Part shown: positions 1 to 64,000 of the stretch, piece after piece
Layout: the number at the start of each line of letters is the position of its first letter
Position numbering within the stretch: the stretch's first letter is position 1
Assembly (NCBI RefSeq): GCF_000263595.1
Contig: NZ_ADES01000011.1
Span: forward strand, 62,001-126,000
Length of the DNA: 64,000 nt
DNA from: Gardnerella vaginalis 1500E
GTDB lineage: Bacteria; Actinomycetota; Actinomycetes; Actinomycetales; Bifidobacteriaceae
Direction of reading: 5' to 3'
Notes under the pieces: model-generated
What the model was told of the DNA's origin: nothing
The model's database searches: none
What the model saw: the letters and a program-made list of their open reading frames with translations, nothing else
Position numbers and translations under genes: made by a program

Positions 1-1212
1 AGTAATTTTTATTCTATAGCGGAGCAGTTTAGAAAAGTCTCTAATGATCAAGTTTCGCTTAGCAGAAAAATAGAAGAAAATAAGAAATCTGTTTCTACTA
101 AAGAAAAAACTGTGAAAGAATTAGAAGTTCTTTTCCAGAGTGCAAAGAAAGAATTTGAAAAAGCAAGTGAAGAACTTCGAAAAATTAAAGATCAAATTGA
201 TGAGTCTAAAAAAGATGTAGCCAAAAAGCTTGAAGCTTCTAATACTAAAGATTCTGAAGTAAAAAAAGCAGAGTCTGAGATAAAGCTTATTGGTAATATT
301 ATTGAAAACTATAAGTTAGTTGACAACAAAAAGGAATTAGACAAAAAAATTAAATCATTAAATAGTGGTATTGAGGGCGCTAAAGCGTTTAAAAAGAATC
401 AGTCCGATGAAAGAACTGAAAAAAGTGATTTAAAGAAGCAAGCTGAAAATTCTTTGAAGGATGCAGAAAAGAATCTTGAGGAAGCTAAAGCTAAAGTTAC
501 TATCCTCAAAGCTCAATTAGAACAGGAAAAAGCTCAAAAGAATCAGCAAAATGGTAGCAGCTCTGCTGGTAATAATGATGCCAAGCAATCAGGAAAACAG
601 ACTGCTCCTATTGCTCCAGCACCTCCAGTAGCATCTGTTCCGAAAGTAACTGCTCCAGTTCCTGCAGTACCTGAAGCTAAGATTCCAGCGCCGTCTGTTA
701 AAGCTCCAGCTATGCCACCTGCTTCTGTTGTCCCTGCGGCCCCAGTAGTGCCAGCAGTTCAAGTTGAAGATAATTCAACATCTGTAGCACCTTCAGCTCC
801 TGCAGCAAATCCTACTGTTGCAAATACTCAGAAGGCAGTAACTCCAGTTGCTGAAGTAACTAAGAATGTTTCTTCTGCAGACGCATCTAAGGCTCCAGCT
901 GTTGCTAATGTTCCAGCTGCTGTGGCTCCGTCGAACAATATTTCGCAAGCAGATAAGTCAACTGAATCTCAGGTTTCAGAAGAAAACTCTACGAAGTTTG
1001 AAGATAATAATGGTGAAACTGAGGAAGTTGAAGAAAAAACTCCTGTTGAAAGCAAGAAACCACAAGCTCAAGCTAGTGCTACAAGTGAAAACAAATCTTC
1101 AGGAAATGTACTTGGAAAAATAGCTATTGGCGTTGTTGGAACGTTAGCAGTTGCAGGAACTGCTGCAGCAGGCGTAACATTTATGCGTCCTCGTCGCCTA
1201 CCGAAAGCATAA
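1..1212 (+). CDS. Coiled-coil, Pro/Ala-rich membrane-anchored surface protein (5' end outside window)
   Basis: The reading frame is open from the first base, so this is the C-terminal 403 codons of a longer protein. About the first 180 residues are Lys/Glu-rich with heptad-like spacing, which suggests a long coiled coil. They are followed by about 130 residues rich in Pro, Ala and Val, typical of a wall-spanning stalk, then an acidic stretch with a Glu/Thr cluster. The last ~35 residues hold one hydrophobic helix (starting VLGKIAIGVVG) and a short basic tail (MRPRRLPKA). I see no LPXTG-like motif before the helix, so membrane retention rather than sortase anchoring is likely. The fold resembles adhesin-type or peptidoglycan-binding surface proteins of bifidobacteria, but no named family is recognised. 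A strong terminator follows it. Confidence 0.75.
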   Translation, partial: SNFYSIAEQFRKVSNDQVSLSRKIEENKKSVSTKEKTVKELEVLFQSAKKEFEKASEELRKIKDQIDESKKDVAKKLEASNTKDSEVKKAESEIKLIGNIIENYKLVDNKKELDKKIKSLNSGIEGAKAFKKNQSDERTEKSDLKKQAENSLKDAEKNLEEAKAKVTILKAQLEQEKAQKNQQNGSSSAGNNDAKQSGKQTAPIAPAPPVASVPKVTAPVPAVPEAKIPAPSVKAPAMPPASVVPAAPVVPAVQVEDNSTSVAPSAPAANPTVANTQKAVTPVAEVTKNVSSADASKAPAVANVPAAVAPSNNISQADKSTESQVSEENSTKFEDNNGETEEVEEKTPVESKKPQAQASATSENKSSGNVLGKIAIGVVGTLAVAGTAAAGVTFMRPRRLPKA

Positions 1213-1248
1213 ATTAAGAAGCTACTAGGTATGTTGATAATTTAAATT

Positions 1249-1295
1249 TGCGGCTATTTGTGCATTGTGCATTATGCATTAATAGCCGCATTTTT
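1249..1295 (+). terminator. Rho-independent terminator of the surface protein gene
   Basis: A 10-bp perfect stem (TGCGGCTATT with AATAGCCGCA) closes a 22-nt AT-rich loop containing repeated TGCATT units. It is followed by TTTTT. Confidence 0.85.
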
Positions 1296-1311
1296 ATATG
1301 TTTTGGGTATT

Positions 1312-2067
1312 TTACGGCTTAACTAAGCTATTTTCATAAGCAAAAACTACAGCTTGAACTCGGTCTCTAGCATTGATTTTTCCTAAAATATGCGCAACAT
1401 GCGTTTTGACTGTAGGCAAGCTAATAAATAGTTTGCTAGCAATTTCCTGATTTGAAAGCCCGTGAGCAATTTCTATGAGCACCTCGCGCTCACGGTCAGT
1501 AAGTTCTGGAATAGCAGAATTTTCGTACGAGCAGCTTTGTGTTGCTGGTGCAGCAGAATTTGCTTGTGCAGCGTAACTCGAAACGCTGTTTACTTTAATA
1601 TTTGTTGCTACTTTGCCTTGCTGAATCATATTTTCGATCAAACGTTTAGTAGCGGTCGGAGCAATAATTGCGTTTCCTTGATACACAGTTCGTATGGAAT
1701 TAAGCAAAGTTTCTGGCTCTGTATCTTTAAGCAAAAATCCGGAAGCACCAGCATGAATTGCAGCCATAACATATTCGTCTAAATCAAAAGTTGTCAGAAT
1801 AATAATTCGAGTATTTTCGTTAGTTTTTTGCTGCAGAATCTTGCGAGTTGCTTCCAAACCGTCCATTATAGGCATGCGAACGTCCATAAGAATAATGTCT
1901 GGATTTTGGCTTTTAGAAAGCTCCACAATTTGTGATCCGTTAGAAGCCTGAGATACAACGTGCATATCTTGCTGCGAATTTATTACCATCGCAAATCCTG
2001 CTCGCACAAGCTCCTGATCGTCTGCTATTGCGACTCGAATTACTTCATTGTTTTCCATATATTCCAT
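1312..2067 (-). CDS. NarL/LuxR-family response regulator
   Basis: DNA-binding output protein of a two-component system. The N-terminal receiver domain (about residues 9-128) has the acidic pair D16-D17, the phospho-acceptor D62 in ILMDVRMP, a switch Thr in ILTTFD and the conserved Lys in LLKD. A Ser/Ala/Asn-rich linker of about 45 residues follows; it is longer than usual. The C-terminal GerE/LuxR helix-turn-helix runs from about 189 to 245 (LTDREREVL… NQEIASKLFIS… VKTHVAHIL). The start lies 12 bases downstream of the sensor kinase stop, so the two form one operon and a cognate pair. Another ATG three codons in is also possible. Target genes cannot be told from the window. Confidence 0.93.
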   Translation of the reverse strand: MEYMENNEVIRVAIADDQELVRAGFAMVINSQQDMHVVSQASNGSQIVELSKSQNPDIILMDVRMPIMDGLEATRKILQQKTNENTRIIILTTFDLDEYVMAAIHAGASGFLLKDTEPETLLNSIRTVYQGNAIIAPTATKRLIENMIQQGKVATNIKVNSVSSYAAQANSAAPATQSCSYENSAIPELTDREREVLIEIAHGLSNQEIASKLFISLPTVKTHVAHILGKINARDRVQAVVFAYENSLVKP

Positions 2068-2079
2068 AGTATCAACTTA

Positions 2080-4626
2080 CTATTGCTTATTTAATGCGTT
2101 GTGTTGAATTTGCTCATCTAGTGGGGCAGCAGGGCGAATAGCAATCTCAGCTATATTTGCACCTTTATTTGCTGAATTAACGCTCGAACCTGTTTCTCGC
2201 AAAATTCCAAGCAATTTTCGCAAATATTTTAGTGCCGAACGCCCCTCGTCACTAATATTTTTAAAGGCTTTACTAATTGCTTCACTTTGCTCTTGTGGTT
2301 TCTCCGTTTCTGTTGACTCTGTATTTTCTGCATTACTATTTGTTTTTTCGTATTTATTTAGCATATCAATTCCGCTATTTGCGGCATCGATTACTTTATG
2401 CAATGTAATAGCAACTTTTTGCTGAATATTTGAGCTAAGTCGTTGCCTTTCTGCGTTAGCTGCAAGCACTTCTAGCTGTTTTTGCTCTTGCTCAAGTTCT
2501 GTTCTGCGCGCTTTTAGAAGCAGCAAATTATTGTCATCATTTCTGCGGTAATAAGCAAACGCAATAACTGTAAAACAAATTATTGCAACTATGAAACCAA
2601 AAACTAATCCAACGGACGCAAATTGCATAAAGTCATAAAAATTGGTTGTGGCAATATTTGATGTAAAGAATCGTATTGGAGTTTCAGTTTGTGGAATATT
2701 TTTTGATGAAATACCAATTTTTACGGCGAAAATAGCAGATTCGGCAAGCACTACTGCGCTAACCCATTGCCATGCGCGTTTTTTACCGTAGAGCACAGCA
2801 GCGTAAATAATATTTGGTATGAAAAAATTAGCGAATAAAATATTCGGCAAGAGTATAAGCTGTATTGCAGAAAATACTGCTGCAACAATTGCGCATGCGG
2901 TTGGAGCTTTTCTGCGAAACATGAATGGCACCATGGTTGTAAGAGTAAATACTTTATAAAGTATTTGTAATGAAAGCGAGTTGGAATATTGTGAAGACAT
3001 TCCAACTCCAACAATAAAATCGTAGGTTGGCAGAAAGAGCATCATAACAACCCAAGGTGATGCATAAATAATGTCTCCAATAAGCCAATGTTGTTCAAAC
3101 CATTGTGATACTTTCTCAATCCTATTTTTTGAAGTATTTGCTTCTGGTAAAACGTATGGCAAAACGTTTGTCGAAACTTCCGATGATGTTGAAACGTTTG
3201 CATTTTCCGGTTTTGTTTGTGCTTCTGCTTGATTATTAACTTTTGCATTATGAGTAACGTTATAAATACTATTTAATACAGAAGCAGTACTGTTTGACTC
3301 GTCTGTGCTGTAAGAATATGGAATGAAAGCAACAATACTAAACGTTCCATCATTCATTTTTCCATAATCAAGCGTTCCGTGAAGATTTTCAATTCGCTCT
3401 TTCATGCCAATCAAACCATAACCGTTTTTATGTGGCGCACCGCTATTTTGCGTTTGGTTAGCTTCGATTTTGTGTATTTCATTTGTAATTTTTAGTGTTA
3501 AGCCTTGGTCCTTCCACTGTTCGTGAATGTTTATTTTAATGCCATCTCCTGCGTGCTTTCGAATATTAGTAAGAGACTCCTGAACAACGCGGTATGCAAC
3601 GGTTTGTGCGTCCGCGTTAAGCCTATTTTGAGAATTCATGCCATCAACAGTGTGCCAAAAAATATTTTTAGGAGATGCAATCTTTGCTTGCTCAATAAGA
3701 GAAGGCACATGATTGAAGTCCAATTGACCCGATGGAGCATCAGTTAAAGCTTCTAGAAGTCGGCGCATGTCGTGAACGGCGCGCTCGGCTTCGTTTTTAA
3801 TAATATGCATTGTTTTTTTAGCAAGCGAAATATCTTTGGTTGCTGCATAACGACCACCATCTGCTTGCACAATAATAATAGAAAGCGTGTGGGCAACAAT
3901 ATCGTGCATGTCTCTGGCAATTCTTGCGCGTTCTGCAGTAACAGCAATATGCTGAGCTTTCTTTCTGTACGCGCGAATAGCATTATTGTGATCTTGTAAA
4001 AGTTGAATAGTATGCACGTGAGTGCGCTGCCAGTAGCCAATAATAACCGTAATAGTGGTAATAATAATCGCAAAAATTATGGAAGGAATCGCAAAATCAA
4101 GTATATTCGAAACGCAATTTTTTATGTTACTACTATTTATATTTCGTACACTGCAAGTATAACTAGATTTCGAATGATTATTGCCATATATTGGTCCCAT
4201 TACAGCATTCCACGATATTAATGCGCAAGATAATACGGTTGTTACGTAAGATGCAATAACAAAAGCTTTTGAATGCTCCGGATTTCCTCGCGCAATAGCG
4301 TTAACAAGCAGTACGAAACCAAAGAAATCAGCAAAAAGTTGAATAGGACCAAAGATTACTTGCATAATGCAAATAACAATAAAAGTAATAGCTGCATGTT
4401 CAGGCCATAGTTTTCGTACTGAAAGTAGTAATGCAACAACAATATTTATAAGTATTAATGCAATTAAAGAACTTTGTGTCAAAAAGCCATCAACATTGCT
4501 TATAACATAGCGATTGCTTGAAAGAATAAAAAGAACGAATGGAATAATGAACCATAATATGTCGTTTAATGTGAGCTCTTTTCGTAAGCGTTGAATAACA
4601 CTTTGAAACATATTAGGTACTTTCAT
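2080..4626 (-). CDS. Sensor histidine kinase with a second, degenerate kinase-like half
   Basis: About 848 residues. An N-terminal membrane domain with five or six helices is followed by a HisKA_3 dimerisation segment (AERARIARDMHDIVAHTLS, phospho-His about residue 241) and a HATPase_c domain (N-box QESLTNIRKHAG about 350, G-box NGYGLIGMKERI about 410). After a linker a second membrane domain (about 515-695) and a second HisKA_3-like segment (AERQRLSSNIQQKVAITLHK, about 725-745) follow, but the His is Gln and no ATPase domain comes after. The frame is open up to 4761, overlapping the divergent peptidase start. I chose the ATG at 4626; the ATG at 4611 is also possible, and neither has a strong ribosome site. 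It probably phosphorylates the adjacent LuxR-type regulator. Confidence 0.88.
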   Translation of the reverse strand: MKVPNMFQSVIQRLRKELTLNDILWFIIPFVLFILSSNRYVISNVDGFLTQSSLIALILINIVVALLLSVRKLWPEHAAITFIVICIMQVIFGPIQLFADFFGFVLLVNAIARGNPEHSKAFVIASYVTTVLSCALISWNAVMGPIYGNNHSKSSYTCSVRNINSSNIKNCVSNILDFAIPSIIFAIIITTITVIIGYWQRTHVHTIQLLQDHNNAIRAYRKKAQHIAVTAERARIARDMHDIVAHTLSIIIVQADGGRYAATKDISLAKKTMHIIKNEAERAVHDMRRLLEALTDAPSGQLDFNHVPSLIEQAKIASPKNIFWHTVDGMNSQNRLNADAQTVAYRVVQESLTNIRKHAGDGIKINIHEQWKDQGLTLKITNEIHKIEANQTQNSGAPHKNGYGLIGMKERIENLHGTLDYGKMNDGTFSIVAFIPYSYSTDESNSTASVLNSIYNVTHNAKVNNQAEAQTKPENANVSTSSEVSTNVLPYVLPEANTSKNRIEKVSQWFEQHWLIGDIIYASPWVVMMLFLPTYDFIVGVGMSSQYSNSLSLQILYKVFTLTTMVPFMFRRKAPTACAIVAAVFSAIQLILLPNILFANFFIPNIIYAAVLYGKKRAWQWVSAVVLAESAIFAVKIGISSKNIPQTETPIRFFTSNIATTNFYDFMQFASVGLVFGFIVAIICFTVIAFAYYRRNDDNNLLLLKARRTELEQEQKQLEVLAANAERQRLSSNIQQKVAITLHKVIDAANSGIDMLNKYEKTNSNAENTESTETEKPQEQSEAISKAFKNISDEGRSALKYLRKLLGILRETGSSVNSANKGANIAEIAIRPAAPLDEQIQHNALNKQ

Positions 4627-4754
4627 AATTACTAGGCTAGTGCATAGTACTTTATAGAACAATCGAACTTGAGTATGATTTATAAGTAGAGTGTGTGATT
4701 GATAGTTGCAATGTAGCACGCAAATAAAGAAATATAGAATGGAAAGGAATACAC

Positions 4755-6137
4755 ATGGCATTACTTAATACTTATTATGTTCCTGGATTGCATGTTGAAG
4801 AGCGTGCGATTGACGTTCCGCTTGATTGGGAAGGAAACACTCCTGGTGGAGCTATTAAAGGCGAAACGATTCGACTGTTCTGTAGAGTTGTTTGTGCTCC
4901 TGAGCATGTGCATGACGATTTGCCGTTGCTTGTGTTCTTGCAAGGCGGCCCTGGTGGGCAGTGTCCGCGACCACTTTCGCCTTCTAGTGATGGTTGGATT
5001 CAAGAGGCTATTAAGCATTTTCGTGTAGTCTTGCCAGATCAGCGTGGTGTTGGGCGTTCTTCAAGAGTGGATGCTTCAACTATGAAGCGTATGGCAGATG
5101 ATGGCGTAAGTGTTGAGAGACAAGCCTGGTATTTGAAGCGTTTCCTGGCTGATTCTATTATTCGCGATTTTGAACATTTGCGTCTTACTGAATTTGATGC
5201 TAAACCGTGGGTGTCTTTAGGGCAAAGTTACGGCGGATTCTTAACGCTTACGTATTTGTCGCTTTTCCCGCAAGGATTGATTGCAAGCTTCACAACTGGC
5301 GGCATTCCTCATGTTCCTGCAAATGCGCGTGAAGTCTATGAGCATACTTTTCCTCGTATGGCGCGTAAAACGGAGCAATTCTATGAGCGTTATCCGCAGG
5401 ATGTTGCTCGTGCTGCTGCTATTGCAGATCGTATTGCGCAGGGTGATGTTGTGCTTCCAAATGGCGAGAAGCTTACGGTTGAGCGATTCCAAATGTTGGG
5501 TTCTTCCTTCGGCATGAAGCCAAGTTTTGAGCGAGTGCACTGGCTACTTGATTCTGCGTTTGCAGATGGTGATGGTTCTTTGAAAGCGTTTAAGCACGGT
5601 GGTGGAGCTTCTGCTGGAAGTTTAAGCGACGAGTTTGTGTACGGTGTAATGGATTCAACGGCTTCAAGCCCGCTTTATTGGCCGCTGCAAGAATTTATTT
5701 ATGCTGACGGTGAATTAGAGCACCCAATTTTGTGGGCAGCTCAGCAGGTTAGGGAAACAATGCCAGAGTTTTCTGGTTCTGCACGTCCGCTTCTTTTTAC
5801 GGGCGAAGCTATGTTTCCTTGGATGTTTGATCAAGAAAAAGCTTTGCAGCCATTCTTGCCAGCAGTTGACTGCTTAATGAGCGACAAGCAGTTTGGCAAG
5901 ATCTACGATCAAGATCAACTTGCTAATAACGAAGTTCCATTACAGTCTGCAGTCTACTTTGATGACATGTATGTTGATTCTGGTCTTCAGCTTGACACGC
6001 TTTCTCGTATTGCAAACTCCCATTATTGGACAACAAATGAATTTGAGCATGATGGTTTGCATGGAGATGTAGTATTCCGTCATCTTTTTGATGAGGCTTT
6101 AAATCGTGGTGATTTAGAGGGAATTTACAAGCGCTAA
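4755..6137 (+). CDS. Proline iminopeptidase-like serine peptidase (family S33, alpha/beta hydrolase)
   Basis: Cleaves N-terminal residues, classically proline, from peptides in the cytoplasm. The oxyanion-hole motif GGPGG is at residues 64-68, the DQRGVGRS motif follows, and the nucleophile elbow GQSYGG puts the catalytic Ser at about 158. The catalytic His is likely in the C-terminal HDGLHGD segment. At 460 residues it is of the longer actinobacterial/lactobacterial type. The ATG follows AAGGA at good spacing. It is divergent from the sensor kinase and alone in its transcription unit. Substrate preference is inferred from the family only. Confidence 0.88.
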   Translation: MALLNTYYVPGLHVEERAIDVPLDWEGNTPGGAIKGETIRLFCRVVCAPEHVHDDLPLLVFLQGGPGGQCPRPLSPSSDGWIQEAIKHFRVVLPDQRGVGRSSRVDASTMKRMADDGVSVERQAWYLKRFLADSIIRDFEHLRLTEFDAKPWVSLGQSYGGFLTLTYLSLFPQGLIASFTTGGIPHVPANAREVYEHTFPRMARKTEQFYERYPQDVARAAAIADRIAQGDVVLPNGEKLTVERFQMLGSSFGMKPSFERVHWLLDSAFADGDGSLKAFKHGGGASAGSLSDEFVYGVMDSTASSPLYWPLQEFIYADGELEHPILWAAQQVRETMPEFSGSARPLLFTGEAMFPWMFDQEKALQPFLPAVDCLMSDKQFGKIYDQDQLANNEVPLQSAVYFDDMYVDSGLQLDTLSRIANSHYWTTNEFEHDGLHGDVVFRHLFDEALNRGDLEGIYKR

Positions 6138-6183
6138 TAAGCTCTGTAAGTTTTAAATTTTGCGTGTTTGTATCGTTTAATAG

Positions 6184-6241
6184 AGCACTATTTGATATGC
6201 TATACATCTGTTTGAGTAATAATTGCGTCATAAATAGTGCT
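6184..6241 (+). other. Long-loop inverted repeat between peptidase gene and proC
   Basis: AGCACTATTT at 6184-6193 and AAATAGTGCT at 6232-6241 are perfect 10-bp arms separated by 38 bases and followed by TTTATTT. It may be a terminator for the peptidase or a leader hairpin or operator for proC. The long loop makes the role uncertain. Confidence 0.45.
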
Positions 6242-6273
6242 TTATTTATGAAATGCACCAAAGGGGATTATGA

Positions 6274-7080
6274 ATGAGTAGTGGAACATTCGGTACTGTT
6301 GGATTTATTGGTTACGGCAATATGGCACAAGCAATTGCTAAAGGTGCTGTAAATGCAGGCGTATTGCAAGGTGAAAATATTGTTGCATGTGCTCGTAATT
6401 TTGAAAAACTTGAGCGTAACACTTCGCTTATTGGCGCTCGCGCTATGCGCACTGCTAAAGAAGTATGTGAAGCAAGTGACGTAATTATTGTTGCTGTAAA
6501 ACCTTATCAGATTTCTGAAGTTCTTAAACCTATTGCTGGTCTTATTGATGAACGCGGTACAGCTATTATTTCTGTTGCAGCCGGCTGGAATCTTGAGCGA
6601 TACAAGGATTTGCTGGGCAATAATGTTCATGTGCAATGCATTATTCCTAATACTCCTATTTCGGTAGGTCAAGGAGTTACTTTAGCTGAGTCGAATAACA
6701 CTCTAACTGACGCACAGCTTTCTATGTTTAATGCTTTATTTGATCCAATTTCTTTAGTAGAGCGTGTGTCTGGCGAAAATATGAATATTGCAATGTGTAT
6801 TTCTAGCTGTGCTCCAGCTTTTACAGCAATGTACATGGAAGCTTTGGGAGATGCTGGAGTGAAGTACGGCTTGCAACGAGATTGTGCTTACCGTTTGGCT
6901 GCAAAAATGATAGAAGGAGTAGGCGCGTTATATATGAACGAGCGTACTCATCCAGGGATTATGAAAGATGCAGTGTGCTCTCCTGGAGGAACCACTATTC
7001 GAGGCGTTGCGCAGTTAGAATCTCGCGGATTTAGGGGAGATGTAATTTCTGCCGTGGATGCTATCGAAAATATAAAGTAA
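6274..7080 (+). CDS. proC: Pyrroline-5-carboxylate reductase
   Basis: Last step of proline synthesis: reduces 1-pyrroline-5-carboxylate to proline with NAD(P)H in the cytosol. The N-terminal Rossmann motif GFIGYGNMAQAIAKG is at about residues 9-23. The C-terminal dimerisation domain carries the family signature around MKDAVCSPGGTTIRGV. The length (268 aa) is normal. The ATG is preceded by AAAGGGGA. It stands next to a proline-releasing peptidase, a sensible metabolic neighbour, though the two appear to be separate transcription units. Confidence 0.95.
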   Translation: MSSGTFGTVGFIGYGNMAQAIAKGAVNAGVLQGENIVACARNFEKLERNTSLIGARAMRTAKEVCEASDVIIVAVKPYQISEVLKPIAGLIDERGTAIISVAAGWNLERYKDLLGNNVHVQCIIPNTPISVGQGVTLAESNNTLTDAQLSMFNALFDPISLVERVSGENMNIAMCISSCAPAFTAMYMEALGDAGVKYGLQRDCAYRLAAKMIEGVGALYMNERTHPGIMKDAVCSPGGTTIRGVAQLESRGFRGDVISAVDAIENIK

Positions 7081-7131
7081 ATAAAATCAAGTTGTGTCGG
7101 CTTTCCCGACGCTGGTCTAAACTAGGTGAAT

Positions 7132-8220
7132 ATGTCTTTAACTATTGGAATTGTTGGATTGCCAAACGTGGGCAAATCCACTATGTTTAATGCTTTAACT
7201 CGCAATAACGTTTTGGCGGAGAATTATCCGTTCGCAACTATTGAACCAAATACTGGTATTGTTCCGCTTCCGGATCGTAGACTTCCAGTGCTTGCAAAAT
7301 TAGTTAATACCGAAAAGATTGTTCCAGCAACAGTTACTTTTGTTGATATTGCAGGCATTGTTAAGGGTGCTTCCGAGGGCGAAGGTTTGGGCAATAAGTT
7401 CCTTGCTAATATTCGCGAAGCAGACGCAATTTGCGAAGTTGTACGTGCTTTCAACGACGACGATATTGTGCATGTGAACGGCAAAGTGGATCCTGCTGAC
7501 GATATTGACACTATTAATACTGAGCTTATTCTTGCCGATATGCAAACTATTGAAAATGCTCTTCCAAAGTTGGAAAAGGATTTGCGTGGCAAGAAAGTCA
7601 CTCAAGAATATGTTGATGCCGTGAATAAAGCTAAGGAAATTCTTGCTTCTGGCAAGACTATTGACCAGGCTCATAACGAAAAGCTTATTGATAAAAACGA
7701 CGTGTACGATTTGCACTTGCTCACTGCTAAGCCATTTATTTACGTATTTAACGTGGATGATTCGGAGTTAGCTGACGAAGATTTAAAGTCTAAACTTTCT
7801 GCATCTGTCGCTCCTGCAAAAGCAATCTTCTTGAATGCTCAGTTTGAGTCTGAACTTACAGAGCTTGACGAATCTGACGCTCGTGAAATGCTTGAGGATG
7901 CTGGTTTGAAGGAATCTGGTTTGGATCAGCTTGCGCGTGTGGGATTCGATATTTTAGGTCTTCAAACTTATTTAACCGCTGGTGTTAAGGAAGTTCACGC
8001 TTGGCAGATTCATAAAGGCTGGACCGCTCCTCAAGCTGCAGGCGTTATTCACACTGATTTTGAGCGCGGATTTATTAAAGCAGAAATCGTATCTTACGAT
8101 GATTTCGTGGCTGCTGACGGTTCTATGGCAAAAATTAAGGAAGAAGGCAAGCTTCGCCTTGAAGGCCGAGACTACGTTATGCAAGATGGAGATATTGTTG
8201 AATTTAAATTCAACGTGTGA
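7132..8220 (+). CDS. ychF: Redox-regulated ATPase YchF (Obg-family)
   Basis: Ribosome-associated P-loop ATPase of the TRAFAC Obg family. The Walker A motif GLPNVGKST is at residues 9-17 and the G3-like motif is FVDIAG. The helical insertion in mid-protein and the C-terminal TGS domain (last ~85 residues, ending MQDGDIVEFKFNV) are complete. An in-frame GTG lies two codons upstream, but the ATG at 7132 gives the family's usual MSLTIGIVG start. Length 362 aa is standard. A strong terminator follows. Confidence 0.95.
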   Translation: MSLTIGIVGLPNVGKSTMFNALTRNNVLAENYPFATIEPNTGIVPLPDRRLPVLAKLVNTEKIVPATVTFVDIAGIVKGASEGEGLGNKFLANIREADAICEVVRAFNDDDIVHVNGKVDPADDIDTINTELILADMQTIENALPKLEKDLRGKKVTQEYVDAVNKAKEILASGKTIDQAHNEKLIDKNDVYDLHLLTAKPFIYVFNVDDSELADEDLKSKLSASVAPAKAIFLNAQFESELTELDESDAREMLEDAGLKESGLDQLARVGFDILGLQTYLTAGVKEVHAWQIHKGWTAPQAAGVIHTDFERGFIKAEIVSYDDFVAADGSMAKIKEEGKLRLEGRDYVMQDGDIVEFKFNV

Positions 8221-8257
8221 TATTTCTGCGAATTAAGCGAAATTTTGTTTTTCAAGC

Positions 8258-8305
8258 GTTGCTACTAGTAGTTTGCTGTTAAACTATTAGTAGCAACTTT
8301 TTTAT
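8258..8305 (+). terminator. Rho-independent terminator of ychF
   Basis: A 17-bp stem (8258-8274 with 8281-8297, one G-U pair) has a 6-base loop and is followed by a T-run. It ends 20 bases before the next start codon. Confidence 0.92.
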
Positions 8306-8325
8306 TTTTATAACCGGAGATAGTG

Positions 8326-9126
8326 ATGCAATTTATTCGTGACTTTGTTAGTGATATACGCAAATGTGCGCGATTTTTTGCAAAAATGCGCAGATGGTGG
8401 ATTCGTAGTTCGAAAACTATGCGCTATATATCTGCGAGCATACTTGCAATGTTGATAGTAATTTTCCTGTTATTTGTTGGTTTTGAAACGTCAAATGTAC
8501 TTTCTACTACGTATCAATACGGTGTGCAAGCACGGAAAAATGCGCTTATTGAAAAGAATAAAAATAATTGCGTCGGTAGTGAAAATAACAGTAATAGAAG
8601 AAATATAAATAATAATATAAATAATACTTCTAAAAATAAGTATTATAAGTATTGCAATAAAAGTTCTTTAAAAAAGACTAATGGTAAATCTGATTTTTGG
8701 AAGTATCCTACAGGTGGAGCATATCCTAATCTTACGGGAATAAAGGTTTCTGACTTACATATTGATGTAAATCTTAAAAAGCAGCGAGTATACATTATTG
8801 CTAAAGGTAAAACTGTTTATTCAATGATTATGAGTTCTGGTATAAAAGACTCTACTCCTCATGGTGATTATCATATTGATGGTATGCGCAACAAGCATTT
8901 TTACAATCAGAATGAAAAAGTTGGCGCTGACTATTGGGTAGGTTTTATTGATGCAGAATACTTGTTCCACTCTGTGCCAACTAACTATAACTTTGGAGAA
9001 TATATTGCGTCAGAAGGTATGAAGTTAGGAAAGCCTGCGTCTCATGGTTGTGTGCGTTTAAGTGTTGCGGATGCAAAATGGTTCTATGAGAATATTCCTG
9101 ACGGAACGTCTGTTCATATTGGATAA
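8326..9126 (+). CDS. L,D-transpeptidase (YkuD domain), membrane-anchored
   Basis: Likely forms 3-3 cross-links in peptidoglycan or attaches partners to the wall. It has a basic N-terminus, one transmembrane helix at about residues 36-56, an Asn/Lys-rich linker of about 60 residues, then a YkuD domain from about residue 140. The catalytic signature is complete: HSVP, then SHGCVRLS with Cys about 242. GGAGA precedes the ATG; an in-frame GTG one codon earlier is possible. The Asn-rich linker is probably a flexible spacer. Monocistronic between two terminators. Confidence 0.92.
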   Translation: MQFIRDFVSDIRKCARFFAKMRRWWIRSSKTMRYISASILAMLIVIFLLFVGFETSNVLSTTYQYGVQARKNALIEKNKNNCVGSENNSNRRNINNNINNTSKNKYYKYCNKSSLKKTNGKSDFWKYPTGGAYPNLTGIKVSDLHIDVNLKKQRVYIIAKGKTVYSMIMSSGIKDSTPHGDYHIDGMRNKHFYNQNEKVGADYWVGFIDAEYLFHSVPTNYNFGEYIASEGMKLGKPASHGCVRLSVADAKWFYENIPDGTSVHIG

Positions 9127-9183
9127 TCTTGCTTGTGCAAAAGCAAGATTTAAGTCTTATTTAATGTAATTGCTTAAATGTTG

Positions 9184-9218
9184 CAAATAAAAAAGAGGGC
9201 CTTCATTTGAAGACCCTC
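9184..9218 (-). terminator. Terminator between the convergent transpeptidase and yeiH genes
   Basis: GAGGGCCTTC at 9195-9204 pairs with GAAGACCCTC at 9209-9218. On the minus strand it is followed by a run of seven T, so it mainly ends the yeiH transcript. A weaker hairpin at about 9126-9150 (ATCTTGCTT/AAGCAAGAT) may serve the plus strand. Confidence 0.85.
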
Positions 9219-9258
9219 GTATATTTGTTTTTAGCAAACTATTCTTGCAATATTTTGT

Positions 9259-10353
9259 TTAGAAGAATAGTACTGCAGCCAAACATGCTAATATTACCAA
9301 GACAATAGAAGCTAAGAAGCTTGCAAGGAAAGCTGCGCGACCCTGCTTGAAAATAGCCTTGAAGTTAACGTTAATTCCAAGAGCAGCCATTGCCATGCCG
9401 AGGAAAACGTATCCTGCTTCTACAAGAGTTAATGCATGATCTGTTATGAAAGGAACGTAAGTTCCAATAACAGATGCTGCAATGAAGCCAAGCATAAACC
9501 ATGGGAAGCTAATCTTATGCTTTCCACCATTTTCAACTTTGCTATGACGAGCATTCCACCAGATTGCAATAAAGATGGAGGCTGGAACTAACATAAGAAC
9601 TCGTGAAAGCTTCATTATTGTTGCAGCATTGATGCTAACGGATGCTCCGCCAGCTGCAGTATTGATACTATCGAATGCTCCGCCAGCTGCAACAGCATGT
9701 GCGATTTCGTGAAGAGATGCTCCTGAAGCTATTCCAAGCTGCTGCTTAGTCATGCCGAAGTGAGGAAGAATAAAGATTTCAGCAAGAGCGTAAATAGTGC
9801 CCATAATTGCAACTGTTGCAACGGCCATAACTTCGTTCTGCTCTTTTTCATCTTCCTCTTCTGGAAGAACTGGCATTGAGCCAGAAAGACCCATAACTGC
9901 TGCAGCGCCACAAATACTTGTGCCTCCTGCAGTAAGCATTGCAAGCTGAGGATTTACCTTCAAAAGTTTAGCAATGTTATAAGTTACGAAAACCATTACT
10001 GCAACTAACACAGCTGCAATAGGTAGGCACTTAATGCCCTTGGTAAACAAATCATGCAAATTCAGCTTAAAGCCGAGGAGAATAATACCAAGACGAAGAA
10101 GTTTGTTTGCAATCAAACCAGCAGCGCTTTTAACGCCTGCTCGTCGTAAATCATTATTCTTTTTGTATGCGTGCAATGGCAGCTGCAGAGCCATGCCAAC
10201 AAGCAACGCAATAATAAGAGCACCAAGTAATTGGAAACCTGGGTACTGCTTAAGCCAGCTGCCAATAAAGGAAGCTAGAAGTGTCAATACGGCAATAAGA
10301 GCCATATCGATGGTGCAGATTTTCTTTTTCCATGTATCAAAGAAATTAACCAT
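9259..10353 (-). CDS. YeiH-family putative sulfate/anion exporter
   Basis: Integral membrane protein of the UPF0324/YeiH (PSE) family with about ten helices over 364 residues. The family signature region LTAGGTSICGAAAVMG lies near residue 140, and the ASGASLHEIAHAVAAGG segment lies in the second half. An acidic cytoplasmic loop (PEEEDEKEQNE) separates the halves. Transport of sulfate or other small anions is inferred from the family; the substrate is not proven. Monocistronic. Confidence 0.85.
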   Translation of the reverse strand: MVNFFDTWKKKICTIDMALIAVLTLLASFIGSWLKQYPGFQLLGALIIALLVGMALQLPLHAYKKNNDLRRAGVKSAAGLIANKLLRLGIILLGFKLNLHDLFTKGIKCLPIAAVLVAVMVFVTYNIAKLLKVNPQLAMLTAGGTSICGAAAVMGLSGSMPVLPEEEDEKEQNEVMAVATVAIMGTIYALAEIFILPHFGMTKQQLGIASGASLHEIAHAVAAGGAFDSINTAAGGASVSINAATIMKLSRVLMLVPASIFIAIWWNARHSKVENGGKHKISFPWFMLGFIAASVIGTYVPFITDHALTLVEAGYVFLGMAMAALGINVNFKAIFKQGRAAFLASFLASIVLVILACLAAVLFF

Positions 10354-10599
10354 TTAGCTCATTATTCTCTCACAATCGGACAAAAACGAACATTAATTAA
10401 AGATTTAGTCAGATGTTATAAATATCTTGCAAATTTTAATCAATTTTATAAACATAAGTGAGCGATTATAAACATTCGTTAGTGTTTATTTTGTTCTTTT
10501 CGACACACCGATTTTGCTTGATATTTCAACAAAAATAAAAAATAGACTTATGATTTTATACTTATGTTCGACACATATCTTTTTGCGCGTTAGAATTTC

Positions 10600-10735
10600 T
10601 CTTTGGCATATGGGTCGGTGGTGCAATGGAGACCTCCCAGAAGCTGCCATCCCAGCGCTCAACGAGTGCTTGTTTTTTTTTTAACGACACTCGGTTACAT
10701 ACCTCTTGCAGAACTTGTTTTTACGAGGAGAAGAA
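10600..10735 (+). promoter_or_regulatory. Attenuator-like leader of the uracil permease gene
   Basis: The 380-base gap between yeiH and uraA holds this leader. A short stem GCGCTC/GAGTGC (10655-10669) followed by TTG and ten T is a plausible intrinsic terminator 65 bases before the start codon. Upstream, GGTGG (near 10615) can pair with CCATC (near 10648), and GGAG-AC-CTCC forms a local hairpin, so alternative folds are possible. I found no PyrR anti-attenuator or purine riboswitch consensus. The rest of the gap (10354-10599) is AT-rich with no gene. Confidence 0.5.
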
Positions 10736-12025
10736 ATGAATTCTTTGTTTACATGGCAGCGTCACGGCGACGGTAAGACTTTGCGCCCAGGCGAAGTAGT
10801 TGAGCCAGATGAACGTTTAACTTGGGTTCGTACCGCTGGTATTGGTGCTCAGCATGTTATTGCTATGTTTGGCGCAACATTCTTAGTGCCGATTTTAACG
10901 CACTTTGATCCGTCGACTACTTTAATGTTTACGGCTCTTTCCACTGCACTGTTCTTACTTATCAACGTAAATAAGCTTCCTAGTTATTTAGGAAGCTCTT
11001 TTGGTCTTATAGCACCTGTTATGGCTGTAGCCGCTGCGCATAAGGGCATTGCTGTAGCAAGCTTTGGTATTATGTGCACAGGTATTCTGCTTGCTCTTAT
11101 TGGTGTTCTTGTTCATTTTGCGGGCGCTAAGTGGATTGACATTATTATGCCGCCTGTTGTAAACGGTGCAATTGTTGCAATTATTGGTTTTAACTTGGGT
11201 CCAGCTGTTTGGGGCAACTTCCAAAAGGCTCCAGATACTGCTTTGGTAACTTTGGTTGCAGTTATGCTCATTGCGGTAATATTCCGCGGCCTTCTTGGGC
11301 GATTGAACATTTTGCTCGGTGTTCTTGTTGGCTACGCTTACGCATGCTTCCAGGGTCAAGTTGACTTTAGTAAGATTGAGCAAGCTTCTTGGATTGGTTT
11401 CCCTAAGTTCCACACTCCACAAGTAGATTTCTCTGTTCTACTTATGTTCTTGCCAGTTGTTCTCGTTCTTATTGCAGAAAATGTTGGTCACGTTAAGTCT
11501 GTAGCTCAAATGACTGGTCGAAATTACGATGACAAGATTGGTACTGCTTTGTTTGCCGACGGTTTAGGCACTGCAATTGCAGGTTGCTTCGGTGGCTGCG
11601 GTACAACTACATATGGTGAAAACATTGGTGTTATGGCTGCAACAAAGGTTTACTCAACGGCAGCATACTGGTGTGCGGCAGCATTTGCGTTCATCTTGAG
11701 CCTCTGTCCAAAGTTTGGTGCAGTTGTAAACTCCATTCCAGCTGGCGTTTTGGGCGGCGTTACAACTTTGCTTTATGGCATGATTGGCATGATTGGTGTG
11801 CGCATTTGGGTAGAAAACAAGGTGAACTTCGACAAGCCAGTGAACATTATGATTGCTGCAATCGTTATGATTATTGGCATTGCTAACTTCCAGTTTGCTG
11901 TTTCTGGAGTTCAGTTCAACGGTATTGCAATCGGCACAGTTGTGGTGTTGGTTGTGTATCACGTTATGAAGGCTATTGGTAAGCTTACTGGAACAATCGC
12001 TAAAGATGATCCAGATGTTGCTTAG
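10736..12025 (+). CDS. uraA: Uracil permease (NCS2 family)
   Basis: Proton-coupled uracil uptake across the cytoplasmic membrane. The 429 residues follow UraA closely from end to end by recollection: QHVIAMFGATFLVPIL, PSYLGSSFGLIAPV, the substrate-site helix motif ALVLIAENVGHV in the form LVLIAENVGHVKSVAQ, TTYGENIGVMA, and YGMIGMIGVRI. GAGGAG stands 5 bases before the ATG at 10736; an in-frame codon at 10706 would add ten residues without a ribosome site. The leader suggests regulation by transcription termination. Confidence 0.93.
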   Translation: MNSLFTWQRHGDGKTLRPGEVVEPDERLTWVRTAGIGAQHVIAMFGATFLVPILTHFDPSTTLMFTALSTALFLLINVNKLPSYLGSSFGLIAPVMAVAAAHKGIAVASFGIMCTGILLALIGVLVHFAGAKWIDIIMPPVVNGAIVAIIGFNLGPAVWGNFQKAPDTALVTLVAVMLIAVIFRGLLGRLNILLGVLVGYAYACFQGQVDFSKIEQASWIGFPKFHTPQVDFSVLLMFLPVVLVLIAENVGHVKSVAQMTGRNYDDKIGTALFADGLGTAIAGCFGGCGTTTYGENIGVMAATKVYSTAAYWCAAAFAFILSLCPKFGAVVNSIPAGVLGGVTTLLYGMIGMIGVRIWVENKVNFDKPVNIMIAAIVMIIGIANFQFAVSGVQFNGIAIGTVVVLVVYHVMKAIGKLTGTIAKDDPDVA

Positions 12026-12061
12026 CTTAAATGCTTCAATTTGATTTAATTTAATCAATTT

Positions 12062-12095
12062 AAGCGCGTTCGCTACTTTGTGAGCGCGCTTTTTT
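12062..12095 (+). terminator. Rho-independent terminator of uraA
   Basis: AAGCGCGTTC and GAGCGCGCTT form a 10-bp stem with one G-U pair and a 10-base loop, followed by TTTT. Confidence 0.88.
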
Positions 12096-12157
12096 GTAAT
12101 TATTTTTGATTACACAGCAAGTAGATTGGGAATAATTAATATAGTACTATTAACTTT

Positions 12158-15100
12158 ATGTTGAAACTAATCGTAGAAATAATTATTGGCGTTGCATGGG
12201 TTGCTTTTGGCGCGTACATGGCTAAAAAACCTAAAAACACTAAAGCGCATAAGACTGCCGATTATTCAAGCGATGGAAAGAAAAGCAGTCAAAATAATGA
12301 TGCTGCTGATGCATCTGCCGATACTTCTGACGATATTTCTGCGGATGATTCTATTGATCAAGACGTAGTCATAGAAAGCATTGATGAAGATAATAATAGT
12401 GATGTTGTTGTTACTAAAGATGCTTCTAAAGACGATTCTAAAGACGATTCTAATAGTGAGAACAAAGATAAGACTTCTTCAAAGTTTGCAAAAAAAATAA
12501 AAGATTGGGCAGATTATTATAGTGATGATGGTGACCTCGGTGACCTCTTTAGTGATTTAGTAGAAGCTAAGAAAAAACTAGAAAAAGACGGTGATTTGCC
12601 AAAAAATAGCGATACTAGTGAGGATAGTGAAAGCAATACTAGCAATATTAGCGATAATAGTAAAAGCAATACAAGCGATAGCAAAAGCTCAAATAGCAAG
12701 GAGAGCCACTCTATGAAAATTGATTTTGATGTAAACAGATTTGTTGGAAAATCAAGAAAATGGCGTTGGATTTTTGCTGCAATCGTAGTAGCAATAGTTT
12801 TTATATGCGTAATTGTTTTTTGTCTTGCAAAGTTTACAACCGATTGCATGTGGTATGCTCAACTCGGCTTTGAAAGCGTAATCTGGATTCAGTTAGCTGC
12901 AAAAGTAGGTGTTTGGGTACTATACGCTGTATTGATGTCCGCTTTTGGCTACTTGTCTGCAGCTTTAGCAATTAAAGCTCGTCCGACTAATGCAGATGGG
13001 TCTTATATTCGCGTGCGTGGAAATGTTATTGACCTAAAGCATGGAATAAGCTCTAAAGTTGCATTACATGCTGCTGGTATTGTCTCACTAATTGTTGGCG
13101 CAATATTTGGTTTTCAATTCTACAATCACTGGGTGCAAATATTACTTATGTTCAACGCTCAGCCTTTCGGAATTAAGGATCCACAATTTGGAATTGACAA
13201 TGGTTTTTACGTATTTGTGCTTCCAGGACTAAGATTGTTTGCAGGTGCTTTTGTTCTTCTTTTGGTATTATCTCTTATTTTCTCTATTGTTTCGCACTTG
13301 CTCATGGGCGGTATTCGCTTTACTATGCCTATTTATGGCAATGGAATATTGAATATTACTAACCGCGCTCGAAGGCAAATTGCAATATGGTTTATGCTTG
13401 TGATTTTATCTTGGGCAGTTTTGCAAATTTTAGACATGTTCTCTGTGGTAACTCTTGATGGTTCAAGAATTACTGGTGGATCATACACGGATATGAATGC
13501 TGGAGTGCCTGGAAGTATAGTTATGGCAGTTGTAACAGTTTTGGTTGGTGCTGTTCTCTCGTTTTGGTTTATGAAATCTCATGCACTTTCTGGTGAAGCT
13601 CCAATAGCGCAACGTTTTAAGAGTGCTGTTAAAGCTTGGAAAACTCCAACAATTGCTTTGGCTTCTTTAATTGCTTGCTCAATTGTTATATCTTTTGCTT
13701 GGCCTGCTCTTTTGCAGCGTTTTAAGGTTGCTCCTAACGCTCAGGAAATGGAAGCTCCTTATATTCAGCGAAATATTGATGCTACGAAGTTTGCTTATGG
13801 TTTGAATAATGTAAAGAAAGAATCGTATAACGCAACTTCTAAAGGAAAATCTGGAGCGTTATCTGCAGAAGCAGAATCTACTGCGCAAATTCGTTTGCTT
13901 GATCCTCAAGTTACTTCTCCAACCTTCCGTCAGCTTCAGCAATCAAAGCAATACTATACGTTCGCAGATACTCTTGCAGTAGACAAGTATGATATTGATG
14001 GAGTGAGTCAAGATACTGTTATTGCGGCTCGAGAACTAGATTTAGCAGGGAATGACAATCGTAACTGGGTTAACGACCATACTGTTTACACTCACGGCTA
14101 TGGAATTGTGGCAGCTTATGGAAATAAAGTAACTGCAGACGGTCAGCCGCAATTTATGGAGTATGGTATTCCGACTCAAGGTAAACTTACGAAGTTGCAA
14201 AAATATGAGCCTCGTATCTACTTCTCTCCAAATGCGCCAGAATATTCCATTGTTGGTTCGCCAAAAGGCACAGCTCCGTGGGAGTTTGATTATCCAACTG
14301 GTTCTCAAGGTGCTTTAACTACTTTTAAAGGCAATGGTGGTCCTCGTCTTGGAAACTTCTTCTCAAAGCTGATGCATGCTATTCGTTTTGAGTCTGATCA
14401 GATTCTCTTCTCGGATCGTGTGACTGAAAATTCGCAGATTTTGTACGATCGAGATCCTAAGACGCGTGTGTCGAAAGTTGCCCCATACTTGACTTTGGAT
14501 GGTCGCGTGTATCCTGCGGTTGTTGACGGTCGAGTTAAGTGGATTGTTGACGGGTACACTACTTCTGATGCTTATCCATACTCTCAAATGACTGATTTTG
14601 GCAGTGTTACTCAGGATTCAACTACAACAACATCTCGCTCAATTAAAGGATTAACTAATCAGCGTGCAAATTACATTCGCAATTCAGTAAAAGCCACTGT
14701 TGATGCATACGATGGATCTGTTGATTTGTATGTGTGGGATAAAAAAGACCCTGTGATTAAAGCTTGGCAATCAATATTCCCAGGTCATTATCATGATATT
14801 TCTAAGATTTCTGGCGATTTGATGAAACATTTGCGTTATCCGGAAAGCCTGTTTAAGGTTCAGCGTTATTTGCTAGCAAAGTACCATGTAGATACTGCAA
14901 GTCAGTTCTTCTCTGGCGAAGATTTCTGGCAGACTCCTGTTGATCCAACGGAATCTCAAAGTCTTCAACGTGATGATATTTTGCAACCGCCTTACTATTT
15001 GACTTTGCAAACTGGAGATGCAAAGAAACCAGTATTTTCACTAGTTTCTACATATATTCCTGCAGGTAAGATCACTCGCGAAATTTTAACTGGTTTCTTG

Positions 15101-15781
15101 TCTGTTGATTCAGATGCTGGAGATACTCCAGGAAAGATTGGAACGAACTATGGTAAGCTTCGCTTGCAAGAATTACCTAAGGTTTCTAATGTTCCAGGTC
15201 CTGGTCAAGCTCAAAACAACTTCAACGCTAACGCTAGCGTTTCTAAAGAGTTGAATTTGCTTGAATCTGGCTCTACAAAAGTTAAGCGAGGAAATTTGCT
15301 AACTTTGCCTCTTGGTGGAGGGCTTGTTTACGTAGAGCCTGTTTATGTGCAATCAAGTGGTTCTACAAGCTATCCGTTGCTTAAGAAGGTATTAGTTGCT
15401 TTCGGCGATCAGGTTGGTTTTGCGGATACATTGGACGAAGCTCTTGATCAAGTATTTGGTGGAGATTCAGGAGCTTTGGCAGGAGATGCGTCTAATAAAC
15501 CTGGAGATAAATCAGATAAGCTTCAAATAAGCGAAGGTAGTAAAGATAGTAAAGATAGTAAAGATAGCAAAGATAGCAAGCGAAATTCTTCTAATCAAGC
15601 TTCATCTGCTAATTCATCTTCTCTAAATACTCAAGTAAAAGCTGCTCTTAAGCGCGCAGCTCAAGCGTTAAAGGATTCCGATGCTGCTATGCGTGAAGGT
15701 AATTGGGAAGCGTATGGCAAAGCTCAAAAGGAGCTAAGCGATGCTATTAGCGATGCTATGAAAGAAGAATCTGCAAAGTAG
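12158..15781 (+). CDS. UPF0182 family large membrane protein with acidic N-terminal extension
   Basis: Function unknown. The core (from residue 186, MKIDFDVNRF) has seven predicted helices to about residue 535, then a ~500-residue extracytoplasmic region with the family's conserved GTAPWEFDYP, YDRDPKTRVSKVAPYLTLDG and GGGLVYVEPVYVQ stretches. The first 185 residues (a hydrophobic segment, then Asp/Ser/Lys low complexity) are not typical of the family. An ATG at 12713, in frame and behind AAGGAG, gives a 1022-aa product of usual family length, so a second or even sole start is possible. The C-terminus has KDS repeats and a helical tail. Confidence 0.88.
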   Translation: MLKLIVEIIIGVAWVAFGAYMAKKPKNTKAHKTADYSSDGKKSSQNNDAADASADTSDDISADDSIDQDVVIESIDEDNNSDVVVTKDASKDDSKDDSNSENKDKTSSKFAKKIKDWADYYSDDGDLGDLFSDLVEAKKKLEKDGDLPKNSDTSEDSESNTSNISDNSKSNTSDSKSSNSKESHSMKIDFDVNRFVGKSRKWRWIFAAIVVAIVFICVIVFCLAKFTTDCMWYAQLGFESVIWIQLAAKVGVWVLYAVLMSAFGYLSAALAIKARPTNADGSYIRVRGNVIDLKHGISSKVALHAAGIVSLIVGAIFGFQFYNHWVQILLMFNAQPFGIKDPQFGIDNGFYVFVLPGLRLFAGAFVLLLVLSLIFSIVSHLLMGGIRFTMPIYGNGILNITNRARRQIAIWFMLVILSWAVLQILDMFSVVTLDGSRITGGSYTDMNAGVPGSIVMAVVTVLVGAVLSFWFMKSHALSGEAPIAQRFKSAVKAWKTPTIALASLIACSIVISFAWPALLQRFKVAPNAQEMEAPYIQRNIDATKFAYGLNNVKKESYNATSKGKSGALSAEAESTAQIRLLDPQVTSPTFRQLQQSKQYYTFADTLAVDKYDIDGVSQDTVIAARELDLAGNDNRNWVNDHTVYTHGYGIVAAYGNKVTADGQPQFMEYGIPTQGKLTKLQKYEPRIYFSPNAPEYSIVGSPKGTAPWEFDYPTGSQGALTTFKGNGGPRLGNFFSKLMHAIRFESDQILFSDRVTENSQILYDRDPKTRVSKVAPYLTLDGRVYPAVVDGRVKWIVDGYTTSDAYPYSQMTDFGSVTQDSTTTTSRSIKGLTNQRANYIRNSVKATVDAYDGSVDLYVWDKKDPVIKAWQSIFPGHYHDISKISGDLMKHLRYPESLFKVQRYLLAKYHVDTASQFFSGEDFWQTPVDPTESQSLQRDDILQPPYYLTLQTGDAKKPVFSLVSTYIPAGKITREILTGFLSVDSDAGDTPGKIGTNYGKLRLQELPKVSNVPGPGQAQNNFNANASVSKELNLLESGSTKVKRGNLLTLPLGGGLVYVEPVYVQSSGSTSYPLLKKVLVAFGDQVGFADTLDEALDQVFGGDSGALAGDASNKPGDKSDKLQISEGSKDSKDSKDSKDSKRNSSNQASSANSSSLNTQVKAALKRAAQALKDSDAAMREGNWEAYGKAQKELSDAISDAMKEESAK
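12707..12715 (+). promoter_or_regulatory. Internal ribosome site and in-frame ATG in the UPF0182 gene
   Basis: AAGGAGAG (from 12698) followed by CCACTCT and ATG at 12713 has textbook spacing. It matches the point where UPF0182 homology begins, so it may decide the real start. Confidence 0.55.
15539..15579 (+). repeat. 9-bp tandem repeat encoding Lys-Asp-Ser units
   Basis: Four to five copies of AGTAAAGAT (the last with AGC for AGT) encode a KDSKDS tract near the C-terminus of the UPF0182 protein. Copy-number slippage would stay in frame. Confidence 0.8.
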
Positions 15782-15800
15782 TAGAATTGCTGTTATTAAT

Positions 15801-15890
15801 CCGTTACTATTTCAGTTTTATAGCTGAGATAGTAACGGTGTTTTGCTTATTACTGTTATTTTCTCAGATATTTGGCTGAGTTAGTAACGG
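15801..15890 (+). terminator. Two successive related hairpins between convergent genes
   Basis: The first stem is 15 bp (15801-15815 with 15824-15838) followed by TGTTTT. A second, imperfect hairpin (15850-15867 with 15876-15890) repeats the right arm CTGAG-TAGTAACGGTGTTTT almost exactly. It looks like a local duplication of a terminator serving the UPF0182 gene. Confidence 0.75.
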
Positions 15891-15894
15891 TGTT

Positions 15895-16686
15895 TTAAAG
15901 CTGGTTGTCTGGATCTTCGTCATAGCTTACGGGGCCTAGAAGGATATTTTCGCAAGCATTGATAATAATCATAAGAATTGTAGTAAGAGCAATTATTGCG
16001 ATTGTAGCAGAAAAAATAAGCGGAGTTCTAAACGAATTATAAGCAAACTGTAACCAAATGCCTAATCCGTTTCTTGCTCCTAAATATTCTGCTGTTGCTG
16101 CGGTTCCAAAAACGTATGCTGCGCTGATTCGAATTCCGCCAAAAATTTGTCGTGCTGCGACTCGTAGCTTAACGTGCCACAAAGTCCATGTTTGACTAGC
16201 TCCGCACGTTAAAGCAACATCGCTATAAAAGCTTGGTACGGCATCTAATCCGCGAATTGTTTGCACTGCAATAGGGAACATGCTAAAAATCATAACTATT
16301 GCAATTTTCCCAGACATTTCAAAACCAAACCAAATCAAAAAAATTGGTGCAATAGAAATAAGCGGCATGGTTTGAGCTGCGCATAAAAGCGGGAAAAGTG
16401 CAGATTTTATAAGTTTAAAAACGTGGAAAGCAACGCCTAAAAGAATGCCAACTAAAATAGCCAACGCAAAACCAATAAGTGTTTCCTGCGTTGTTATCAA
16501 AGCTGCCGGCCACAAGGTTGGTAAAGCTTCAACAGTGGCTTCTGCAATAGAAGTTGGTGTAGGAATCAAATTTTGTGATATTCCAGAATAGGTGCATGCT
16601 ATTTGCCACAAAATAAGCAGAATTATTACGGATATTATAGTTGGCAGATACTTTAAAAGCATGCGTTTTAAACGCGATTGCGTCAT
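15895..16686 (-). CDS. ABC transporter permease (ThiX/SsuC/TauC type)
   Basis: Inner-membrane permease of the BPD_transp_1 family, 263 aa with about six helices. The cytoplasmic EAA-like loop is ALTCGASQTWTLWHVKLRVAARQIFGGIRIS. This family moves nitrate, sulfonates, taurine, thiamin precursors and similar small molecules. The likely partner lipoprotein is encoded divergently at 16990. No ATPase gene is adjacent, so it must borrow one. The gene is alone on the minus strand. Confidence 0.88.
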   Translation of the reverse strand: MTQSRLKRMLLKYLPTIISVIILLILWQIACTYSGISQNLIPTPTSIAEATVEALPTLWPAALITTQETLIGFALAILVGILLGVAFHVFKLIKSALFPLLCAAQTMPLISIAPIFLIWFGFEMSGKIAIVMIFSMFPIAVQTIRGLDAVPSFYSDVALTCGASQTWTLWHVKLRVAARQIFGGIRISAAYVFGTAATAEYLGARNGLGIWLQFAYNSFRTPLIFSATIAIIALTTILMIIINACENILLGPVSYDEDPDNQL

Positions 16687-16849
16687 ATAAATTCAATTCC
16701 TTTCGCTTAAAAATGCGATTGCTGCCCCAATCGCCACAATAAAACGAGATTAGCACGTATATTCTATTAGAACCGCACAACTTAAGATGTACTTAAGTAA
16801 GTTTTGCTTATTTGTCGCTTATTTCGTGCATAATCTAAATGTTTCGTGA

Positions 16850-16989
16850 GTCAATGTGTGGCAAACCGCAGCAAAGTTTTTCTTTGCTCGGGGGCATTGA
16901 ACGGCGCGGGCTAGGCCCTTAATACCGTTTTCTGCCAAGTCCGTGTCACTTTCCCAGAAGAACGGTACTAGAACAAAAGTAGGGAACTC
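16850..16989 (+). ncRNA. Structured leader RNA of unknown class upstream of an NMT1-like gene
   Basis: Several nested helices are visible: CAATG/CATTG closing an inner GCAAAG-TTTTT-CTTTGC hairpin (about 16854-16899), GGGC-TAG-GCCC near 16910, and TACCGTTTTCTG (16923-16934) with CAGAAGAACGGTA (16955-16967), a 12-bp helix with one bulge. The ribosome site TAGGGA lies 13 bases after the last helix. I could not match it to the TPP, FMN, cobalamin, SAM, lysine or purine consensus. The gene-free 16687-16849 stretch should hold divergent promoters. Confidence 0.5.
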
Positions 16990-18042
16990 ATGAATATGCG
17001 TATTTTTAAGCGTACTCTTGCTGTTATTCTTTCTGTATGCTGTGCATTTTCTTTCTCGGCATGTGGGTCTACTAGCGCTAATAATAACGCTAATCTTCGC
17101 AAAGTATCTTTTATGCTATTTTGGGCGCCGGATACTAATCATATTGGTATTTATGTTGCAAAGCATAAGGGCTGGTTTAAAGATGCAGGTTTAGATGTAA
17201 ATATTCTTGCTGTTGCTCAAACCGGTTCAGAGCATGCTGTAGATAGTGGTGCTGCAGACTTTGCGCTTAGTACTTTAACTAATGCTGCTGATTTCTCAAC
17301 TAAGGGAGCGAATCTTGAGCAAGTTATGCAAGTTCAGCAAAAGCCAAGTGCAATATGGTGTTCGCTTGCAAAAAACAATAAGATTCATTCTCCAAAAGAC
17401 TTTGATGGACGTACTTTTGCAACATTTGGTTCAGCTGAAGGTGATGCTGTTATTCGCAGAATGATTCAGCATGATGGTGGCGAAGGTAAGTTCGATAAAG
17501 TAACAGTTGGTACTTCTACATTCCGCACTCTTGAATCAGGTAAGGCTGATTTTGGTGGATTCTACGGCACTTGGGAAGGTGTTCAGTCGGAGATGTTTGG
17601 ACCTAAGCTTCGCTGCTTTATGGAAGGTGATTATGGTGTTCCTGGCCAGCCGGACACTATTGGCATAATTACTAATAAGCGCACTATTGCTAAGGATCCT
17701 AAGCTTGTTCGCGCATTTGTTCAGACTGCAAAGCGTGGTTATGAATATGCTTATGCTCATCCGGATGAGGCTTCTGATATTTTGGTTAAGGAAGCAAAAG
17801 ATGCAAATCTTGATCCAAAGTTTGTTAAAAGAAGCATGAAGATGATTGTTGACGGACAATATTGGGGCAATCGTGCCGATATTAAGAGTGGAAAGTTTGT
17901 TTTTGGCACTAGCGATGTAAAGGGAGCTCAGGCTTACTTTGACTTCTTGAGTAAAGAAGGCGCTTATACTGATGCTAAAGGCAAAGTAACAAAGAAAACT
18001 CCTCAAGCTAAAGATTTGTCCACAAACAAATTCTTGAAGTAA
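16990..18042 (+). CDS. NMT1/THI5-like substrate-binding lipoprotein
   Basis: Solute-binding protein of an ABC importer. A lipoprotein signal peptide ends FSACGS (Cys about residue 26). The mature protein begins with the hallmark of the ThiY/RibY/NMT1 group: FWAPDTNHIGIYVAKHKGWFKDAGLDV. These proteins bind pyrimidine or flavin precursors such as formylaminopyrimidine, HMP or riboflavin; the true ligand here is unknown. It is divergent from the permease at 15895-16686 and sits behind a long structured leader that may sense the ligand. Confidence 0.88.
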   Translation: MNMRIFKRTLAVILSVCCAFSFSACGSTSANNNANLRKVSFMLFWAPDTNHIGIYVAKHKGWFKDAGLDVNILAVAQTGSEHAVDSGAADFALSTLTNAADFSTKGANLEQVMQVQQKPSAIWCSLAKNNKIHSPKDFDGRTFATFGSAEGDAVIRRMIQHDGGEGKFDKVTVGTSTFRTLESGKADFGGFYGTWEGVQSEMFGPKLRCFMEGDYGVPGQPDTIGIITNKRTIAKDPKLVRAFVQTAKRGYEYAYAHPDEASDILVKEAKDANLDPKFVKRSMKMIVDGQYWGNRADIKSGKFVFGTSDVKGAQAYFDFLSKEGAYTDAKGKVTKKTPQAKDLSTNKFLK

Positions 18043-18088
18043 TTTCGCCAATGGCGTAAGTCTTGGTAGAATGGTTTTCAGTATATGA

Positions 18089-18137
18089 GGGCGTATCGGG
18101 TAGTTGTGCATTTACGTCAACTACAATCGATACGCCC
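18089..18137 (+). terminator. Long hairpin, probable terminator of the lipoprotein gene
   Basis: GGGCGTATCG with CGATACGCCC (10 bp) and GTAGTTG with CAACTAC (7 bp) form a two-part stem with a small internal loop. Only a weak T-rich stretch follows. It lies 44 bases before the pth start. Confidence 0.7.
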
Positions 18138-18180
18138 ATTTCGTTGTTCTATCGCCTTTATGAATGGGAGTGGGTATACC

Positions 18181-18780
18181 ATGGCGTCGGATTTTTGGCT
18201 TATTGCTGGATTAGGAAATCCTGGCACAAAATATGAGGGAACACGCCATAACATGGGTTTCATGGTTGCGGATGTGCTTGCTGAACGTTGGTCTGTGCAG
18301 TTTTCTGATCATAAAGGTCTTTCTAAACTCGGCAAAGGTGTTATGAATCTTGATGGTCGAACTGCTAAGTTCTTCCTTTCTAAACCATTGACATTTATGA
18401 ACAATTCAGGAGCTGCTATTTCATCTATAAGCTCCTACTATCAGATTGAACCGGATCATATTGTGATCATTCACGACGATATGGATTTAGATTTTGGACG
18501 TATTAAAGTAAAATCTGGCGGTTCAGCAGGCGGACATAATGGAATTAAGTCTATTGATCGTTCTCTTGGAACACAACAATATGCTCGCGTTCGAATGGGT
18601 GTAGGTCACGCTCAGCGCGGTGCTCATGCACACGATAATACTGTTAATTGGGTGCTTGGAGGTTTTGCTGGAGCTCAAAAATCCGAGCTTCCAAACTTCT
18701 TAGCAGACGGAGCAGATGCTGCAGAAAGTGTTATTTTCCACGGGCTAGCAGAAACTCAGGAGCATTTTAATGGCCGCTGA
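18181..18780 (+). CDS. pth: Peptidyl-tRNA hydrolase
   Basis: Releases tRNA from stalled peptidyl-tRNA. The motifs are canonical: AGLGNPGTKYEGTRHNMGF (with catalytic His), FMNNSG, IHDDMDLDFG (catalytic Asp) and GGHNGIKSI. The ATG at 18181 follows GGGAGTGGG; in-frame codons further upstream would pass through the terminator hairpin and are unlikely. 199 aa, normal. Its last 11 bases overlap the start of mfd, so the two are translationally coupled. Confidence 0.96.
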   Translation: MASDFWLIAGLGNPGTKYEGTRHNMGFMVADVLAERWSVQFSDHKGLSKLGKGVMNLDGRTAKFFLSKPLTFMNNSGAAISSISSYYQIEPDHIVIIHDDMDLDFGRIKVKSGGSAGGHNGIKSIDRSLGTQQYARVRMGVGHAQRGAHAHDNTVNWVLGGFAGAQKSELPNFLADGADAAESVIFHGLAETQEHFNGR

Positions 18781-21700
18781 TAACAGGTCAATAAGAATGG
18801 TTGCAAAAAGCTTAAAAAATATTGAAACAGAAGAATCATCAATCAATTTGCATGATATTTTGCTAGATTTATGCAGTAAAGATGAAATATTTAGTGCATT
18901 ATCGAAAAATAATATTGATTCAATTAACGAGTTTCAAAAAACTGCAGAAAGTGGCGAGCTTAATATTGCAGCGCCTCTTGGAGTGCGACCGGCTCTTGCA
19001 GCTTCTCTTGCAGAGAATATGCCTGTTGTTGTTATTGTTCCTTCTAGCAAAGATGCGGCAGATTTCACTGAATCTCTTCGTGACTGGTATAGGGGGAATC
19101 CGCAAGACGTTGCTCAACTAGAGGCATGGGAAACTTTGCCTCACGAGCGTCTTTCACCTCGCGCAGATACTGTTGCGAGCAGAATCTCAGTATTTCGTAG
19201 GCTTAAGCATCCAGAAGAAGGTAGTTCTTTATTTGGGCCGATTCGAGTTCTTGTTCTTCCTGTTCGATCTCTTATTCAGCCAGTTGTTTCAGGACTTGGA
19301 GACGTAGATCCGCTAGTTTTTGGGTGCGGAAAAGAACTTTCTATTACAGACGCAACTAAGCGGTTGGTGGAAAATGCTTATACGCGCGTTGATTTGGTTA
19401 TGGAGCGCGGAGAATTTGCTGTTCGAGGCGGAATTATTGACGTATTTGCGCCAACAATGACACATCCAGTGCGTATTGAATTTTTTGGTGACGAAATTGA
19501 CACAATGAAGCAATTCCATGCTTCAGATCAGCGCACATACGGAAATAATATTGAAAAACTTTGGGCAACTCCTTGTAGAGAACTGCAACTTACAGAGGAA
19601 ATTTGTAAGCGTGCGCGTTCGCTTATTGGCAAAATTCCGAATGCTGATGACATGCTTGAATCCATTGCAAATTCTATACCGGTAGAAGGTATGGAATCCT
19701 TGCTGCCTGCATTGGTTGACAACATGGAATCAGTGCAAAACATGTTTTCTAAAAATGCTGTAATAATGCTATCTGATCCGGAAAAATGCCGAAGGGCAGC
19801 AGAAGATGTTACGTCCACTGCAAACGAGTTTTTGGCGGCTAGCTGGCATGTTGCAGCTTCAGGATTAGGTTCTGGCGCTCCTATTACTTTTGATCAAGCT
19901 AATTTCTTAGATTTTGACGAAACTGTTTCTGCACTAGAATTTTCTAATCATGATGTTTGGAAATTAACATCATTCGGCGTAGATGATACCCTTGCAGGAA
20001 ATATCTCTTTACCTGTTAAAGCTCCTGAAGAATTTAGGGGAGATTCTTCGAAAGTTTCAGGCGGAATATCATCTCTTATAGATGACGGTTTTGATGTAAC
20101 TATTACTGCAGCAGCTTCTGGTACTCTTTCTAGATTAAGAAGAGCTGTTAGAACAACAGGAGTTGCAAACTTTACTACAGTACGTTCTTCTTTAAGCGAC
20201 GGTTTTATTGATGCAAAAGCGCGTATAGCTGTGCTCACAGAGCGCGATTTAACTGGTAAATCTTCTGCTTCAACACAATTAAAAACTCCAAAACGCAGGC
20301 GCAAATCAATCGACTTAATGGAACTAAAGCATGGAGATTTCGTAGTACACGAGCAGCATGGTATTGGTCGTTTTATTGGCATGAAACAGCGAAATATTGC
20401 AGTAACTGGTGGAACTGCAACTCGTGAATATTTAGTAATCGAATACGCGCCAAGTAAACGTAACGCTCCAGCAGATAAATTATTTATTCCAACAGATCAG
20501 CTTGATTTAGTTAGCAAATATATTGGTGCCGAAATACCAAAACTTAATAAGCTTGGAGGCTCGGATTGGGCTCAAACTAAGGCAAAAGCTAAAAAGCATG
20601 TTCACGAAATTGCGGAAAATCTTATTAAACTTTACTCCGCGCGTCAGCAGTCTCGCGGTTTTGCGTTTAGTAAAGATACTCCTTGGCAAAAAGAGTTGGA
20701 AGACGCATTTCCTTACCAAGAAACTGCCGATCAGCTGACAACTATTGATGAAGTAAAAGCAGATATGGAAAAACCAATGCCGATGGATCGCTTAATTTGC
20801 GGCGATGTTGGTTTTGGAAAAACTGAAATTGCGTTGCGTGCAGCTTTTAAAGCTGTTCAGGATTCTAAGCAGGTTGTTGTTCTGGTTCCAACAACATTGC
20901 TTGTTCAACAGCATTACGAAACTTTTACGAATCGTTTTGAAGGATTCCCAGTAAAAGTTGCTGCAATGAGTAGATTCCAAACTGCTAAAGAAATTGACGA
21001 AACTTTGAGCGGATTGCAAGACGGAAGCGTGGACGTTGTTATTGGAACTCATAAACTTTTGAACCCGAGTATAAAATTCAAAGATTTAGGTTTAGTCATA
21101 ATAGATGAAGAGCAGCGTTTTGGCGTGGAGCATAAGGAAACGTTAAAAGCTTTGCGTACAAACGTCGACGTATTAAGTCTTTCAGCAACGCCAATTCCAA
21201 GAACGCTTGAAATGGCTGTAACTGGTATTCGTGAAATGTCTACACTTGCTACGCCTCCAGAAGACCGTCTTCCAGTTTTGACTTATGTTGGCGCTTATGA
21301 GGATTCGCAAGTATCAGCTTGTATTAAGCGAGAATTGTTGCGCGGAGGACAGGTTTTTTATGTTCATAACCGCGTAGAAGATATTAGTTCTGTTGCAAAC
21401 AAAATTAACGAGCTTGTGCCGGATGCGCGCGTTGCTATTGCGCACGGAAAAATGGGTGAAAAGCAGCTTGATGCTGTAATTCGCGATTTTTGGCATAGGG
21501 ATATTGACGTGCTCGTGTGCACTACGATTATTGAAACCGGTCTTGATATTTCTAATGCGAATACGCTTATTGTTGATCATGCCGACAGATTTGGTTTAAG
21601 CCAATTGCATCAGCTTCGCGGGCGAGTTGGGCGAGGACGTGAGCGCGCATACGCTTACTTCTTGTATGATCCAACTAAGCCAATGACTCAGCAGTCTCAC

Positions 21701-22354
21701 GATCGTCTTGCAACTATTGCTCAGCACACGGCTTTAGGTTCTGGATTTGACGTTGCTATGAAAGATTTGGAACTTCGAGGAACTGGAAATCTTCTTGGTG
21801 ATGAACAAAGTGGACACATTGAGGGAGTCGGTTTTGATCTCTACGTTCGCATGGTTTCAGAAGCTGTTGAGCAGTATAAGGAGCCAGAGCACGTTCAGCC
21901 GGTCTTGGTAACTATTGATTTACCTATTGAAGCTTCGATTCCGGTTGATTATATTGCTTCCGACAAGCTTCGTTTGGAGGTGTACCGTAAGCTTGCTTGC
22001 GCAAGTAATGATGACGATTTGAAGGATCTTTACGACGAGTTGTTGGATCGTTTTGGTGAGCCGCCGGAAGCGTTTGGCGCGCTGTGTGATGTTGCTCGCT
22101 TGCGCTTTAAGGCTCGAGAGCTTGGTATTACGCAAATTAGTTCTCAAGGAAAAACGGTTAGGGTAGTTGGTGTTGATCCAAAAGATTCTGTGCTAATGCG
22201 AATGCAGAGGATTTATCGCTCAATGCAATACCGTCCTGTTACTCATATGCTTATTATTCCAGCGCCTTTTGAATCTTCGCTTGGAACTAGCGCAATGAGC
22301 GAGCATGAAATACTTTCATGGGTGCGTCAACTTCTTGAAGATTTAGCTTGGTAA
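18770..22354 (+). CDS. mfd: Transcription-repair coupling factor
   Basis: Removes stalled RNA polymerase and recruits UvrA at DNA lesions. The 1194-residue protein has the UvrB-homology module (with GGIIDVFAPT near 220), the RNA polymerase interaction domain (HGDFVVHEQHGIGRFIG near 520), the RecG-like translocase with Walker A GDVGFGKTE and Walker B DEEQRFGVEHKE, motif VI QLRGRVGRG, and the C-terminal TRCF domain. The start overlaps pth and follows AGGAG, which supports this ATG. It is followed by a bidirectional terminator. Confidence 0.96.
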   Translation: MAADNRSIRMVAKSLKNIETEESSINLHDILLDLCSKDEIFSALSKNNIDSINEFQKTAESGELNIAAPLGVRPALAASLAENMPVVVIVPSSKDAADFTESLRDWYRGNPQDVAQLEAWETLPHERLSPRADTVASRISVFRRLKHPEEGSSLFGPIRVLVLPVRSLIQPVVSGLGDVDPLVFGCGKELSITDATKRLVENAYTRVDLVMERGEFAVRGGIIDVFAPTMTHPVRIEFFGDEIDTMKQFHASDQRTYGNNIEKLWATPCRELQLTEEICKRARSLIGKIPNADDMLESIANSIPVEGMESLLPALVDNMESVQNMFSKNAVIMLSDPEKCRRAAEDVTSTANEFLAASWHVAASGLGSGAPITFDQANFLDFDETVSALEFSNHDVWKLTSFGVDDTLAGNISLPVKAPEEFRGDSSKVSGGISSLIDDGFDVTITAAASGTLSRLRRAVRTTGVANFTTVRSSLSDGFIDAKARIAVLTERDLTGKSSASTQLKTPKRRRKSIDLMELKHGDFVVHEQHGIGRFIGMKQRNIAVTGGTATREYLVIEYAPSKRNAPADKLFIPTDQLDLVSKYIGAEIPKLNKLGGSDWAQTKAKAKKHVHEIAENLIKLYSARQQSRGFAFSKDTPWQKELEDAFPYQETADQLTTIDEVKADMEKPMPMDRLICGDVGFGKTEIALRAAFKAVQDSKQVVVLVPTTLLVQQHYETFTNRFEGFPVKVAAMSRFQTAKEIDETLSGLQDGSVDVVIGTHKLLNPSIKFKDLGLVIIDEEQRFGVEHKETLKALRTNVDVLSLSATPIPRTLEMAVTGIREMSTLATPPEDRLPVLTYVGAYEDSQVSACIKRELLRGGQVFYVHNRVEDISSVANKINELVPDARVAIAHGKMGEKQLDAVIRDFWHRDIDVLVCTTIIETGLDISNANTLIVDHADRFGLSQLHQLRGRVGRGRERAYAYFLYDPTKPMTQQSHDRLATIAQHTALGSGFDVAMKDLELRGTGNLLGDEQSGHIEGVGFDLYVRMVSEAVEQYKEPEHVQPVLVTIDLPIEASIPVDYIASDKLRLEVYRKLACASNDDDLKDLYDELLDRFGEPPEAFGALCDVARLRFKARELGITQISSQGKTVRVVGVDPKDSVLMRMQRIYRSMQYRPVTHMLIIPAPFESSLGTSAMSEHEILSWVRQLLEDLAW

Positions 22355-22376
22355 ATTTGCTTGTGTTTATTTTATA

Positions 22377-22413
22377 AATAAAGGCGGCCGCTTATTTTGC
22401 AGTCGCCTTTATT
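22377..22413 (+). terminator. Bidirectional terminator between mfd and the thiamin-type ABC operon
   Basis: AATAAAGGCG pairs with CGCCTTTATT, with an inner GC-rich part. It lies between two converging genes and has A/T runs on both sides. Confidence 0.85.
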
Positions 22414-22431
22414 TATTACTTTTTTGCGTTC

Positions 22432-23286
22432 TTACTGTAACGCTTCTCTAAGCTCATCTTCTATTTCACTATGATTTACAGGACGATTTTGAGCATCAAG
22501 ATTCTCGCGATTAATATGCCATTGCTTATAAATCTCACCATTTTTAATCATAAGAATTCGGTCAGAAAGTCTCACAGCTTCCGCAATATCGTGCGTAACC
22601 ATAAGCGTGCTCCAGCCGTATTCAGCTTGAAGCTTATTAAGCAAATCTTGCATATCGAATCTAGTAAGAGCATCCAAAGCGCCAAAAGGCTCGTCAAGCA
22701 ACAATAATTCAGGATTTCTAACTAAAGCTCTTGCTAAAGATACGCGCTGCTGCTGGCCGCCAGAAAGCTGAGACGGCCACTTGTTATCGTAGTCTTCAAG
22801 CTGCATTTGGCAAAGCGCTAAATGCGCAATATCCTCAAGCTCTTGCTTACTTGCTTCCATGCCAAAAATAACATTTTTGCTCACAGAAAGCCAAGGTATT
22901 AATCTCGCATCTTGGAAACCAATAGCCTGACGACTTGTGGCGTAAATGCTACCTTCAGTAGGAGTAAGAAGTCCTGAAATTATTTTCAAAAGCGTCGTTT
23001 TTCCGCAGCCAGATCTTCCTACAAGAGAAACAAACTCACCTTGCTTGATGCTCATCGTAACGTTTTTTAACACGAAAGTAGAGTTATCTGCAGAATTATT
23101 TTCAGCATTTTTAATTGTGTTGCTACTTTCGGCGTTATTAAAAGAGATTCCAAGATTCTCCATAGTAACGCAGTATGTGTTATTTTTTTCGTTAGATGCA
23201 AGAGTTTGTGTGGAAGATTCTTTAGAAACTTCCACAGAATCGTTTTTTGCAGTGCGCTTTTGAAACATGTTCTTGAAACTAGTCAT
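22432..23286 (-). CDS. ABC transporter ATPase of a TPP-riboswitch-controlled importer (ThiZ/SsuB type)
   Basis: Energises the importer encoded just upstream. After a ~45-residue Ser/Asn-rich N-terminal extension the ATPase core has Walker A GRSGCGKTT, signature LSGGQQQRVSLARAL, Walker B LLLLDEPFGALDA and H-loop VTHDIAEAV. Third gene of the permease-lipoprotein-ATPase operon, 21 bases after the lipoprotein gene. Placing it in thiamin uptake rests on the riboswitch at the operon start, not on the ATPase itself. It might also serve the orphan permease at 15895; that is a guess. Confidence 0.9.
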   Translation of the reverse strand: MTSFKNMFQKRTAKNDSVEVSKESSTQTLASNEKNNTYCVTMENLGISFNNAESSNTIKNAENNSADNSTFVLKNVTMSIKQGEFVSLVGRSGCGKTTLLKIISGLLTPTEGSIYATSRQAIGFQDARLIPWLSVSKNVIFGMEASKQELEDIAHLALCQMQLEDYDNKWPSQLSGGQQQRVSLARALVRNPELLLLDEPFGALDALTRFDMQDLLNKLQAEYGWSTLMVTHDIAEAVRLSDRILMIKNGEIYKQWHINRENLDAQNRPVNHSEIEDELREALQ

Positions 23287-23307
23287 TGTTTATGAGTTAG
23301 TAGATGC

Positions 23308-24312
23308 TTATTTGCTGCAGTCCATTACAGAATCATCCAAATTCTTTGGAGTCTGCTTAATCAAACCGTACTTAACGTATTCTTTAGCCTGAACTTTCAT
23401 CATTTCCAAGCCTTTAGCGTCGATTGGTCTAATTGTTGGATTATCAAACTTTTCAATCTGCTTAATAATCGTGTCAGATGCTCCAAGCTGCTTATAAGCG
23501 TTGCCAATAACATTCTTTTCTTTGTGAGACTTCTTTGCTTCGCGCACAAGAGCCTTATACATTTTCTTCACAAGCTCAGGATGCTTCTTAGCGAAGCTCT
23601 TGGAAACAATATGAATAGTAACGTTCATATTGCCATACTTCTTAGCGTTTACAAGCAACTTAGAACCAGGAGTAGTCATAGCTGCTGCAAGATTCTGGTC
23701 GAAGGAAGAAATTGCGTCAATCTGTCCAGAAGAGAAAGCAGCCTGGAAGTTTTTAGGGCTCATTTCAACTTTTTTAACTTTAGAAACGTCTAAACCGCTT
23801 TTATCGAAAGCGCGATGAAGCATGTAGTCGCCAGTGTCACCATTGTGAATAATAGCAACTTTCTTTCCATACAAGTCTTTTAAGCTTTTTACGCCGCTTT
23901 TTGCAGATGCTACAATTCCCTGAGAATCACCATTGTAGTATTCGAGTGCAAAAGCAACCCAAGGCTGACCTTCGGCAATAAGATCAATAAAACGGCCAGT
24001 TCCTGTAGTTGTTGCGTCTGCGCTACCGCTCATTACTGCAGTAAGTCCATCAACTGGAGTGTAAGGACCAGTGTAAGTGACTTTAGACTTTCCAAACTCT
24101 TCCTGCAAGAACTTTTCGTTCTTCAATGTAGTTAAATAGTTTGCTGTAGAAAGATAAGCAACACGCATAGTGCCAGTATCTTCTTTTGTAGAAGACGCGT
24201 TGCTTGAAGATTTCTGAGCGCTTCCGCATGAAGCTAGTGCAACTGCTGTGCAAAGAGCACACAATGCGCAAATAGCACGCTTGCTTGCGCTTTTTAATTT
24301 GAAATTAACCAT
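23308..24312 (-). CDS. Substrate-binding lipoprotein of the TPP-controlled ABC importer
   Basis: Solute-binding protein of the SsuA/TauA/NMT1 fold. The signal peptide ends ALASCGS with the lipid-modified Cys about residue 29. The body has the family's periplasmic-binding pattern (GLTAVMSGSADATTTG, LKDLYGKKVAIIHNGD, QAAFSSGQIDAISSFD). The frame is open upstream to 24462, but the ATG at 24312 follows AAGGAG and starts the signal peptide properly. The riboswitch upstream points to thiamin, HMP or another precursor as ligand. Confidence 0.9.
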   Translation of the reverse strand: MVNFKLKSASKRAICALCALCTAVALASCGSAQKSSSNASSTKEDTGTMRVAYLSTANYLTTLKNEKFLQEEFGKSKVTYTGPYTPVDGLTAVMSGSADATTTGTGRFIDLIAEGQPWVAFALEYYNGDSQGIVASAKSGVKSLKDLYGKKVAIIHNGDTGDYMLHRAFDKSGLDVSKVKKVEMSPKNFQAAFSSGQIDAISSFDQNLAAAMTTPGSKLLVNAKKYGNMNVTIHIVSKSFAKKHPELVKKMYKALVREAKKSHKEKNVIGNAYKQLGASDTIIKQIEKFDNPTIRPIDAKGLEMMKVQAKEYVKYGLIKQTPKNLDDSVMDCSK

Positions 24313-24368
24313 AGTTGGCTCCTTTTTTGTGTTTATTATCTTGTGTTTCTTGTTTATTGTGTTTATTT

Positions 24369-25190
24369 TTAGGAAATTCTTCGTTCTGGCATGAATAAGT
24401 ATTCGAAAATATTTGCCGTAATTTCGGATCCAAGACCTGCAATTGCGTACATAATTATGCAAGCCATCATCTGATCCGGCCTAAAGAATTGTTGCGCTCT
24501 CGAAAGAATATAGCCGATTCCAATAGAAGAATTAACTGTTTCGCAAGTAACTAAAGCAACCCATGCGACGGAAATAGAAAAACGCAATCCAGTCATAAAA
24601 TTAGCAAGAGTTCCGCGCATAAAAATAGTGGTGAAAATAGTAGATTTTTTAATATGATAAGCCTTAGCTAGTTCAATAAGGCGAGGATCAATATTACGAA
24701 CACCATCGCGAATATTTACATACATAGGGCCAAAAACGCCCACTGCAATAAGCATAATCTTCATAAGCTCATCAACGCCAAGAAAAATAATAAGAAGAGG
24801 AGCTAGAGCAGGGAACGGTATTGAACGTATCATGTGGCTAGGCTTGTTTATTATTGTTTCGCCTATTGCGCTTCCTCCAGAAAGAATTCCGGCAGGAAGT
24901 GCAAACGCAATACCCAAAAGAAGACCTGCAACAACCCTAAAAACGCTTATTGCAAGAGACGGCCACAGTATTCCCTCATTGTGTAAATCTACGAAAGCTT
25001 TAATAACTTCGAAAGGTGAAGGCAAAGCGCGGTTTTCAACAGGACCGAGTGTAATAATAAACCAGCAAAAAACTATAACTATTGTAGAAATCCAAGCGAT
25101 AAAAGATTTTAATGGCTTATTTGCTTTTTTATTCGCTTGCTTCCTGTTTGCAATACACTCAGTTTTTCGCTCGCGAAAGTGGATATTCAT
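24369..25190 (-). CDS. ABC transporter permease of the TPP-controlled importer (ThiX type)
   Basis: First gene of the operon, 273 aa with about six helices and the cytoplasmic coupling loop LAKAYHIKKSTIFTTIFMRGTLANFMTGLRFS. The N-terminus is long and basic (about 30 residues before helix 1). The ATG stands 7 bases after GAAGGGAT, which is the 3' strand of the TPP riboswitch. Ligand binding should therefore hide the ribosome site and shut off translation when thiamin pyrophosphate is plentiful. Confidence 0.9.
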   Translation of the reverse strand: MNIHFRERKTECIANRKQANKKANKPLKSFIAWISTIVIVFCWFIITLGPVENRALPSPFEVIKAFVDLHNEGILWPSLAISVFRVVAGLLLGIAFALPAGILSGGSAIGETIINKPSHMIRSIPFPALAPLLIIFLGVDELMKIMLIAVGVFGPMYVNIRDGVRNIDPRLIELAKAYHIKKSTIFTTIFMRGTLANFMTGLRFSISVAWVALVTCETVNSSIGIGYILSRAQQFFRPDQMMACIIMYAIAGLGSEITANIFEYLFMPERRIS

Positions 25191-26739
<1,549 letters not shown>

Positions 26740-26785
26740 CTTTCTACTTTTAAGTAACTTAAATCTTCTTAAGTCTTTAAGTTTA

Positions 26786-26819
26786 AACGGTCAGTCGTGT
26801 TTTCGGCTGGCCGTTTTTT
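26786..26819 (+). terminator. Rho-independent terminator of eno
   Basis: AACGGTCAGTC with GGCTGGCCGTT forms an 11-bp stem with two G-U pairs and a short loop, followed by TTTTT. Confidence 0.9.
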
Positions 26820-26934
26820 GTAAATATTTTTGAAAAAATCAAGACACGCAAAAAATTTTTTTGAATTTACTTTCATTCTCAGCATAATGGTGATATTTTT
26901 GTGAGAAACTCGAAACAGAAGGAGATGTTTCATT

Positions 26935-27849
26935 ATGCGAAAAGTAGCAGTTATCGGTATGGGAAATGTTGGTGCAGCTGTTGCTCACCAGCTTGTTGTT
27001 GGTGGTTACGCCGACGAGTTATACCTGTATGACAAGAATGAAGCTAAGGTTAAGGCTGATGCATTGGATTTTGAGGATTCAATGGATAATTTGCCTTTTA
27101 ATGTAAACATTACTGTCAATGATTACGATGCTTTGAAAGATGTTGAAGTTATCGTAAGTGCTATGGGTAATATTAGACTTTTAGACGTTCCAAATCCTGA
27201 TCGTTTCGCAGAACTTAAACATAATCGTGTTCAAGTTGAAGAAGTTGGCGCAAAGATTAAAGCTTCTGGCTTCCATGGTGTTTTAGTTGATATTACGAAT
27301 CCTTGCGACGCTATTTGCCAGCTTTATAAAGAAACAACTGGTCTTCCTTATGAAAAAGTTATTGGCACTGGAACTTTGCTTGATTCTGCAAGACTTCATC
27401 GTGCTGTTGGTAAATTCTTCGGAGTGCATCCAAAAGCAGTGAAGGGCTATAGCTTGGGTGAGCATGGCGATTCGCAGTTTGTTGCATGGTCAACAGTTAA
27501 GGTTCTTGAACAGCCAATTGCTGAGCTCGCAAAAGAAAAGAATATTGATTTGAACGCTGTTGATGAGGAAACTCGCCAAGGCGGCTTTACGGTGTTCTAT
27601 GGCAAGAAGTACACGAATTACGGTATTGCTGCTGCTGCAGTTCGTCTAGTTCATGCTGTTCTTTCGGATTCTAAAGAGCAGATGCCTGTTTCGAACTATC
27701 GCGAGGAATACCATTCTTATCTTTCTTACCCAGCAATCGTGGGTCGCGAAGGTATTGTAAAGCAGTGCAAGCTTGATCTAACTGAAGAAGAATTGCAAAA
27801 GTTGCAGCATTCTGCAGATACGATCTTAAGTAAAGCTCAAGCAAAATAA
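26935..27849 (+). CDS. L-lactate/L-2-hydroxyisocaproate dehydrogenase family protein
   Basis: NAD-dependent 2-hydroxyacid dehydrogenase of the lactate/malate fold, 304 aa. The Rossmann motif GMGNVGAAVAH is at residues 8-18, then AMGNIRL, the substrate-binding Arg loop, ITNPCDA, GTGTLLDSARL and the catalytic His in SLGEHGDSQF. The pattern (ADALDFEDSM, FAELKHNRVQVEEVG) recalls the L-2-hydroxyisocaproate dehydrogenase of lactobacilli more than classical LDH, so branched 2-oxo acids are possible substrates. AAGGAGAT precedes the ATG. It lies between eno and ftsB, which are usually adjacent in actinobacteria. Confidence 0.85.
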   Translation: MRKVAVIGMGNVGAAVAHQLVVGGYADELYLYDKNEAKVKADALDFEDSMDNLPFNVNITVNDYDALKDVEVIVSAMGNIRLLDVPNPDRFAELKHNRVQVEEVGAKIKASGFHGVLVDITNPCDAICQLYKETTGLPYEKVIGTGTLLDSARLHRAVGKFFGVHPKAVKGYSLGEHGDSQFVAWSTVKVLEQPIAELAKEKNIDLNAVDEETRQGGFTVFYGKKYTNYGIAAAAVRLVHAVLSDSKEQMPVSNYREEYHSYLSYPAIVGREGIVKQCKLDLTEEELQKLQHSADTILSKAQAK

Positions 27850-27875
27850 TCTAAAATAATCTAAAATAATCTAAA
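27840..27875 (+). repeat. Short AT-rich direct repeat after the dehydrogenase gene
   Basis: Three tandem copies of AAAATAATCT-type units directly follow the stop codon. No function is evident. Confidence 0.6.
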
Positions 27876-27939
27876 AGTAATATAGCGATGTAATATATCG
27901 AAATATTATAAAAGTAATCTAACGAAATAATTAGGTAGT

Positions 27940-27975
27940 AATGGTCAGTTGCTGTTTAGTAACTGACCATTATTA
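27940..27975 (+). terminator. Rho-independent terminator of the dehydrogenase gene
   Basis: AATGGTCAGTT (27940-27950) pairs with AACTGACCATT (27961-27971) around a 10-base loop, followed by ATTATT. Confidence 0.85.
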
Positions 27976-28016
27976 TTGTGTTTTTCACGTCGAATACATC
28001 AAGTAATTTAGAATGT

Positions 28017-28493
28017 ATGGTTATGAGGAAGCGCCGTACGAAAGCAGCAGGTGAAGAAACACAGTCACCGATGCAGCAGCGTCGACTATTTTCAGGACCG
28101 CTTGTTTTTCTACTCATGGTTTTTATAGTTACAGTTGGTTCAATTGAGTGCATTTCTACAGTTAGAAATTATGCTCTAAGTTTGGCTGAACTTCACGCAT
28201 TGCAGCGCGAAGAAAGTACGTTAAAAGAGCAAAAACGTACACTCGACAATAATATTGAACGCTGGAAAGATAAAGCGTATATTGCAGCTCAGGCTCGAGA
28301 TCGTCTTGGTTTTGTTTTTCCAGGGGAACAGGCAGTTAGAGTGGAGCATCCTGAAGCTGTAACAGGCACATTGCCTAATGCGTTTGCGCAGGAGAATAGC
28401 GAAACTAAGAATCGTACTGTTCTACCTTGGTATAGTGATTTGATGTATGCAATACACAAAGCAGACAAGCCAGATAATTTGCCATTGCAATAA
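28017..28493 (+). CDS. ftsB: Septum formation initiator FtsB/DivIC
   Basis: Bitopic divisome protein that bridges FtsL and FtsQ. A basic N-terminus (about 30 residues) is followed by one transmembrane helix (GPLVFLLMVFIVTVGSIE), a coiled coil (LHALQREESTLKEQKRTLDNNIERW in parts) and the conserved ARDRLGFVFPGE end of the domain. The C-terminal 40 residues are not conserved. The exact start is unsure: ATG at 28017 or 28023, neither with a strong ribosome site. It lies before the DUF501/Ppx gene as in many actinobacteria. Confidence 0.88.
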   Translation: MVMRKRRTKAAGEETQSPMQQRRLFSGPLVFLLMVFIVTVGSIECISTVRNYALSLAELHALQREESTLKEQKRTLDNNIERWKDKAYIAAQARDRLGFVFPGEQAVRVEHPEAVTGTLPNAFAQENSETKNRTVLPWYSDLMYAIHKADKPDNLPLQ

Positions 28494-28526
28494 AATTACA
28501 GTAAAGCTGTGCTGGGAAAAATAAAT

Positions 28527-30200
28527 ATGCCAGAAAGTTCAAATATTATGCAAAAAAATGACAATAATCATTACTCTCCAGAAGATGCTGTAAAGCGTTT
28601 ACTTAAAACGCCAGCAAGCGATGCTGAACGTGCGATTGTTCAGAAGCAGCTTGGAAGGTTTCCGAGGGGAATGGTTGCTATTGGTGCGCGCTGCGTTTGT
28701 GGCCGGCCTCTTGCGGTTATAACAAGGCCGTGTTTGCAAGATGGCACACCATTTCCAACTACTTGCTATTTAACCAGTCCCGAAGCTGTAAAAGCAGTGT
28801 CTCATGTAGAAGCAAACGGTCTTATGCGAGAATTTAACGAATTGTTGCAGACGGACGAAGTTGTTAAGAAGCAGTATGAGCAGGCACATAAGTATTATTT
28901 GGCATTCCGTCATGCATTGGCTGTTTCGTTGGGAGATAGTGAAGAGCATATTAGTGATATGAGTGCAGGTGGTATGCCTGTGCGCGTGAAATGCTTGCAT
29001 GCTTTGCTTGCGCAAACCTTGGTAATGGGCAAGGGTGTGAATCCTATTGGTGACATGGTGTTGGAGAGAATTAAGGATGAGTTTGATCCAAACGTGTGCC
29101 GTTGCACAACTCCATGGAGCGATGATTCTGATGCTGAAGAAACGGAAGTTGTTTCGGATGAAAAAAATAATAGAAAAAATGTTGGTAGTAATAGTGAAGA
29201 AAAATCTGTGACTGTTGCTGCAATTGATTGTGGTACTAATTCTATTCGTCTTAAAATTGCGCAAGTTTCCGAGCATGGAATGAAAGATATTGTTCCTAGA
29301 ATGCTTCGTGTTGTTAGACTTGGGCAGGGAATTGATGAAACGCACCGCTTTGCGGACGATGCTTTAGCGCGAGTTCGGGATGCTGCGCACGAATTTGCGC
29401 GAGTTTTGAAAGAGCATCCGGTTGATGCGATTCGCTTCGTAGCAACTTCTGCAACGCGTGATGCTGAAAATCGTGAAATTTTTGAGCAGATGATGGTTGA
29501 CGAGCTAGGTGTTCGACCGGAAGTTATTAGTGGTACAGAAGAGGCGGCGCTTAGTTTTCTTGGAGCTACAAGCGTTGTTTCGCGCGATGATTTGCAGCCA
29601 CCGTATCTTGTAGTTGACCTAGGTGGGGGTTCTACTGAGCTCGTGCTTGGAGGGGATGGAGATAGTTTGCCTGTTCACAAGGTTGCTGCTGCATATTCGA
29701 TGAATGTTGGTTCTGTGCGAATGACTGAGCGTCATTTGCATACTGATCCGCCTACTGAAGACGAAATCCAAGCTGCAATTGATGATGTTGACAAGCATAT
29801 TGACGAAGCTTTCAAAGTTGTGCCTGCTGGTCGCGTGCGCACTATTATTGGCGTTTCTGGAACTGTTACTACAATGGCTGCATTGACAATGGGCTTGAAG
29901 CATTATGATCATTCAGCTGTTGACGGAGTTAAAATTGGGCTTGATCAGGCGTACGCGGTTAATAACCGATTTTTGCGCATGACTCGTGAGCGTAGGCGTT
30001 CGTATGCGACGATTCACCCTGGGCGTGTTGATGTTGTTGGCGGCGGAGCAGTGGTGTGGAGCCGAGTGCTTGAACGTTTGGCAAAAGCTGCGTATGAGGA
30101 TCATGGTGGTGTTTTGGATACTTTTGTGGCAAGTGAACATGGTTTGCTTGATGGTATTACGCTTGATTTGGGGCGCAGACTGCTTGGCTTAGAACGCTGA
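28527..30200 (+). CDS. DUF501 – Ppx/GppA phosphatase fusion protein
   Basis: Two domains that are usually separate neighbouring genes in actinobacteria are joined here. Residues about 20-200 are DUF501 (LGRFPRGMVAIGARCVCGRPLAV, PFPTTCYLTSP, CLHALLAQTL, GDMVLERIKD). A charged linker of about 35 residues follows. From about 230 the actin-fold exopolyphosphatase/GppA domain has the phosphate-1 loop AAIDCGTNSIRLKIAQ, SGTEEAALSF, the phosphate-2 loop VVDLGGGSTELV and GVSGTVTT. It should hydrolyse polyphosphate or pppGpp. The ATG at 28527 follows GGGAAAA. Confidence 0.9.
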   Translation: MPESSNIMQKNDNNHYSPEDAVKRLLKTPASDAERAIVQKQLGRFPRGMVAIGARCVCGRPLAVITRPCLQDGTPFPTTCYLTSPEAVKAVSHVEANGLMREFNELLQTDEVVKKQYEQAHKYYLAFRHALAVSLGDSEEHISDMSAGGMPVRVKCLHALLAQTLVMGKGVNPIGDMVLERIKDEFDPNVCRCTTPWSDDSDAEETEVVSDEKNNRKNVGSNSEEKSVTVAAIDCGTNSIRLKIAQVSEHGMKDIVPRMLRVVRLGQGIDETHRFADDALARVRDAAHEFARVLKEHPVDAIRFVATSATRDAENREIFEQMMVDELGVRPEVISGTEEAALSFLGATSVVSRDDLQPPYLVVDLGGGSTELVLGGDGDSLPVHKVAAAYSMNVGSVRMTERHLHTDPPTEDEIQAAIDDVDKHIDEAFKVVPAGRVRTIIGVSGTVTTMAALTMGLKHYDHSAVDGVKIGLDQAYAVNNRFLRMTRERRRSYATIHPGRVDVVGGGAVVWSRVLERLAKAAYEDHGGVLDTFVASEHGLLDGITLDLGRRLLGLER

Positions 30201-30326
30201 GTTGTGTTTTTGACAAGTGTTTGGTGGAGTTGCATGTTTGAAGAGCGTTTAGTAAGTGCGTGTTTGTGTTTTCGCCACGCGCTGGCTTGTTCTTTGCAGT
30301 GATGTATGGCATAATAATTGATTGCT

Positions 30327-30410
30327 GCCTCTGTGGCGGAATTGGCATACGCATCAGACTTAAAATCTGACGCCCTTACGGGCTTGTGGGTCCGAGTCCC
30401 ACCGGAGGCA
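30327..30410 (+). tRNA. tRNA-Leu (anticodon UAA)
   Basis: Class II tRNA with a 7-bp acceptor stem (GCCTCTG with CGGAGGC, one U-G pair). The anticodon stem TCAGA/TCTGA has loop CTTAAAA, so the anticodon is TAA. A variable arm CGCCCTTACGGGCT and T-arm GTGGG-TCCGAGT-CCCAC are present. The 3' CCA is not encoded. Confidence 0.96.
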
Positions 30411-30416
30411 CGAACG

Positions 30417-30453
30417 AAGCGCTGAACAGTTTTTAGCTGTGCAGCGCTTTTTT
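30417..30453 (+). terminator. Terminator of the tRNA-Leu gene
   Basis: AAGCGCTG pairs with CAGCGCTT around a loop that itself contains ACAG/CTGT, followed by TTTT. The 150 bases after it up to 30605 show no gene. Confidence 0.9.
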
Positions 30454-30605
30454 ATTAACGTTGAGAAATAATGGGTTATTTCGGGTTATTTCCCAAAATG
30501 TGGCGTTATAGGCCAAAAGTGCTTAAAGCTAATCTGATGAATATTATGCGGCATAGTCACAATCCAAACGCTGTTGTCAAACGATTTACAGTGATGTGCT
30601 GAGCG

Positions 30606-31511
30606 TTATCGTCTGCGCCAGCGAGTGCGTCCTTCGCCATTGTCGCTGCAAACCATAGGCACACCTTTTGTTGATACAGCTTCTACTTCTGGTCCTGAGT
30701 TGCAGAAAGAACCTGGATGAACAACTATTGCGCCTGAATTTTGTGCCGTCTGTTGCTGAGGTGTTGGTGATGGAGTAGGAGCTGGTGCTGGAGCAGGGGC
30801 TGGAGCAGGAGTCTGAACATGTTGCTGTGGTTCGTTCTGTGGTGCTGGTGGTGTTGGTGTTGGAGCAGGGGTTTGATTTTGTTTAGAATCATTGCCTGTG
30901 GTTTTATTTTTATCGCCATTATTTCCATTATTGGTGGTATTGCGATTAGTATTAGAACGCACTACTTTCTTTACTTTATTTTTTCTTTTACGATTAACGC
31001 GTTTGCGCTTACGCGTTGTAGTTTTCTTTTTGCGTTTTATACCATTTTTGGTGTTTTTGCGTTTCCGATTTTTCCGATTTTTCTTCTTTTTGCGAGTCTG
31101 ATTTTTCTTAGACTTTTTGTTATCAGATTTTTCTTTATTTCGTTCTTCTGCCGTTAATCCGTCTTCGTCTACTACTTCGATGTGTTTCTTTGAATTTTTG
31201 TCCTTCTTATTTTCCTTTTTGTCACTTTTTTCATCCTTTTTTCCGTCTTTATTTTTACCTTTAAAAATCGATTTCCAAAAATTTTTAACTCCGTCAAACC
31301 AGGAACCTGAGGCAATCGTTTTGGTACTATTGTCAGATTTTTGAGTTGCTGCAATGTAAGAGTTTGCTTTATTTTCGCTAGCATACGCAGTCTCGGGAGC
31401 AGCAAATAGTGATGCTGACATTGTGAGAGTAATAAGTATGCCCAAAATAGTATTTACAATAGAGCGAGTTGTAGTTTTATGCTTCGTAACGCGCGTAATC
31501 TTCTTGCTCAT
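30606..31511 (-). CDS. Secreted Lys/Arg- and Pro-rich protein with a conserved actinobacterial C-terminal tail
   Basis: 301 aa. A signal peptide (LGILITLTMSASLFAAPETAYA) is followed by an extremely basic region (about residues 90-190) of Lys, Arg, Asn and Thr, then a Pro/Ala/Gln/Thr stalk, then a ~45-residue tail (VHPGSFCNSG… STKGVPMVCSDN… RTRWRRR). The tail pattern with two Cys recurs at the ends of many actinobacterial secreted proteins as I recall them; it has no function I can name. The basic region may bind teichoic acid, DNA or other polyanions at the surface. Not recognised as a named gene. Confidence 0.75.
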   Translation of the reverse strand: MSKKITRVTKHKTTTRSIVNTILGILITLTMSASLFAAPETAYASENKANSYIAATQKSDNSTKTIASGSWFDGVKNFWKSIFKGKNKDGKKDEKSDKKENKKDKNSKKHIEVVDEDGLTAEERNKEKSDNKKSKKNQTRKKKKNRKNRKRKNTKNGIKRKKKTTTRKRKRVNRKRKNKVKKVVRSNTNRNTTNNGNNGDKNKTTGNDSKQNQTPAPTPTPPAPQNEPQQHVQTPAPAPAPAPAPTPSPTPQQQTAQNSGAIVVHPGSFCNSGPEVEAVSTKGVPMVCSDNGEGRTRWRRR

Positions 31512-31688
31512 AAGTTTCCTATCTGTAGTTTTGCAAGCTAGGTTATACTATATTCTATTTGATTGTTATTACGTATGTTTCGTTGCTGTTTTTTTTTTAT
31601 TTGCGTGTTTTATTCTGTATAAAATTTTGACAAGTTGCATTAAATAAAATTTGGGTAGTGTGCACTTATTTTCGCTTACACGCTTATG

Positions 31689-31761
31689 TTGACAGCATGT
31701 GATTACATAGTTGTAGATACGATAGTTTAGCAATTTTGAACCCCGGCTTCGGCTGGGGTTC
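31689..31761 (+). promoter_or_regulatory. Possible promoter and stable hairpin ahead of the CDF exporter
   Basis: TTGACA at 31689-31694 is a perfect -35 box with weak -10 candidates about 17 bases on (TGTAGA). A stable hairpin GAACCCCGGC-TTCG-GCTGGGGTTC (31738-31761) follows in the presumed leader, 74 bases before the start. There is no T-run, so it may be an mRNA stabiliser or regulatory structure. The rest of the 31512-31834 gap shows no gene. Confidence 0.4.
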
Positions 31762-31834
31762 ATTGCGTATAAGAGAAAATGCGAATGATATTGAGAAATA
31801 ATATCGTTCCTGTATTTGACAGGAGGCTTAGCAA

Positions 31835-32983
31835 GTGCATAATCATAATGGTGTAACTTCAACTAGCGGCATTGATTTACACTCAAGAAGTGCCAGTGCC
31901 AGCGCAAGTACTACTACAAGCGCAAGTACTACTACAAGCGCAAGTACTACTACAAGCGCAAGTACGACTACAAACGCACGTACCACTGCCATCTCCAGCA
32001 CCAAAACCAGCACCAACGCAAGCGACGTCAACATCACAACCAGTTTCAACGCCAACGCAGCTTCCCAAGCAGCCGCAATCCACGCAAGTCACACTCACCA
32101 GCATCGCTTACTTCTTACTCTTTCTCTTACTTCAATCGTATTTTTTGCCGAAGTAATCGGCTCTTTCCTCACAAATTCTCTTTCGCTTCTTATTGACGCA
32201 GGTCACATGCTTACGGATATTTCCGTTCTTGCAGCTTCAACTGTTACTGCAATTCTTATGCGCCGCCGTCCAAGCAGCAAGCGCACGTGGGGTTGGGCTC
32301 GTCTTGAGGTTATTACTGCTGCCGCCGGTGCTCTTATTTTGCTAATTGTTGGCGTATACGCTCTTGTTGAAGCTGGAATGCGTCTTTTTGGCAACGGTCA
32401 CCAAGGCATTCATGATGTAAATCAACTGCTTTTCTTCGGCATACTCGGCCTTGCTGCAAACCTTGCTTCGCTTGTAATTCTTATGTCTCAATCGCAAGAC
32501 AACATGAATATGCGAGCCGCATTCCTTGAGGTTATGAATGACGCTTTGGGTTCTGTGGCGGTTGTAATTTCCGCAATTGTTATGATGAGCACTGGTTGGG
32601 CTGGTTTTGATGCTCTTGCCGGCGCGATTATTGCTATTCTTATGATTCCGCGCGCTCTGAAGTTGCTTAAGAATGCTGTTAAGGTTCTTCTTGAACAAAC
32701 TCCAGAAGGTCTTGATCTAGATAAAGTTCGTGAGCATTTAGAGCATGTGCCGCATGTTCTTGCAGTGCACGATTTGCATGCTAGTACCGTTTCTACTGGA
32801 TTGCCTATTTTTATGGCTCATGTTGTTGTCGATCCTAACATGACTATGGCTCAATGCTCTCAGGTGCTTTCCCAACTTCAGGATTGCTTGCGTGAGCATT
32901 TTCCTGTTTCTGTTTCGCACACTACATTCCAGTTGGAGCCTGAAGGCTATACTACTTCAAGCGCTTCTGAGCATCACGAGTAA
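31835..32983 (+). CDS. Cation diffusion facilitator (CzcD/ZitB-type metal exporter)
   Basis: Zn/Co/Cd-type metal-proton antiporter of the cytoplasmic membrane, 382 aa. It starts at GTG 31835 behind AGGAGG. The first ~90 residues are low complexity: a His-Asn start, Ser-Ala-Thr repeats from an 18-bp tandem array, then a short His cluster (HASHTHQHR). The core has six helices with the metal-site motifs IDAGHMLTD (helix II) and NDALGSVAV (helix V; Asn replaces the usual His/Asp at the first position) and a C-terminal cytoplasmic domain with HDLHA and HVVVD. Confidence 0.9.
   Translation: MHNHNGVTSTSGIDLHSRSASASASTTTSASTTTSASTTTSASTTTNARTTAISSTKTSTNASDVNITTSFNANAASQAAAIHASHTHQHRLLLTLSLTSIVFFAEVIGSFLTNSLSLLIDAGHMLTDISVLAASTVTAILMRRRPSSKRTWGWARLEVITAAAGALILLIVGVYALVEAGMRLFGNGHQGIHDVNQLLFFGILGLAANLASLVILMSQSQDNMNMRAAFLEVMNDALGSVAVVISAIVMMSTGWAGFDALAGAIIAILMIPRALKLLKNAVKVLLEQTPEGLDLDKVREHLEHVPHVLAVHDLHASTVSTGLPIFMAHVVVDPNMTMAQCSQVLSQLQDCLREHFPVSVSHTTFQLEPEGYTTSSASEHHE
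31901..31972 (+). repeat. 18-bp tandem repeat in the CDF coding region
   Basis: Four copies of AGCGCAAGTACTACTACA (one base differs in the last) encode SASTTT. Upstream, half-copies of AGTGCCAGTGCCAGC type extend the tract. Being a multiple of three, copy-number changes keep the frame. Confidence 0.9.
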
Positions 32984-33046
32984 TAGTTTGAAGCATTTAG
33001 CTACTATTTAACTGTGTTGCATTCATTTTTGAAGTAAAGTGTAAAT

Positions 33047-33985
33047 ATGCCCTTAAAAGAATTAATTGATAATCCACACAGCGAGCGTGTGCGTAGGCTT
33101 GTAGCGTTAAGCAAAGGCAACTCGCATGCTTCTAAGCGTTTTTTGGTTGAAGGTCCTCAAAGTGTTCGTGAGGCTGTTAGTTACGCTTCAGATTCAATAA
33201 GTGATATTTACGTTACTAAAGAGGTTTGCGTTAACAATGAAGAAGATGCTAATCAATCTTCTTCTTTGCAAGAAATTATTAAAGAAGCGTTATCTAAAGA
33301 TTTATATGTTCATCCTGTTGAATCAAGTATTATGCAAAAAATAAGTTCTGATTCGCAAGGAATTGTTGCTGTTAGCGATGCGCAATTTTTAGATGAGATT
33401 TACGTAGGTGAGTTTAAGAATTTGCAAAAGTCTGTTAGTTCAGAAAACTTTGTGAATGCAGAAGGCTCTGAGCGCGTAGGCAATACAAATAATCCTCTTT
33501 TGATTGCAGCTTGCTGGCAGGTAAGAGATCCTGGTAATGCGGGTGCGATTATTCGTGTTGCAGATGTTGCAGGCTGCGATGCTGTTGTTTTTGTTGACGA
33601 TTGCGTAAGTCGTTGGAATTCTAAGCTTGTGCGTTCGACTGCTGGCTCGCTATTTCATCTTCCTGTAGTGCAATTAAGCGTTCAAGACTGGTTTGATTAC
33701 GCTAAAAAATCAAATATTCGCGTTATTGCAGCGGATATTTACGGAACTGATCAGCTGAAACCTGTGCCTTTCCCAAAGATTCTTGCAAATACTGAGCTTA
33801 CCAGCTCTTCTTTAGCAATCTTATTTGGCAACGAAGCGCGTGGTCTTCCTCAAGAAATATTGCAGCAAGTTGACAATATTTCAATTATCCCAATCTACGG
33901 TAAAGCGGAATCAATGAACCTTGCAACAAGCGCAGCAGTAATGCTTATGGGCTTGGCTATGTCTAGTCATGAGCGAAAAATATAG
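33047..33985 (+). CDS. SpoU/TrmH family RNA 2'-O-methyltransferase
   Basis: Methylates a ribose in rRNA or tRNA using SAM. The N-terminal substrate-binding domain (KELIDNPHSERVRRLVAL, FLVEGPQSVREAV) is followed by the trefoil-knot catalytic domain with motif 1 (WQVRDPGNAGAIIRVADVAG), motif 2 (ILFGNEARGLPQE) and motif 3 (IPIYGKAESMNLATSAAVMLM). A Ser/Asn-rich insert near residues 110-145 is unusual. It lies just ahead of pheS, its common place in actinobacteria. The exact RNA target is unknown. Confidence 0.92.
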   Translation: MPLKELIDNPHSERVRRLVALSKGNSHASKRFLVEGPQSVREAVSYASDSISDIYVTKEVCVNNEEDANQSSSLQEIIKEALSKDLYVHPVESSIMQKISSDSQGIVAVSDAQFLDEIYVGEFKNLQKSVSSENFVNAEGSERVGNTNNPLLIAACWQVRDPGNAGAIIRVADVAGCDAVVFVDDCVSRWNSKLVRSTAGSLFHLPVVQLSVQDWFDYAKKSNIRVIAADIYGTDQLKPVPFPKILANTELTSSSLAILFGNEARGLPQEILQQVDNISIIPIYGKAESMNLATSAAVMLMGLAMSSHERKI

Positions 33986-34062
33986 CTTTGGGCAGTATTT
34001 TTAACAGTGTATAGAACATAATGAAACATGTGGATACGCGTAATACAGATAGGAAGGGTGCT

Positions 34063-35130
34063 GTGACCGATAATAAGCCATTCGACGTTAAAGCTGTAAC
34101 TCAAGCAGTCAAAGAAGGTATTGCTCGTGCTGCTGCAGCTCAGAACATGGACGAGTTAAAGGCGGTGAAAACTCAATATGCTGGTGCTCAGTCAGTGATG
34201 ACTCTTGCGAGCAAGGCTATTGGTTCACTTCCTGCAGATCAAAAGAAGGAAGTTGGCAAAGTAATGTCAACTTTGCGAGCTGATTTTGGACGTGCATTTG
34301 CTCAGGCTTCGGAGCGTGTTAAATCTGCTGAAGAAGCACGTATGCTTTCTGCTGAAACAGTTGATATGACTCTTCCGGTGAATCGCAAACCTCTTGGTGC
34401 TCGTCATCCGATAGCTCGTATTATTGAAGATTTTGAAGACTTCTTTATTTCTATGGGTTGGCAAATTTCTGCAGGTCCAGAAGTTGAAACTGAATGGTTT
34501 GATTTCGACGCGTTGAATTTTGGTCCAGATCATCCTGCTCGCCAAATGCAAGATACTTTCTACGTTCAGGGAAATCAAGCCAAGGATGCTGCAGGCTTTG
34601 TTGGTTCAAACATGGTTTTGCGCACGCAGACTTCTTCTGATCAGGTTCGCGCATTAATTGAGCGTGGAGTTCCTCTTTATATTGCTTCACCTGGTCGCGT
34701 ATTCCGAACAGATGAGCTTGATGCAACTCACACTCCAGTATTCCACCAGTGTGAAGCTTTAGCTGTAGATAAGAACTTGACAATGGCTGACTTAAAGGGC
34801 GTTCTTGACCGTTTGGCTGTTGCAATGTTTGGTCCAGATGCTAAAAGCCGTTTGCGTCCTAGCTACTTCCCATTTACTGAGCCTAGCGCTGAGCTTGATT
34901 TGTGGTTCCCAGATAAAAAGGGTGGCCCAGGTTGGATTGAATGGGGTGGCTGCGGTATGGTCAACCCAAATGTTTTGAAGTCTGCAGGTTTAGATCCGCA
35001 AGTTTACACTGGCTTCGCTTTTGGTGTTGGTTTGGAACGCACTTTGCTGCTTCGTCACGATATTAACGATATGCATGATTTGGTTGAAGGCGATAAGCGC
35101 TTCGCACAACAGTTTGTAATGGGGGAGTAA
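34063..35130 (+). CDS. pheS: Phenylalanine-tRNA ligase alpha subunit
   Basis: Catalytic subunit of the alpha2-beta2 enzyme. An N-terminal coiled coil (about residues 1-90) is followed by the class II core: motif 1 HPIARIIEDFEDFFISMGW, motif 2 FRTDELDATHTPVFHQCE, and motif 3 FGVGLERTLLLRH. GTG at 34063 follows AGGAAGGG; an in-frame ATG at 34021 lacks a ribosome site and would add 14 residues. 355 aa matches the family. It is five bases upstream of pheT, in one operon. No T-box leader was seen. Confidence 0.96.
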   Translation: MTDNKPFDVKAVTQAVKEGIARAAAAQNMDELKAVKTQYAGAQSVMTLASKAIGSLPADQKKEVGKVMSTLRADFGRAFAQASERVKSAEEARMLSAETVDMTLPVNRKPLGARHPIARIIEDFEDFFISMGWQISAGPEVETEWFDFDALNFGPDHPARQMQDTFYVQGNQAKDAAGFVGSNMVLRTQTSSDQVRALIERGVPLYIASPGRVFRTDELDATHTPVFHQCEALAVDKNLTMADLKGVLDRLAVAMFGPDAKSRLRPSYFPFTEPSAELDLWFPDKKGGPGWIEWGGCGMVNPNVLKSAGLDPQVYTGFAFGVGLERTLLLRHDINDMHDLVEGDKRFAQQFVMGE

Positions 35131-35135
35131 AACTC

Positions 35136-37760
35136 ATGCCAATGGTAGATATTGACTGGCTTAAAGATCATGTTGAAGTGCCAGAAGGTTTAACTTACGA
35201 GCAGCTTGCTAAGGATTTAGTGCGCGTAGGTTTGGAAGAGGAAGAAATTCATACTTCGCAGGTCACCGGCCCAATTGTTGTCGGCTATGTAGTAGATGCC
35301 ACTGCCGAACCGCAGAAAAATGGTAAAACTATTAATTGGTGCCATGTTGATGTTGGTGAAGAGTACAACGATGTTGATGAGAACGGTAAGAAAGTTCCTC
35401 GTGGCATTATTTGTGGCGCTCCAAATATGGCTGCAGGTGAAAAGGTTGTTGTAACTCTTCCTGGTGCTGTTCTTCCTGGTGATTTTAAGATTGAGCCTCG
35501 TAAGACTTATGGTCATATTTCTAACGGAATGTGCGCATCTGAGCGTGAGCTTGGTTTAGGAGATAGTCATAACGGCATTATTTTGCTTCGCGAATATGGA
35601 TTCTCTAAAGCAGAATATGATGCTCTGAAACCTGGCGATGATGCTATGGAATTGCTTCATCTTAATAAGCCAATTTTGGAGATTAATATTACTCCAGATC
35701 GCGGTTACGCTTTTTCATATAGAGGTGTTGCTCGCGAGTACCATCACTCAACCGGCGCATCTTACACAGATCCTGTAGTAGCTCTTAATGAGCAAGCTGC
35801 AAAATTTATGGACTCTCAGAATCATAAATCTGCAGATATTCAGGTAAGCATTGAAGATACGAACCCAATTCACGGTGTTGCTGGTTGCGATCGTTACTAT
35901 GCTCGTGCTGTTAATAATTTCAGCTCTGATGCTAAAAGCCCTCACTGGATGCAGCGTCGTTTAACTCGTGCAGGCATGCGTAGCATTTCTCTTGCTGTTG
36001 ACGTTACTAATTACGTGATGCTTGACTTAGGTCAGCCTTTACATGCTTACGATTTGGATAAAATTGAGGGTCCTATTGTTGTTCGTCGTGCGCGTTCTGG
36101 TGAACATCTTACGACTTTAGATGGTAAGGATCACGAATTGCACGTTGAGGATTTGGTTATTTGCGATTCTCCTCGTGGAAATCAAGGCTCTCGTATTCTT
36201 GGTTTGGCTGGCGTTATGGGTGGCATGTATGGCGAAGTAACCAGTGAAACTAAGAATGTTTTGATTGAAGCAGCTCACTTTGATCCTGTATCTATTGCTC
36301 GAACTGCTCGTCGTCATAAGATTCCTTCTGAGGCTTCGCGTCGCTTTGAGCGTGGTGTTGACACTGAGTTGCAACCTGCTGCAGCTCAAATGGCTGCAAA
36401 CCTTTTGGAGCAGTTTGGTGGTGCTAAGCCATCTTCTTATCCAAATGATGTTAATAATACTCAGTCTCGCAATGTGATTGTTTTCAAAGCTGATGAAGTT
36501 AAGCGTGTTGCTGGTCTTGATCTTGATTTGAACCGTATTAGTGACATTCTCACCGATATTGGTTGCTCTGTTGCAGGTGGTGGAAATGGTTCATTCTCAG
36601 TTCTTCCCCCAACTTGGCGTCCAGATTTGAATGAGCCTTGCGATTTGGTTGAAGAGATTGCTCGACTTGTTGGTTACGATGAGATTCCTGTTAAAGTACC
36701 TGCTGTTCCTATTGTGGGAAGAACTGGTTTAACAGAAAAGCAGGCAACTCGTCGCGCTATTGCTTATGAACTTGCAGAAATGGGCTTAGTTGAATCTTTA
36801 AGCTACCCATTTGTTGGTGAAGAAGATATTAAGGCCTTCCGAAAAGATGTTGATGAAGTTGACAAGGTAAGTGTTCGTATTGCTAATCCTTTGGCAGGAG
36901 ATCGTCCTTGGCTTCGCAGATCAGTTCTTATGACTTTAGCTGGAACTGTTCGTCGTAATCTTCGTCGCGGCTTAGATAATATTTCAATGTATGAGCTTGG
37001 TCATGTTTACTTTAGTGATCCAAACGCTCCTGCAATTCCTGCTCTTCCTGGTTCTGTGCGACCGTCTAATGCGGAACTTGCTGCATTAGATGCAGGTTTG
37101 CCGGATCAGCCTTTGCATGTTGCTGCTCTGCTTACCGGTCATGCTGAAGAAACTGGCTGGCTTGGCACTCATCGCGATGTTGACTGGAGTGATGCTGTTG
37201 AAGCAGTTCAACGTTTAGCTAAGCGCATTGGTGTTCAATTCGTGTTAGATCAATTTAACGCTGAGGATGCTCCTGTTTCTTGGCATCCAGGTCGCAGTGC
37301 TAGCGTTTGTGTAATTGCTGAAGACGGCTCTAAAGTGTCTATTGGTGTTGTTGGCGAATTGCATCCTCACGTGTGCGACGCTTTGGATCTTCCAAAACAT
37401 TCTGCAGCGTTTGAGCTTGATTTGACTTCTTTGTTTAACAATATGCAAATGAAGCCAGTTCAGGCTAAGCCGATTTCTACATTCCCACCAGTTAAGCAAG
37501 ATTTTGCGTTCACTGCTCCTGTTTCGCTGAAGGCTCAGGTTTTGCAAGATGCAATTGAAAAAGCTTCAGGCGATTTGTTCGAATCTGTTGAGCTTTTTGA
37601 CGTGTATGAAGGCGAGCAGTTAGGTGAAGGTTTGCGATCTCTTGCATATTCTGTAACCTTTAGAGCTGCAGATAGAACTCTTTCTGGTGAAGAAATGGAA
37701 GCAGTTCGTAAGGAGATTACAAAGTCTGCTGCAGCATTGCACGCAACTTTGCGCGTATAA
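35136..37760 (+). CDS. pheT: Phenylalanine-tRNA ligase beta subunit
   Basis: 874 aa, full length. Order of domains: N-terminal tRNA-binding OB fold (about 40-160, ICGAPNMAAGEKVVV), B3/B4 editing domain (about 220-420), B5 domain with the DNA-binding-like fold, catalytic-like core, and C-terminal ferredoxin-like anticodon-binding domain (STFPPVKQDFAFTAP to the end). The start follows GGGGGAG. A terminator follows, and argR comes next. Confidence 0.96.
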   Translation: MPMVDIDWLKDHVEVPEGLTYEQLAKDLVRVGLEEEEIHTSQVTGPIVVGYVVDATAEPQKNGKTINWCHVDVGEEYNDVDENGKKVPRGIICGAPNMAAGEKVVVTLPGAVLPGDFKIEPRKTYGHISNGMCASERELGLGDSHNGIILLREYGFSKAEYDALKPGDDAMELLHLNKPILEINITPDRGYAFSYRGVAREYHHSTGASYTDPVVALNEQAAKFMDSQNHKSADIQVSIEDTNPIHGVAGCDRYYARAVNNFSSDAKSPHWMQRRLTRAGMRSISLAVDVTNYVMLDLGQPLHAYDLDKIEGPIVVRRARSGEHLTTLDGKDHELHVEDLVICDSPRGNQGSRILGLAGVMGGMYGEVTSETKNVLIEAAHFDPVSIARTARRHKIPSEASRRFERGVDTELQPAAAQMAANLLEQFGGAKPSSYPNDVNNTQSRNVIVFKADEVKRVAGLDLDLNRISDILTDIGCSVAGGGNGSFSVLPPTWRPDLNEPCDLVEEIARLVGYDEIPVKVPAVPIVGRTGLTEKQATRRAIAYELAEMGLVESLSYPFVGEEDIKAFRKDVDEVDKVSVRIANPLAGDRPWLRRSVLMTLAGTVRRNLRRGLDNISMYELGHVYFSDPNAPAIPALPGSVRPSNAELAALDAGLPDQPLHVAALLTGHAEETGWLGTHRDVDWSDAVEAVQRLAKRIGVQFVLDQFNAEDAPVSWHPGRSASVCVIAEDGSKVSIGVVGELHPHVCDALDLPKHSAAFELDLTSLFNNMQMKPVQAKPISTFPPVKQDFAFTAPVSLKAQVLQDAIEKASGDLFESVELFDVYEGEQLGEGLRSLAYSVTFRAADRTLSGEEMEAVRKEITKSAAALHATLRV

Positions 37761-37779
37761 GACTGTATTAAATAAGCAT

Positions 37780-37826
37780 AATGCGATTGTGATTTCATGT
37801 TTTATTGGTTTCACAGTCGCATTATT
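37780..37826 (+). terminator. Rho-independent terminator of pheST
   Basis: AATGCGATTGTGA pairs with TCACAGTCGCATT, 13 bp with one G-U pair, with a T-rich tail. Confidence 0.85.
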
Positions 37827-37938
37827 CTGTTGTTATAACAAATTTTTTGAAATAAATTTCATATTTCGTAGATATTTACACATGTAATCGTATATATTTA
37901 TGTATAAATGTTTTTTATGAAAGGTTCTGTAAAAAATT

Positions 37939-38484
37939 ATGGTTAATTCTAGGCAGGATGCTGAAATAGATGATGACGGAGATGTTGTTTTTAAGCAACA
38001 ACGTCCCTCTACAAAAGCTGCTAGATTAGATGCTATTGAGCAGGCTTTGTTGTCTGAGGTTATTACGTCTCAGTCTCAGCTTTCTAAGGTTCTTGCTCTC
38101 CACGGCTTTAATGTTACTCAAGCTACTTTAAGCCGCGATTTAGATGAGATAAATGCTGTTAAGATTCGTTTAACCGACGGTAGGATTGCCTACGTTTTGG
38201 GGGATGGCACTGGAAATCGTCATGCAATGGATACTGTTCGTATAGATCAGCAGGTTGCTCGAACGTTATCTGGTCTTGTTACGGAAGTTGCTCACGCAAA
38301 TAATATTGTTGTGATTCATACTCCATCTGGAGCTGCACAGTATGTTGCTAGCGTTATAGATCGCCAGCCTTTGAAGGGTATTTTGGGCTCTGTTGCAGGA
38401 GATGACACTGTTATTATGGTTTGCGTTTCCAATGAAGAAGCGGAAGAAAGAGCAAACTGGATGCTTACTGTTGCATCTCGCTAA
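37939..38484 (+). CDS. argR: Arginine repressor
   Basis: Arginine-responsive hexameric regulator, 181 aa. A non-conserved acidic N-terminal ~25 residues precede the winged-helix domain (ALLSEVITSQSQLSKVLALHGF, TQATLSRDLDEINAVKIR) and the C-terminal arginine-binding domain (VIHTPSGAAQYVASVIDR, GSVAGDDTVIMV, with the DD pair that contacts arginine). It is separated from argG by its own terminator. The AT-rich sequence before the start (around TGTATAAATG at 37900) may hold an ARG box for self-control, but I cannot confirm one. Confidence 0.95.
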   Translation: MVNSRQDAEIDDDGDVVFKQQRPSTKAARLDAIEQALLSEVITSQSQLSKVLALHGFNVTQATLSRDLDEINAVKIRLTDGRIAYVLGDGTGNRHAMDTVRIDQQVARTLSGLVTEVAHANNIVVIHTPSGAAQYVASVIDRQPLKGILGSVAGDDTVIMVCVSNEEAEERANWMLTVASR

Positions 38485-38533
38485 TTATAGAAAAATCTTA
38501 GTCGAAAATTTATTCGTGAATATTTATATTTAT

Positions 38534-38569
38534 AACGTGTACAGTGCAAATTATGCTGTACACGTTTTT
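38534..38569 (+). terminator. Rho-independent terminator of argR
   Basis: AACGTGTACAG pairs perfectly with CTGTACACGTT over 11 bp, followed by TTT. It separates argR from argGH. Confidence 0.9.
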
Positions 38570-38728
38570 ATATGTATAAGTATGATTTCTAAATTTTATA
38601 TATTTTTTCACGTAATGTGACAAAAAAATAAAAATACAACAATTTGTGACATGTCTATTGCGTTTATCTTGTGTGTATAATATGCTCTATATTGTTTAGT
38701 TATACAAAGCGCTGCATATGGAGGTCAC

Positions 38729-39943
38729 ATGAATACTAATAAGCGCATTGTTCTGGCGTACTCAGGCGGCTTGGATACTTCTGTAGCAATTCCTTACTTG
38801 AAAGAACAAACCGGCCAAGATGTTGTTGCCGTATCTCTTAATGTTGGTCAAGGCGGCGAAGCTCTTGATGCAATAAAGAAGCGCGCATTAGCTTGCGGTG
38901 CAGTAGAATCTTATGTTGTTGATGCGCGAGATGAGTTTGCCAACGATTATTGCATGCTCGCTTTGAAAGCAAATGCAATGTACGAAGATGTGTATCCTCT
39001 TGTTTCTGCACTATCTCGTCCACTGATTACAAAGCATTTAGTGCATGCGGCGCACGAATTTGATGCGGATACTATTGCTCATGGTTGCACCGGAAAGGGA
39101 AATGATCAAGTTCGTTTTGAAGTTGCTATCAAATCCTTAGATCCACAGTTAAAAGCAATCAGCCCTATTAGAGATTTGTCGCTTACTCGCGATGTTGAAA
39201 TCGCTTTTGCAAACAGTCACCAGCTTCCAATTGAGCAAAGTGAGAAAAGCCCTTACTCAATTGATCAAAACGTTTGGGGTCGTGCAATTGAAACAGGTTT
39301 CTTGGAAGATCCTTGGAATGCTCCAACAGAAGAGTGCTATTCTTACACTCAAAATCCTATGGAGTCTCAAGAGCCTGATGAAGTGACTATCACTTTTGAA
39401 AAAGGTGTTCCAGTTGCTATTGACGGTCATAGTGTAACGCCTTTGCAAGCTATTGAAGAAATGAACGCAAGAGCAGGTGCTCAAGGAATCGGTCGAATTG
39501 ACATTATTGAAGATCGTTTAGTTGGCATCAAGTCTCGCGAATTGTATGAAGTTCCAGGAGCTCAGGCTCTTATTGCTGCACATCAAGAGCTGGAAAACTG
39601 CTGTTTGGAACGTGAGCAGCACAGGCTAAAGCGTGATCTTGATAAAAAGTGGGCAGAATTTGTTTACGATGGTCAATGGTTCTCTCCAGTTGTGCGTTCT
39701 TTGAATGCGTTTATTAACGAAACTCAGGAACATGTTTCTGGCGATATTCGAATGACTATGTACGCCGGAAAAGCTGTTGTTACTGGTAGACGCTCCGAAG
39801 AGTCTCTGTATGACTTTAACTTAGCTACGTACGATTCTTCCGATACCTTCGATCAGCGTGCTTCCAACGGTTTTATTGAAATTTACGGATTGTCAAATAC
39901 TGTTGCTGCAGCTCGTGACATGCGCGTTTCAAAAAACAATTAA
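38729..39943 (+). CDS. argG: Argininosuccinate synthase
   Basis: Joins citrulline and aspartate with ATP. The 404-aa protein has the PP-loop [15 protein letters not shown] at residues 10-24, [30 protein letters not shown] and the C-terminal tetramerisation arm. The ribosome site is ATGGAGGTC before the ATG. The 245-base gap from argR contains the argR terminator and AT-rich promoter sequence. argH follows 18 bases on, in the same operon. Confidence 0.97.
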
Positions 39944-39961
39944 TTTGGATTTGAGGTAATA

Positions 39962-41449
39962 ATGATTTCTCACGATACAACAAAAAACGCTAGCAATCCG
40001 ATTGCATTGTGGGGTGGACGTTTTAGCTCTGGTCCATCTAAAGAGCTTGCTGCATTAAGCAAATCAACACAGTTTGATTGGCGATTAGCTGATGATGATA
40101 TTGCTGGATCTAGAGCTCACGCGTTTGCGTTGTATCGTGCAGGTCTTCTTAGCAAAGAAGAGTATTCAGAACTGATTTGCTCATTAAACGAATTGCAAAA
40201 GCAAGTTGATTCAGGAACTTTTGCTCCTATTGAAGAAGACGAAGATGAGGCAACTGCGTTAGAGCGAGGATTGCTTGAAATTGCTGGAAGCAAGTTAGGC
40301 GGAAAGCTTAGAGCAGGTCGTTCTAGAAATGATCAGATTGCAGCGCTTATACGCATGTTCTTACGCCGACATGCTCGATTTATTGCAAATCTACTGCTAA
40401 CAGTTTGCAAAGCTCTAATTACTCAGTCAAAAAATGCAGAAGATGCTGTAATGCCAGGTAGAACTCATATGCAGCATGCTCAACCTATTTTACTTGCGCA
40501 CCAATTAATGGCTCACGTTTGGCCACTACTGCGCAACATTCAGAGACTTGTTGATTGGGATTCACGCGCAAACGAAAGCCCTTATGGTGCTGGAGCTTTA
40601 GCTGGAAACACTCTTGGTCTCAACGCTGATGGCGTTGCTAAGGAGCTTGGTTTCGACGCTGTTTGTGCAAACTCTATTTACGCAACCGCAAGCAGAGATA
40701 TTGTTGCTGAATTTGCATTTATTTCAGCAATGATTGGCGTCGATATTTCTCGGTTAAGCGAAGAAATTATTATTTGGAATACGCAAGAATTTGCTTTTGT
40801 GCGCTTGGATGACGCTTATTCAACCGGTTCTTCTATTATGCCTCAGAAAAAGAATCCAGATATTGCAGAGCTCGCAAGAGGAAAGTCTGGCAGATTAATT
40901 GGTGACTTAACAGGATTAATGGCAACTCTTAAAGGTCTTCCTACTGCTTATGCTCGCGATCTTCAGGAAGATAAAGAAGCTGTTTTTGATCAAATTGATA
41001 CGTTAGAAGTGCTGCTTCCAGCATTTGCAGGAATGCTAAAAACTATGCAGTTTGATTTTAAGCGTCTTCGTGAGCAATCAGCCACAGGTTTTGCGCTCGC
41101 AACAGATATTGCAGAATGGCTGGTAAAGCAAGGTGTTCCATTCCGTAATGCTCATACTTTGTCTGGTTTGTGTGTAAAGCGAGCAGAAGAAATCGGCGGA
41201 GATCTTGCTGATTTAAGCGACGACGATTTCGCGAATATTTTAGACGGATTTATTGATTGCAGCAAAATTCCTGATCTTAGAAAACTGCTTTCAAGTGACG
41301 GATCTGTTGCGTCTCGTTGCACTAGAGGCGGAACTGCACTAGTGCGAGTTCTTGAACAAATAAATGAAGCTGAATCTAAAGTAAATGAATATAGTAAGTT
41401 TGTTTCTTCTACAAGCGACGGTTCCGCTTATAGTTCATCTTCAAAATAA
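39962..41449 (+). CDS. argH: Argininosuccinate lyase
   Basis: Splits argininosuccinate into arginine and fumarate. It has the fumarase-superfamily signature [12 protein letters not shown] with catalytic Ser, TMQHAQP in the form [15 protein letters not shown], and [11 protein letters not shown] at the N-terminus. At 495 aa it is about 30 residues longer than usual because of a Ser-rich C-terminal tail ([18 protein letters not shown]). With argG it gives citrulline-to-arginine conversion; the earlier arg genes are absent here. Confidence 0.96.
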
Positions 41450-41586
41450 TATTGTGCAAAATTGAAATATTGTGATTATGCTTTTGACAGCTTTGTAATA
41501 GTGTCTGCCTGTACTGCAAAAATTAAAAGGCTTGCGGACGCGCATAGCGCCCGATATTTCGGAATTTTTGCAATAAGGAGATACGA

Positions 41587-42906
41587 ATGGCTCAGGTCAG
41601 GAATTACAAGGAAGCAGGTTTTGCTTCTTTGTTTGAAGAGCTAAAGTGGCGTGGATTGATTTCTCAATCTACAGACGAGAAACAGCTTGCTCAAGCACTT
41701 GACGGAGAACCATTAACGTATTATTGCGGCTATGATCCTACAGCTGCATCTTTGCATATTGGAAATCTTGTTCAGCTTATTAACATGCGCCACTTGCAGG
41801 CAGCAGGTCATCATCCTATTGCGCTTGTTGGTGGAGCAACTGGTTTGATTGGTGACCCTCGTCAAAGTGGTGAGCGAACTTTAAATTCTAAAGATATTGT
41901 TGCTGCATGGGCTGAACGTTTGCATAATCAGATTGGACGTATTCTGCCTCTTGATGGAGAAAATCCTGTTCGTTTTGTTAGCAATTACGACTGGGTTTCT
42001 AAGATGTCTGCTATTGATTTCTTGCGAGATGTTGGCAAAAACTTCCGTGTTGGCACAATGATCGCTAAGGATATTGTTGCTCGTCGCTTGAACTCAGATG
42101 AAGGTATTTCTTTTGCAGAGTTTAGTTACCAGGTTTTGCAAGGAAACGATTTCTTGTATCTCTTTGATAACTACAATGTTACTTTGCAGCTTGGTGGATC
42201 TGATCAGTGGGGTAATTTGACTTCTGGCATGGATCTGATTCGTAAGGTTCGCGGAGCTTCAGTAAACGTATTTACTAGCCCGATTATTACGGATAATCAG
42301 GGCCGCAAGTTTGGTAAGTCTGAAGGCAACGCAATGTGGCTTGACCCAACAATGTTAAGCCCATACCGCTTCTACCAGTTCTGGTTTAATCAGCCTGATG
42401 ATGAAGTTGTTAAGTTACTTAAAGTTTTCACATTCTTACCAAAGAGTGAGATTGAGCGTTTAGCGCAGCAAATTCAAGAAGATCCAGGAAGCCGTGAAGC
42501 TCAGCGCGTGCTTGCTTGGGAAGTTACAAGTTTTGTTCATGGTGAAGATTTAACTAACCAAGCTATTGAAGCTTCTTCCGCACTGTTTGGACGTGGAGAT
42601 ATTAAAAATATTGATGAGCAGACTCTTGAGGCTGCTTTAGATGGCATTAAAGTGAAGTCAGAAGATGGTAGCTTAGATTTTGCAAAGTCTCACAATGGGG
42701 ATCGTATTGTAGAAGCTGCGGTTTCTGCAGGTTTGTTCCGCACGATTTCCGAAGCTCGTCGCGCTATCGAAGCTGGTGGTTTGTATCTAAATAATGAACG
42801 CGTTGAAGGCGTTGATGATGTTCTTGACGATAATTCGTTCTTACATGGTCGTTTTGCTTTGCTTCGCCGCGGTAAAAAAGCTATTGGTGCTGTAGAGCGC
42901 GCATGA
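41587..42906 (+). CDS. tyrS: Tyrosine-tRNA ligase
   Basis: Class I aminoacyl-tRNA synthetase, 439 aa. The HIGH-type motif is ASLHIGN, followed by the tyrosine pocket ([12 protein letters not shown]) and KMSKS-type motif [10 protein letters not shown]-terminal S4 RNA-binding domain ([23 protein letters not shown]) is present. The ATG follows AAGGAGATACGA. The 137-base leader has no T-box. It begins a co-directional block running to the HAD gene at 49.8 kb. Confidence 0.97.
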
Positions 42907-42970
42907 TTTGTTTTTAATATTAGATTAATATTAATTTATTGTCTATTAGAATTTGAAAGGTATGCCGATA

Positions 42971-44386
42971 ATGGGCGAAGAGCGCGGATCACGTAGTGGC
43001 AAGTCGTTTGGTAATCGTGGTAATTTTGGCCATCGAAACGGTGGTAAAAGTGGTGAAAGACGCGGTGGTTTCCATAAAGATGGATTCCACAAGAGTGGTT
43101 CTAAGAGAAGTGGTTTCCGTTCTGAAAATCGCGACGGAGAACATCGTTTTAACCGTAATCGCCGCTTTGATGATCGCCGTGATGATCGTCGTTCGCGCGA
43201 TTTTGAGCATGGCGGTGAAGAAGGCGGAAATCCTCGCTACAAGAAGTTTGATGGTGAAAAACGTTTCGACCGTCGAAATAATCACAACGAGAATCGCAGA
43301 GAAAATAATCGCGGTGGAAACTTCCACAAGGATTTCCATAAAGATTCCAGAAGTGATTTTGGCGATAATCGTCGTGATAATCGCAGCGAAAATCGTCGCT
43401 TTGACAATCACCATAATAATCGTTACGACCGCAATGATCGCAATGATCGTTACGACCGCAATAATCGCAATGAAAATCGTCGCTTCGACGAACATCGCAG
43501 CTCTGAGCGCCGAAACAGCAATGCGCATGGCAATGTCAGATTTGAAAATGGACCTCGTCGCAATTCTGACGGAACGGTTTCATATCCATCACAAAACCCT
43601 TATACCGCGCGTCGCCCTGGCGAGCCTAAAATGCCAAAGGGTCTAGAGTGGGCAATGCTTTCTAAGGAAGACCGTGAGCGTTTGCGTGGCCTTTCCAAGG
43701 AGCATGCTGAAAATATTGGTCTTCATATTCTTGCAGCCTACGTTTTGCAGGAAGAGAATCCTGATCTTGCTTTGGAACACGCAAAATGGGTTGCTAAGCA
43801 GGCTTCAAGAATTGATTTTGCTCGCGAAACATTAGCTTTTGTATCTTATCGTCAAGGCGATTACAAGCTTGCTGCTAAAGAATTCCGCACTGCAATGCGC
43901 ATGAACGGTTATCTCGACTACCTGCCATTTATTGCAGATTGTGAGCGCGGCATGGGCAATCTAGATAAAGCCTTAGAAATTTGCATGTCAGATGAAGCAA
44001 AAAGCCTTAAGGGTGAAGTTAAAGCCGAAATGTTCCTAGTGTACGCCGGTGTTTTGTTTGATACTGATCATGCAGATAAAGCTATTGAGCTCGTTCATGC
44101 AATGGGCCGTTCAAAGGGCTTACCTGGAGAGTATCGTATGCGTGCCGTTCAAGCTGAGCAGTACTTCTTAGAAGAAGCAGGCAGAAGCGATGAAGCCGTA
44201 GAATTAGAATCTTTGCTCGACAGTCTTGAAAATCAGTATGCTGATGCTGACGATGACGATATTAACCCAGATGATATTGTTATTGACTACGATTTGGAAC
44301 ATTTGAACGACGCCATGATGGATGAGATTGGTGTAAGTGAAGATGATTGCGAATTTGCTCCAGAAGAAGATGAATCTGAGGATTAA
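42971..44386 (+). CDS. TPR-like protein with a long Arg/Gly/Asn/Asp-rich disordered N-terminus
   Basis: About 471 aa. The first ~215 residues are almost only Arg, Gly, Asn, Asp, His, Lys, Phe and Ser, with RGG-like pieces (SGERRGGFHK, RRDDRRSRD) and imperfect repeats of NRYDRNDRND type. This composition is typical of RNA-binding, phase-separating segments. From about 220 a helical tetratricopeptide-like domain follows (AAYVLQEENPDLALEHAKWVAKQA, YRQGDYKLAAKEFRTAMR), then an acidic C-terminus (DADDDDINPDD, EDESED). The ATG at 42971 has GAAAGG ten bases before it; codons upstream are less suitable. Function unknown; the place behind tyrS suggests a link to translation. Confidence 0.8.
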   Translation: MGEERGSRSGKSFGNRGNFGHRNGGKSGERRGGFHKDGFHKSGSKRSGFRSENRDGEHRFNRNRRFDDRRDDRRSRDFEHGGEEGGNPRYKKFDGEKRFDRRNNHNENRRENNRGGNFHKDFHKDSRSDFGDNRRDNRSENRRFDNHHNNRYDRNDRNDRYDRNNRNENRRFDEHRSSERRNSNAHGNVRFENGPRRNSDGTVSYPSQNPYTARRPGEPKMPKGLEWAMLSKEDRERLRGLSKEHAENIGLHILAAYVLQEENPDLALEHAKWVAKQASRIDFARETLAFVSYRQGDYKLAAKEFRTAMRMNGYLDYLPFIADCERGMGNLDKALEICMSDEAKSLKGEVKAEMFLVYAGVLFDTDHADKAIELVHAMGRSKGLPGEYRMRAVQAEQYFLEEAGRSDEAVELESLLDSLENQYADADDDDINPDDIVIDYDLEHLNDAMMDEIGVSEDDCEFAPEEDESED

Positions 44387-44406
44387 AATCATTTAAGGCT
44401 ATTTTT

Positions 44407-45519
44407 ATGCAACTTGAAACGAGAAAGAATTTTTCTGCAAGTACTCGTCCTTTAAGTGAAGCTTTTAGCTTAGCTTTGCTTGATTTGGATGGTGTTGTTT
44501 ATAGAGGCGGAAATTCTGTTGAGTATGCTGCTGAATCGATTGAGTCCGCTCAAAAACGCGGAATGTTTATTGAATACACAACAAATAATTCTTCTCGTTT
44601 TCAAACTGTTGTTGCTAAACAATTGGAAAGTTTTGGTCTGAGTGTAAAACCATGGCAGATTATTACTTCATCTGTTGTTGCGGCTCGCATGGTTGCGCGT
44701 CATGTTGAGCCAGGTGCTCGTGTTCTAGTTCTTGGTGCTGAGCATTTGCTTGAGGAAGTTAAGCGTGTAGGTTTACAGCCTGTAGATTCTTGCAAAGATG
44801 ATCCGCAAGCTGTTATTCAAGGCTGGTATCCTCAGATGACTTGGCAAGAAATGGCAGAAGTTTCTTTTGCTGTAGAGCACGGAGCTAAATATTTTGTTAC
44901 AAATCGTGATTTAACAATTCCTCGCGAACTTGGAATAGCTCCTGGATGCGGCTCAATGATTCAGGCTGTTATTAATGCTACAGGAGTTGAGCCTATTTCG
45001 TCTGCTGGAAAACCTGAATCTGCAATGTATGACGAGGCTCGACTGCTTGTTGCAGCAAATGCTGAACATGTAAAAACTAAATTTGAGTCAGAGCACGAAC
45101 AATATACTGAAAAAGACGAGTTTGGAAATCCTGTAATAAGTATTTCTAAATCTCTTGCTGTAGGAGACCGTTTAGATACTGATATTGAAGCCGGAACAAG
45201 GGGAGGCTACGAGTCTTTGCTTGTTCTTACTGGAGTTACGAATCCTAGAATGCTTATGCTTGCGCCGGAGCATTTGCGACCAAGCTTTGTTTCTAAAGAT
45301 TTGCGAGGACTTAACGAGTCCCATAACTGCCCAGAGAGAGTGGACGAGCATACTTTTATTTGCGAAAGTGCAAAAGCTGAGCTTACTGATAATCGTATTA
45401 TTGAAGTGAATAATCTTAATGATTGCAATGCTTTGAGGGCTGCATGCGCGTTGACATGGAGTTTGCAAGATAATGGTGAATCTCTTGAAAACTATACTCT
45501 TCCGGAGTTTTCATTATGA
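44407..45519 (+). CDS. HAD-superfamily hydrolase (NagD/PGP type)
   Basis: Phosphatase of HAD class IIA, 370 aa. Motif I is LLDLDGVVYRGG (nucleophile Asp), motif II includes YTTNNSS, and the C-terminal motif is SLAVGDRLDTDIEAGTRGG. The insertion pattern fits p-nitrophenyl phosphatase/phosphoglycolate phosphatase-like enzymes. The last ~80 residues are non-conserved. The stop overlaps the tlyA start by four bases (ATGA), so translation is coupled. The physiological substrate is unknown. Confidence 0.88.
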   Translation: MQLETRKNFSASTRPLSEAFSLALLDLDGVVYRGGNSVEYAAESIESAQKRGMFIEYTTNNSSRFQTVVAKQLESFGLSVKPWQIITSSVVAARMVARHVEPGARVLVLGAEHLLEEVKRVGLQPVDSCKDDPQAVIQGWYPQMTWQEMAEVSFAVEHGAKYFVTNRDLTIPRELGIAPGCGSMIQAVINATGVEPISSAGKPESAMYDEARLLVAANAEHVKTKFESEHEQYTEKDEFGNPVISISKSLAVGDRLDTDIEAGTRGGYESLLVLTGVTNPRMLMLAPEHLRPSFVSKDLRGLNESHNCPERVDEHTFICESAKAELTDNRIIEVNNLNDCNALRAACALTWSLQDNGESLENYTLPEFSL

Positions 45520-46319
45520 GTTTTAATGAAGATTTGCGAATTTTTGTAAACTCTTCTTCACATAAACGTTTGGATTGTGCTCTTGTTGTCAGAGGATTAG
45601 CAGAAAGTAGAACAATAGCTAAGCGTTTAATTCAAAATGGTGCTGTAAGCGTAAATAATAAAACTATTAAAAAATCTTCTTTTCTTGTAGAGGATTCAGA
45701 AGAAATAGTTATTTCTAAATTAGAAGGCGTAAGCTCTTTTGTTAAATATGTTTCTCGCGGAGCTCTTAAGCTAGAAGGAGCTTTTGAAGCGTTTTCTAAA
45801 TACGGTTTATCTACTTCCAAGTCAACTAGAGCATTAGATATTGGTGCGTCAACAGGCGGATTTTGCGACGTGCTTTTACAAAGAGGAGTTGAGCATATTA
45901 TTGCTCTCGATGTTGGTCATGGGCAGCTTAATCCTAAAATTGCGAATAATACTAGAGTAATCGAAATGAGCGGAGTAAATATTCGTAACGTTTACGAAGA
46001 AGATTTGCCGTATAAACCTAATCTGATAGTTTCGGATGTTTCTTTTATTTCTTTAACATTCGTTATTCCAGTAATTGCGCGCATTGCTGAGCATAATGCA
46101 GATGTTGTTTTACTTGTTAAACCTCAGTTTGAGGTTGGAAAAGGAAATCTTGGAAAAGGTGGAATAGTAACAGACGAATCTTTGCGTCTTAAAGCGTTAG
46201 AAAATGTTGAAAATTGTGCTAAAGATAATAATTTGACGATTGTTTCAACAGTAAAATCTCCTATTGAAGGCACTCACGGAAACGTAGAATATTTGCTTTA
46301 TGCGCATTTTGAAGGCTGA
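45516..46319 (+). CDS. tlyA: TlyA family rRNA (cytidine-2'-O)-methyltransferase
   Basis: Methylates cytidines in 16S and 23S rRNA in the actinobacterial relatives studied; loss gives capreomycin resistance there. An N-terminal S4 domain (RLDCALVVRGLAESRTIAKRLIQNGAVSVN in parts) is followed by a Rossmann SAM-binding fold (ALDIGASTGGFCDVLLQRG) with SDVSFISLT and LLVKPQFEVGK carrying the catalytic Lys/Asp. 267 aa, normal. It lies in the conserved block HAD-tlyA-nadK-recN. Confidence 0.93.
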   Translation: MSFNEDLRIFVNSSSHKRLDCALVVRGLAESRTIAKRLIQNGAVSVNNKTIKKSSFLVEDSEEIVISKLEGVSSFVKYVSRGALKLEGAFEAFSKYGLSTSKSTRALDIGASTGGFCDVLLQRGVEHIIALDVGHGQLNPKIANNTRVIEMSGVNIRNVYEEDLPYKPNLIVSDVSFISLTFVIPVIARIAEHNADVVLLVKPQFEVGKGNLGKGGIVTDESLRLKALENVENCAKDNNLTIVSTVKSPIEGTHGNVEYLLYAHFEG

Positions 46320-46400
46320 TAATACAAATACTTACGCCTAATATACGTAGAAGAATTACAATAGTACTGTTATTTGAAAACAGTACGAAGGGTATTTGTG

Positions 46401-47330
46401 ATGCAGCAACATTTCGATGAAAATACTGCTTCTGCGCCTCGACGCGCTCTTGTAGTAACTCATGCGAGACTTGATAGCCACAGTGCTGTAGTAAATCAAG
46501 TTACTTCACAGCTTACTCAAGCGGGTTTTCTAGTTGATGTTTTTCACAGTGCTGCCGTTTCTGACTTTTCTAAAACGCCTACTAATTTAGTTGATGAGCA
46601 TACTGAAATTGTTGTGGTGCTTGGGGGAGATGGCACCATGCTTCAGGCTGCAGAGTTAGTGCATTGCACTACCGTGCCAATTATTGGAATAAATCTTGGT
46701 CACGTTGGTTTTTTGGCAGAATTCGAAAGCTTCCAAATTGATGAAGCAATTAGAAGAATCGCAAATAAGGATTATTCAATCGATCGACGTATGGAAGCCC
46801 ATGTTGACGTATGGCTTCCAGGCGAAAGTGAGCCTTTAAGAGACTGGGCTTTGAATGATATTACGCTTGATCGTGCAGATCGTGGGCGAATGGTAGAGCT
46901 TTCAATACGAGTAGATGATGTTGAAATGTCATCTTTTGGCTGTGATGGTGTAATAGTTTCAACTCCTACTGGTTCAACAGCTTATGCGTTTTCTGCAGGT
47001 GGCTCAATTATGTGGCCAAATGTTGAAGCTCTGCAATTAGTTCCTTTAGCTGCTCACGCGCTTTTTGCTCGTCCGCTTATTATTGGCTCAGGATCTACTT
47101 TTACGATTGATATTCTTGAAGAATCTTCTTCGGGTGGCTGGATTTGTTGCGATGGCAGGCGTCAGCGCGCTCTTCCTCAAGGATCAAGGATTCAAGTTCG
47201 ACAGTCTAAAGATGAGCTTTTGCTGGCTAGACTTTCTGGAGCGCCTTTTACTAAGCGTTTGGTTACAAAATTTGATTTACCAGTAGTTGGTTGGCGAGAA
47301 CATAACAGTAATCAGTCAAACCGTAAATAA
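46401..47330 (+). CDS. nadK: NAD kinase
   Basis: Phosphorylates NAD to NADP. Motifs: VVVLGGDGTMLQAAE, GINLGHVGFLAEF, the conserved NDITLDR and TPTGSTAYAFSAGGSI. ATG at 46401 is preceded by GAAGGG eight bases away; the TTG at 46374 in the same frame is less likely. About 309 aa, normal for actinobacteria. recN follows after 37 bases. Confidence 0.95.
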   Translation: MQQHFDENTASAPRRALVVTHARLDSHSAVVNQVTSQLTQAGFLVDVFHSAAVSDFSKTPTNLVDEHTEIVVVLGGDGTMLQAAELVHCTTVPIIGINLGHVGFLAEFESFQIDEAIRRIANKDYSIDRRMEAHVDVWLPGESEPLRDWALNDITLDRADRGRMVELSIRVDDVEMSSFGCDGVIVSTPTGSTAYAFSAGGSIMWPNVEALQLVPLAAHALFARPLIIGSGSTFTIDILEESSSGGWICCDGRRQRALPQGSRIQVRQSKDELLLARLSGAPFTKRLVTKFDLPVVGWREHNSNQSNRK

Positions 47331-47367
47331 TCCTACTTAACTAATAGCAGTAAAAACGAGGTATAGT

Positions 47368-49152
47368 GTGCTTGAAGAATTAGAAATACGCAATCTTGGG
47401 CCAATTTCACACGCGCTTATTACTCCTTCTTTACGAATGACTGCGATTACAGGTGAAACTGGCGCTGGAAAATCAATGCTTTTAAGTGCCATAAAACTTA
47501 TCTCTGGTTCGAAATCAGATTCTGCTAGAATTTCGCCAAATGCTAAAGAAACGTGGGTGCAAGGCGTATTTAGCATCCCAAAATCAAGCGAAGTGGAAGA
47601 AACTGTTAATCAAGCTGGCATTGAGCTTGAAACTTCAGAAATTGATGAAACAAAGTCAGATATGTATGTTGCAAGAACTGTTCCTAAACAGGGCCGCTCA
47701 AGAGCAACAATATCTGGATTCGCTGTTCCAAAAACTTTGCTTGAAGACGTATGCTCACAAATGGTCACAATTCACGGTCAAAGTGATCAATTACGCATAG
47801 CAACTAGCGCAAAACAGCGTGAAATATTAGATTTAGTGGCAAAGAATAGTGAATTAGCTAATAAATATTTTCAAGCTTATCAAGCTTTAAAAGATGCTCA
47901 AGAAGCGTGTAATCGTCTTGAAAACCAAGAATCTTCCGCTCGTCAGAGAGCTGACTATTTGAGAGAGTCTTTAGCCCAAATAAAACAAGTAGATCCAAAA
48001 CATAATGAAGATGAAGAATTGCGTGCAAAGCGCGAGCGCATTGAAAATTCTGCGCAAATTATTAACGCTGTGAGCACAGCTTTATCATCGCTTGACGTTA
48101 GTCAAATCGACTATAGTGCTTCATCGTCATCTTTAGACGCAAGAACGCTTATTGATCAGGCTGCTCAAGCATTGCAAAATATTAGAGTTGATAATTCATT
48201 TAGTAAACTCGCTCAACAACTTGATGATATTCATGCGCAACTGGACGATATTGTAATGCAGCTTGCTCAGCAGATTGATTTTGATGCGAGTGAGGAAGAT
48301 TTAGATTCTTTAAATGCAAGAATACATGATCTTAGTGAGCTTACGCGCAGATGGGGGCCAACTTTAGATGATGTTCTTAATTGGGCGCAAAAAGCTCAGT
48401 TTGAACTTGAAGATTTAGATGATTCTCCAGAAGCTATTGAGCGCGCTAGGGCCGCTTGTAATAAGCGTTACGATGAAGCTTTTGATTTAGCCAAGAAATT
48501 ATCTGCCACTCGTGTGAAAGCAGCTAAAAAGCTTAGTGATGATGTTAGTAATGAGCTATCTTCTTTAGCAATGGATGGCGCTCAATTAAATGTTCGAGTA
48601 AATTCTAGAAGTGAGAATCAAGATGGTTTAGTTTATCTCGATTCAAACGGCATTGACGATATTGAGTTTCTTTTTAGACCATTTCCAGCTTCGCCAGATT
48701 TACCAATGGGCAAAAGTGCTTCTGGCGGTGAGCTAAGTAGGCTGATGCTTGCAATGGAACTTGTTGTTGCAAGAATGCGTGAGCATGATGATAAAAACAT
48801 GACTTTTATTTTTGACGAAGTTGATGCAGGAGTTGGTGGCGCTGCTGCAGTTGAACTAGGAAAGCGTTTGGCTAAACTTGCTAAACATTCGCAAGTGATT
48901 GTTGTTACGCATTTGCCTCAAGTGGCCTCTTTTGCTGATGCTCAATATGCTGTGCAAAAAAATATTTCACCTGTTAATAATGGTGATTTTGAAAGTCAAG
49001 AAGCGGATACTACTGTTAATCTACTCGAAGGTAAATCTCGTGAGATGGAAATCGCTCGTATGCTTGCTGGAAGTAACTCTAAAACTTCGCTTGAACATGC
49101 GCATGAATTGTTGGAAACGAGTAGAAAGATAATTGATGACGCTGCAGAATAA
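47368..49152 (+). CDS. recN: DNA repair protein RecN
   Basis: SMC-like ATPase acting early in double-strand break repair. GTG start behind GAGG. Walker A GETGAGKSML at residues 31-40, a long central coiled coil, then signature ASGGELSRLMLA and Walker B TFIFDEVDAGVGG, followed by the D-loop/H-loop VVTHLPQVASFAD. 594 aa, full length. The C-terminus overlaps the next HAD gene by 17 bases. Confidence 0.95.
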   Translation: MLEELEIRNLGPISHALITPSLRMTAITGETGAGKSMLLSAIKLISGSKSDSARISPNAKETWVQGVFSIPKSSEVEETVNQAGIELETSEIDETKSDMYVARTVPKQGRSRATISGFAVPKTLLEDVCSQMVTIHGQSDQLRIATSAKQREILDLVAKNSELANKYFQAYQALKDAQEACNRLENQESSARQRADYLRESLAQIKQVDPKHNEDEELRAKRERIENSAQIINAVSTALSSLDVSQIDYSASSSSLDARTLIDQAAQALQNIRVDNSFSKLAQQLDDIHAQLDDIVMQLAQQIDFDASEEDLDSLNARIHDLSELTRRWGPTLDDVLNWAQKAQFELEDLDDSPEAIERARAACNKRYDEAFDLAKKLSATRVKAAKKLSDDVSNELSSLAMDGAQLNVRVNSRSENQDGLVYLDSNGIDDIEFLFRPFPASPDLPMGKSASGGELSRLMLAMELVVARMREHDDKNMTFIFDEVDAGVGGAAAVELGKRLAKLAKHSQVIVVTHLPQVASFADAQYAVQKNISPVNNGDFESQEADTTVNLLEGKSREMEIARMLAGSNSKTSLEHAHELLETSRKIIDDAAE

Positions 49153-49807
49153 TAATTCGTTTTTTAAGGCTGCGATTTTTGATTTTGACGGAACTCTTAT
49201 TGATTCTCTTGGAGTTTGGGATGATATTGATAAAAAGAGTTTTGCAAAACGCGGCTTAAATGTTCCGGATATTTTTGCAAATACTACAGCAGCTATGAAT
49301 CCTCGCCAAATTGCAGATTATGTTATTGAACATTACGGTTTTAGTGAATCTCCTGAAGAACTAATGAAGGAGTGGTCGGATATGGCGTTTGACGCTTATG
49401 CTAATCATCTTCCTCTTAGAAAGGGAGCTTACGACTACGTTAAATACTTGCGTTCTAAAAAAGTAAAGATGTTTCTTATTACAACTCTTTCCAAAACTTT
49501 ATGCCAGCCTGCGTTAAGAAGGCTTAATATTTTAGATTGTTTTGATTTTTTGCAATTTGGGGAAGATTTATCTAAAGAAGGAAAACACAGTTATAAAACT
49601 TATGTTGATATAGCAGAAACTCTTAAGGTTGCTACAAAAGATTGTGCAGTTTTTGAAGATTCTGCAACTGCGCTAAATTCTGCTCAACAAGCTGGAATGA
49701 AAACATATGGTGTTGTAGATGAATCGTGCTCAAAAAATGATTTAGACTTGCCATTTAGGAAATGCTTAGAAGTATTTTCCAACTTCGATGATGCTCCAAA
49801 AAGTTGA
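49136..49807 (+). CDS. HAD-superfamily hydrolase (beta-phosphoglucomutase-like)
   Basis: 223-aa HAD subfamily IA enzyme. Motif I FDFDGTLIDSLG carries the nucleophile Asp; the cap domain follows; motif II is LITTLSK and motif IV CAVFEDSATALNSAQQAGM. It could act on a sugar phosphate or be a phosphatase; sequence alone does not decide. The ATG at 49136 is inside the end of recN, so it is translated from the recN message. The stop lies two bases from the RNase P RNA 3' end, which is on the other strand. Confidence 0.87.
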   Translation: MTLQNNNSFFKAAIFDFDGTLIDSLGVWDDIDKKSFAKRGLNVPDIFANTTAAMNPRQIADYVIEHYGFSESPEELMKEWSDMAFDAYANHLPLRKGAYDYVKYLRSKKVKMFLITTLSKTLCQPALRRLNILDCFDFLQFGEDLSKEGKHSYKTYVDIAETLKVATKDCAVFEDSATALNSAQQAGMKTYGVVDESCSKNDLDLPFRKCLEVFSNFDDAPKS

Positions 49808-49808
49808 T

Positions 49809-50177
49809 GAGGTTTCACATACCCCGGGTTTTGTCGCGTACACAAGTGCACACGGATGGCCATCCATCTCGATTTGACGTTACCGCCAAACTCTAGCAGT
49901 CTACCCGAAGACTCAGGCGAGCAGCCTTTAAGCGTCTTCTGCTTGACCTTGCTCCCAATGAGGCTTGCCATGCGACTAACTGTTACCAGAAGTCCGGTGG
50001 TCTCTTACACCGCCGTTTCACCCTTACCCAAACGAAACGTTCGGGCGGTCTATTCTCTGTTGCGCTATCTCTCAGGTCGCCCTGGGCGGACGTTATCCGC
50101 CATTGTGCTCTGTGGAGCCCGGAAGTTCCTCAGTCACTCCGAATGAACATTGTGACCGCGGCCATCGTGAAACCTCA
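49809..50177 (-). ncRNA. rnpB: RNase P RNA (class A)
   Basis: Read on the minus strand, the RNA begins GAGGTTTCACGATGG and ends with the complementary GGGGTATGTGAAACCTC, which form the terminal helix P1. Conserved blocks are in order: GAGGAACTTCCGGGCTCC (CR-I), ACAGAGCA, GCGCAACAGAGA (CR-II/III region), AAGGGTGAAACGG, GGTGTAAGAGACCACCG, and the late GCAGAAGACGC…GAGTTTGGCGG part. It ripens tRNA 5' ends. Any open frame through this region is accidental. Confidence 0.96.
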
Positions 50178-50289
50178 ACCTTCCCAAGTATAGCAGATAT
50201 TGTTCATATCGTAAAAAATTAGTTGTTTTGCGTAAATTTTCGAAATAATTATGAAATTTTTTTGCTTAAATTTAATAACTTGCTAGTTT

Positions 50290-50388
50290 CTTATTGATTT
50301 AGCAGATATAATAGAAGCACCGACGGCATCGTGGCAGTCGGCTGATACAAATCGAACTTAGGTTCGAATCTATATGGGGAGGTTTCGC
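50290..50388 (+). promoter_or_regulatory. Leader with two small hairpins upstream of hpf
   Basis: CCGAC…GTCGG (about 50320-50341) and TCGAAC-TTAG-GTTCGA (about 50351-50366) form two hairpins just before GGGGAGG and the hpf start. A likely -10 (TATAAT) lies at about 50306. I cannot tell whether the hairpins regulate. Confidence 0.4.
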
Positions 50389-51060
50389 ATGGAAATCGTC
50401 ATTACTGGTCGTCATACGCAGATTAATCAAAGGTTCCGTGACGTTGTAGAAAGTAAGATGAATCGCGTAACCGCTATTGCTCCTGATGCGCAGCGCGTTC
50501 AAATTGTGTTGACTCATGAAGGTAATCCAAGGCAGGCAGATACTGCAAAGCGAGTTGAAATTACTGTTGTTGCAGGTAGCACCGTGATTCGCGCAGAAGC
50601 TTCTAGCACTGATCAGTACAGTGCTCTTGACATGGCTCTAGATAAGTTGACGCTACGTTTGCGCCGCACGCGTGATCGCCGCAAGGATCATCGCCGCGGA
50701 TACACGGAAATGGTTCCTGTTGATATGGGCGCTGTTGAGCCAGAAATTGACATGAAAATTGAGGAGCCTAGTGAGGATGTTGCCAATAGTGCGGATGCAG
50801 CTGTTGCTTCTGATTTAGGCCCTGGTGAGTCTGTAGAAGTTAGCGTTGGTGACACGCCTATTGTTATTCGACGCAAGCTTCATATTGCAGAGCCTATGAG
50901 CATTGATGAAGCTTTGTACGAGATGGAATTAATTGGTCACGATTTCTTCCTGTTTGTTAATAAAGAAACAATGCGACCATCTGTTGTGTATCGTAGGCAT
51001 GGATGGAGCTATGGTGTGTTTGAGATTGATACGCCTGAAAATGTTGCTAAGAAAAAGTAA
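50389..51060 (+). CDS. hpf: Ribosome hibernation promoting factor, long form
   Basis: Binds the 30S subunit and drives 100S dimer formation in resting cells. The N-terminal S30AE domain (MEIVITGRHTQINQRFRDVV) covers about 100 residues; a charged linker follows; the C-terminal dimerisation domain (PMSIDEALYEMELIGHDFFLFVN) covers the last 60. This long architecture is usual in Gram-positive bacteria. The ATG at 50389 follows GGGGAGG; the ATG at 50374 lacks a ribosome site. 223 aa. Confidence 0.95.
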   Translation: MEIVITGRHTQINQRFRDVVESKMNRVTAIAPDAQRVQIVLTHEGNPRQADTAKRVEITVVAGSTVIRAEASSTDQYSALDMALDKLTLRLRRTRDRRKDHRRGYTEMVPVDMGAVEPEIDMKIEEPSEDVANSADAAVASDLGPGESVEVSVGDTPIVIRRKLHIAEPMSIDEALYEMELIGHDFFLFVNKETMRPSVVYRRHGWSYGVFEIDTPENVAKKK

Positions 51061-51125
51061 TAATAAAATAATTACGAAAATTAATAAAAGTATTTAGGAG
51101 TTTGTAAAAATTAAGTTAGATTAAC

Positions 51126-51167
51126 AAAATGCCCGTCGGCTAGATGGCTAGGCGGGCATTTTATTTG
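51126..51167 (+). terminator. Rho-independent terminator of hpf
   Basis: AAAATGCCCG pairs perfectly with CGGGCATTTT, followed by ATTT. Confidence 0.92.
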
Positions 51168-51227
51168 TTACACCGACTCGCGTGCTTATAAAAATCGCTG
51201 CCGTCGCGTAATATAGGCACAGTTTAC

Positions 51228-51257
51228 GTCTATGTTGGCTAGGCCGTCTTCATAGAC
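51228..51257 (+). promoter_or_regulatory. Leader hairpin upstream of secA
   Basis: GTCTATG (51228-51234) pairs with CATAGAC (51251-51257) 20 bases before the secA start codon and close to its ribosome site AAGGGAG. A role in secA control is possible but unproven. Confidence 0.35.
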
Positions 51258-51277
51258 ATGACCTAAGGGAGCAAAAC

Positions 51278-54064
51278 GTGGTAGATATCGTCGATAAAGC
51301 CTTGCGTATGGGTGAAGGCCGTCAGTTAAAGCGCCTTGAGAACGTTGCCAAGGCTGTGAATGCGTTGGAAGATGAAATTTCTGCGCTTTCCGATGAAGAA
51401 TTGAAGGGTCAAACCGCTAAATTTAAGCAGCGCTTAGATAATGGTGCAAAACTGGATGATTTGATGCCTGAAGCCTTCGCTACTGTTAGAGAGGTTTCAA
51501 AGCGTACGCTTGGCCAGCGTCACTTCGATGTTCAGCTTATGGGCGGTGCGGCATTGCATTGGGGCAATATCGCAGAAATGAAAACTGGTGAAGGTAAAAC
51601 ACTTGTTGCAACTTTGCCAAGCTATTTGAATGCTTTGGAAGGCAAGGGCGTTCACGTTGTTACAGTTAACGACTACCTTGCAAGCTACCAGAGTGAGCTT
51701 ATGGGTCGTATTTACCGATTCCTCGGCATGAGTGTTGGCTGCATTATTACCGATCAGCAGCCACCTGAGCGTCGTAAGCAATACAACGCTGATATTACTT
51801 ACGGCACTAACAACGAGTTTGGTTTCGATTACTTGCGCGATAACATGGCGTGGGAAAAGAGCGAGCTTGTGCAGCGCGGTCACCACTATGCTATTGTCGA
51901 TGAGGTTGATTCTATTCTTATTGATGAAGCTCGTACACCATTGATCATTTCCGGTCCTGCTGAAGGCGACGTAACTCACTGGTATCGCGAGTTTGCAAAG
52001 CTTGTTTTGAAGCTTAATCGCGATGCTGATTACGAGATTGACGAAAAGAAGAAAACTGCAGGTATTCTCGATTCTGGTATTGCTAAGATTGAGGATTACT
52101 TGGGTATTGATAACCTTTACGAGCCAGCTAATACTGCTCTTATTGGTTATTTGAACAATGCTCTTAAAGCTAAGGAACTCTTCCTTCTTGACCGCGATTA
52201 TGTGGTTACTAATGGTGAGGTTTTGATTGTCGACGAGCATACTGGTCGTGTTCTTCCAGGACGTCGTTACAGCGAAGGCTTGCATCAGGCTATTGAAGCT
52301 AAGGAAAACGTGGAAGTTAAGGCAGAAAATCAGACTTTTGCTACGATTACTTTGCAAAACTACTTCCGCATGTACGACAAGCTTGCTGGTATGACTGGTA
52401 CTGCAGAAACTGAAGCTGCAGAATTTATGGGAACATATAAGCTTGGTGTTCTTCCAATTCCTTCTAATCGTCCAGTTATTCGTATGGATAAGGATGATTT
52501 AATCTTCCGCACTAAGAAAGAAAAGCTTACTGCTATTGTGCGCGATGTTGCAGAACGTCATGCAAAGGGTCAGCCAGTATTGCTTGGTACTGCTTCTGTT
52601 GAATCTTCAGAAATTCTTTCTTCGCTTCTTGATGTTGCTCGCATTCCTCACCAGGTTTTGAATGCTAAGCAGAATGCTAAGGAAGCTGCTGTTGTTGCTG
52701 TTGCAGGCCGTAAGGGTGCTGTAACTGTTGCTACTAACATGGCAGGCCGTGGTACTGATATTATGCTCGGCGGCAATGTTGAGTTCCTTGCAGACGCTAA
52801 GTTGAAGGCTGAAGGATATTCTCCAGACGATACTCCTGAAGAGTATGAGAAGCGTTGGCCAGGCGTTTTAGCCGAAGTTAAAGAGCAGGTTAAGGACGAG
52901 CACGAAGAAGTTAAGAAGCTTGGTGGCTTGTATGTGCTTGGTACTGAGCGTCACGAATCTCGCCGTATTGATAATCAGCTTCGAGGCCGTTCTGGTCGTC
53001 AGGGTGATCCTGGTGAGTCCCGCTTCTACTTAAGCTTGGAAGATGATTTGATGCGCCTATTCAACACTCAGCTTGTTGCTCGTGTTATGGCTAAGGGATT
53101 GCCAGAGGGCGAACCAATCGAATCTAAGTATGTTTCTAACGGTGTGCGCACGGCGCAGAAGACTGTTGAAGCTCGTAACTTTGAAATGCGTAAGAACGTT
53201 TTGAAGTATGACGATGTTATGAATAAGCAGCGTACTGTTATCTATGCAGAACGTCAGATGGTTCTTAAGGGTGAAGATATTCATGAGGACATCTTGAAGT
53301 TCATCAGTGACACTGTGGAAAGCTATGTTCGTGGCGCAATGAACGGTTCTGATAAGCCAAAGAACTGGGATTTGGACGGCTTGCAAAACGCTTTGTTAGC
53401 AGTTATGCCTGTTATTCTCGATTGGGATCAGGTTCGTGAAACAATTTCTAAGCTTAAAGGTGAAAAAGCTGTTATTGCTTTGCGAGATTTGATTGTTGAT
53501 AACGTAAACAATTTCTACGATATCTTTGAAAAGCGCATTGGATCTGACGCAATTCGTCAGATTGAGCGTCGTGTTGTGCTGGCTGTGCTTGATCGCAAGT
53601 GGCGTGAACATCTTTATGAGATGGACTACTTGAAGGATGGTATTGGTCTTCGCGGCATGGGCCAGCGCGATCCTCTTGTTGAGTATCAGCGTGAAGGCTA
53701 TCAGATGTACAACTCCATGATTGAAGCAATCAAGGAAGAAAGTGTGCAGCTTCTGTTCCACATTAATCTTGAGCAGGTTGCTTCTACAGAAGATACTTCT
53801 TCTGATTCTTCTATCGATGAGGATGTTGCTCAGGCAGAAGCAGAAGTTGATTCTCAAGATCAGCCATCTGGAATTGTTGGACCTGCACCTTTGAGCCATG
53901 CTGAAGGCGATGTTCCGTTAAGCATGCGACCAAAGAACGAAGAGTGGAAGACCCCTTGGTCTGATGGTCGTACGTTCCCAGGAACTAACAAGAATGATGA
54001 ATGCCCATGCGGTTCTGGACGTAAGTACAAGCTTTGCCATGGACAGAATGAAGCTGAAAACTAA
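51278..54064 (+). CDS. secA: Protein translocase ATPase SecA
   Basis: Motor of Sec-dependent secretion, 928 aa. Walker [13 protein letters not shown]-type [20 protein letters not shown], the preprotein cross-linking domain, the second helicase half with [14 protein letters not shown] and [13 protein letters not shown], the helical scaffold and the C-terminal zinc motif [14 protein letters not shown] (CxCx8CH) are all present. GTG start behind AAGGGAG. Only one secA is in the window. It is flanked by its own leader and terminator. Confidence 0.97.
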
Positions 54065-54139
54065 GCAAAACTTAAACTAGAACTTTAAGTGAAAATTTAA
54101 GCTTAGAAAAATAAAATAAAAATAAATAAGCTAAAAGTA

Positions 54140-54184
54140 AAGTAGAAGGCTACATACGTTTTGTATTGGCCTTCTACTTTTTTT
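54140..54184 (+). terminator. Rho-independent terminator of secA
   Basis: AAGTAGAAGGC pairs perfectly with GCCTTCTACTT around an 18-base loop, followed by TTTTT. Confidence 0.93.
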
Positions 54185-54248
54185 ATTCACAATACTTTTA
54201 TGCAATCTATAAAGCGTTTATTTTGCAGACATGTTTTTTATGCTTTTG

Positions 54249-54800
54249 TTAGACTCTAGCTCCATGCCCATAATCTCTATAATCTTCTTTATAAGGATCT
54301 GGTTTTTTACGGCTTAAAAAGATCCCTAATCCGCCTAAAAGTATGAATATTGCGCTTATAATTCCAACAATAGTTGCGAGCGATGGAATAAAAGCACTCA
54401 AAATAATACCAGCAATACCAACAGCAAAAACAGTCCATAAAACAAATGTAACTGGAGAAATATCTTCCAACTTTGGATTAGGAGGCACAAAATCATCGCC
54501 ATACTCGTCCATAGTCGTATCTACGTCAAGCCAACTTGAGCGAGTATTGTCGCGTGGTCCGCTACTATTTTTTGCAATCAAATAAAAATTATGTGCATTC
54601 TCTTTCTTCTTAGCATGCTTTTCAAAACTTTTTGCATCGCGAGAATTAGAAATATCCTTTAAATCATCCGAATGATCCGCAATAAAATTCAGCCAATCAT
54701 CTTCGAAATTTTTACTATTCTTTGCATCGTCATTATTTGATGATTGTGACATTCCTTTTCCGTAACGGTGAGGGTCGTTGGTATCCTTAGAAGAAGTCAT
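54249..54800 (-). CDS. Hypothetical membrane protein with charged N-terminus
   Basis: 183 aa, not recognised. The first ~110 residues are hydrophilic, rich in Asp, Ser, Asn and Lys. They contain a conserved-looking segment WLDVDTTMDEYGDDFVPPNPKLED, followed by two transmembrane helices (about residues 118-140 and 143-163) and a charged tail. The topology suggests a cytoplasmic head on a two-helix anchor. It is divergent from plsC and alone. Similar proteins occur in bifidobacteria as far as I recall, without known function. Confidence 0.7.
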   Translation of the reverse strand: MTSSKDTNDPHRYGKGMSQSSNNDDAKNSKNFEDDWLNFIADHSDDLKDISNSRDAKSFEKHAKKKENAHNFYLIAKNSSGPRDNTRSSWLDVDTTMDEYGDDFVPPNPKLEDISPVTFVLWTVFAVGIAGIILSAFIPSLATIVGIISAIFILLGGLGIFLSRKKPDPYKEDYRDYGHGARV

Positions 54801-54879
54801 GAATTATACTCTAGCAAGTGTGCCTGATTCTTGGTGCGCAAATTAGCGGGTGTCTGCTTGCTTGCAGAAAGGATAAGCT

Positions 54880-55590
54880 ATGTTGTACTGGTTCTTCGTG
54901 AAGGGTCTTGGGGGTATTGCCCGCATGAGGATTCATCCATCAGCAAAAGGCGTTCATAATGTTCCTAAAAAAGGTGGAGCAATTATTGCAGCAAATCATC
55001 TTGCTGTTATTGACGATGCTCTACTTCCTTTAACTTGCCCGCGTATGATTCACTTTATGGGTAAAGCCGAATATTTTGAAGGTAAAGGATTAAAGGGACG
55101 TTTTAAGAAGTGGTGGTTTACTTCCGTTGGTGTGTTCCCAGTTGATCGTTCTGGTGGTTCAAAATCTCTCGGTGCTCTAAATCATGCTCGTGAAATTATA
55201 GAAAAAGGTCAGCTTTTCGGCATTCATATTGAGGGCACAAGAAGCCCAGACGGAAAACTGTATCGAGGTCATACTGGTGCTGCTCGTCTTGCTCTTGAAA
55301 CTGGATGTCCAATCATTCCTGTGGCAATTATTGGCACAAGAGATTTGCAGGTTCAAGGTCAGATAATTCCTGCCAAAGGCAAAACGCAGGCAATCTATGG
55401 TGAGCCTATTCAAGTAGAGCGTGTAAAAGACGAAAGTGATATTACTCACGAGCGTCTTCGTGAAATTACTGATCAAATAACGAAAGCAATTCAACAGATG
55501 AGCGGTCAAGAGTACGTTGACGAATATGCTCAAACTGTAAAAGAACGAATGCGTCAAGCTGCAAAAGATAATCAGGCTAATAAGCAATAA
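54880..55590 (+). CDS. plsC: 1-acyl-sn-glycerol-3-phosphate acyltransferase
   Basis: Makes phosphatidic acid in membrane lipid synthesis. The acyltransferase motif I is AANHLAVIDD (HX4D), motif II VGVFPVDRSGG, and motif III IHIEGTRSPDGKLYRGHTGAARL with the EGTR core. Motif IV is PIIPVAIIGT. 236 aa, with a weakly hydrophobic N-terminus, is normal. The gene converges with the PASTA kinase. Confidence 0.92.
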   Translation: MLYWFFVKGLGGIARMRIHPSAKGVHNVPKKGGAIIAANHLAVIDDALLPLTCPRMIHFMGKAEYFEGKGLKGRFKKWWFTSVGVFPVDRSGGSKSLGALNHAREIIEKGQLFGIHIEGTRSPDGKLYRGHTGAARLALETGCPIIPVAIIGTRDLQVQGQIIPAKGKTQAIYGEPIQVERVKDESDITHERLREITDQITKAIQQMSGQEYVDEYAQTVKERMRQAAKDNQANKQ

Positions 55591-55652
55591 CGTGCACTAA
55601 TACAAGTTAGTAACAGTTGGAAAGCTGTAAGCAAAGAACCAGTGAAGATGGC

Positions 55653-55676
55653 AGATACAGTAAGTTAACTGTATCT
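55653..55676 (+). other. Small inverted repeat between plsC and the kinase gene
   Basis: AGATACAG and CTGTATCT are perfect 8-bp arms 8 bases apart at the end of the convergent kinase gene. There is no T-run, so it is at best a weak terminator. Confidence 0.4.
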
Positions 55677-57889
55677 TAGATTACTGTAAGAGTAATAACA
55701 GAAGGATTGCCGTGTGAATCCTTCAAAGGAACTTCGCTACCAGCTCCAGGAGATTGGAACCTAACTACATGCATATAATCTCCAAGAGGAGCCGATATTT
55801 TAACCTGTAGACCAAGGCTTTCAATAATCCTACGAGCTTCTGCAGTGTTTTTGCCGCAAACATTTGGTAAGGTAACAGATTTAGGTCCTTTTGAAACAAC
55901 AACTTTTACGCTGTCTCCCCAGTGCATTTGAGTGCCAGCGTCAACCGAAGCGCTAATAATCCTACCTTTTGCAACAGTATCGCTATTTTCCTCTTCGTAC
56001 TTTACGTCTAATTTAGCGCCGCTAAGAGCAACGTCAGCATCATCCTTAGTGTGATTAACAATATCCGGCATTTGAACAGGCATAGGTCCTTTAGAAAGAA
56101 GCAAACTAACTTCCTCATTGTGATTCATGCGCGTGCCCGGTTTAGGAGTAATATCAACAACGCTTCCTTCTGGGATTTCAAGAGAGTAAACGTCGAGTGA
56201 AGTTCGATGAATAATATGAGTAAATCCAGCTTTACGAAGTGCTTGCAATGGTTTCTTACCATTACGAGTTTTTGGATTAGTAATATCAGACGGAATTGTA
56301 GCTTTTTTAATACCTCGCGAAAGTATAATACGAAGCTTACTATTCGAGTGCTTACTAATGTGACTTCCAACAACATCAGGCACAGTGGCAAGAACTTTCC
56401 CTGAATCAACATCATCACTGTAGTCTCTGGAAACAGTGTAAGGAATTCCAGCAACCTTCAAAGTATGCTCATATTCTTGCCAACTAATATCTTTAACTTT
56501 GCAAGCTGCTTGATTTGCGCATCGAAGATCATCCGGTTTAGGAAGCGTCCAGTAGCTGCCAGGGCCTAGGAAGTACCAGAAGCTTCCAATAGCACCAAGA
56601 ACTAGCACTGCAATTACACTTCCTCCTGCAATAGCAATTACTCGCTTTTTAGAAGAGGAATCTTTTTTAGAGTCTGAATTAAAACTTGCAGGATGCAATG
56701 TTGGAATTAGTGGATTTATAGAAGTCTTATTGCGATTAAGTTCGTGTGAATCAATTGCAATAGTTGGCATATTGCTGTCGTCAAATTCTTCAAGCGGATT
56801 GCTTGGAGAATCAGAGTTAGTATTTTCTTCAGATTTTACAGCGGCAGTGCTTATTGCTTGAGTAGCATCTAAATCGCTTGTAGAATCATCTGAATCTTGA
56901 GAATACTTATAATCTTTAGTTTTATTATCGCTATCAGACTTATCAATATCTGTAAGGCGCAGATTATCTAGAGGAGATAATGAGTCGGAATCTTGCTCTT
57001 CCTTAACAGCATCAATTTTATATTGCCAGTCTTCAGCACTTAATTGTTTTGAAAGATTTCGCAATTGCGTTAATGCTTCGATAGCATTATCTGGTCGATC
57101 GTTCATATCGCGCGCAGTAAGCTTAGATATAAATTGCGCAACTTTTTCGTTAATATCTGGGCACGCTGTGCTTATTGAAGGAGTGTTTTCGTGAACATGC
57201 TTAAACACTAGTGTTACAGGATTGTCTGCAGTAAAAGGAACTCGTCCCGCAAGCATTTCCCATGCCATCATTCCAGCAGAATATAAATCACCTTGAGGCG
57301 TTGCAAGATTGTTCTCAATAAGTTCTGGAGCAAGATAAGCAGCCGTTCCAAGCAATAATCCGGTAGAAGAAAGAGTTGCTTGGGATATTGCGCGAGCCAA
57401 GCCAAAATCAGTAATCTGCACGTGACCGCGATCATTAATCAGAATATTTTCAGGCTTAATATCTCTATGCACGACTCCAGCTTGGTGTGCGGAAGCAAGA
57501 CCGTCTAAAGTTTCAGCCAACAAGCGTAAGGTGTCACGAACACTAAAAGTGCCTTGCATGTTCATTTCGTAGCGCAAATTAACGCCGTGCACATACTCCA
57601 TAACAAGATAATCAAGACCGTCGTATTCGCCAGTGTCATAAACTTGAACAATATGCGGGTTTGCTATAGCTGCTGCAGAAGTTGCTTCTCTGCGGAATCT
57701 AGCAATAAACTGCTGACGATGCACTCCTTGAGCAAGCTGAGTGTGCATTATTTTAATTGCGACAGGCCTATCGAGACGCTCATCCTGCGCCTGGTACACC
57801 GTAGCCATACCACCTTGAGCAATTTTACGCACAATACGATAGCGATTTTCAATGCACATTCCAGGCTGAACCTGAGTAGCTTCATCCAT
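55676..57889 (-). CDS. PASTA-domain Ser/Thr protein kinase (PknB-like)
   Basis: Membrane-spanning Hanks-type kinase that senses wall fragments. Kinase domain about residues 13-275: glycine loop IAQGGMATVYQA, Lys in VAIKIM, catalytic loop VVHRDIKPENIL, DFG motif ITDFGLAR, then YLAPE. An acidic juxtamembrane region of about 150 residues (Asp/Ser/Thr-rich, probable phosphosites) leads to one transmembrane helix (VIAIAGGSVIAVLVLGAIGS, about 415) and four PASTA-like repeats to the C-terminus. The ATG at 57889 follows AAGGA; a GTG two codons earlier is possible. About 737 aa. Confidence 0.94.
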   Translation of the reverse strand: MDEATQVQPGMCIENRYRIVRKIAQGGMATVYQAQDERLDRPVAIKIMHTQLAQGVHRQQFIARFRREATSAAAIANPHIVQVYDTGEYDGLDYLVMEYVHGVNLRYEMNMQGTFSVRDTLRLLAETLDGLASAHQAGVVHRDIKPENILINDRGHVQITDFGLARAISQATLSSTGLLLGTAAYLAPELIENNLATPQGDLYSAGMMAWEMLAGRVPFTADNPVTLVFKHVHENTPSISTACPDINEKVAQFISKLTARDMNDRPDNAIEALTQLRNLSKQLSAEDWQYKIDAVKEEQDSDSLSPLDNLRLTDIDKSDSDNKTKDYKYSQDSDDSTSDLDATQAISTAAVKSEENTNSDSPSNPLEEFDDSNMPTIAIDSHELNRNKTSINPLIPTLHPASFNSDSKKDSSSKKRVIAIAGGSVIAVLVLGAIGSFWYFLGPGSYWTLPKPDDLRCANQAACKVKDISWQEYEHTLKVAGIPYTVSRDYSDDVDSGKVLATVPDVVGSHISKHSNSKLRIILSRGIKKATIPSDITNPKTRNGKKPLQALRKAGFTHIIHRTSLDVYSLEIPEGSVVDITPKPGTRMNHNEEVSLLLSKGPMPVQMPDIVNHTKDDADVALSGAKLDVKYEEENSDTVAKGRIISASVDAGTQMHWGDSVKVVVSKGPKSVTLPNVCGKNTAEARRIIESLGLQVKISAPLGDYMHVVRFQSPGAGSEVPLKDSHGNPSVITLTVI

Positions 57890-57996
57890 TGTCACAATCC
57901 TTATACGCGTAAACCTTGCTTACTATTTACAAGCCTACGTATGATTTTACAAGTAACGTAGTAAGTATGGTTGCTTTCGATAGTTACACTCAAATA

Positions 57997-59103
57997 CTAT
58001 TGTACATTACGCCATGCTTCAGGTATAAAGCGTTCGCTTATATTGTGAAGTATTGCTTTACCGCTGCCACTTAGAGGACTTTCATCAATTGAATTATTTG
58101 ACTTCTGCCAAAGATTCATAATACGTTGTTTTGAACGTTCAATAGCTCCCGAAGTATGGTAGATTTGTATTATTTTTTCAACGTCGCTTTCACCGCGTTC
58201 TTCGCTTGTATAAGCTTTAGTTAGTATTTCTTTTTCTTGATTACTGCCGTATTGCAACGCGTCTGCAAGCAGTACAGCACGTTTTCCTTCGCGAATATCT
58301 CCACCAATAGGTTTCCCTGTAAGCTTGCTATCTGAAACAATGTCAAGCAAATCGTCAGCAAGCTGGAAAGCGATGCCAAGAGGGTCTCCAATAGAATTAG
58401 CAAGATTATAAGCATCGTCTGGATTCATTGATGCAGCAAGAAAACCAAGTGTTAAAGGAGCAATAGTCGTATAACTTGCTGTTTTCCACCTAAACACATT
58501 AAGAGAAGATTGTGCAAGCTCAGATGGATTATCAAGTTGCATCATTTCAATAGACAAATCCAAAACTTGACCAATACCCACATTTCGTTGCATTGAAGCA
58601 AAAGCTTGAAGTAATTCTTCACTATAAGTAAAATATTTCGCCGAATTTCTAGTAATATCAAAGCTTTCTGTAGCAAGCAAATCACCAAGCATAAGGCCAA
58701 GCCCTGATCCTATGTGCTTGTTGTTACACACAGAACTTAATGCACAATATGCACTCGGTTTTCCACGTCTTAAAGCTGACTTGTCAATAATGTCGTCATG
58801 AATTAATGCTGCGGTTTGAAATACTTCTAAAGCACAAGCAATATCAAATAAAGCTTTATCTTGAAGCTTATTCGTGGCTTTTTCGCTAGAAGCAGCATTA
58901 TAAGCACTTATAGTAAGTAGAGCTCTAAGACGCTTACCGCCTTCGCTAGAAACGATAGCTTGCTTTATTACCTGCTGTAACGTTGTTTTACAGGTTGAAG
59001 AAAGATTATTTTCGGCGCTTGTGCAAAATTGTTGCGAAATTAAATACGCAATTCGAGATTCAATAGCAGCAAGATTGCAAGTATCGTCCGTTAAAGTGCT
59101 CAT
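57997..59103 (-). CDS. Polyprenyl (geranylgeranyl-type) diphosphate synthase
   Basis: Isoprenoid chain elongation, likely supplying longer prenyl diphosphates. The first Asp-rich motif is LIHDDIIDKS, followed by RRGKPSAY; the second is FQLADDLLDIVSD with GKPIGGDIREGKRAVLL. About 368 aa from the ATG at 59103 (in MSTLTDD); the frame is open to 59142. Chain length cannot be told. It lies 107 bases upstream of the kinase gene in the same direction and may be transcribed with it. Confidence 0.9.
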   Translation of the reverse strand: MSTLTDDTCNLAAIESRIAYLISQQFCTSAENNLSSTCKTTLQQVIKQAIVSSEGGKRLRALLTISAYNAASSEKATNKLQDKALFDIACALEVFQTAALIHDDIIDKSALRRGKPSAYCALSSVCNNKHIGSGLGLMLGDLLATESFDITRNSAKYFTYSEELLQAFASMQRNVGIGQVLDLSIEMMQLDNPSELAQSSLNVFRWKTASYTTIAPLTLGFLAASMNPDDAYNLANSIGDPLGIAFQLADDLLDIVSDSKLTGKPIGGDIREGKRAVLLADALQYGSNQEKEILTKAYTSEERGESDVEKIIQIYHTSGAIERSKQRIMNLWQKSNNSIDESPLSGSGKAILHNISERFIPEAWRNVQ

Positions 59104-59319
59104 ATTATGAAAGTTATCCACAGGGCTGAACAAGTAAAACACAATAGTTTGTACGATTTAATGAGCTTCTAACCGTTGCAATCGTTTTTTATTGAATACT
59201 ATTTCGCATATTGAGAAACTTACACATATCAAGAATTACGCTCGTAAAACTTGATTTAGTAATAAAAAATTATGAGCAAATATATGTGCAATACGTATTA
59301 ATGAAGGGGAGTAATTATT

Positions 59320-59406
59320 ATGGCAGTAGCAGGTATTGATTTAGAAGAGAAGATTTCTCATAGTTGCATTGATGATTTTGATACTCAAAGCATGTTGAGG
59401 CGGTAA
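59320..59406 (+). CDS. 28-codon ORF at the host/element junction, possibly a truncated host gene
   Basis: ATG at 59320 follows AAGGGGAG at good spacing in AT-rich promoter-like DNA. The frame encodes MAVAGIDLEEKIS… ending SMLRR and stops at 59404. The strong ribosome site suggests a real start. The short product and the change to foreign sequence right after it suggest the 5' end of a gene cut by insertion. A small native peptide is the alternative. No homology recognised. Confidence 0.4.
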   Translation: MAVAGIDLEEKISHSCIDDFDTQSMLRR

Positions 59407-59940
59407 GTTTGCTAGTCAAGGAGTAAAACGACGAAGATTAGCATTTACTTCCGCCCATGCGAAGCTGTCCGTGATTGACAAGTGCTAGCACGCAGACAGA
59501 ACGGAGATAGCGAACCGCTGAGTGTGTCGCTCTGCTCGTAAAAGCTTAGAAACCTTTGAACGAAAGGGATAATGAAAGCCTTGATTGCAAGGCTTTTTGC
59601 TTTATGGTGGGTAAGTATCAGAGTGAGAAAATTTTTGGAATGAGTAGAAGTGATAGCTAGAAATTATCAGTTTCTATTTCCATTTACCCTGTGGGTACGT
59701 GTTTGTTTCCATTGACAAGGAGTTTGTGGGAATAGAAATGTACCCACCTTGTTTGAATCAAGTGAAGTGTAGTTGAAGGAAATCTGTTGAAAGCAATACT
59801 TCATTTTACCGAATAAGTAATAATTTAGGCAACTTCAAATCGATTAAAAAAAAACTATTTTAAAGGTTAAGAGTAGACAAAAATTGTCCACTCTTTTTTG
59901 CAAACTCAATTTATCAATAAATGAAATGAGGGAATGTAAA
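59407..59940 (+). other. Left flank of the acquired element, no intact gene
   Basis: About 530 bases without a credible gene. It contains a terminator (AAAGCCTTG/CAAGGCTTT, 59575-59596, then TT) preceded by a GC-richer, possibly structured stretch. An inverted repeat GTGGGTAC…GTACCCAC (59691-59698 with 59740-59747) has partly matching inner arms, and there is an AT-rich run before the recombinase remnant. The sequence looks unlike the chromosome before 59.4 kb and probably belongs to a mobile element backbone. Confidence 0.5.
59575..59598 (+). terminator. Terminator in the element's left flank
   Basis: AAAGCCTTG pairs perfectly with CAAGGCTTT, loop ATTG, followed by TT and G. Confidence 0.8.
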
Positions 59941-60111
59941 ATGAAATATTTTGAGGTTGAGTTAGAAAATCCTGATGAATTTTTAAAACTACAAACAGAA
60001 GATTTTGTGAAAGCTAATCGCTTGCTACTAAGGAAGATAATCCAGAGCGTTACAGTCTATGAAGAAAACTTCGTCATATCCTTTAAATCTGGCATCGAAT
60101 TGGAAGTATGA
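59941..60111 (+). pseudogene. C-terminal remnant of a large serine recombinase
   Basis: 56 codons from an ATG behind GAGGGAATG. The end RKIIQSVTVYEENFVISFKSG followed by IELEV is the usual last strand pair of large serine recombinases of Gram-positive transposons (pattern: Leu/Ile-x-VTVYEDxxxIxFKSGxExEV). The catalytic N-terminal domain and zinc ribbon are absent. It is either a decayed integrase or a fragment carried with the mef region. The match is from memory of the family, hence moderate confidence. Confidence 0.55.
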
Positions 60112-60133
60112 GTCTCATTCCATAACTTTTATA

Positions 60134-60162
60134 TTGAACATATCATCTTGTTGTGTTATACT
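60134..60162 (+). promoter_or_regulatory. Promoter of the mef-msr(D) operon
   Basis: TTGAAC (60134-60139), a 17-base spacer and TATACT (60157-60162) lie 40 bases before the leader peptide start. The layout agrees with the known inducible macrolide-efflux operon. Confidence 0.8.
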
Positions 60163-60202
60163 ATAAATTGATATAAACAAAGATGTAGGAGGAACCGAAA
60201 CT

Positions 60203-60229
60203 ATGACAGCCTCAATGCGTTTAAGATAA
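60203..60229 (+). CDS. mef leader peptide MTASMRLR
   Basis: Nine codons including stop behind AGGAGG encode MTASMRLR, the leader peptide known upstream of mef in Mega-type elements. Macrolide-stalled ribosomes on it shift the leader RNA away from the terminator fold, which induces the operon by transcription antitermination. Confidence 0.92.
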   Translation: MTASMRLR

Positions 60230-60239
60230 GCTGGCAATA

Positions 60240-60276
60240 AAAAAAGCAGAATCTATACCCGATGATAGGCTTTTTT
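60240..60276 (+). terminator. First attenuator hairpin of mef
   Basis: AAAAAAGC (60240-60247) pairs with GCTTTTTT (60269-60276), with an inner CTAT/ATAG stem. It ends in a T-run, just after the leader peptide stop, as expected for attenuation. Confidence 0.85.
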
Positions 60277-60392
60277 GTTGTGCTTATTTATACGATATTG
60301 AGCATTCATTAGTTACGGTGAGGATATTGGTTATTTAACTATACCTTTATTTAACTATGTCTTTAATATGAATGTTTCCAAATTGTATGTAT

Positions 60393-60434
60393 GCAGACCA
60401 AAAGCCACATTGTGGGGTTTGGCCTGCATTTTTT
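60393..60434 (+). terminator. Second terminator-like hairpin in the mef leader
   Basis: GCAG-CCAAA-GCCAC pairs with GTGG-TTTGG-CTGC (60393-60427) with small bulges, followed by ATTTTTT. It lies 62 bases before mef. It may be a further attenuation point. Confidence 0.75.
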
Positions 60435-60496
60435 ATTGCCTAGAATGCTATTCAAAATAGAAATTCAAGCAAAATAATATGCAGGAGATAATATAA

Positions 60497-61714
60497 ATGG
60501 AAAAATACAACAATTGGAAACGAAAATTTTATGCAATATGGGCAGGGCAAGCAGTATCATTAATCACTAGTGCCATCCTGCAAATGGCGATTATTTTTTA
60601 CCTTACAGAAAAAACAGGATCTGCGATGGTCTTGTCTATGGCTTCATTAGTAGGTTTTTTACCCTATGCGATTTTGGGACCTGCCATTGGTGTGCTAGTG
60701 GATCGTCATGATAGGAAGAAGATAATGATTGGTGCCGATTTAATTATCGCAGCAGCTGGTGCAGTGCTTGCTATTGTTGCATTCTGTATGGAGCTACCTG
60801 TCTGGATGATTATGATAGTATTGTTTATCCGTAGCATTGGAACAGCTTTTCATACCCCAGCACTCAATGCGGTTACACCACTTTTAGTACCAGAAGAACA
60901 GCTAACGAAATGCGCAGGCTATAGTCAGTCTTTGCAGTCTATAAGCTATATTGTTAGTCCGGCAGTTGCAGCACTCTTATACTCCGTTTGGGATTTAAAT
61001 GCTATTATTGCCATCGACGTATTGGGTGCTGTGATTGCATCTATTACGGTAGCAATTGTACGTATACCTAAGCTGGGTAATCAAGTGCAAAGTTTAGAAC
61101 CAAATTTCATAAGGGAGATGAAAGAAGGAGTTGTGGTTCTGAGACAAAACAAAGGATTGTTTGCCTTATTACTCTTAGGAACACTATATACTTTTGTTTA
61201 TATGCCAATCAATGCACTATTTCCTTTAATAAGCATGGAACACTTTAATGGAACGCCTGTGCATATTTCTATTACGGAAATTTCCTTTGCATTTGGGATG
61301 CTAGCAGGAGGCTTATTATTAGGAAGATTAGGGGGCTTCGAAAAGCATGTATTACTAATAACAAGTTCATTTTTTATAATGGGGACCAGTTTAGCCGTTT
61401 CGGGAATACTTCCTCCAAATGGATTTGTAATATTCGTAGTTTGCTGTGCAATAATGGGGCTTTCGGTGCCATTTTATAGCGGTGTGCAAACAGCTCTTTT
61501 TCAGGAGAAAATTAAGCCTGAATATTTAGGACGTGTATTTTCTTTGATCGGAAGTATCATGTCACTTGCTATGCCAATTGGGTTAATTCTTTCTGGATTC
61601 TTTGCTGATAAAATCGGTGTAAATCATTGGTTTTTACTATCAGGTATTTTAATTATTGGCATTGCTATAGTTTGCCAAATGATAACTGAGGTTAGAAAAT
61701 TAGATTTAAAATAA
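60497..61714 (+). CDS. mef(A): Macrolide efflux MFS transporter Mef(A)/Mef(E)
   Basis: Proton-driven exporter of 14- and 15-membered macrolides, 405 aa with 12 predicted helices. The N-terminus MEKYNNWKRKFYAIWAGQAV and motif A-like GVLVDRHDRKKIM match Mef of streptococci as I know it. The ATG follows AGGAGA. The subclass mef(A) versus mef(E) needs an alignment. It is induced through the upstream leader and works with Msr(D), encoded next. Confidence 0.95.
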   Translation: MEKYNNWKRKFYAIWAGQAVSLITSAILQMAIIFYLTEKTGSAMVLSMASLVGFLPYAILGPAIGVLVDRHDRKKIMIGADLIIAAAGAVLAIVAFCMELPVWMIMIVLFIRSIGTAFHTPALNAVTPLLVPEEQLTKCAGYSQSLQSISYIVSPAVAALLYSVWDLNAIIAIDVLGAVIASITVAIVRIPKLGNQVQSLEPNFIREMKEGVVVLRQNKGLFALLLLGTLYTFVYMPINALFPLISMEHFNGTPVHISITEISFAFGMLAGGLLLGRLGGFEKHVLLITSSFFIMGTSLAVSGILPPNGFVIFVVCCAIMGLSVPFYSGVQTALFQEKIKPEYLGRVFSLIGSIMSLAMPIGLILSGFFADKIGVNHWFLLSGILIIGIAIVCQMITEVRKLDLK

Positions 61715-61734
61715 ACAATATTGGAGGAATATTT

Positions 61735-61755
61735 ATGTATCTTATTTTCATGTAA
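61735..61755 (+). CDS. msr(D) leader peptide MYLIFM
   Basis: Six codons plus stop behind GGAGG encode MYLIFM, the known leader peptide of msr(D). Erythromycin stalls the ribosome on it, which opens the downstream attenuator. Confidence 0.92.
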   Translation: MYLIFM

Positions 61756-61769
61756 CTCTTCCTGCTAAA

Positions 61770-61813
61770 ATCGCAGGGTTTTCCCTGCATACAAGCAAAT
61801 GAAAGCATGCGAT
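61770..61813 (+). promoter_or_regulatory. msr(D) attenuator
   Basis: GCAGGG-TTTT-CCCTGC (61773-61788) and a longer-range pairing ATCGCA (61770-61775) with TGCGAT (61808-61813) can compete. The ribosome site CAGGAGG of msr(D) follows directly. Confidence 0.75.
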
Positions 61814-61833
61814 TATAGACAGGAGGAAATGTT

Positions 61834-63297
61834 ATGGAATTAATATTAAAAGCAAAAGACATTCGTGTGGAATTCAAAGGACGCGATGTTTTAGATATAA
61901 ATGAATTAGAAGTATATGATTATGACCGTATTGGTTTAGTAGGAGCAAATGGTGCTGGAAAAAGCACTTTACTCAGGGTACTTTTAGGAGAATTAACTCC
62001 CCCAGGATGTAAAATGAATCGTCTGGGTGAACTTGCCTATATTCCCCAGTTGGACGAAGTAACTCTGCAGGAGGAAAAAGATTTTGCACTTGTAGGCAAG
62101 CTAGGTGTTGAGCAATTAAATATACAGACTATGAGCGGTGGTGAAGAAACAAGGCTTAAAATAGCACAGGCCTTATCGGCACAGGTTCATGGTATTTTAG
62201 CGGATGAACCTACGAGCCATTTAGACCGTGAAGGAATTGATTTTCTAATAGGACAGCTAAAATATTTTACAGGTGCACTGTTAGTTATTAGCCATGACCG
62301 CTATTTTCTTGATGAAATAGTAGATAAAATATGGGAACTGAAAGATGGCAAAATCACTGAGTATTGGGGAAACTATTCTGATTATCTTCGTCAGAAAGAG
62401 GAAGAACGTAAGAGCCAAGCTGCAGAATACGAACAATTTATTGCGGAACGTGCCCGATTGGAAAGGGCTGCGGAGGAAAAGCGAAAACAGGCTCGTAAAA
62501 TAGAACAGAAGGCAAAAGGTTCTTCAAAGAAAAAAAGTACTGAAGACGGAGGGCGTTTAGCTCATCAAAAATCAATAGGAAGTAAGGAAAAAAAGATGTA
62601 TAATGCTGCTAAAACCCTAGAGCACAGGATTGCGGCCTTAGGAAAAGTAGAAGCTCCGGAAGGCATTCGCAGAATTCGTTTCAGGCAAAGTAAAGCATTG
62701 GAGCTCCATAATCCATACCCTATAGTCGGTGCAGAAATTAATAAAGTATTTGGGGATAAGGCTCTGTTTGAAAATGCATCTTTTCAAATTCCGTTAGGAG
62801 CAAAAGTGGCGTTAACTGGTGGTAATGGAATCGGAAAAACAACTTTAATCCAAATGATCTTAAACCATGAAGAAGGAATTTCTATTTCGCCTAAGGCAAA
62901 AATAGGTTACTTTGCACAGAATGGTTACAAGTACAACAGTAATCAGAATGTTATGGAGTTTATGCAGAAGGATTGTGACTACAATATATCAGAAATTCGT
63001 TCAGTGCTAGCATCTATGGGGTTCAAACAGAACGATATTGGAAAAAGTTTATCTGTTTTAAGCGGTGGAGAAATTATAAAATTGTTGCTTGCTAAAATGC
63101 TCATGGGTAGATATAACATCCTAATAATGGATGAACCCAGTAACTTCCTTGACATACCAAGTTTAGAGGCTTTGGAAATACTAATGAAGGAGTACACCGG
63201 AACTATCGTGTTTATCACCCACGATAAACGATTACTCGAAAATGTAGCAGATGTAGTTTATGAAATTAGAGATAAGAAAATAAATCTGAAACATTAA
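61834..63297 (+). CDS. msr(D): ABC-F ribosomal protection protein Msr(D) (Mel)
   Basis: Soluble ABC-F ATPase that frees ribosomes from macrolides. Two nucleotide-binding domains: Walker [10 protein letters not shown] and GGNGIGKTT, signatures [12 protein letters not shown] and [12 protein letters not shown], Walker [12 protein letters not shown] and [11 protein letters not shown]. The long charged linker between them (about residues 190-270, with [17 protein letters not shown]) is the part that enters the ribosome. 487 aa is the expected length. Operon partner of mef. Confidence 0.96.
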
Positions 63298-63385
63298 ATT
63301 TAAGGTAGTCGCTGGTCAGTATAGTCTGTTCTGGTTGGCGACTCCATTGTTAAAGAGTATAAAGACTTTAGATTTTATGAATATT

Positions 63386-63422
63386 AAAAATAGGAACAGT
63401 CAATTGAACTGCTCCTATTTTT
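63386..63422 (+). terminator. Bidirectional terminator between msr(D) and the minus-strand genes
   Basis: AAAAATAGGAACAGT pairs with ACTGCTCCTATTTTT over 15 positions with one mismatch, giving T-runs on both strands. A weaker hairpin GTCGC…GCGAC lies at about 63309-63343. Confidence 0.85.
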
Positions 63423-63714
63423 CTGCTAAATATATTGTAGTTTTCTTATATGTATAATGATAGATTAGCGGATTCTCATCTACGGTACTTACTTCAAATA
63501 TGAAGAAGTGATCGCGGTTATCTCTGGACTTTTCCTTATTGAGGACAAAGTAATTCTTACGTGAAGTCGCCATTGTTTTTAGGATATCATCAGTTAGGAA
63601 GGTCAATGGAATATTCATGTTAGAGTAGCGGTAGAAGTCACGTTCAAAATCTTGGTAGCTCTCGCTATAATAGTCCATTTGTAGGTGATTACGCTGAAAC
63701 TCAAGCTGATTCAT
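63415..63714 (-). CDS. Streptococcal-type conserved protein (DUF5960-like)
   Basis: 99 aa from the ATG at 63714, which follows GAGGAGGTG; the frame is open slightly further upstream. It starts MNQLEFQRNHLQMDYYSESY and contains NMNIPLTFLTDDILKTMA. Proteins of this type follow the YolD-like gene of UmuC-type operons in streptococci, as far as I recall. It overlaps the upstream gene by 14 bases. Function unknown. Confidence 0.65.
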   Translation of the reverse strand: MNQLEFQRNHLQMDYYSESYQDFERDFYRYSNMNIPLTFLTDDILKTMATSRKNYFVLNKEKSRDNRDHFFIFEVSTVDENPLIYHYTYKKTTIYLAEK

Positions 63715-64000
63715 AGAGCACCTCCTCGACAAGTTCAATACTAATAATGTCTTTTAATTTCAAATTGATGTGACCTGTTGTAGTTTTTATCAAAATGAAA
63801 TCTTTGGTCAGACTTGGTATTGTTCCAGTGTAGGAAACACGCTTGTTTTTTTCAATCACTTGAATGCGTGTGCGTAGCTGCCCGGCGTATACTTGACTGA
63901 GGAGTAATAATTTCTTCTCTAGTGATAAGTCAGACATGTACGTTACTTTGTTTGTATCATCAGAGAGTGCTGATGCATGTTCAGATAGGAAAAAGCCCAT
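63701..64000 (-). CDS. YolD-like protein of a UmuC-type operon (start at or beyond window end)
   Basis: At least 99 aa. The protein (LSLEKKLLLLSQVYAGQLRTR, then GTIPSLTKDFILIKTTTGHINLKLKDIISIEL) resembles the YolD-like partner of Y-family polymerase UmuC in Gram-positive bacteria. An ATG lies exactly at the window edge, so whether it is the real start cannot be seen. An umuC-like gene would be expected just outside, as in Mega-type elements. Confidence 0.6.
   Translation of the reverse strand: MGFFLSEHASALSDDTNKVTYMSDLSLEKKLLLLSQVYAGQLRTRIQVIEKNKRVSYTGTIPSLTKDFILIKTTTGHINLKLKDIISIELVEEVLYESA

Follow-up and report, generated by a model that had tools for sequence, protein, structure and literature searches.

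Several described riboswitches resemble the leader reported here in pathway, neighbouring gene or likely mode of action. The TPP riboswitch (RF00059) belongs to the same pathway and serves other thiamin operons in this organism. The HMP-PP riboswitch (thiS motif), found in Firmicutes, is a short hairpin within an intrinsic terminator and acts as an ON switch (Atilho et al. 2019, PMC6478431). It plausibly senses the same metabolite branch, and a pseudoknot was proposed there too (PMC6478431). The xanthine riboswitch (NMT1 motif; PMC7373994) is named for downstream genes of the NMT1/THI5 family. SAM-II and preQ1 types are translational riboswitches that sequester the Shine-Dalgarno (SD) sequence through an H-type pseudoknot beside or including it.

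We analysed a 64,000-nt stretch of Gardnerella vaginalis 1500E DNA, called the window here, whose coordinates are used throughout. A preliminary description, made from the sequence alone, had placed a riboswitch-like leader at 16850-16989, before a gene for an NMT1/THI5-type binding protein. It regarded the leader as unlike TPP and other common classes, and named an Rfam scan and covariation in orthologous leaders as checks. We call the leader type A, the binding protein SBP1 and the neighbouring permease PERM1.

In the Rfam 15 scan, no family reached its gathering threshold in the leader and no match within E<=10 was meaningful, so the claimed dissimilarity held. The RF00059 covariance model did not match the leader even at E<=10. 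The sole TPP riboswitch match in the window, at 25180-25295 (-) with 66 bits, serves a second ABC importer, as the preliminary description had also stated. With no sequence or structure match to the TPP riboswitch, type A is set apart by its GUGGCAAAC/GGG internal loop and by the P3-P4 pseudoknot close to the SD. In contrast to the HMP-PP riboswitch, type A is about 140 nt long, lacks a terminator and is located at the SD. No U run follows P3/P4 and the leader ends at the SD and ATG, which leaves the terminator criterion of that class unmet. An NMT1/THI5-family gene lies downstream as in the xanthine class, but no Rfam match was obtained (the inclusion of that family in the library was not separately confirmed) and SBP1 resembles thiamin-pyrimidine binders. 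Type A would act like the SAM-II and preQ1 types through its SD-adjoining pseudoknot, but it has no sequence in common with them and adds a P1/P2 domain with its own conserved loop.

No earlier report of type A was found in the literature searched. The motifs of the 2017 set of 224 candidate RNAs were compared only through Rfam, and a prior description under another name could not be fully excluded. Type A is a good candidate for a new metabolite-sensor class outside the catalogued RNA families, with ligand binding inferred.

Position and fold of the type A leader

The covariance model R1 matched the leader with 111.4 bits (E 6.6e-28), the window sequence itself being one of its seeds. The match ended at 16989, the last base before the ATG at 16990, and the proposed coordinates held. 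In the relatives, a TATAAT or CATAAT box lies about 20 nt 5' of P1. This implied that the leader makes up approximately the whole 5' UTR. The features are listed in Table 1.

Table 1. Features of the SBP1-PERM1 region in window coordinates
Feature	Position	Strand	Basis or remark
PERM1, ABC permease, divergent partner	15895-16686	-	sequence, domain search
Hairpin GCGAUUG-GGGCAG-CAAUCGC, permease leader	16715-16734	-	conserved in Gardnerella
-10-like box CATAAT	16829-16834	+	from sequence; not experimentally mapped
Type A structured leader	16850-16989	+	R1 match 16843-16989
P1 5' strand UCAAUGU	16851-16857	+	99.5% paired in 56 sequences; 4/7 pairs compensatory
Internal-loop strand GUGGCAAAC, near-invariant	16858-16866	+	alignment A2
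P2 5' side	16867-16876	+	base pairs C16867, G16868; upper stem GCAAAG variable
P2 3' side	16882-16890	+	alignment
GGG, invariant, facing GUGGCAAAC between P1 and P2	16891-16893	+	alignment of leaders
P1 3' strand GCAUUGA	16894-16900	+	realigned 56-sequence pairing test
P3 5' strand, core GGCGCGG (16903-16909)	16903-16912	+	36 distinct covarying arm pairs
GGCCCU, conserved, within P3 loop	16914-16919	+	leader alignment
P4 5' strand ACCGUUUUCU	16924-16933	+	99.5% paired; 7/10 pairs compensatory
CUGCC, conserved, J4/3	16932-16936	+	alignment; first two bases belong to P4
P3 3' strand, core CCGUGUC (16941-16947)	16938-16947	+	covarying arm pairs
UUCCC, candidate anti-SD for GGGAA (16982-16986)	16951-16955	+	alignment columns 174-176/249-251
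P4 3' strand AGAAGAACGGU, bulged G16960	16956-16966	+	realigned 56-sequence pairing test
Shine-Dalgarno UAGGGAA	16980-16986	+	from sequence
SBP1, ThiY-like lipoprotein (NMT1/THI5), regulated gene	16990-18042	+	PF09084, E 3.2e-57

The 5' strand of P4 lies inside the P3 loop and its 3' strand follows P3, so P3 and P4 form an H-type pseudoknot adjoining the SD, with the second pseudoknot strand about 15 nt 5' of it. The preliminary description had proposed at least three nested helices. The helices proved real, but P4 crosses P3 and they are therefore not all nested. Its 12-bp bulged stem near the ribosome site held and corresponds to P4, the second helix of the pseudoknot. The full P4 pairs UACCGUU-UUCUG (16923-16934) with CAGAA-G-AACGGUA (16955-16967) over 12 bp, with one bulged G (16960). 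The conserved unpaired elements are GUGGCAAAC facing GGG, GGCCCU in the P3 loop, and CUGCC. The CCU of GGCCCU is complementary to the AGG of the SD and could serve as an alternative anti-SD, a pairing that is only inferred.

The minimum free energy (MFE) of 16835-16999 was -53.3 kcal/mol, and 2 of 200 dinucleotide shuffles were equally stable (z -2.6). The single-sequence fold is only mildly unusual, and the comparative evidence is decisive.

Comparative evidence for the fold

We aligned 47 leaders (A2) and built R1 with P1, P2 and P4, omitting P3. The 56 R1 matches, from three genera, were realigned for pair statistics. Standard pairs were formed in 98.3% of the P1, P2 and P4 cells, and double-sided compensatory changes occurred at 14 of the 20 modelled pairs (167 cells in total). 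The P2 pair C25-G96, for example, switches to G-C and U-A (alignments A2 and A5). None of 500 shuffles equalled the observed pairing, and control structures slid along the alignment paired at 35-55%. The 56-sequence alignment was fitted to the structure of the model and hence leans towards it, but a MAFFT alignment that was not so fitted gave the same picture for P1 and P4.

The P3 arms shift between clades on both the MAFFT and the covariance-model alignments, so this helix was tested with arms defined in each sequence. We found 36 distinct arm pairs with both arms co-varying, such as CGAACCG/CGGTTCG versus CGATCCG/CGGATCG. Same-sequence pairing exceeded all permutations (0/2000), a control inflated by the relatedness of the sequences. 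The SD can pair with UCCC in 47/47 sequences. This pairing is near-invariant with few changes and scored no better than permutation; it is too invariant to be proved by covariation.

Overall, the evolutionary evidence for a conserved type A fold is very strong, with compensatory changes in four helices across three genera. The leader has what is generally required of a riboswitch in sequence terms: a structured element in the 5' UTR that is conserved, shows compensatory changes and is tied to one function. The covariation check thus did not refute the earlier claim of a riboswitch-like leader, which is supported, with ligand binding unproven.

Distribution and linkage to SBP1

R1 detected type A in 54 of 112 Bifidobacterium/Gardnerella genomes, with one copy each. 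Eleven genomes of two sister genera also carried it, and three marginal extra matches were listed there. No copy beyond the genus was found in an order-level sample of 248 genomes, and none in a phylum-level sample of 376 genomes except in the organism's own genome. R1 likewise gave no match in an Arcanobacterium MAG whose SBP1 is 59% identical. A DNA search within the genus recovered the whole leader from Gardnerella-type genomes, and from more remote Bifidobacterium a core of 49 nt. Gardnerella greenwoodii (L167) is a close relative, with an SBP1 98% identical to that of the window.

SBP1 orthologs were present in 110 of the 112 genus genomes. Their upstream regions sorted into type A, a type B not related to it, and a small remainder in which neither lies immediately 5' of SBP1. 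All examined type A copies lay directly 5' of SBP1, while PERM1 was divergent, co-directional or absent nearby. Because the motif stays with SBP1 whatever the position of PERM1, we assigned it to the SBP1 transcript. A role as leader of the divergent permease was rejected, since the motif remains upstream of SBP1 even in loci with a co-directional permease or none.

SBP1, PERM1 and their genomic context

The assignment of the downstream gene to the NMT1/THI5-type binding proteins held (Table 1). By phmmer, the nearest solved relatives of SBP1 were 3ix1 (ThiY; 4.7e-20) and 4nmy (5e-34). Its predicted fold (pLDDT 82.7) matched ThiY 3ix1 with Z 33.1 and thiamin-bound 4nmy with Z 32.7. The fungal Thi5 HMP synthases followed at Z 26.7-30.4, and SsuA-type proteins were lower, at about 22. 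SBP1 thus met the test of a ThiY relation in both fold and sequence, and its best fold matches bind N-formylaminopyrimidine or thiamin. The DWTPNTNH motif has a role in the pocket of ThiY-type binding proteins. The canonical LDWTPNTNH/DWTPNTNH motif, as in 4nmy, is absent from the window SBP1, which has FWAPDTNH. Type A orthologs mostly have SWAPDTNH, and one type B ortholog retains DWTPNTNH. With Phe or Ser replacing Asp in this pocket motif, the substrate of SBP1 may differ from that of ThiY.

At locus L052, a single strand carries in order a TPP riboswitch, thiM (hydroxyethylthiazole kinase), a thiE-thiD fusion, a Thiamine_BP protein, PERM1 and SBP1. Ten further genomes that have no leader immediately 5' of SBP1 carry a TPP-thiE unit on the same strand, 8-17 kb upstream. 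Sugar-utilisation genes intervene at L114, so the two are linked in these genomes but a single operon is not shown. ThiC, which makes HMP, was encoded by 65 of the 96 genomes that carried a type A leader or an exact type B core, and by 3 of the 16 that lacked both (Fisher p 5e-4, uncorrected for phylogeny). Among these three, one had no upstream sequence, one had a variant type B core and one lacked SBP1. The remaining 12 SBP1-bearing genomes with neither element by these scans all lacked ThiC, and in two of them (L052 and L059) the permease is preceded by a relaxed type B core. In the window's own genome thiC and thiE are present, and none of the five TPP riboswitch matches (three above cut-off) is at SBP1. 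In many genomes of the genus the thiE and thiC matches fall in one frame of about 900 aa (e.g. G000:C5:143391-145850) and are apparently fused.

In 38 loci from three genera, the gene directly 3' of SBP1 encodes a nucleoside hydrolase (IU_nuc_hydro), for example at L111 6109-7422. The hydrolase gene occurs in many type A and leaderless loci and is absent from Gardnerella and from all type B loci.

The second importer of the window (22432-25295 (-)), under the TPP riboswitch, is an NMT1/SsuA-like ABC system of permease, lipoprotein and ATPase. No ATPase gene lies near SBP1 and PERM1, and this system may provide theirs.

Taken together, genome context and structure matches make it likely that SBP1 and PERM1 form a thiamin-pyrimidine (HMP-type) importer, the transported substrate being inferred. 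This is favoured over an orphan transporter of unknown class, whose ligand the preliminary description had suggested the leader might sense.

A second leader type at the same importer

Type B is an SD-pairing leader, unrelated to type A, found 5' of a 42-50% identical SBP1 in a second species group (L075-L107). It contains a 9-bp hairpin, the GUGGCAG loop of which is invariant, and a second covarying helix (0/2000 permutations). Its invariant CUCACCUU is complementary to the SD AAGGUGA, and the consensus GCGCGGRCUCCUCACCUU lies inside the covarying helix. Type B also precedes PERM1 (L047-L049, L052, L058, L059, L062, L065, L068, L069, L074, L160, L161 and L164). Where type A genomes have a divergent permease, that gene is preceded by the type B core lacking the first hairpin, as it is in L052, L059 and L074 and in a sister genus. 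At the permeases of L052 and L059 this core was detected with a relaxed type B pattern, having been missed by the exact one. The permease leader of the window keeps only the first-hairpin-like element of type B. Its GGGCAG loop resembles that of the type B hairpin, and its stem covaries among Gardnerella.

Two unrelated SD-proximal RNA elements are therefore attached to one importer. On a bolder reading, types A and B would represent two new and mutually unrelated classes of riboswitch that respond to one thiamin-pyrimidine metabolite. They would regulate both parts of the importer, binding protein and permease, and in some genomes would do so from opposite strands of one intergenic region. 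We consider this conceivable, with the balance tipping against it.

Elsewhere in the window, 60206-60436 (+) matched Rfam sRNA_1300, a family named for Enterococcus, with 275 bits. Directly 3' of the match is an MFS gene (60497-61714) whose product resembles Mef-type macrolide efflux proteins, and the match is probably the leader of that gene on an acquired element.

Proposed mechanism

A conserved fold with compensatory changes, an exclusive link to SBP1, no known-family match and a thiamin-pyrimidine transporter context are shown for type A. From these, we lean by a modest margin towards a translational riboswitch, probably OFF, for a metabolite of the thiamin-pyrimidine branch. Ligand binding, ligand identity and the OFF direction are all inferred. 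The aptamer would comprise P1/P2 with the GUGGCAAAC/GGG internal loop and the P3-P4 pseudoknot. Ligand binding would stabilise the pseudoknot and promote base pairing of the SD (AGGGAA), either to the UCCC of pseudoknot loop 3 or to the CCU of the P3 loop, reducing the translation of SBP1. SBP1 and PERM1 would import a thiamin pyrimidine, which may be HMP, formylaminopyrimidine or thiamin. Since the pair is taken to import such a compound, the likeliest ligand would come from the same branch (HMP, HMP-P/PP, FAMP or thiamin) and would exert feedback on precursor uptake. TPP seems less likely, because the genome already runs TPP riboswitches on other thiamin genes; this too is an inference. There are no binding, probing or expression data, the SD-UCCC pairing is nearly invariant, and IU_nuc_hydro is not explained by an HMP ligand. 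P3/P4 might equally be a protein-binding or a constitutive translation-control fold.

Alternative explanations

It remains possible that type A binds a regulatory protein or the ribosome and not a small molecule, the pseudoknot being a recognition fold that gates the SD. Its restriction to one bacterial family and one gene is common for protein-bound leaders. GUGGCA is highly conserved in both types despite their different structures (UGUGGCAAAC versus GGUGGCAGCA; alignments A2 and A3), perhaps as a shared protein signature. However, SBP1 is a lipoprotein without RNA-binding function, which argues against an autogenous loop, the complex internal loop and pseudoknot are typical of aptamers, and riboswitches control the rest of the thiamin regulon. 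A riboswitch for a non-thiamin ligand imported by SBP1, such as a nucleoside, purine or nicotinamide riboside, would fit the hydrolase gene after SBP1 and the Ser or Phe in place of the canonical Asp. We regard it as unlikely, as the top fold matches of SBP1 are all thiamin-pyrimidine proteins, the neighbourhood contains thiM, thiE-thiD and Thiamine_BP, and Gardnerella and all type B loci have the transporter without the hydrolase.

A diverged TPP, HMP-PP/thiS or xanthine/NMT1 riboswitch missed by the Rfam models would share its pathway or downstream protein family with type A. This is very improbable: cmscan gave no meaningful match at E<=10, the terminator and U run of the HMP-PP class are lacking, and type A has its own strongly conserved architecture. 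Chance intergenic folding, or conservation of a DNA promoter or protein site, could be entertained from the single-sequence z value, which is merely -2.6, but the compensatory changes in four helices across three genera all but exclude it.

Implications

As an orphan riboswitch candidate, type A is well defined: its consensus is complete, it contains a pseudoknot, it is tied to one regulated gene and the list of likely ligands is short. If it senses HMP or a relative, it would add to the TPP and HMP-PP classes another RNA sensor of thiamin metabolism, one that operates alongside TPP riboswitches within a single cell. Type A is carried by both Bifidobacteria and vaginal Gardnerella, and hence bears on their competition for vitamin B1 precursors.
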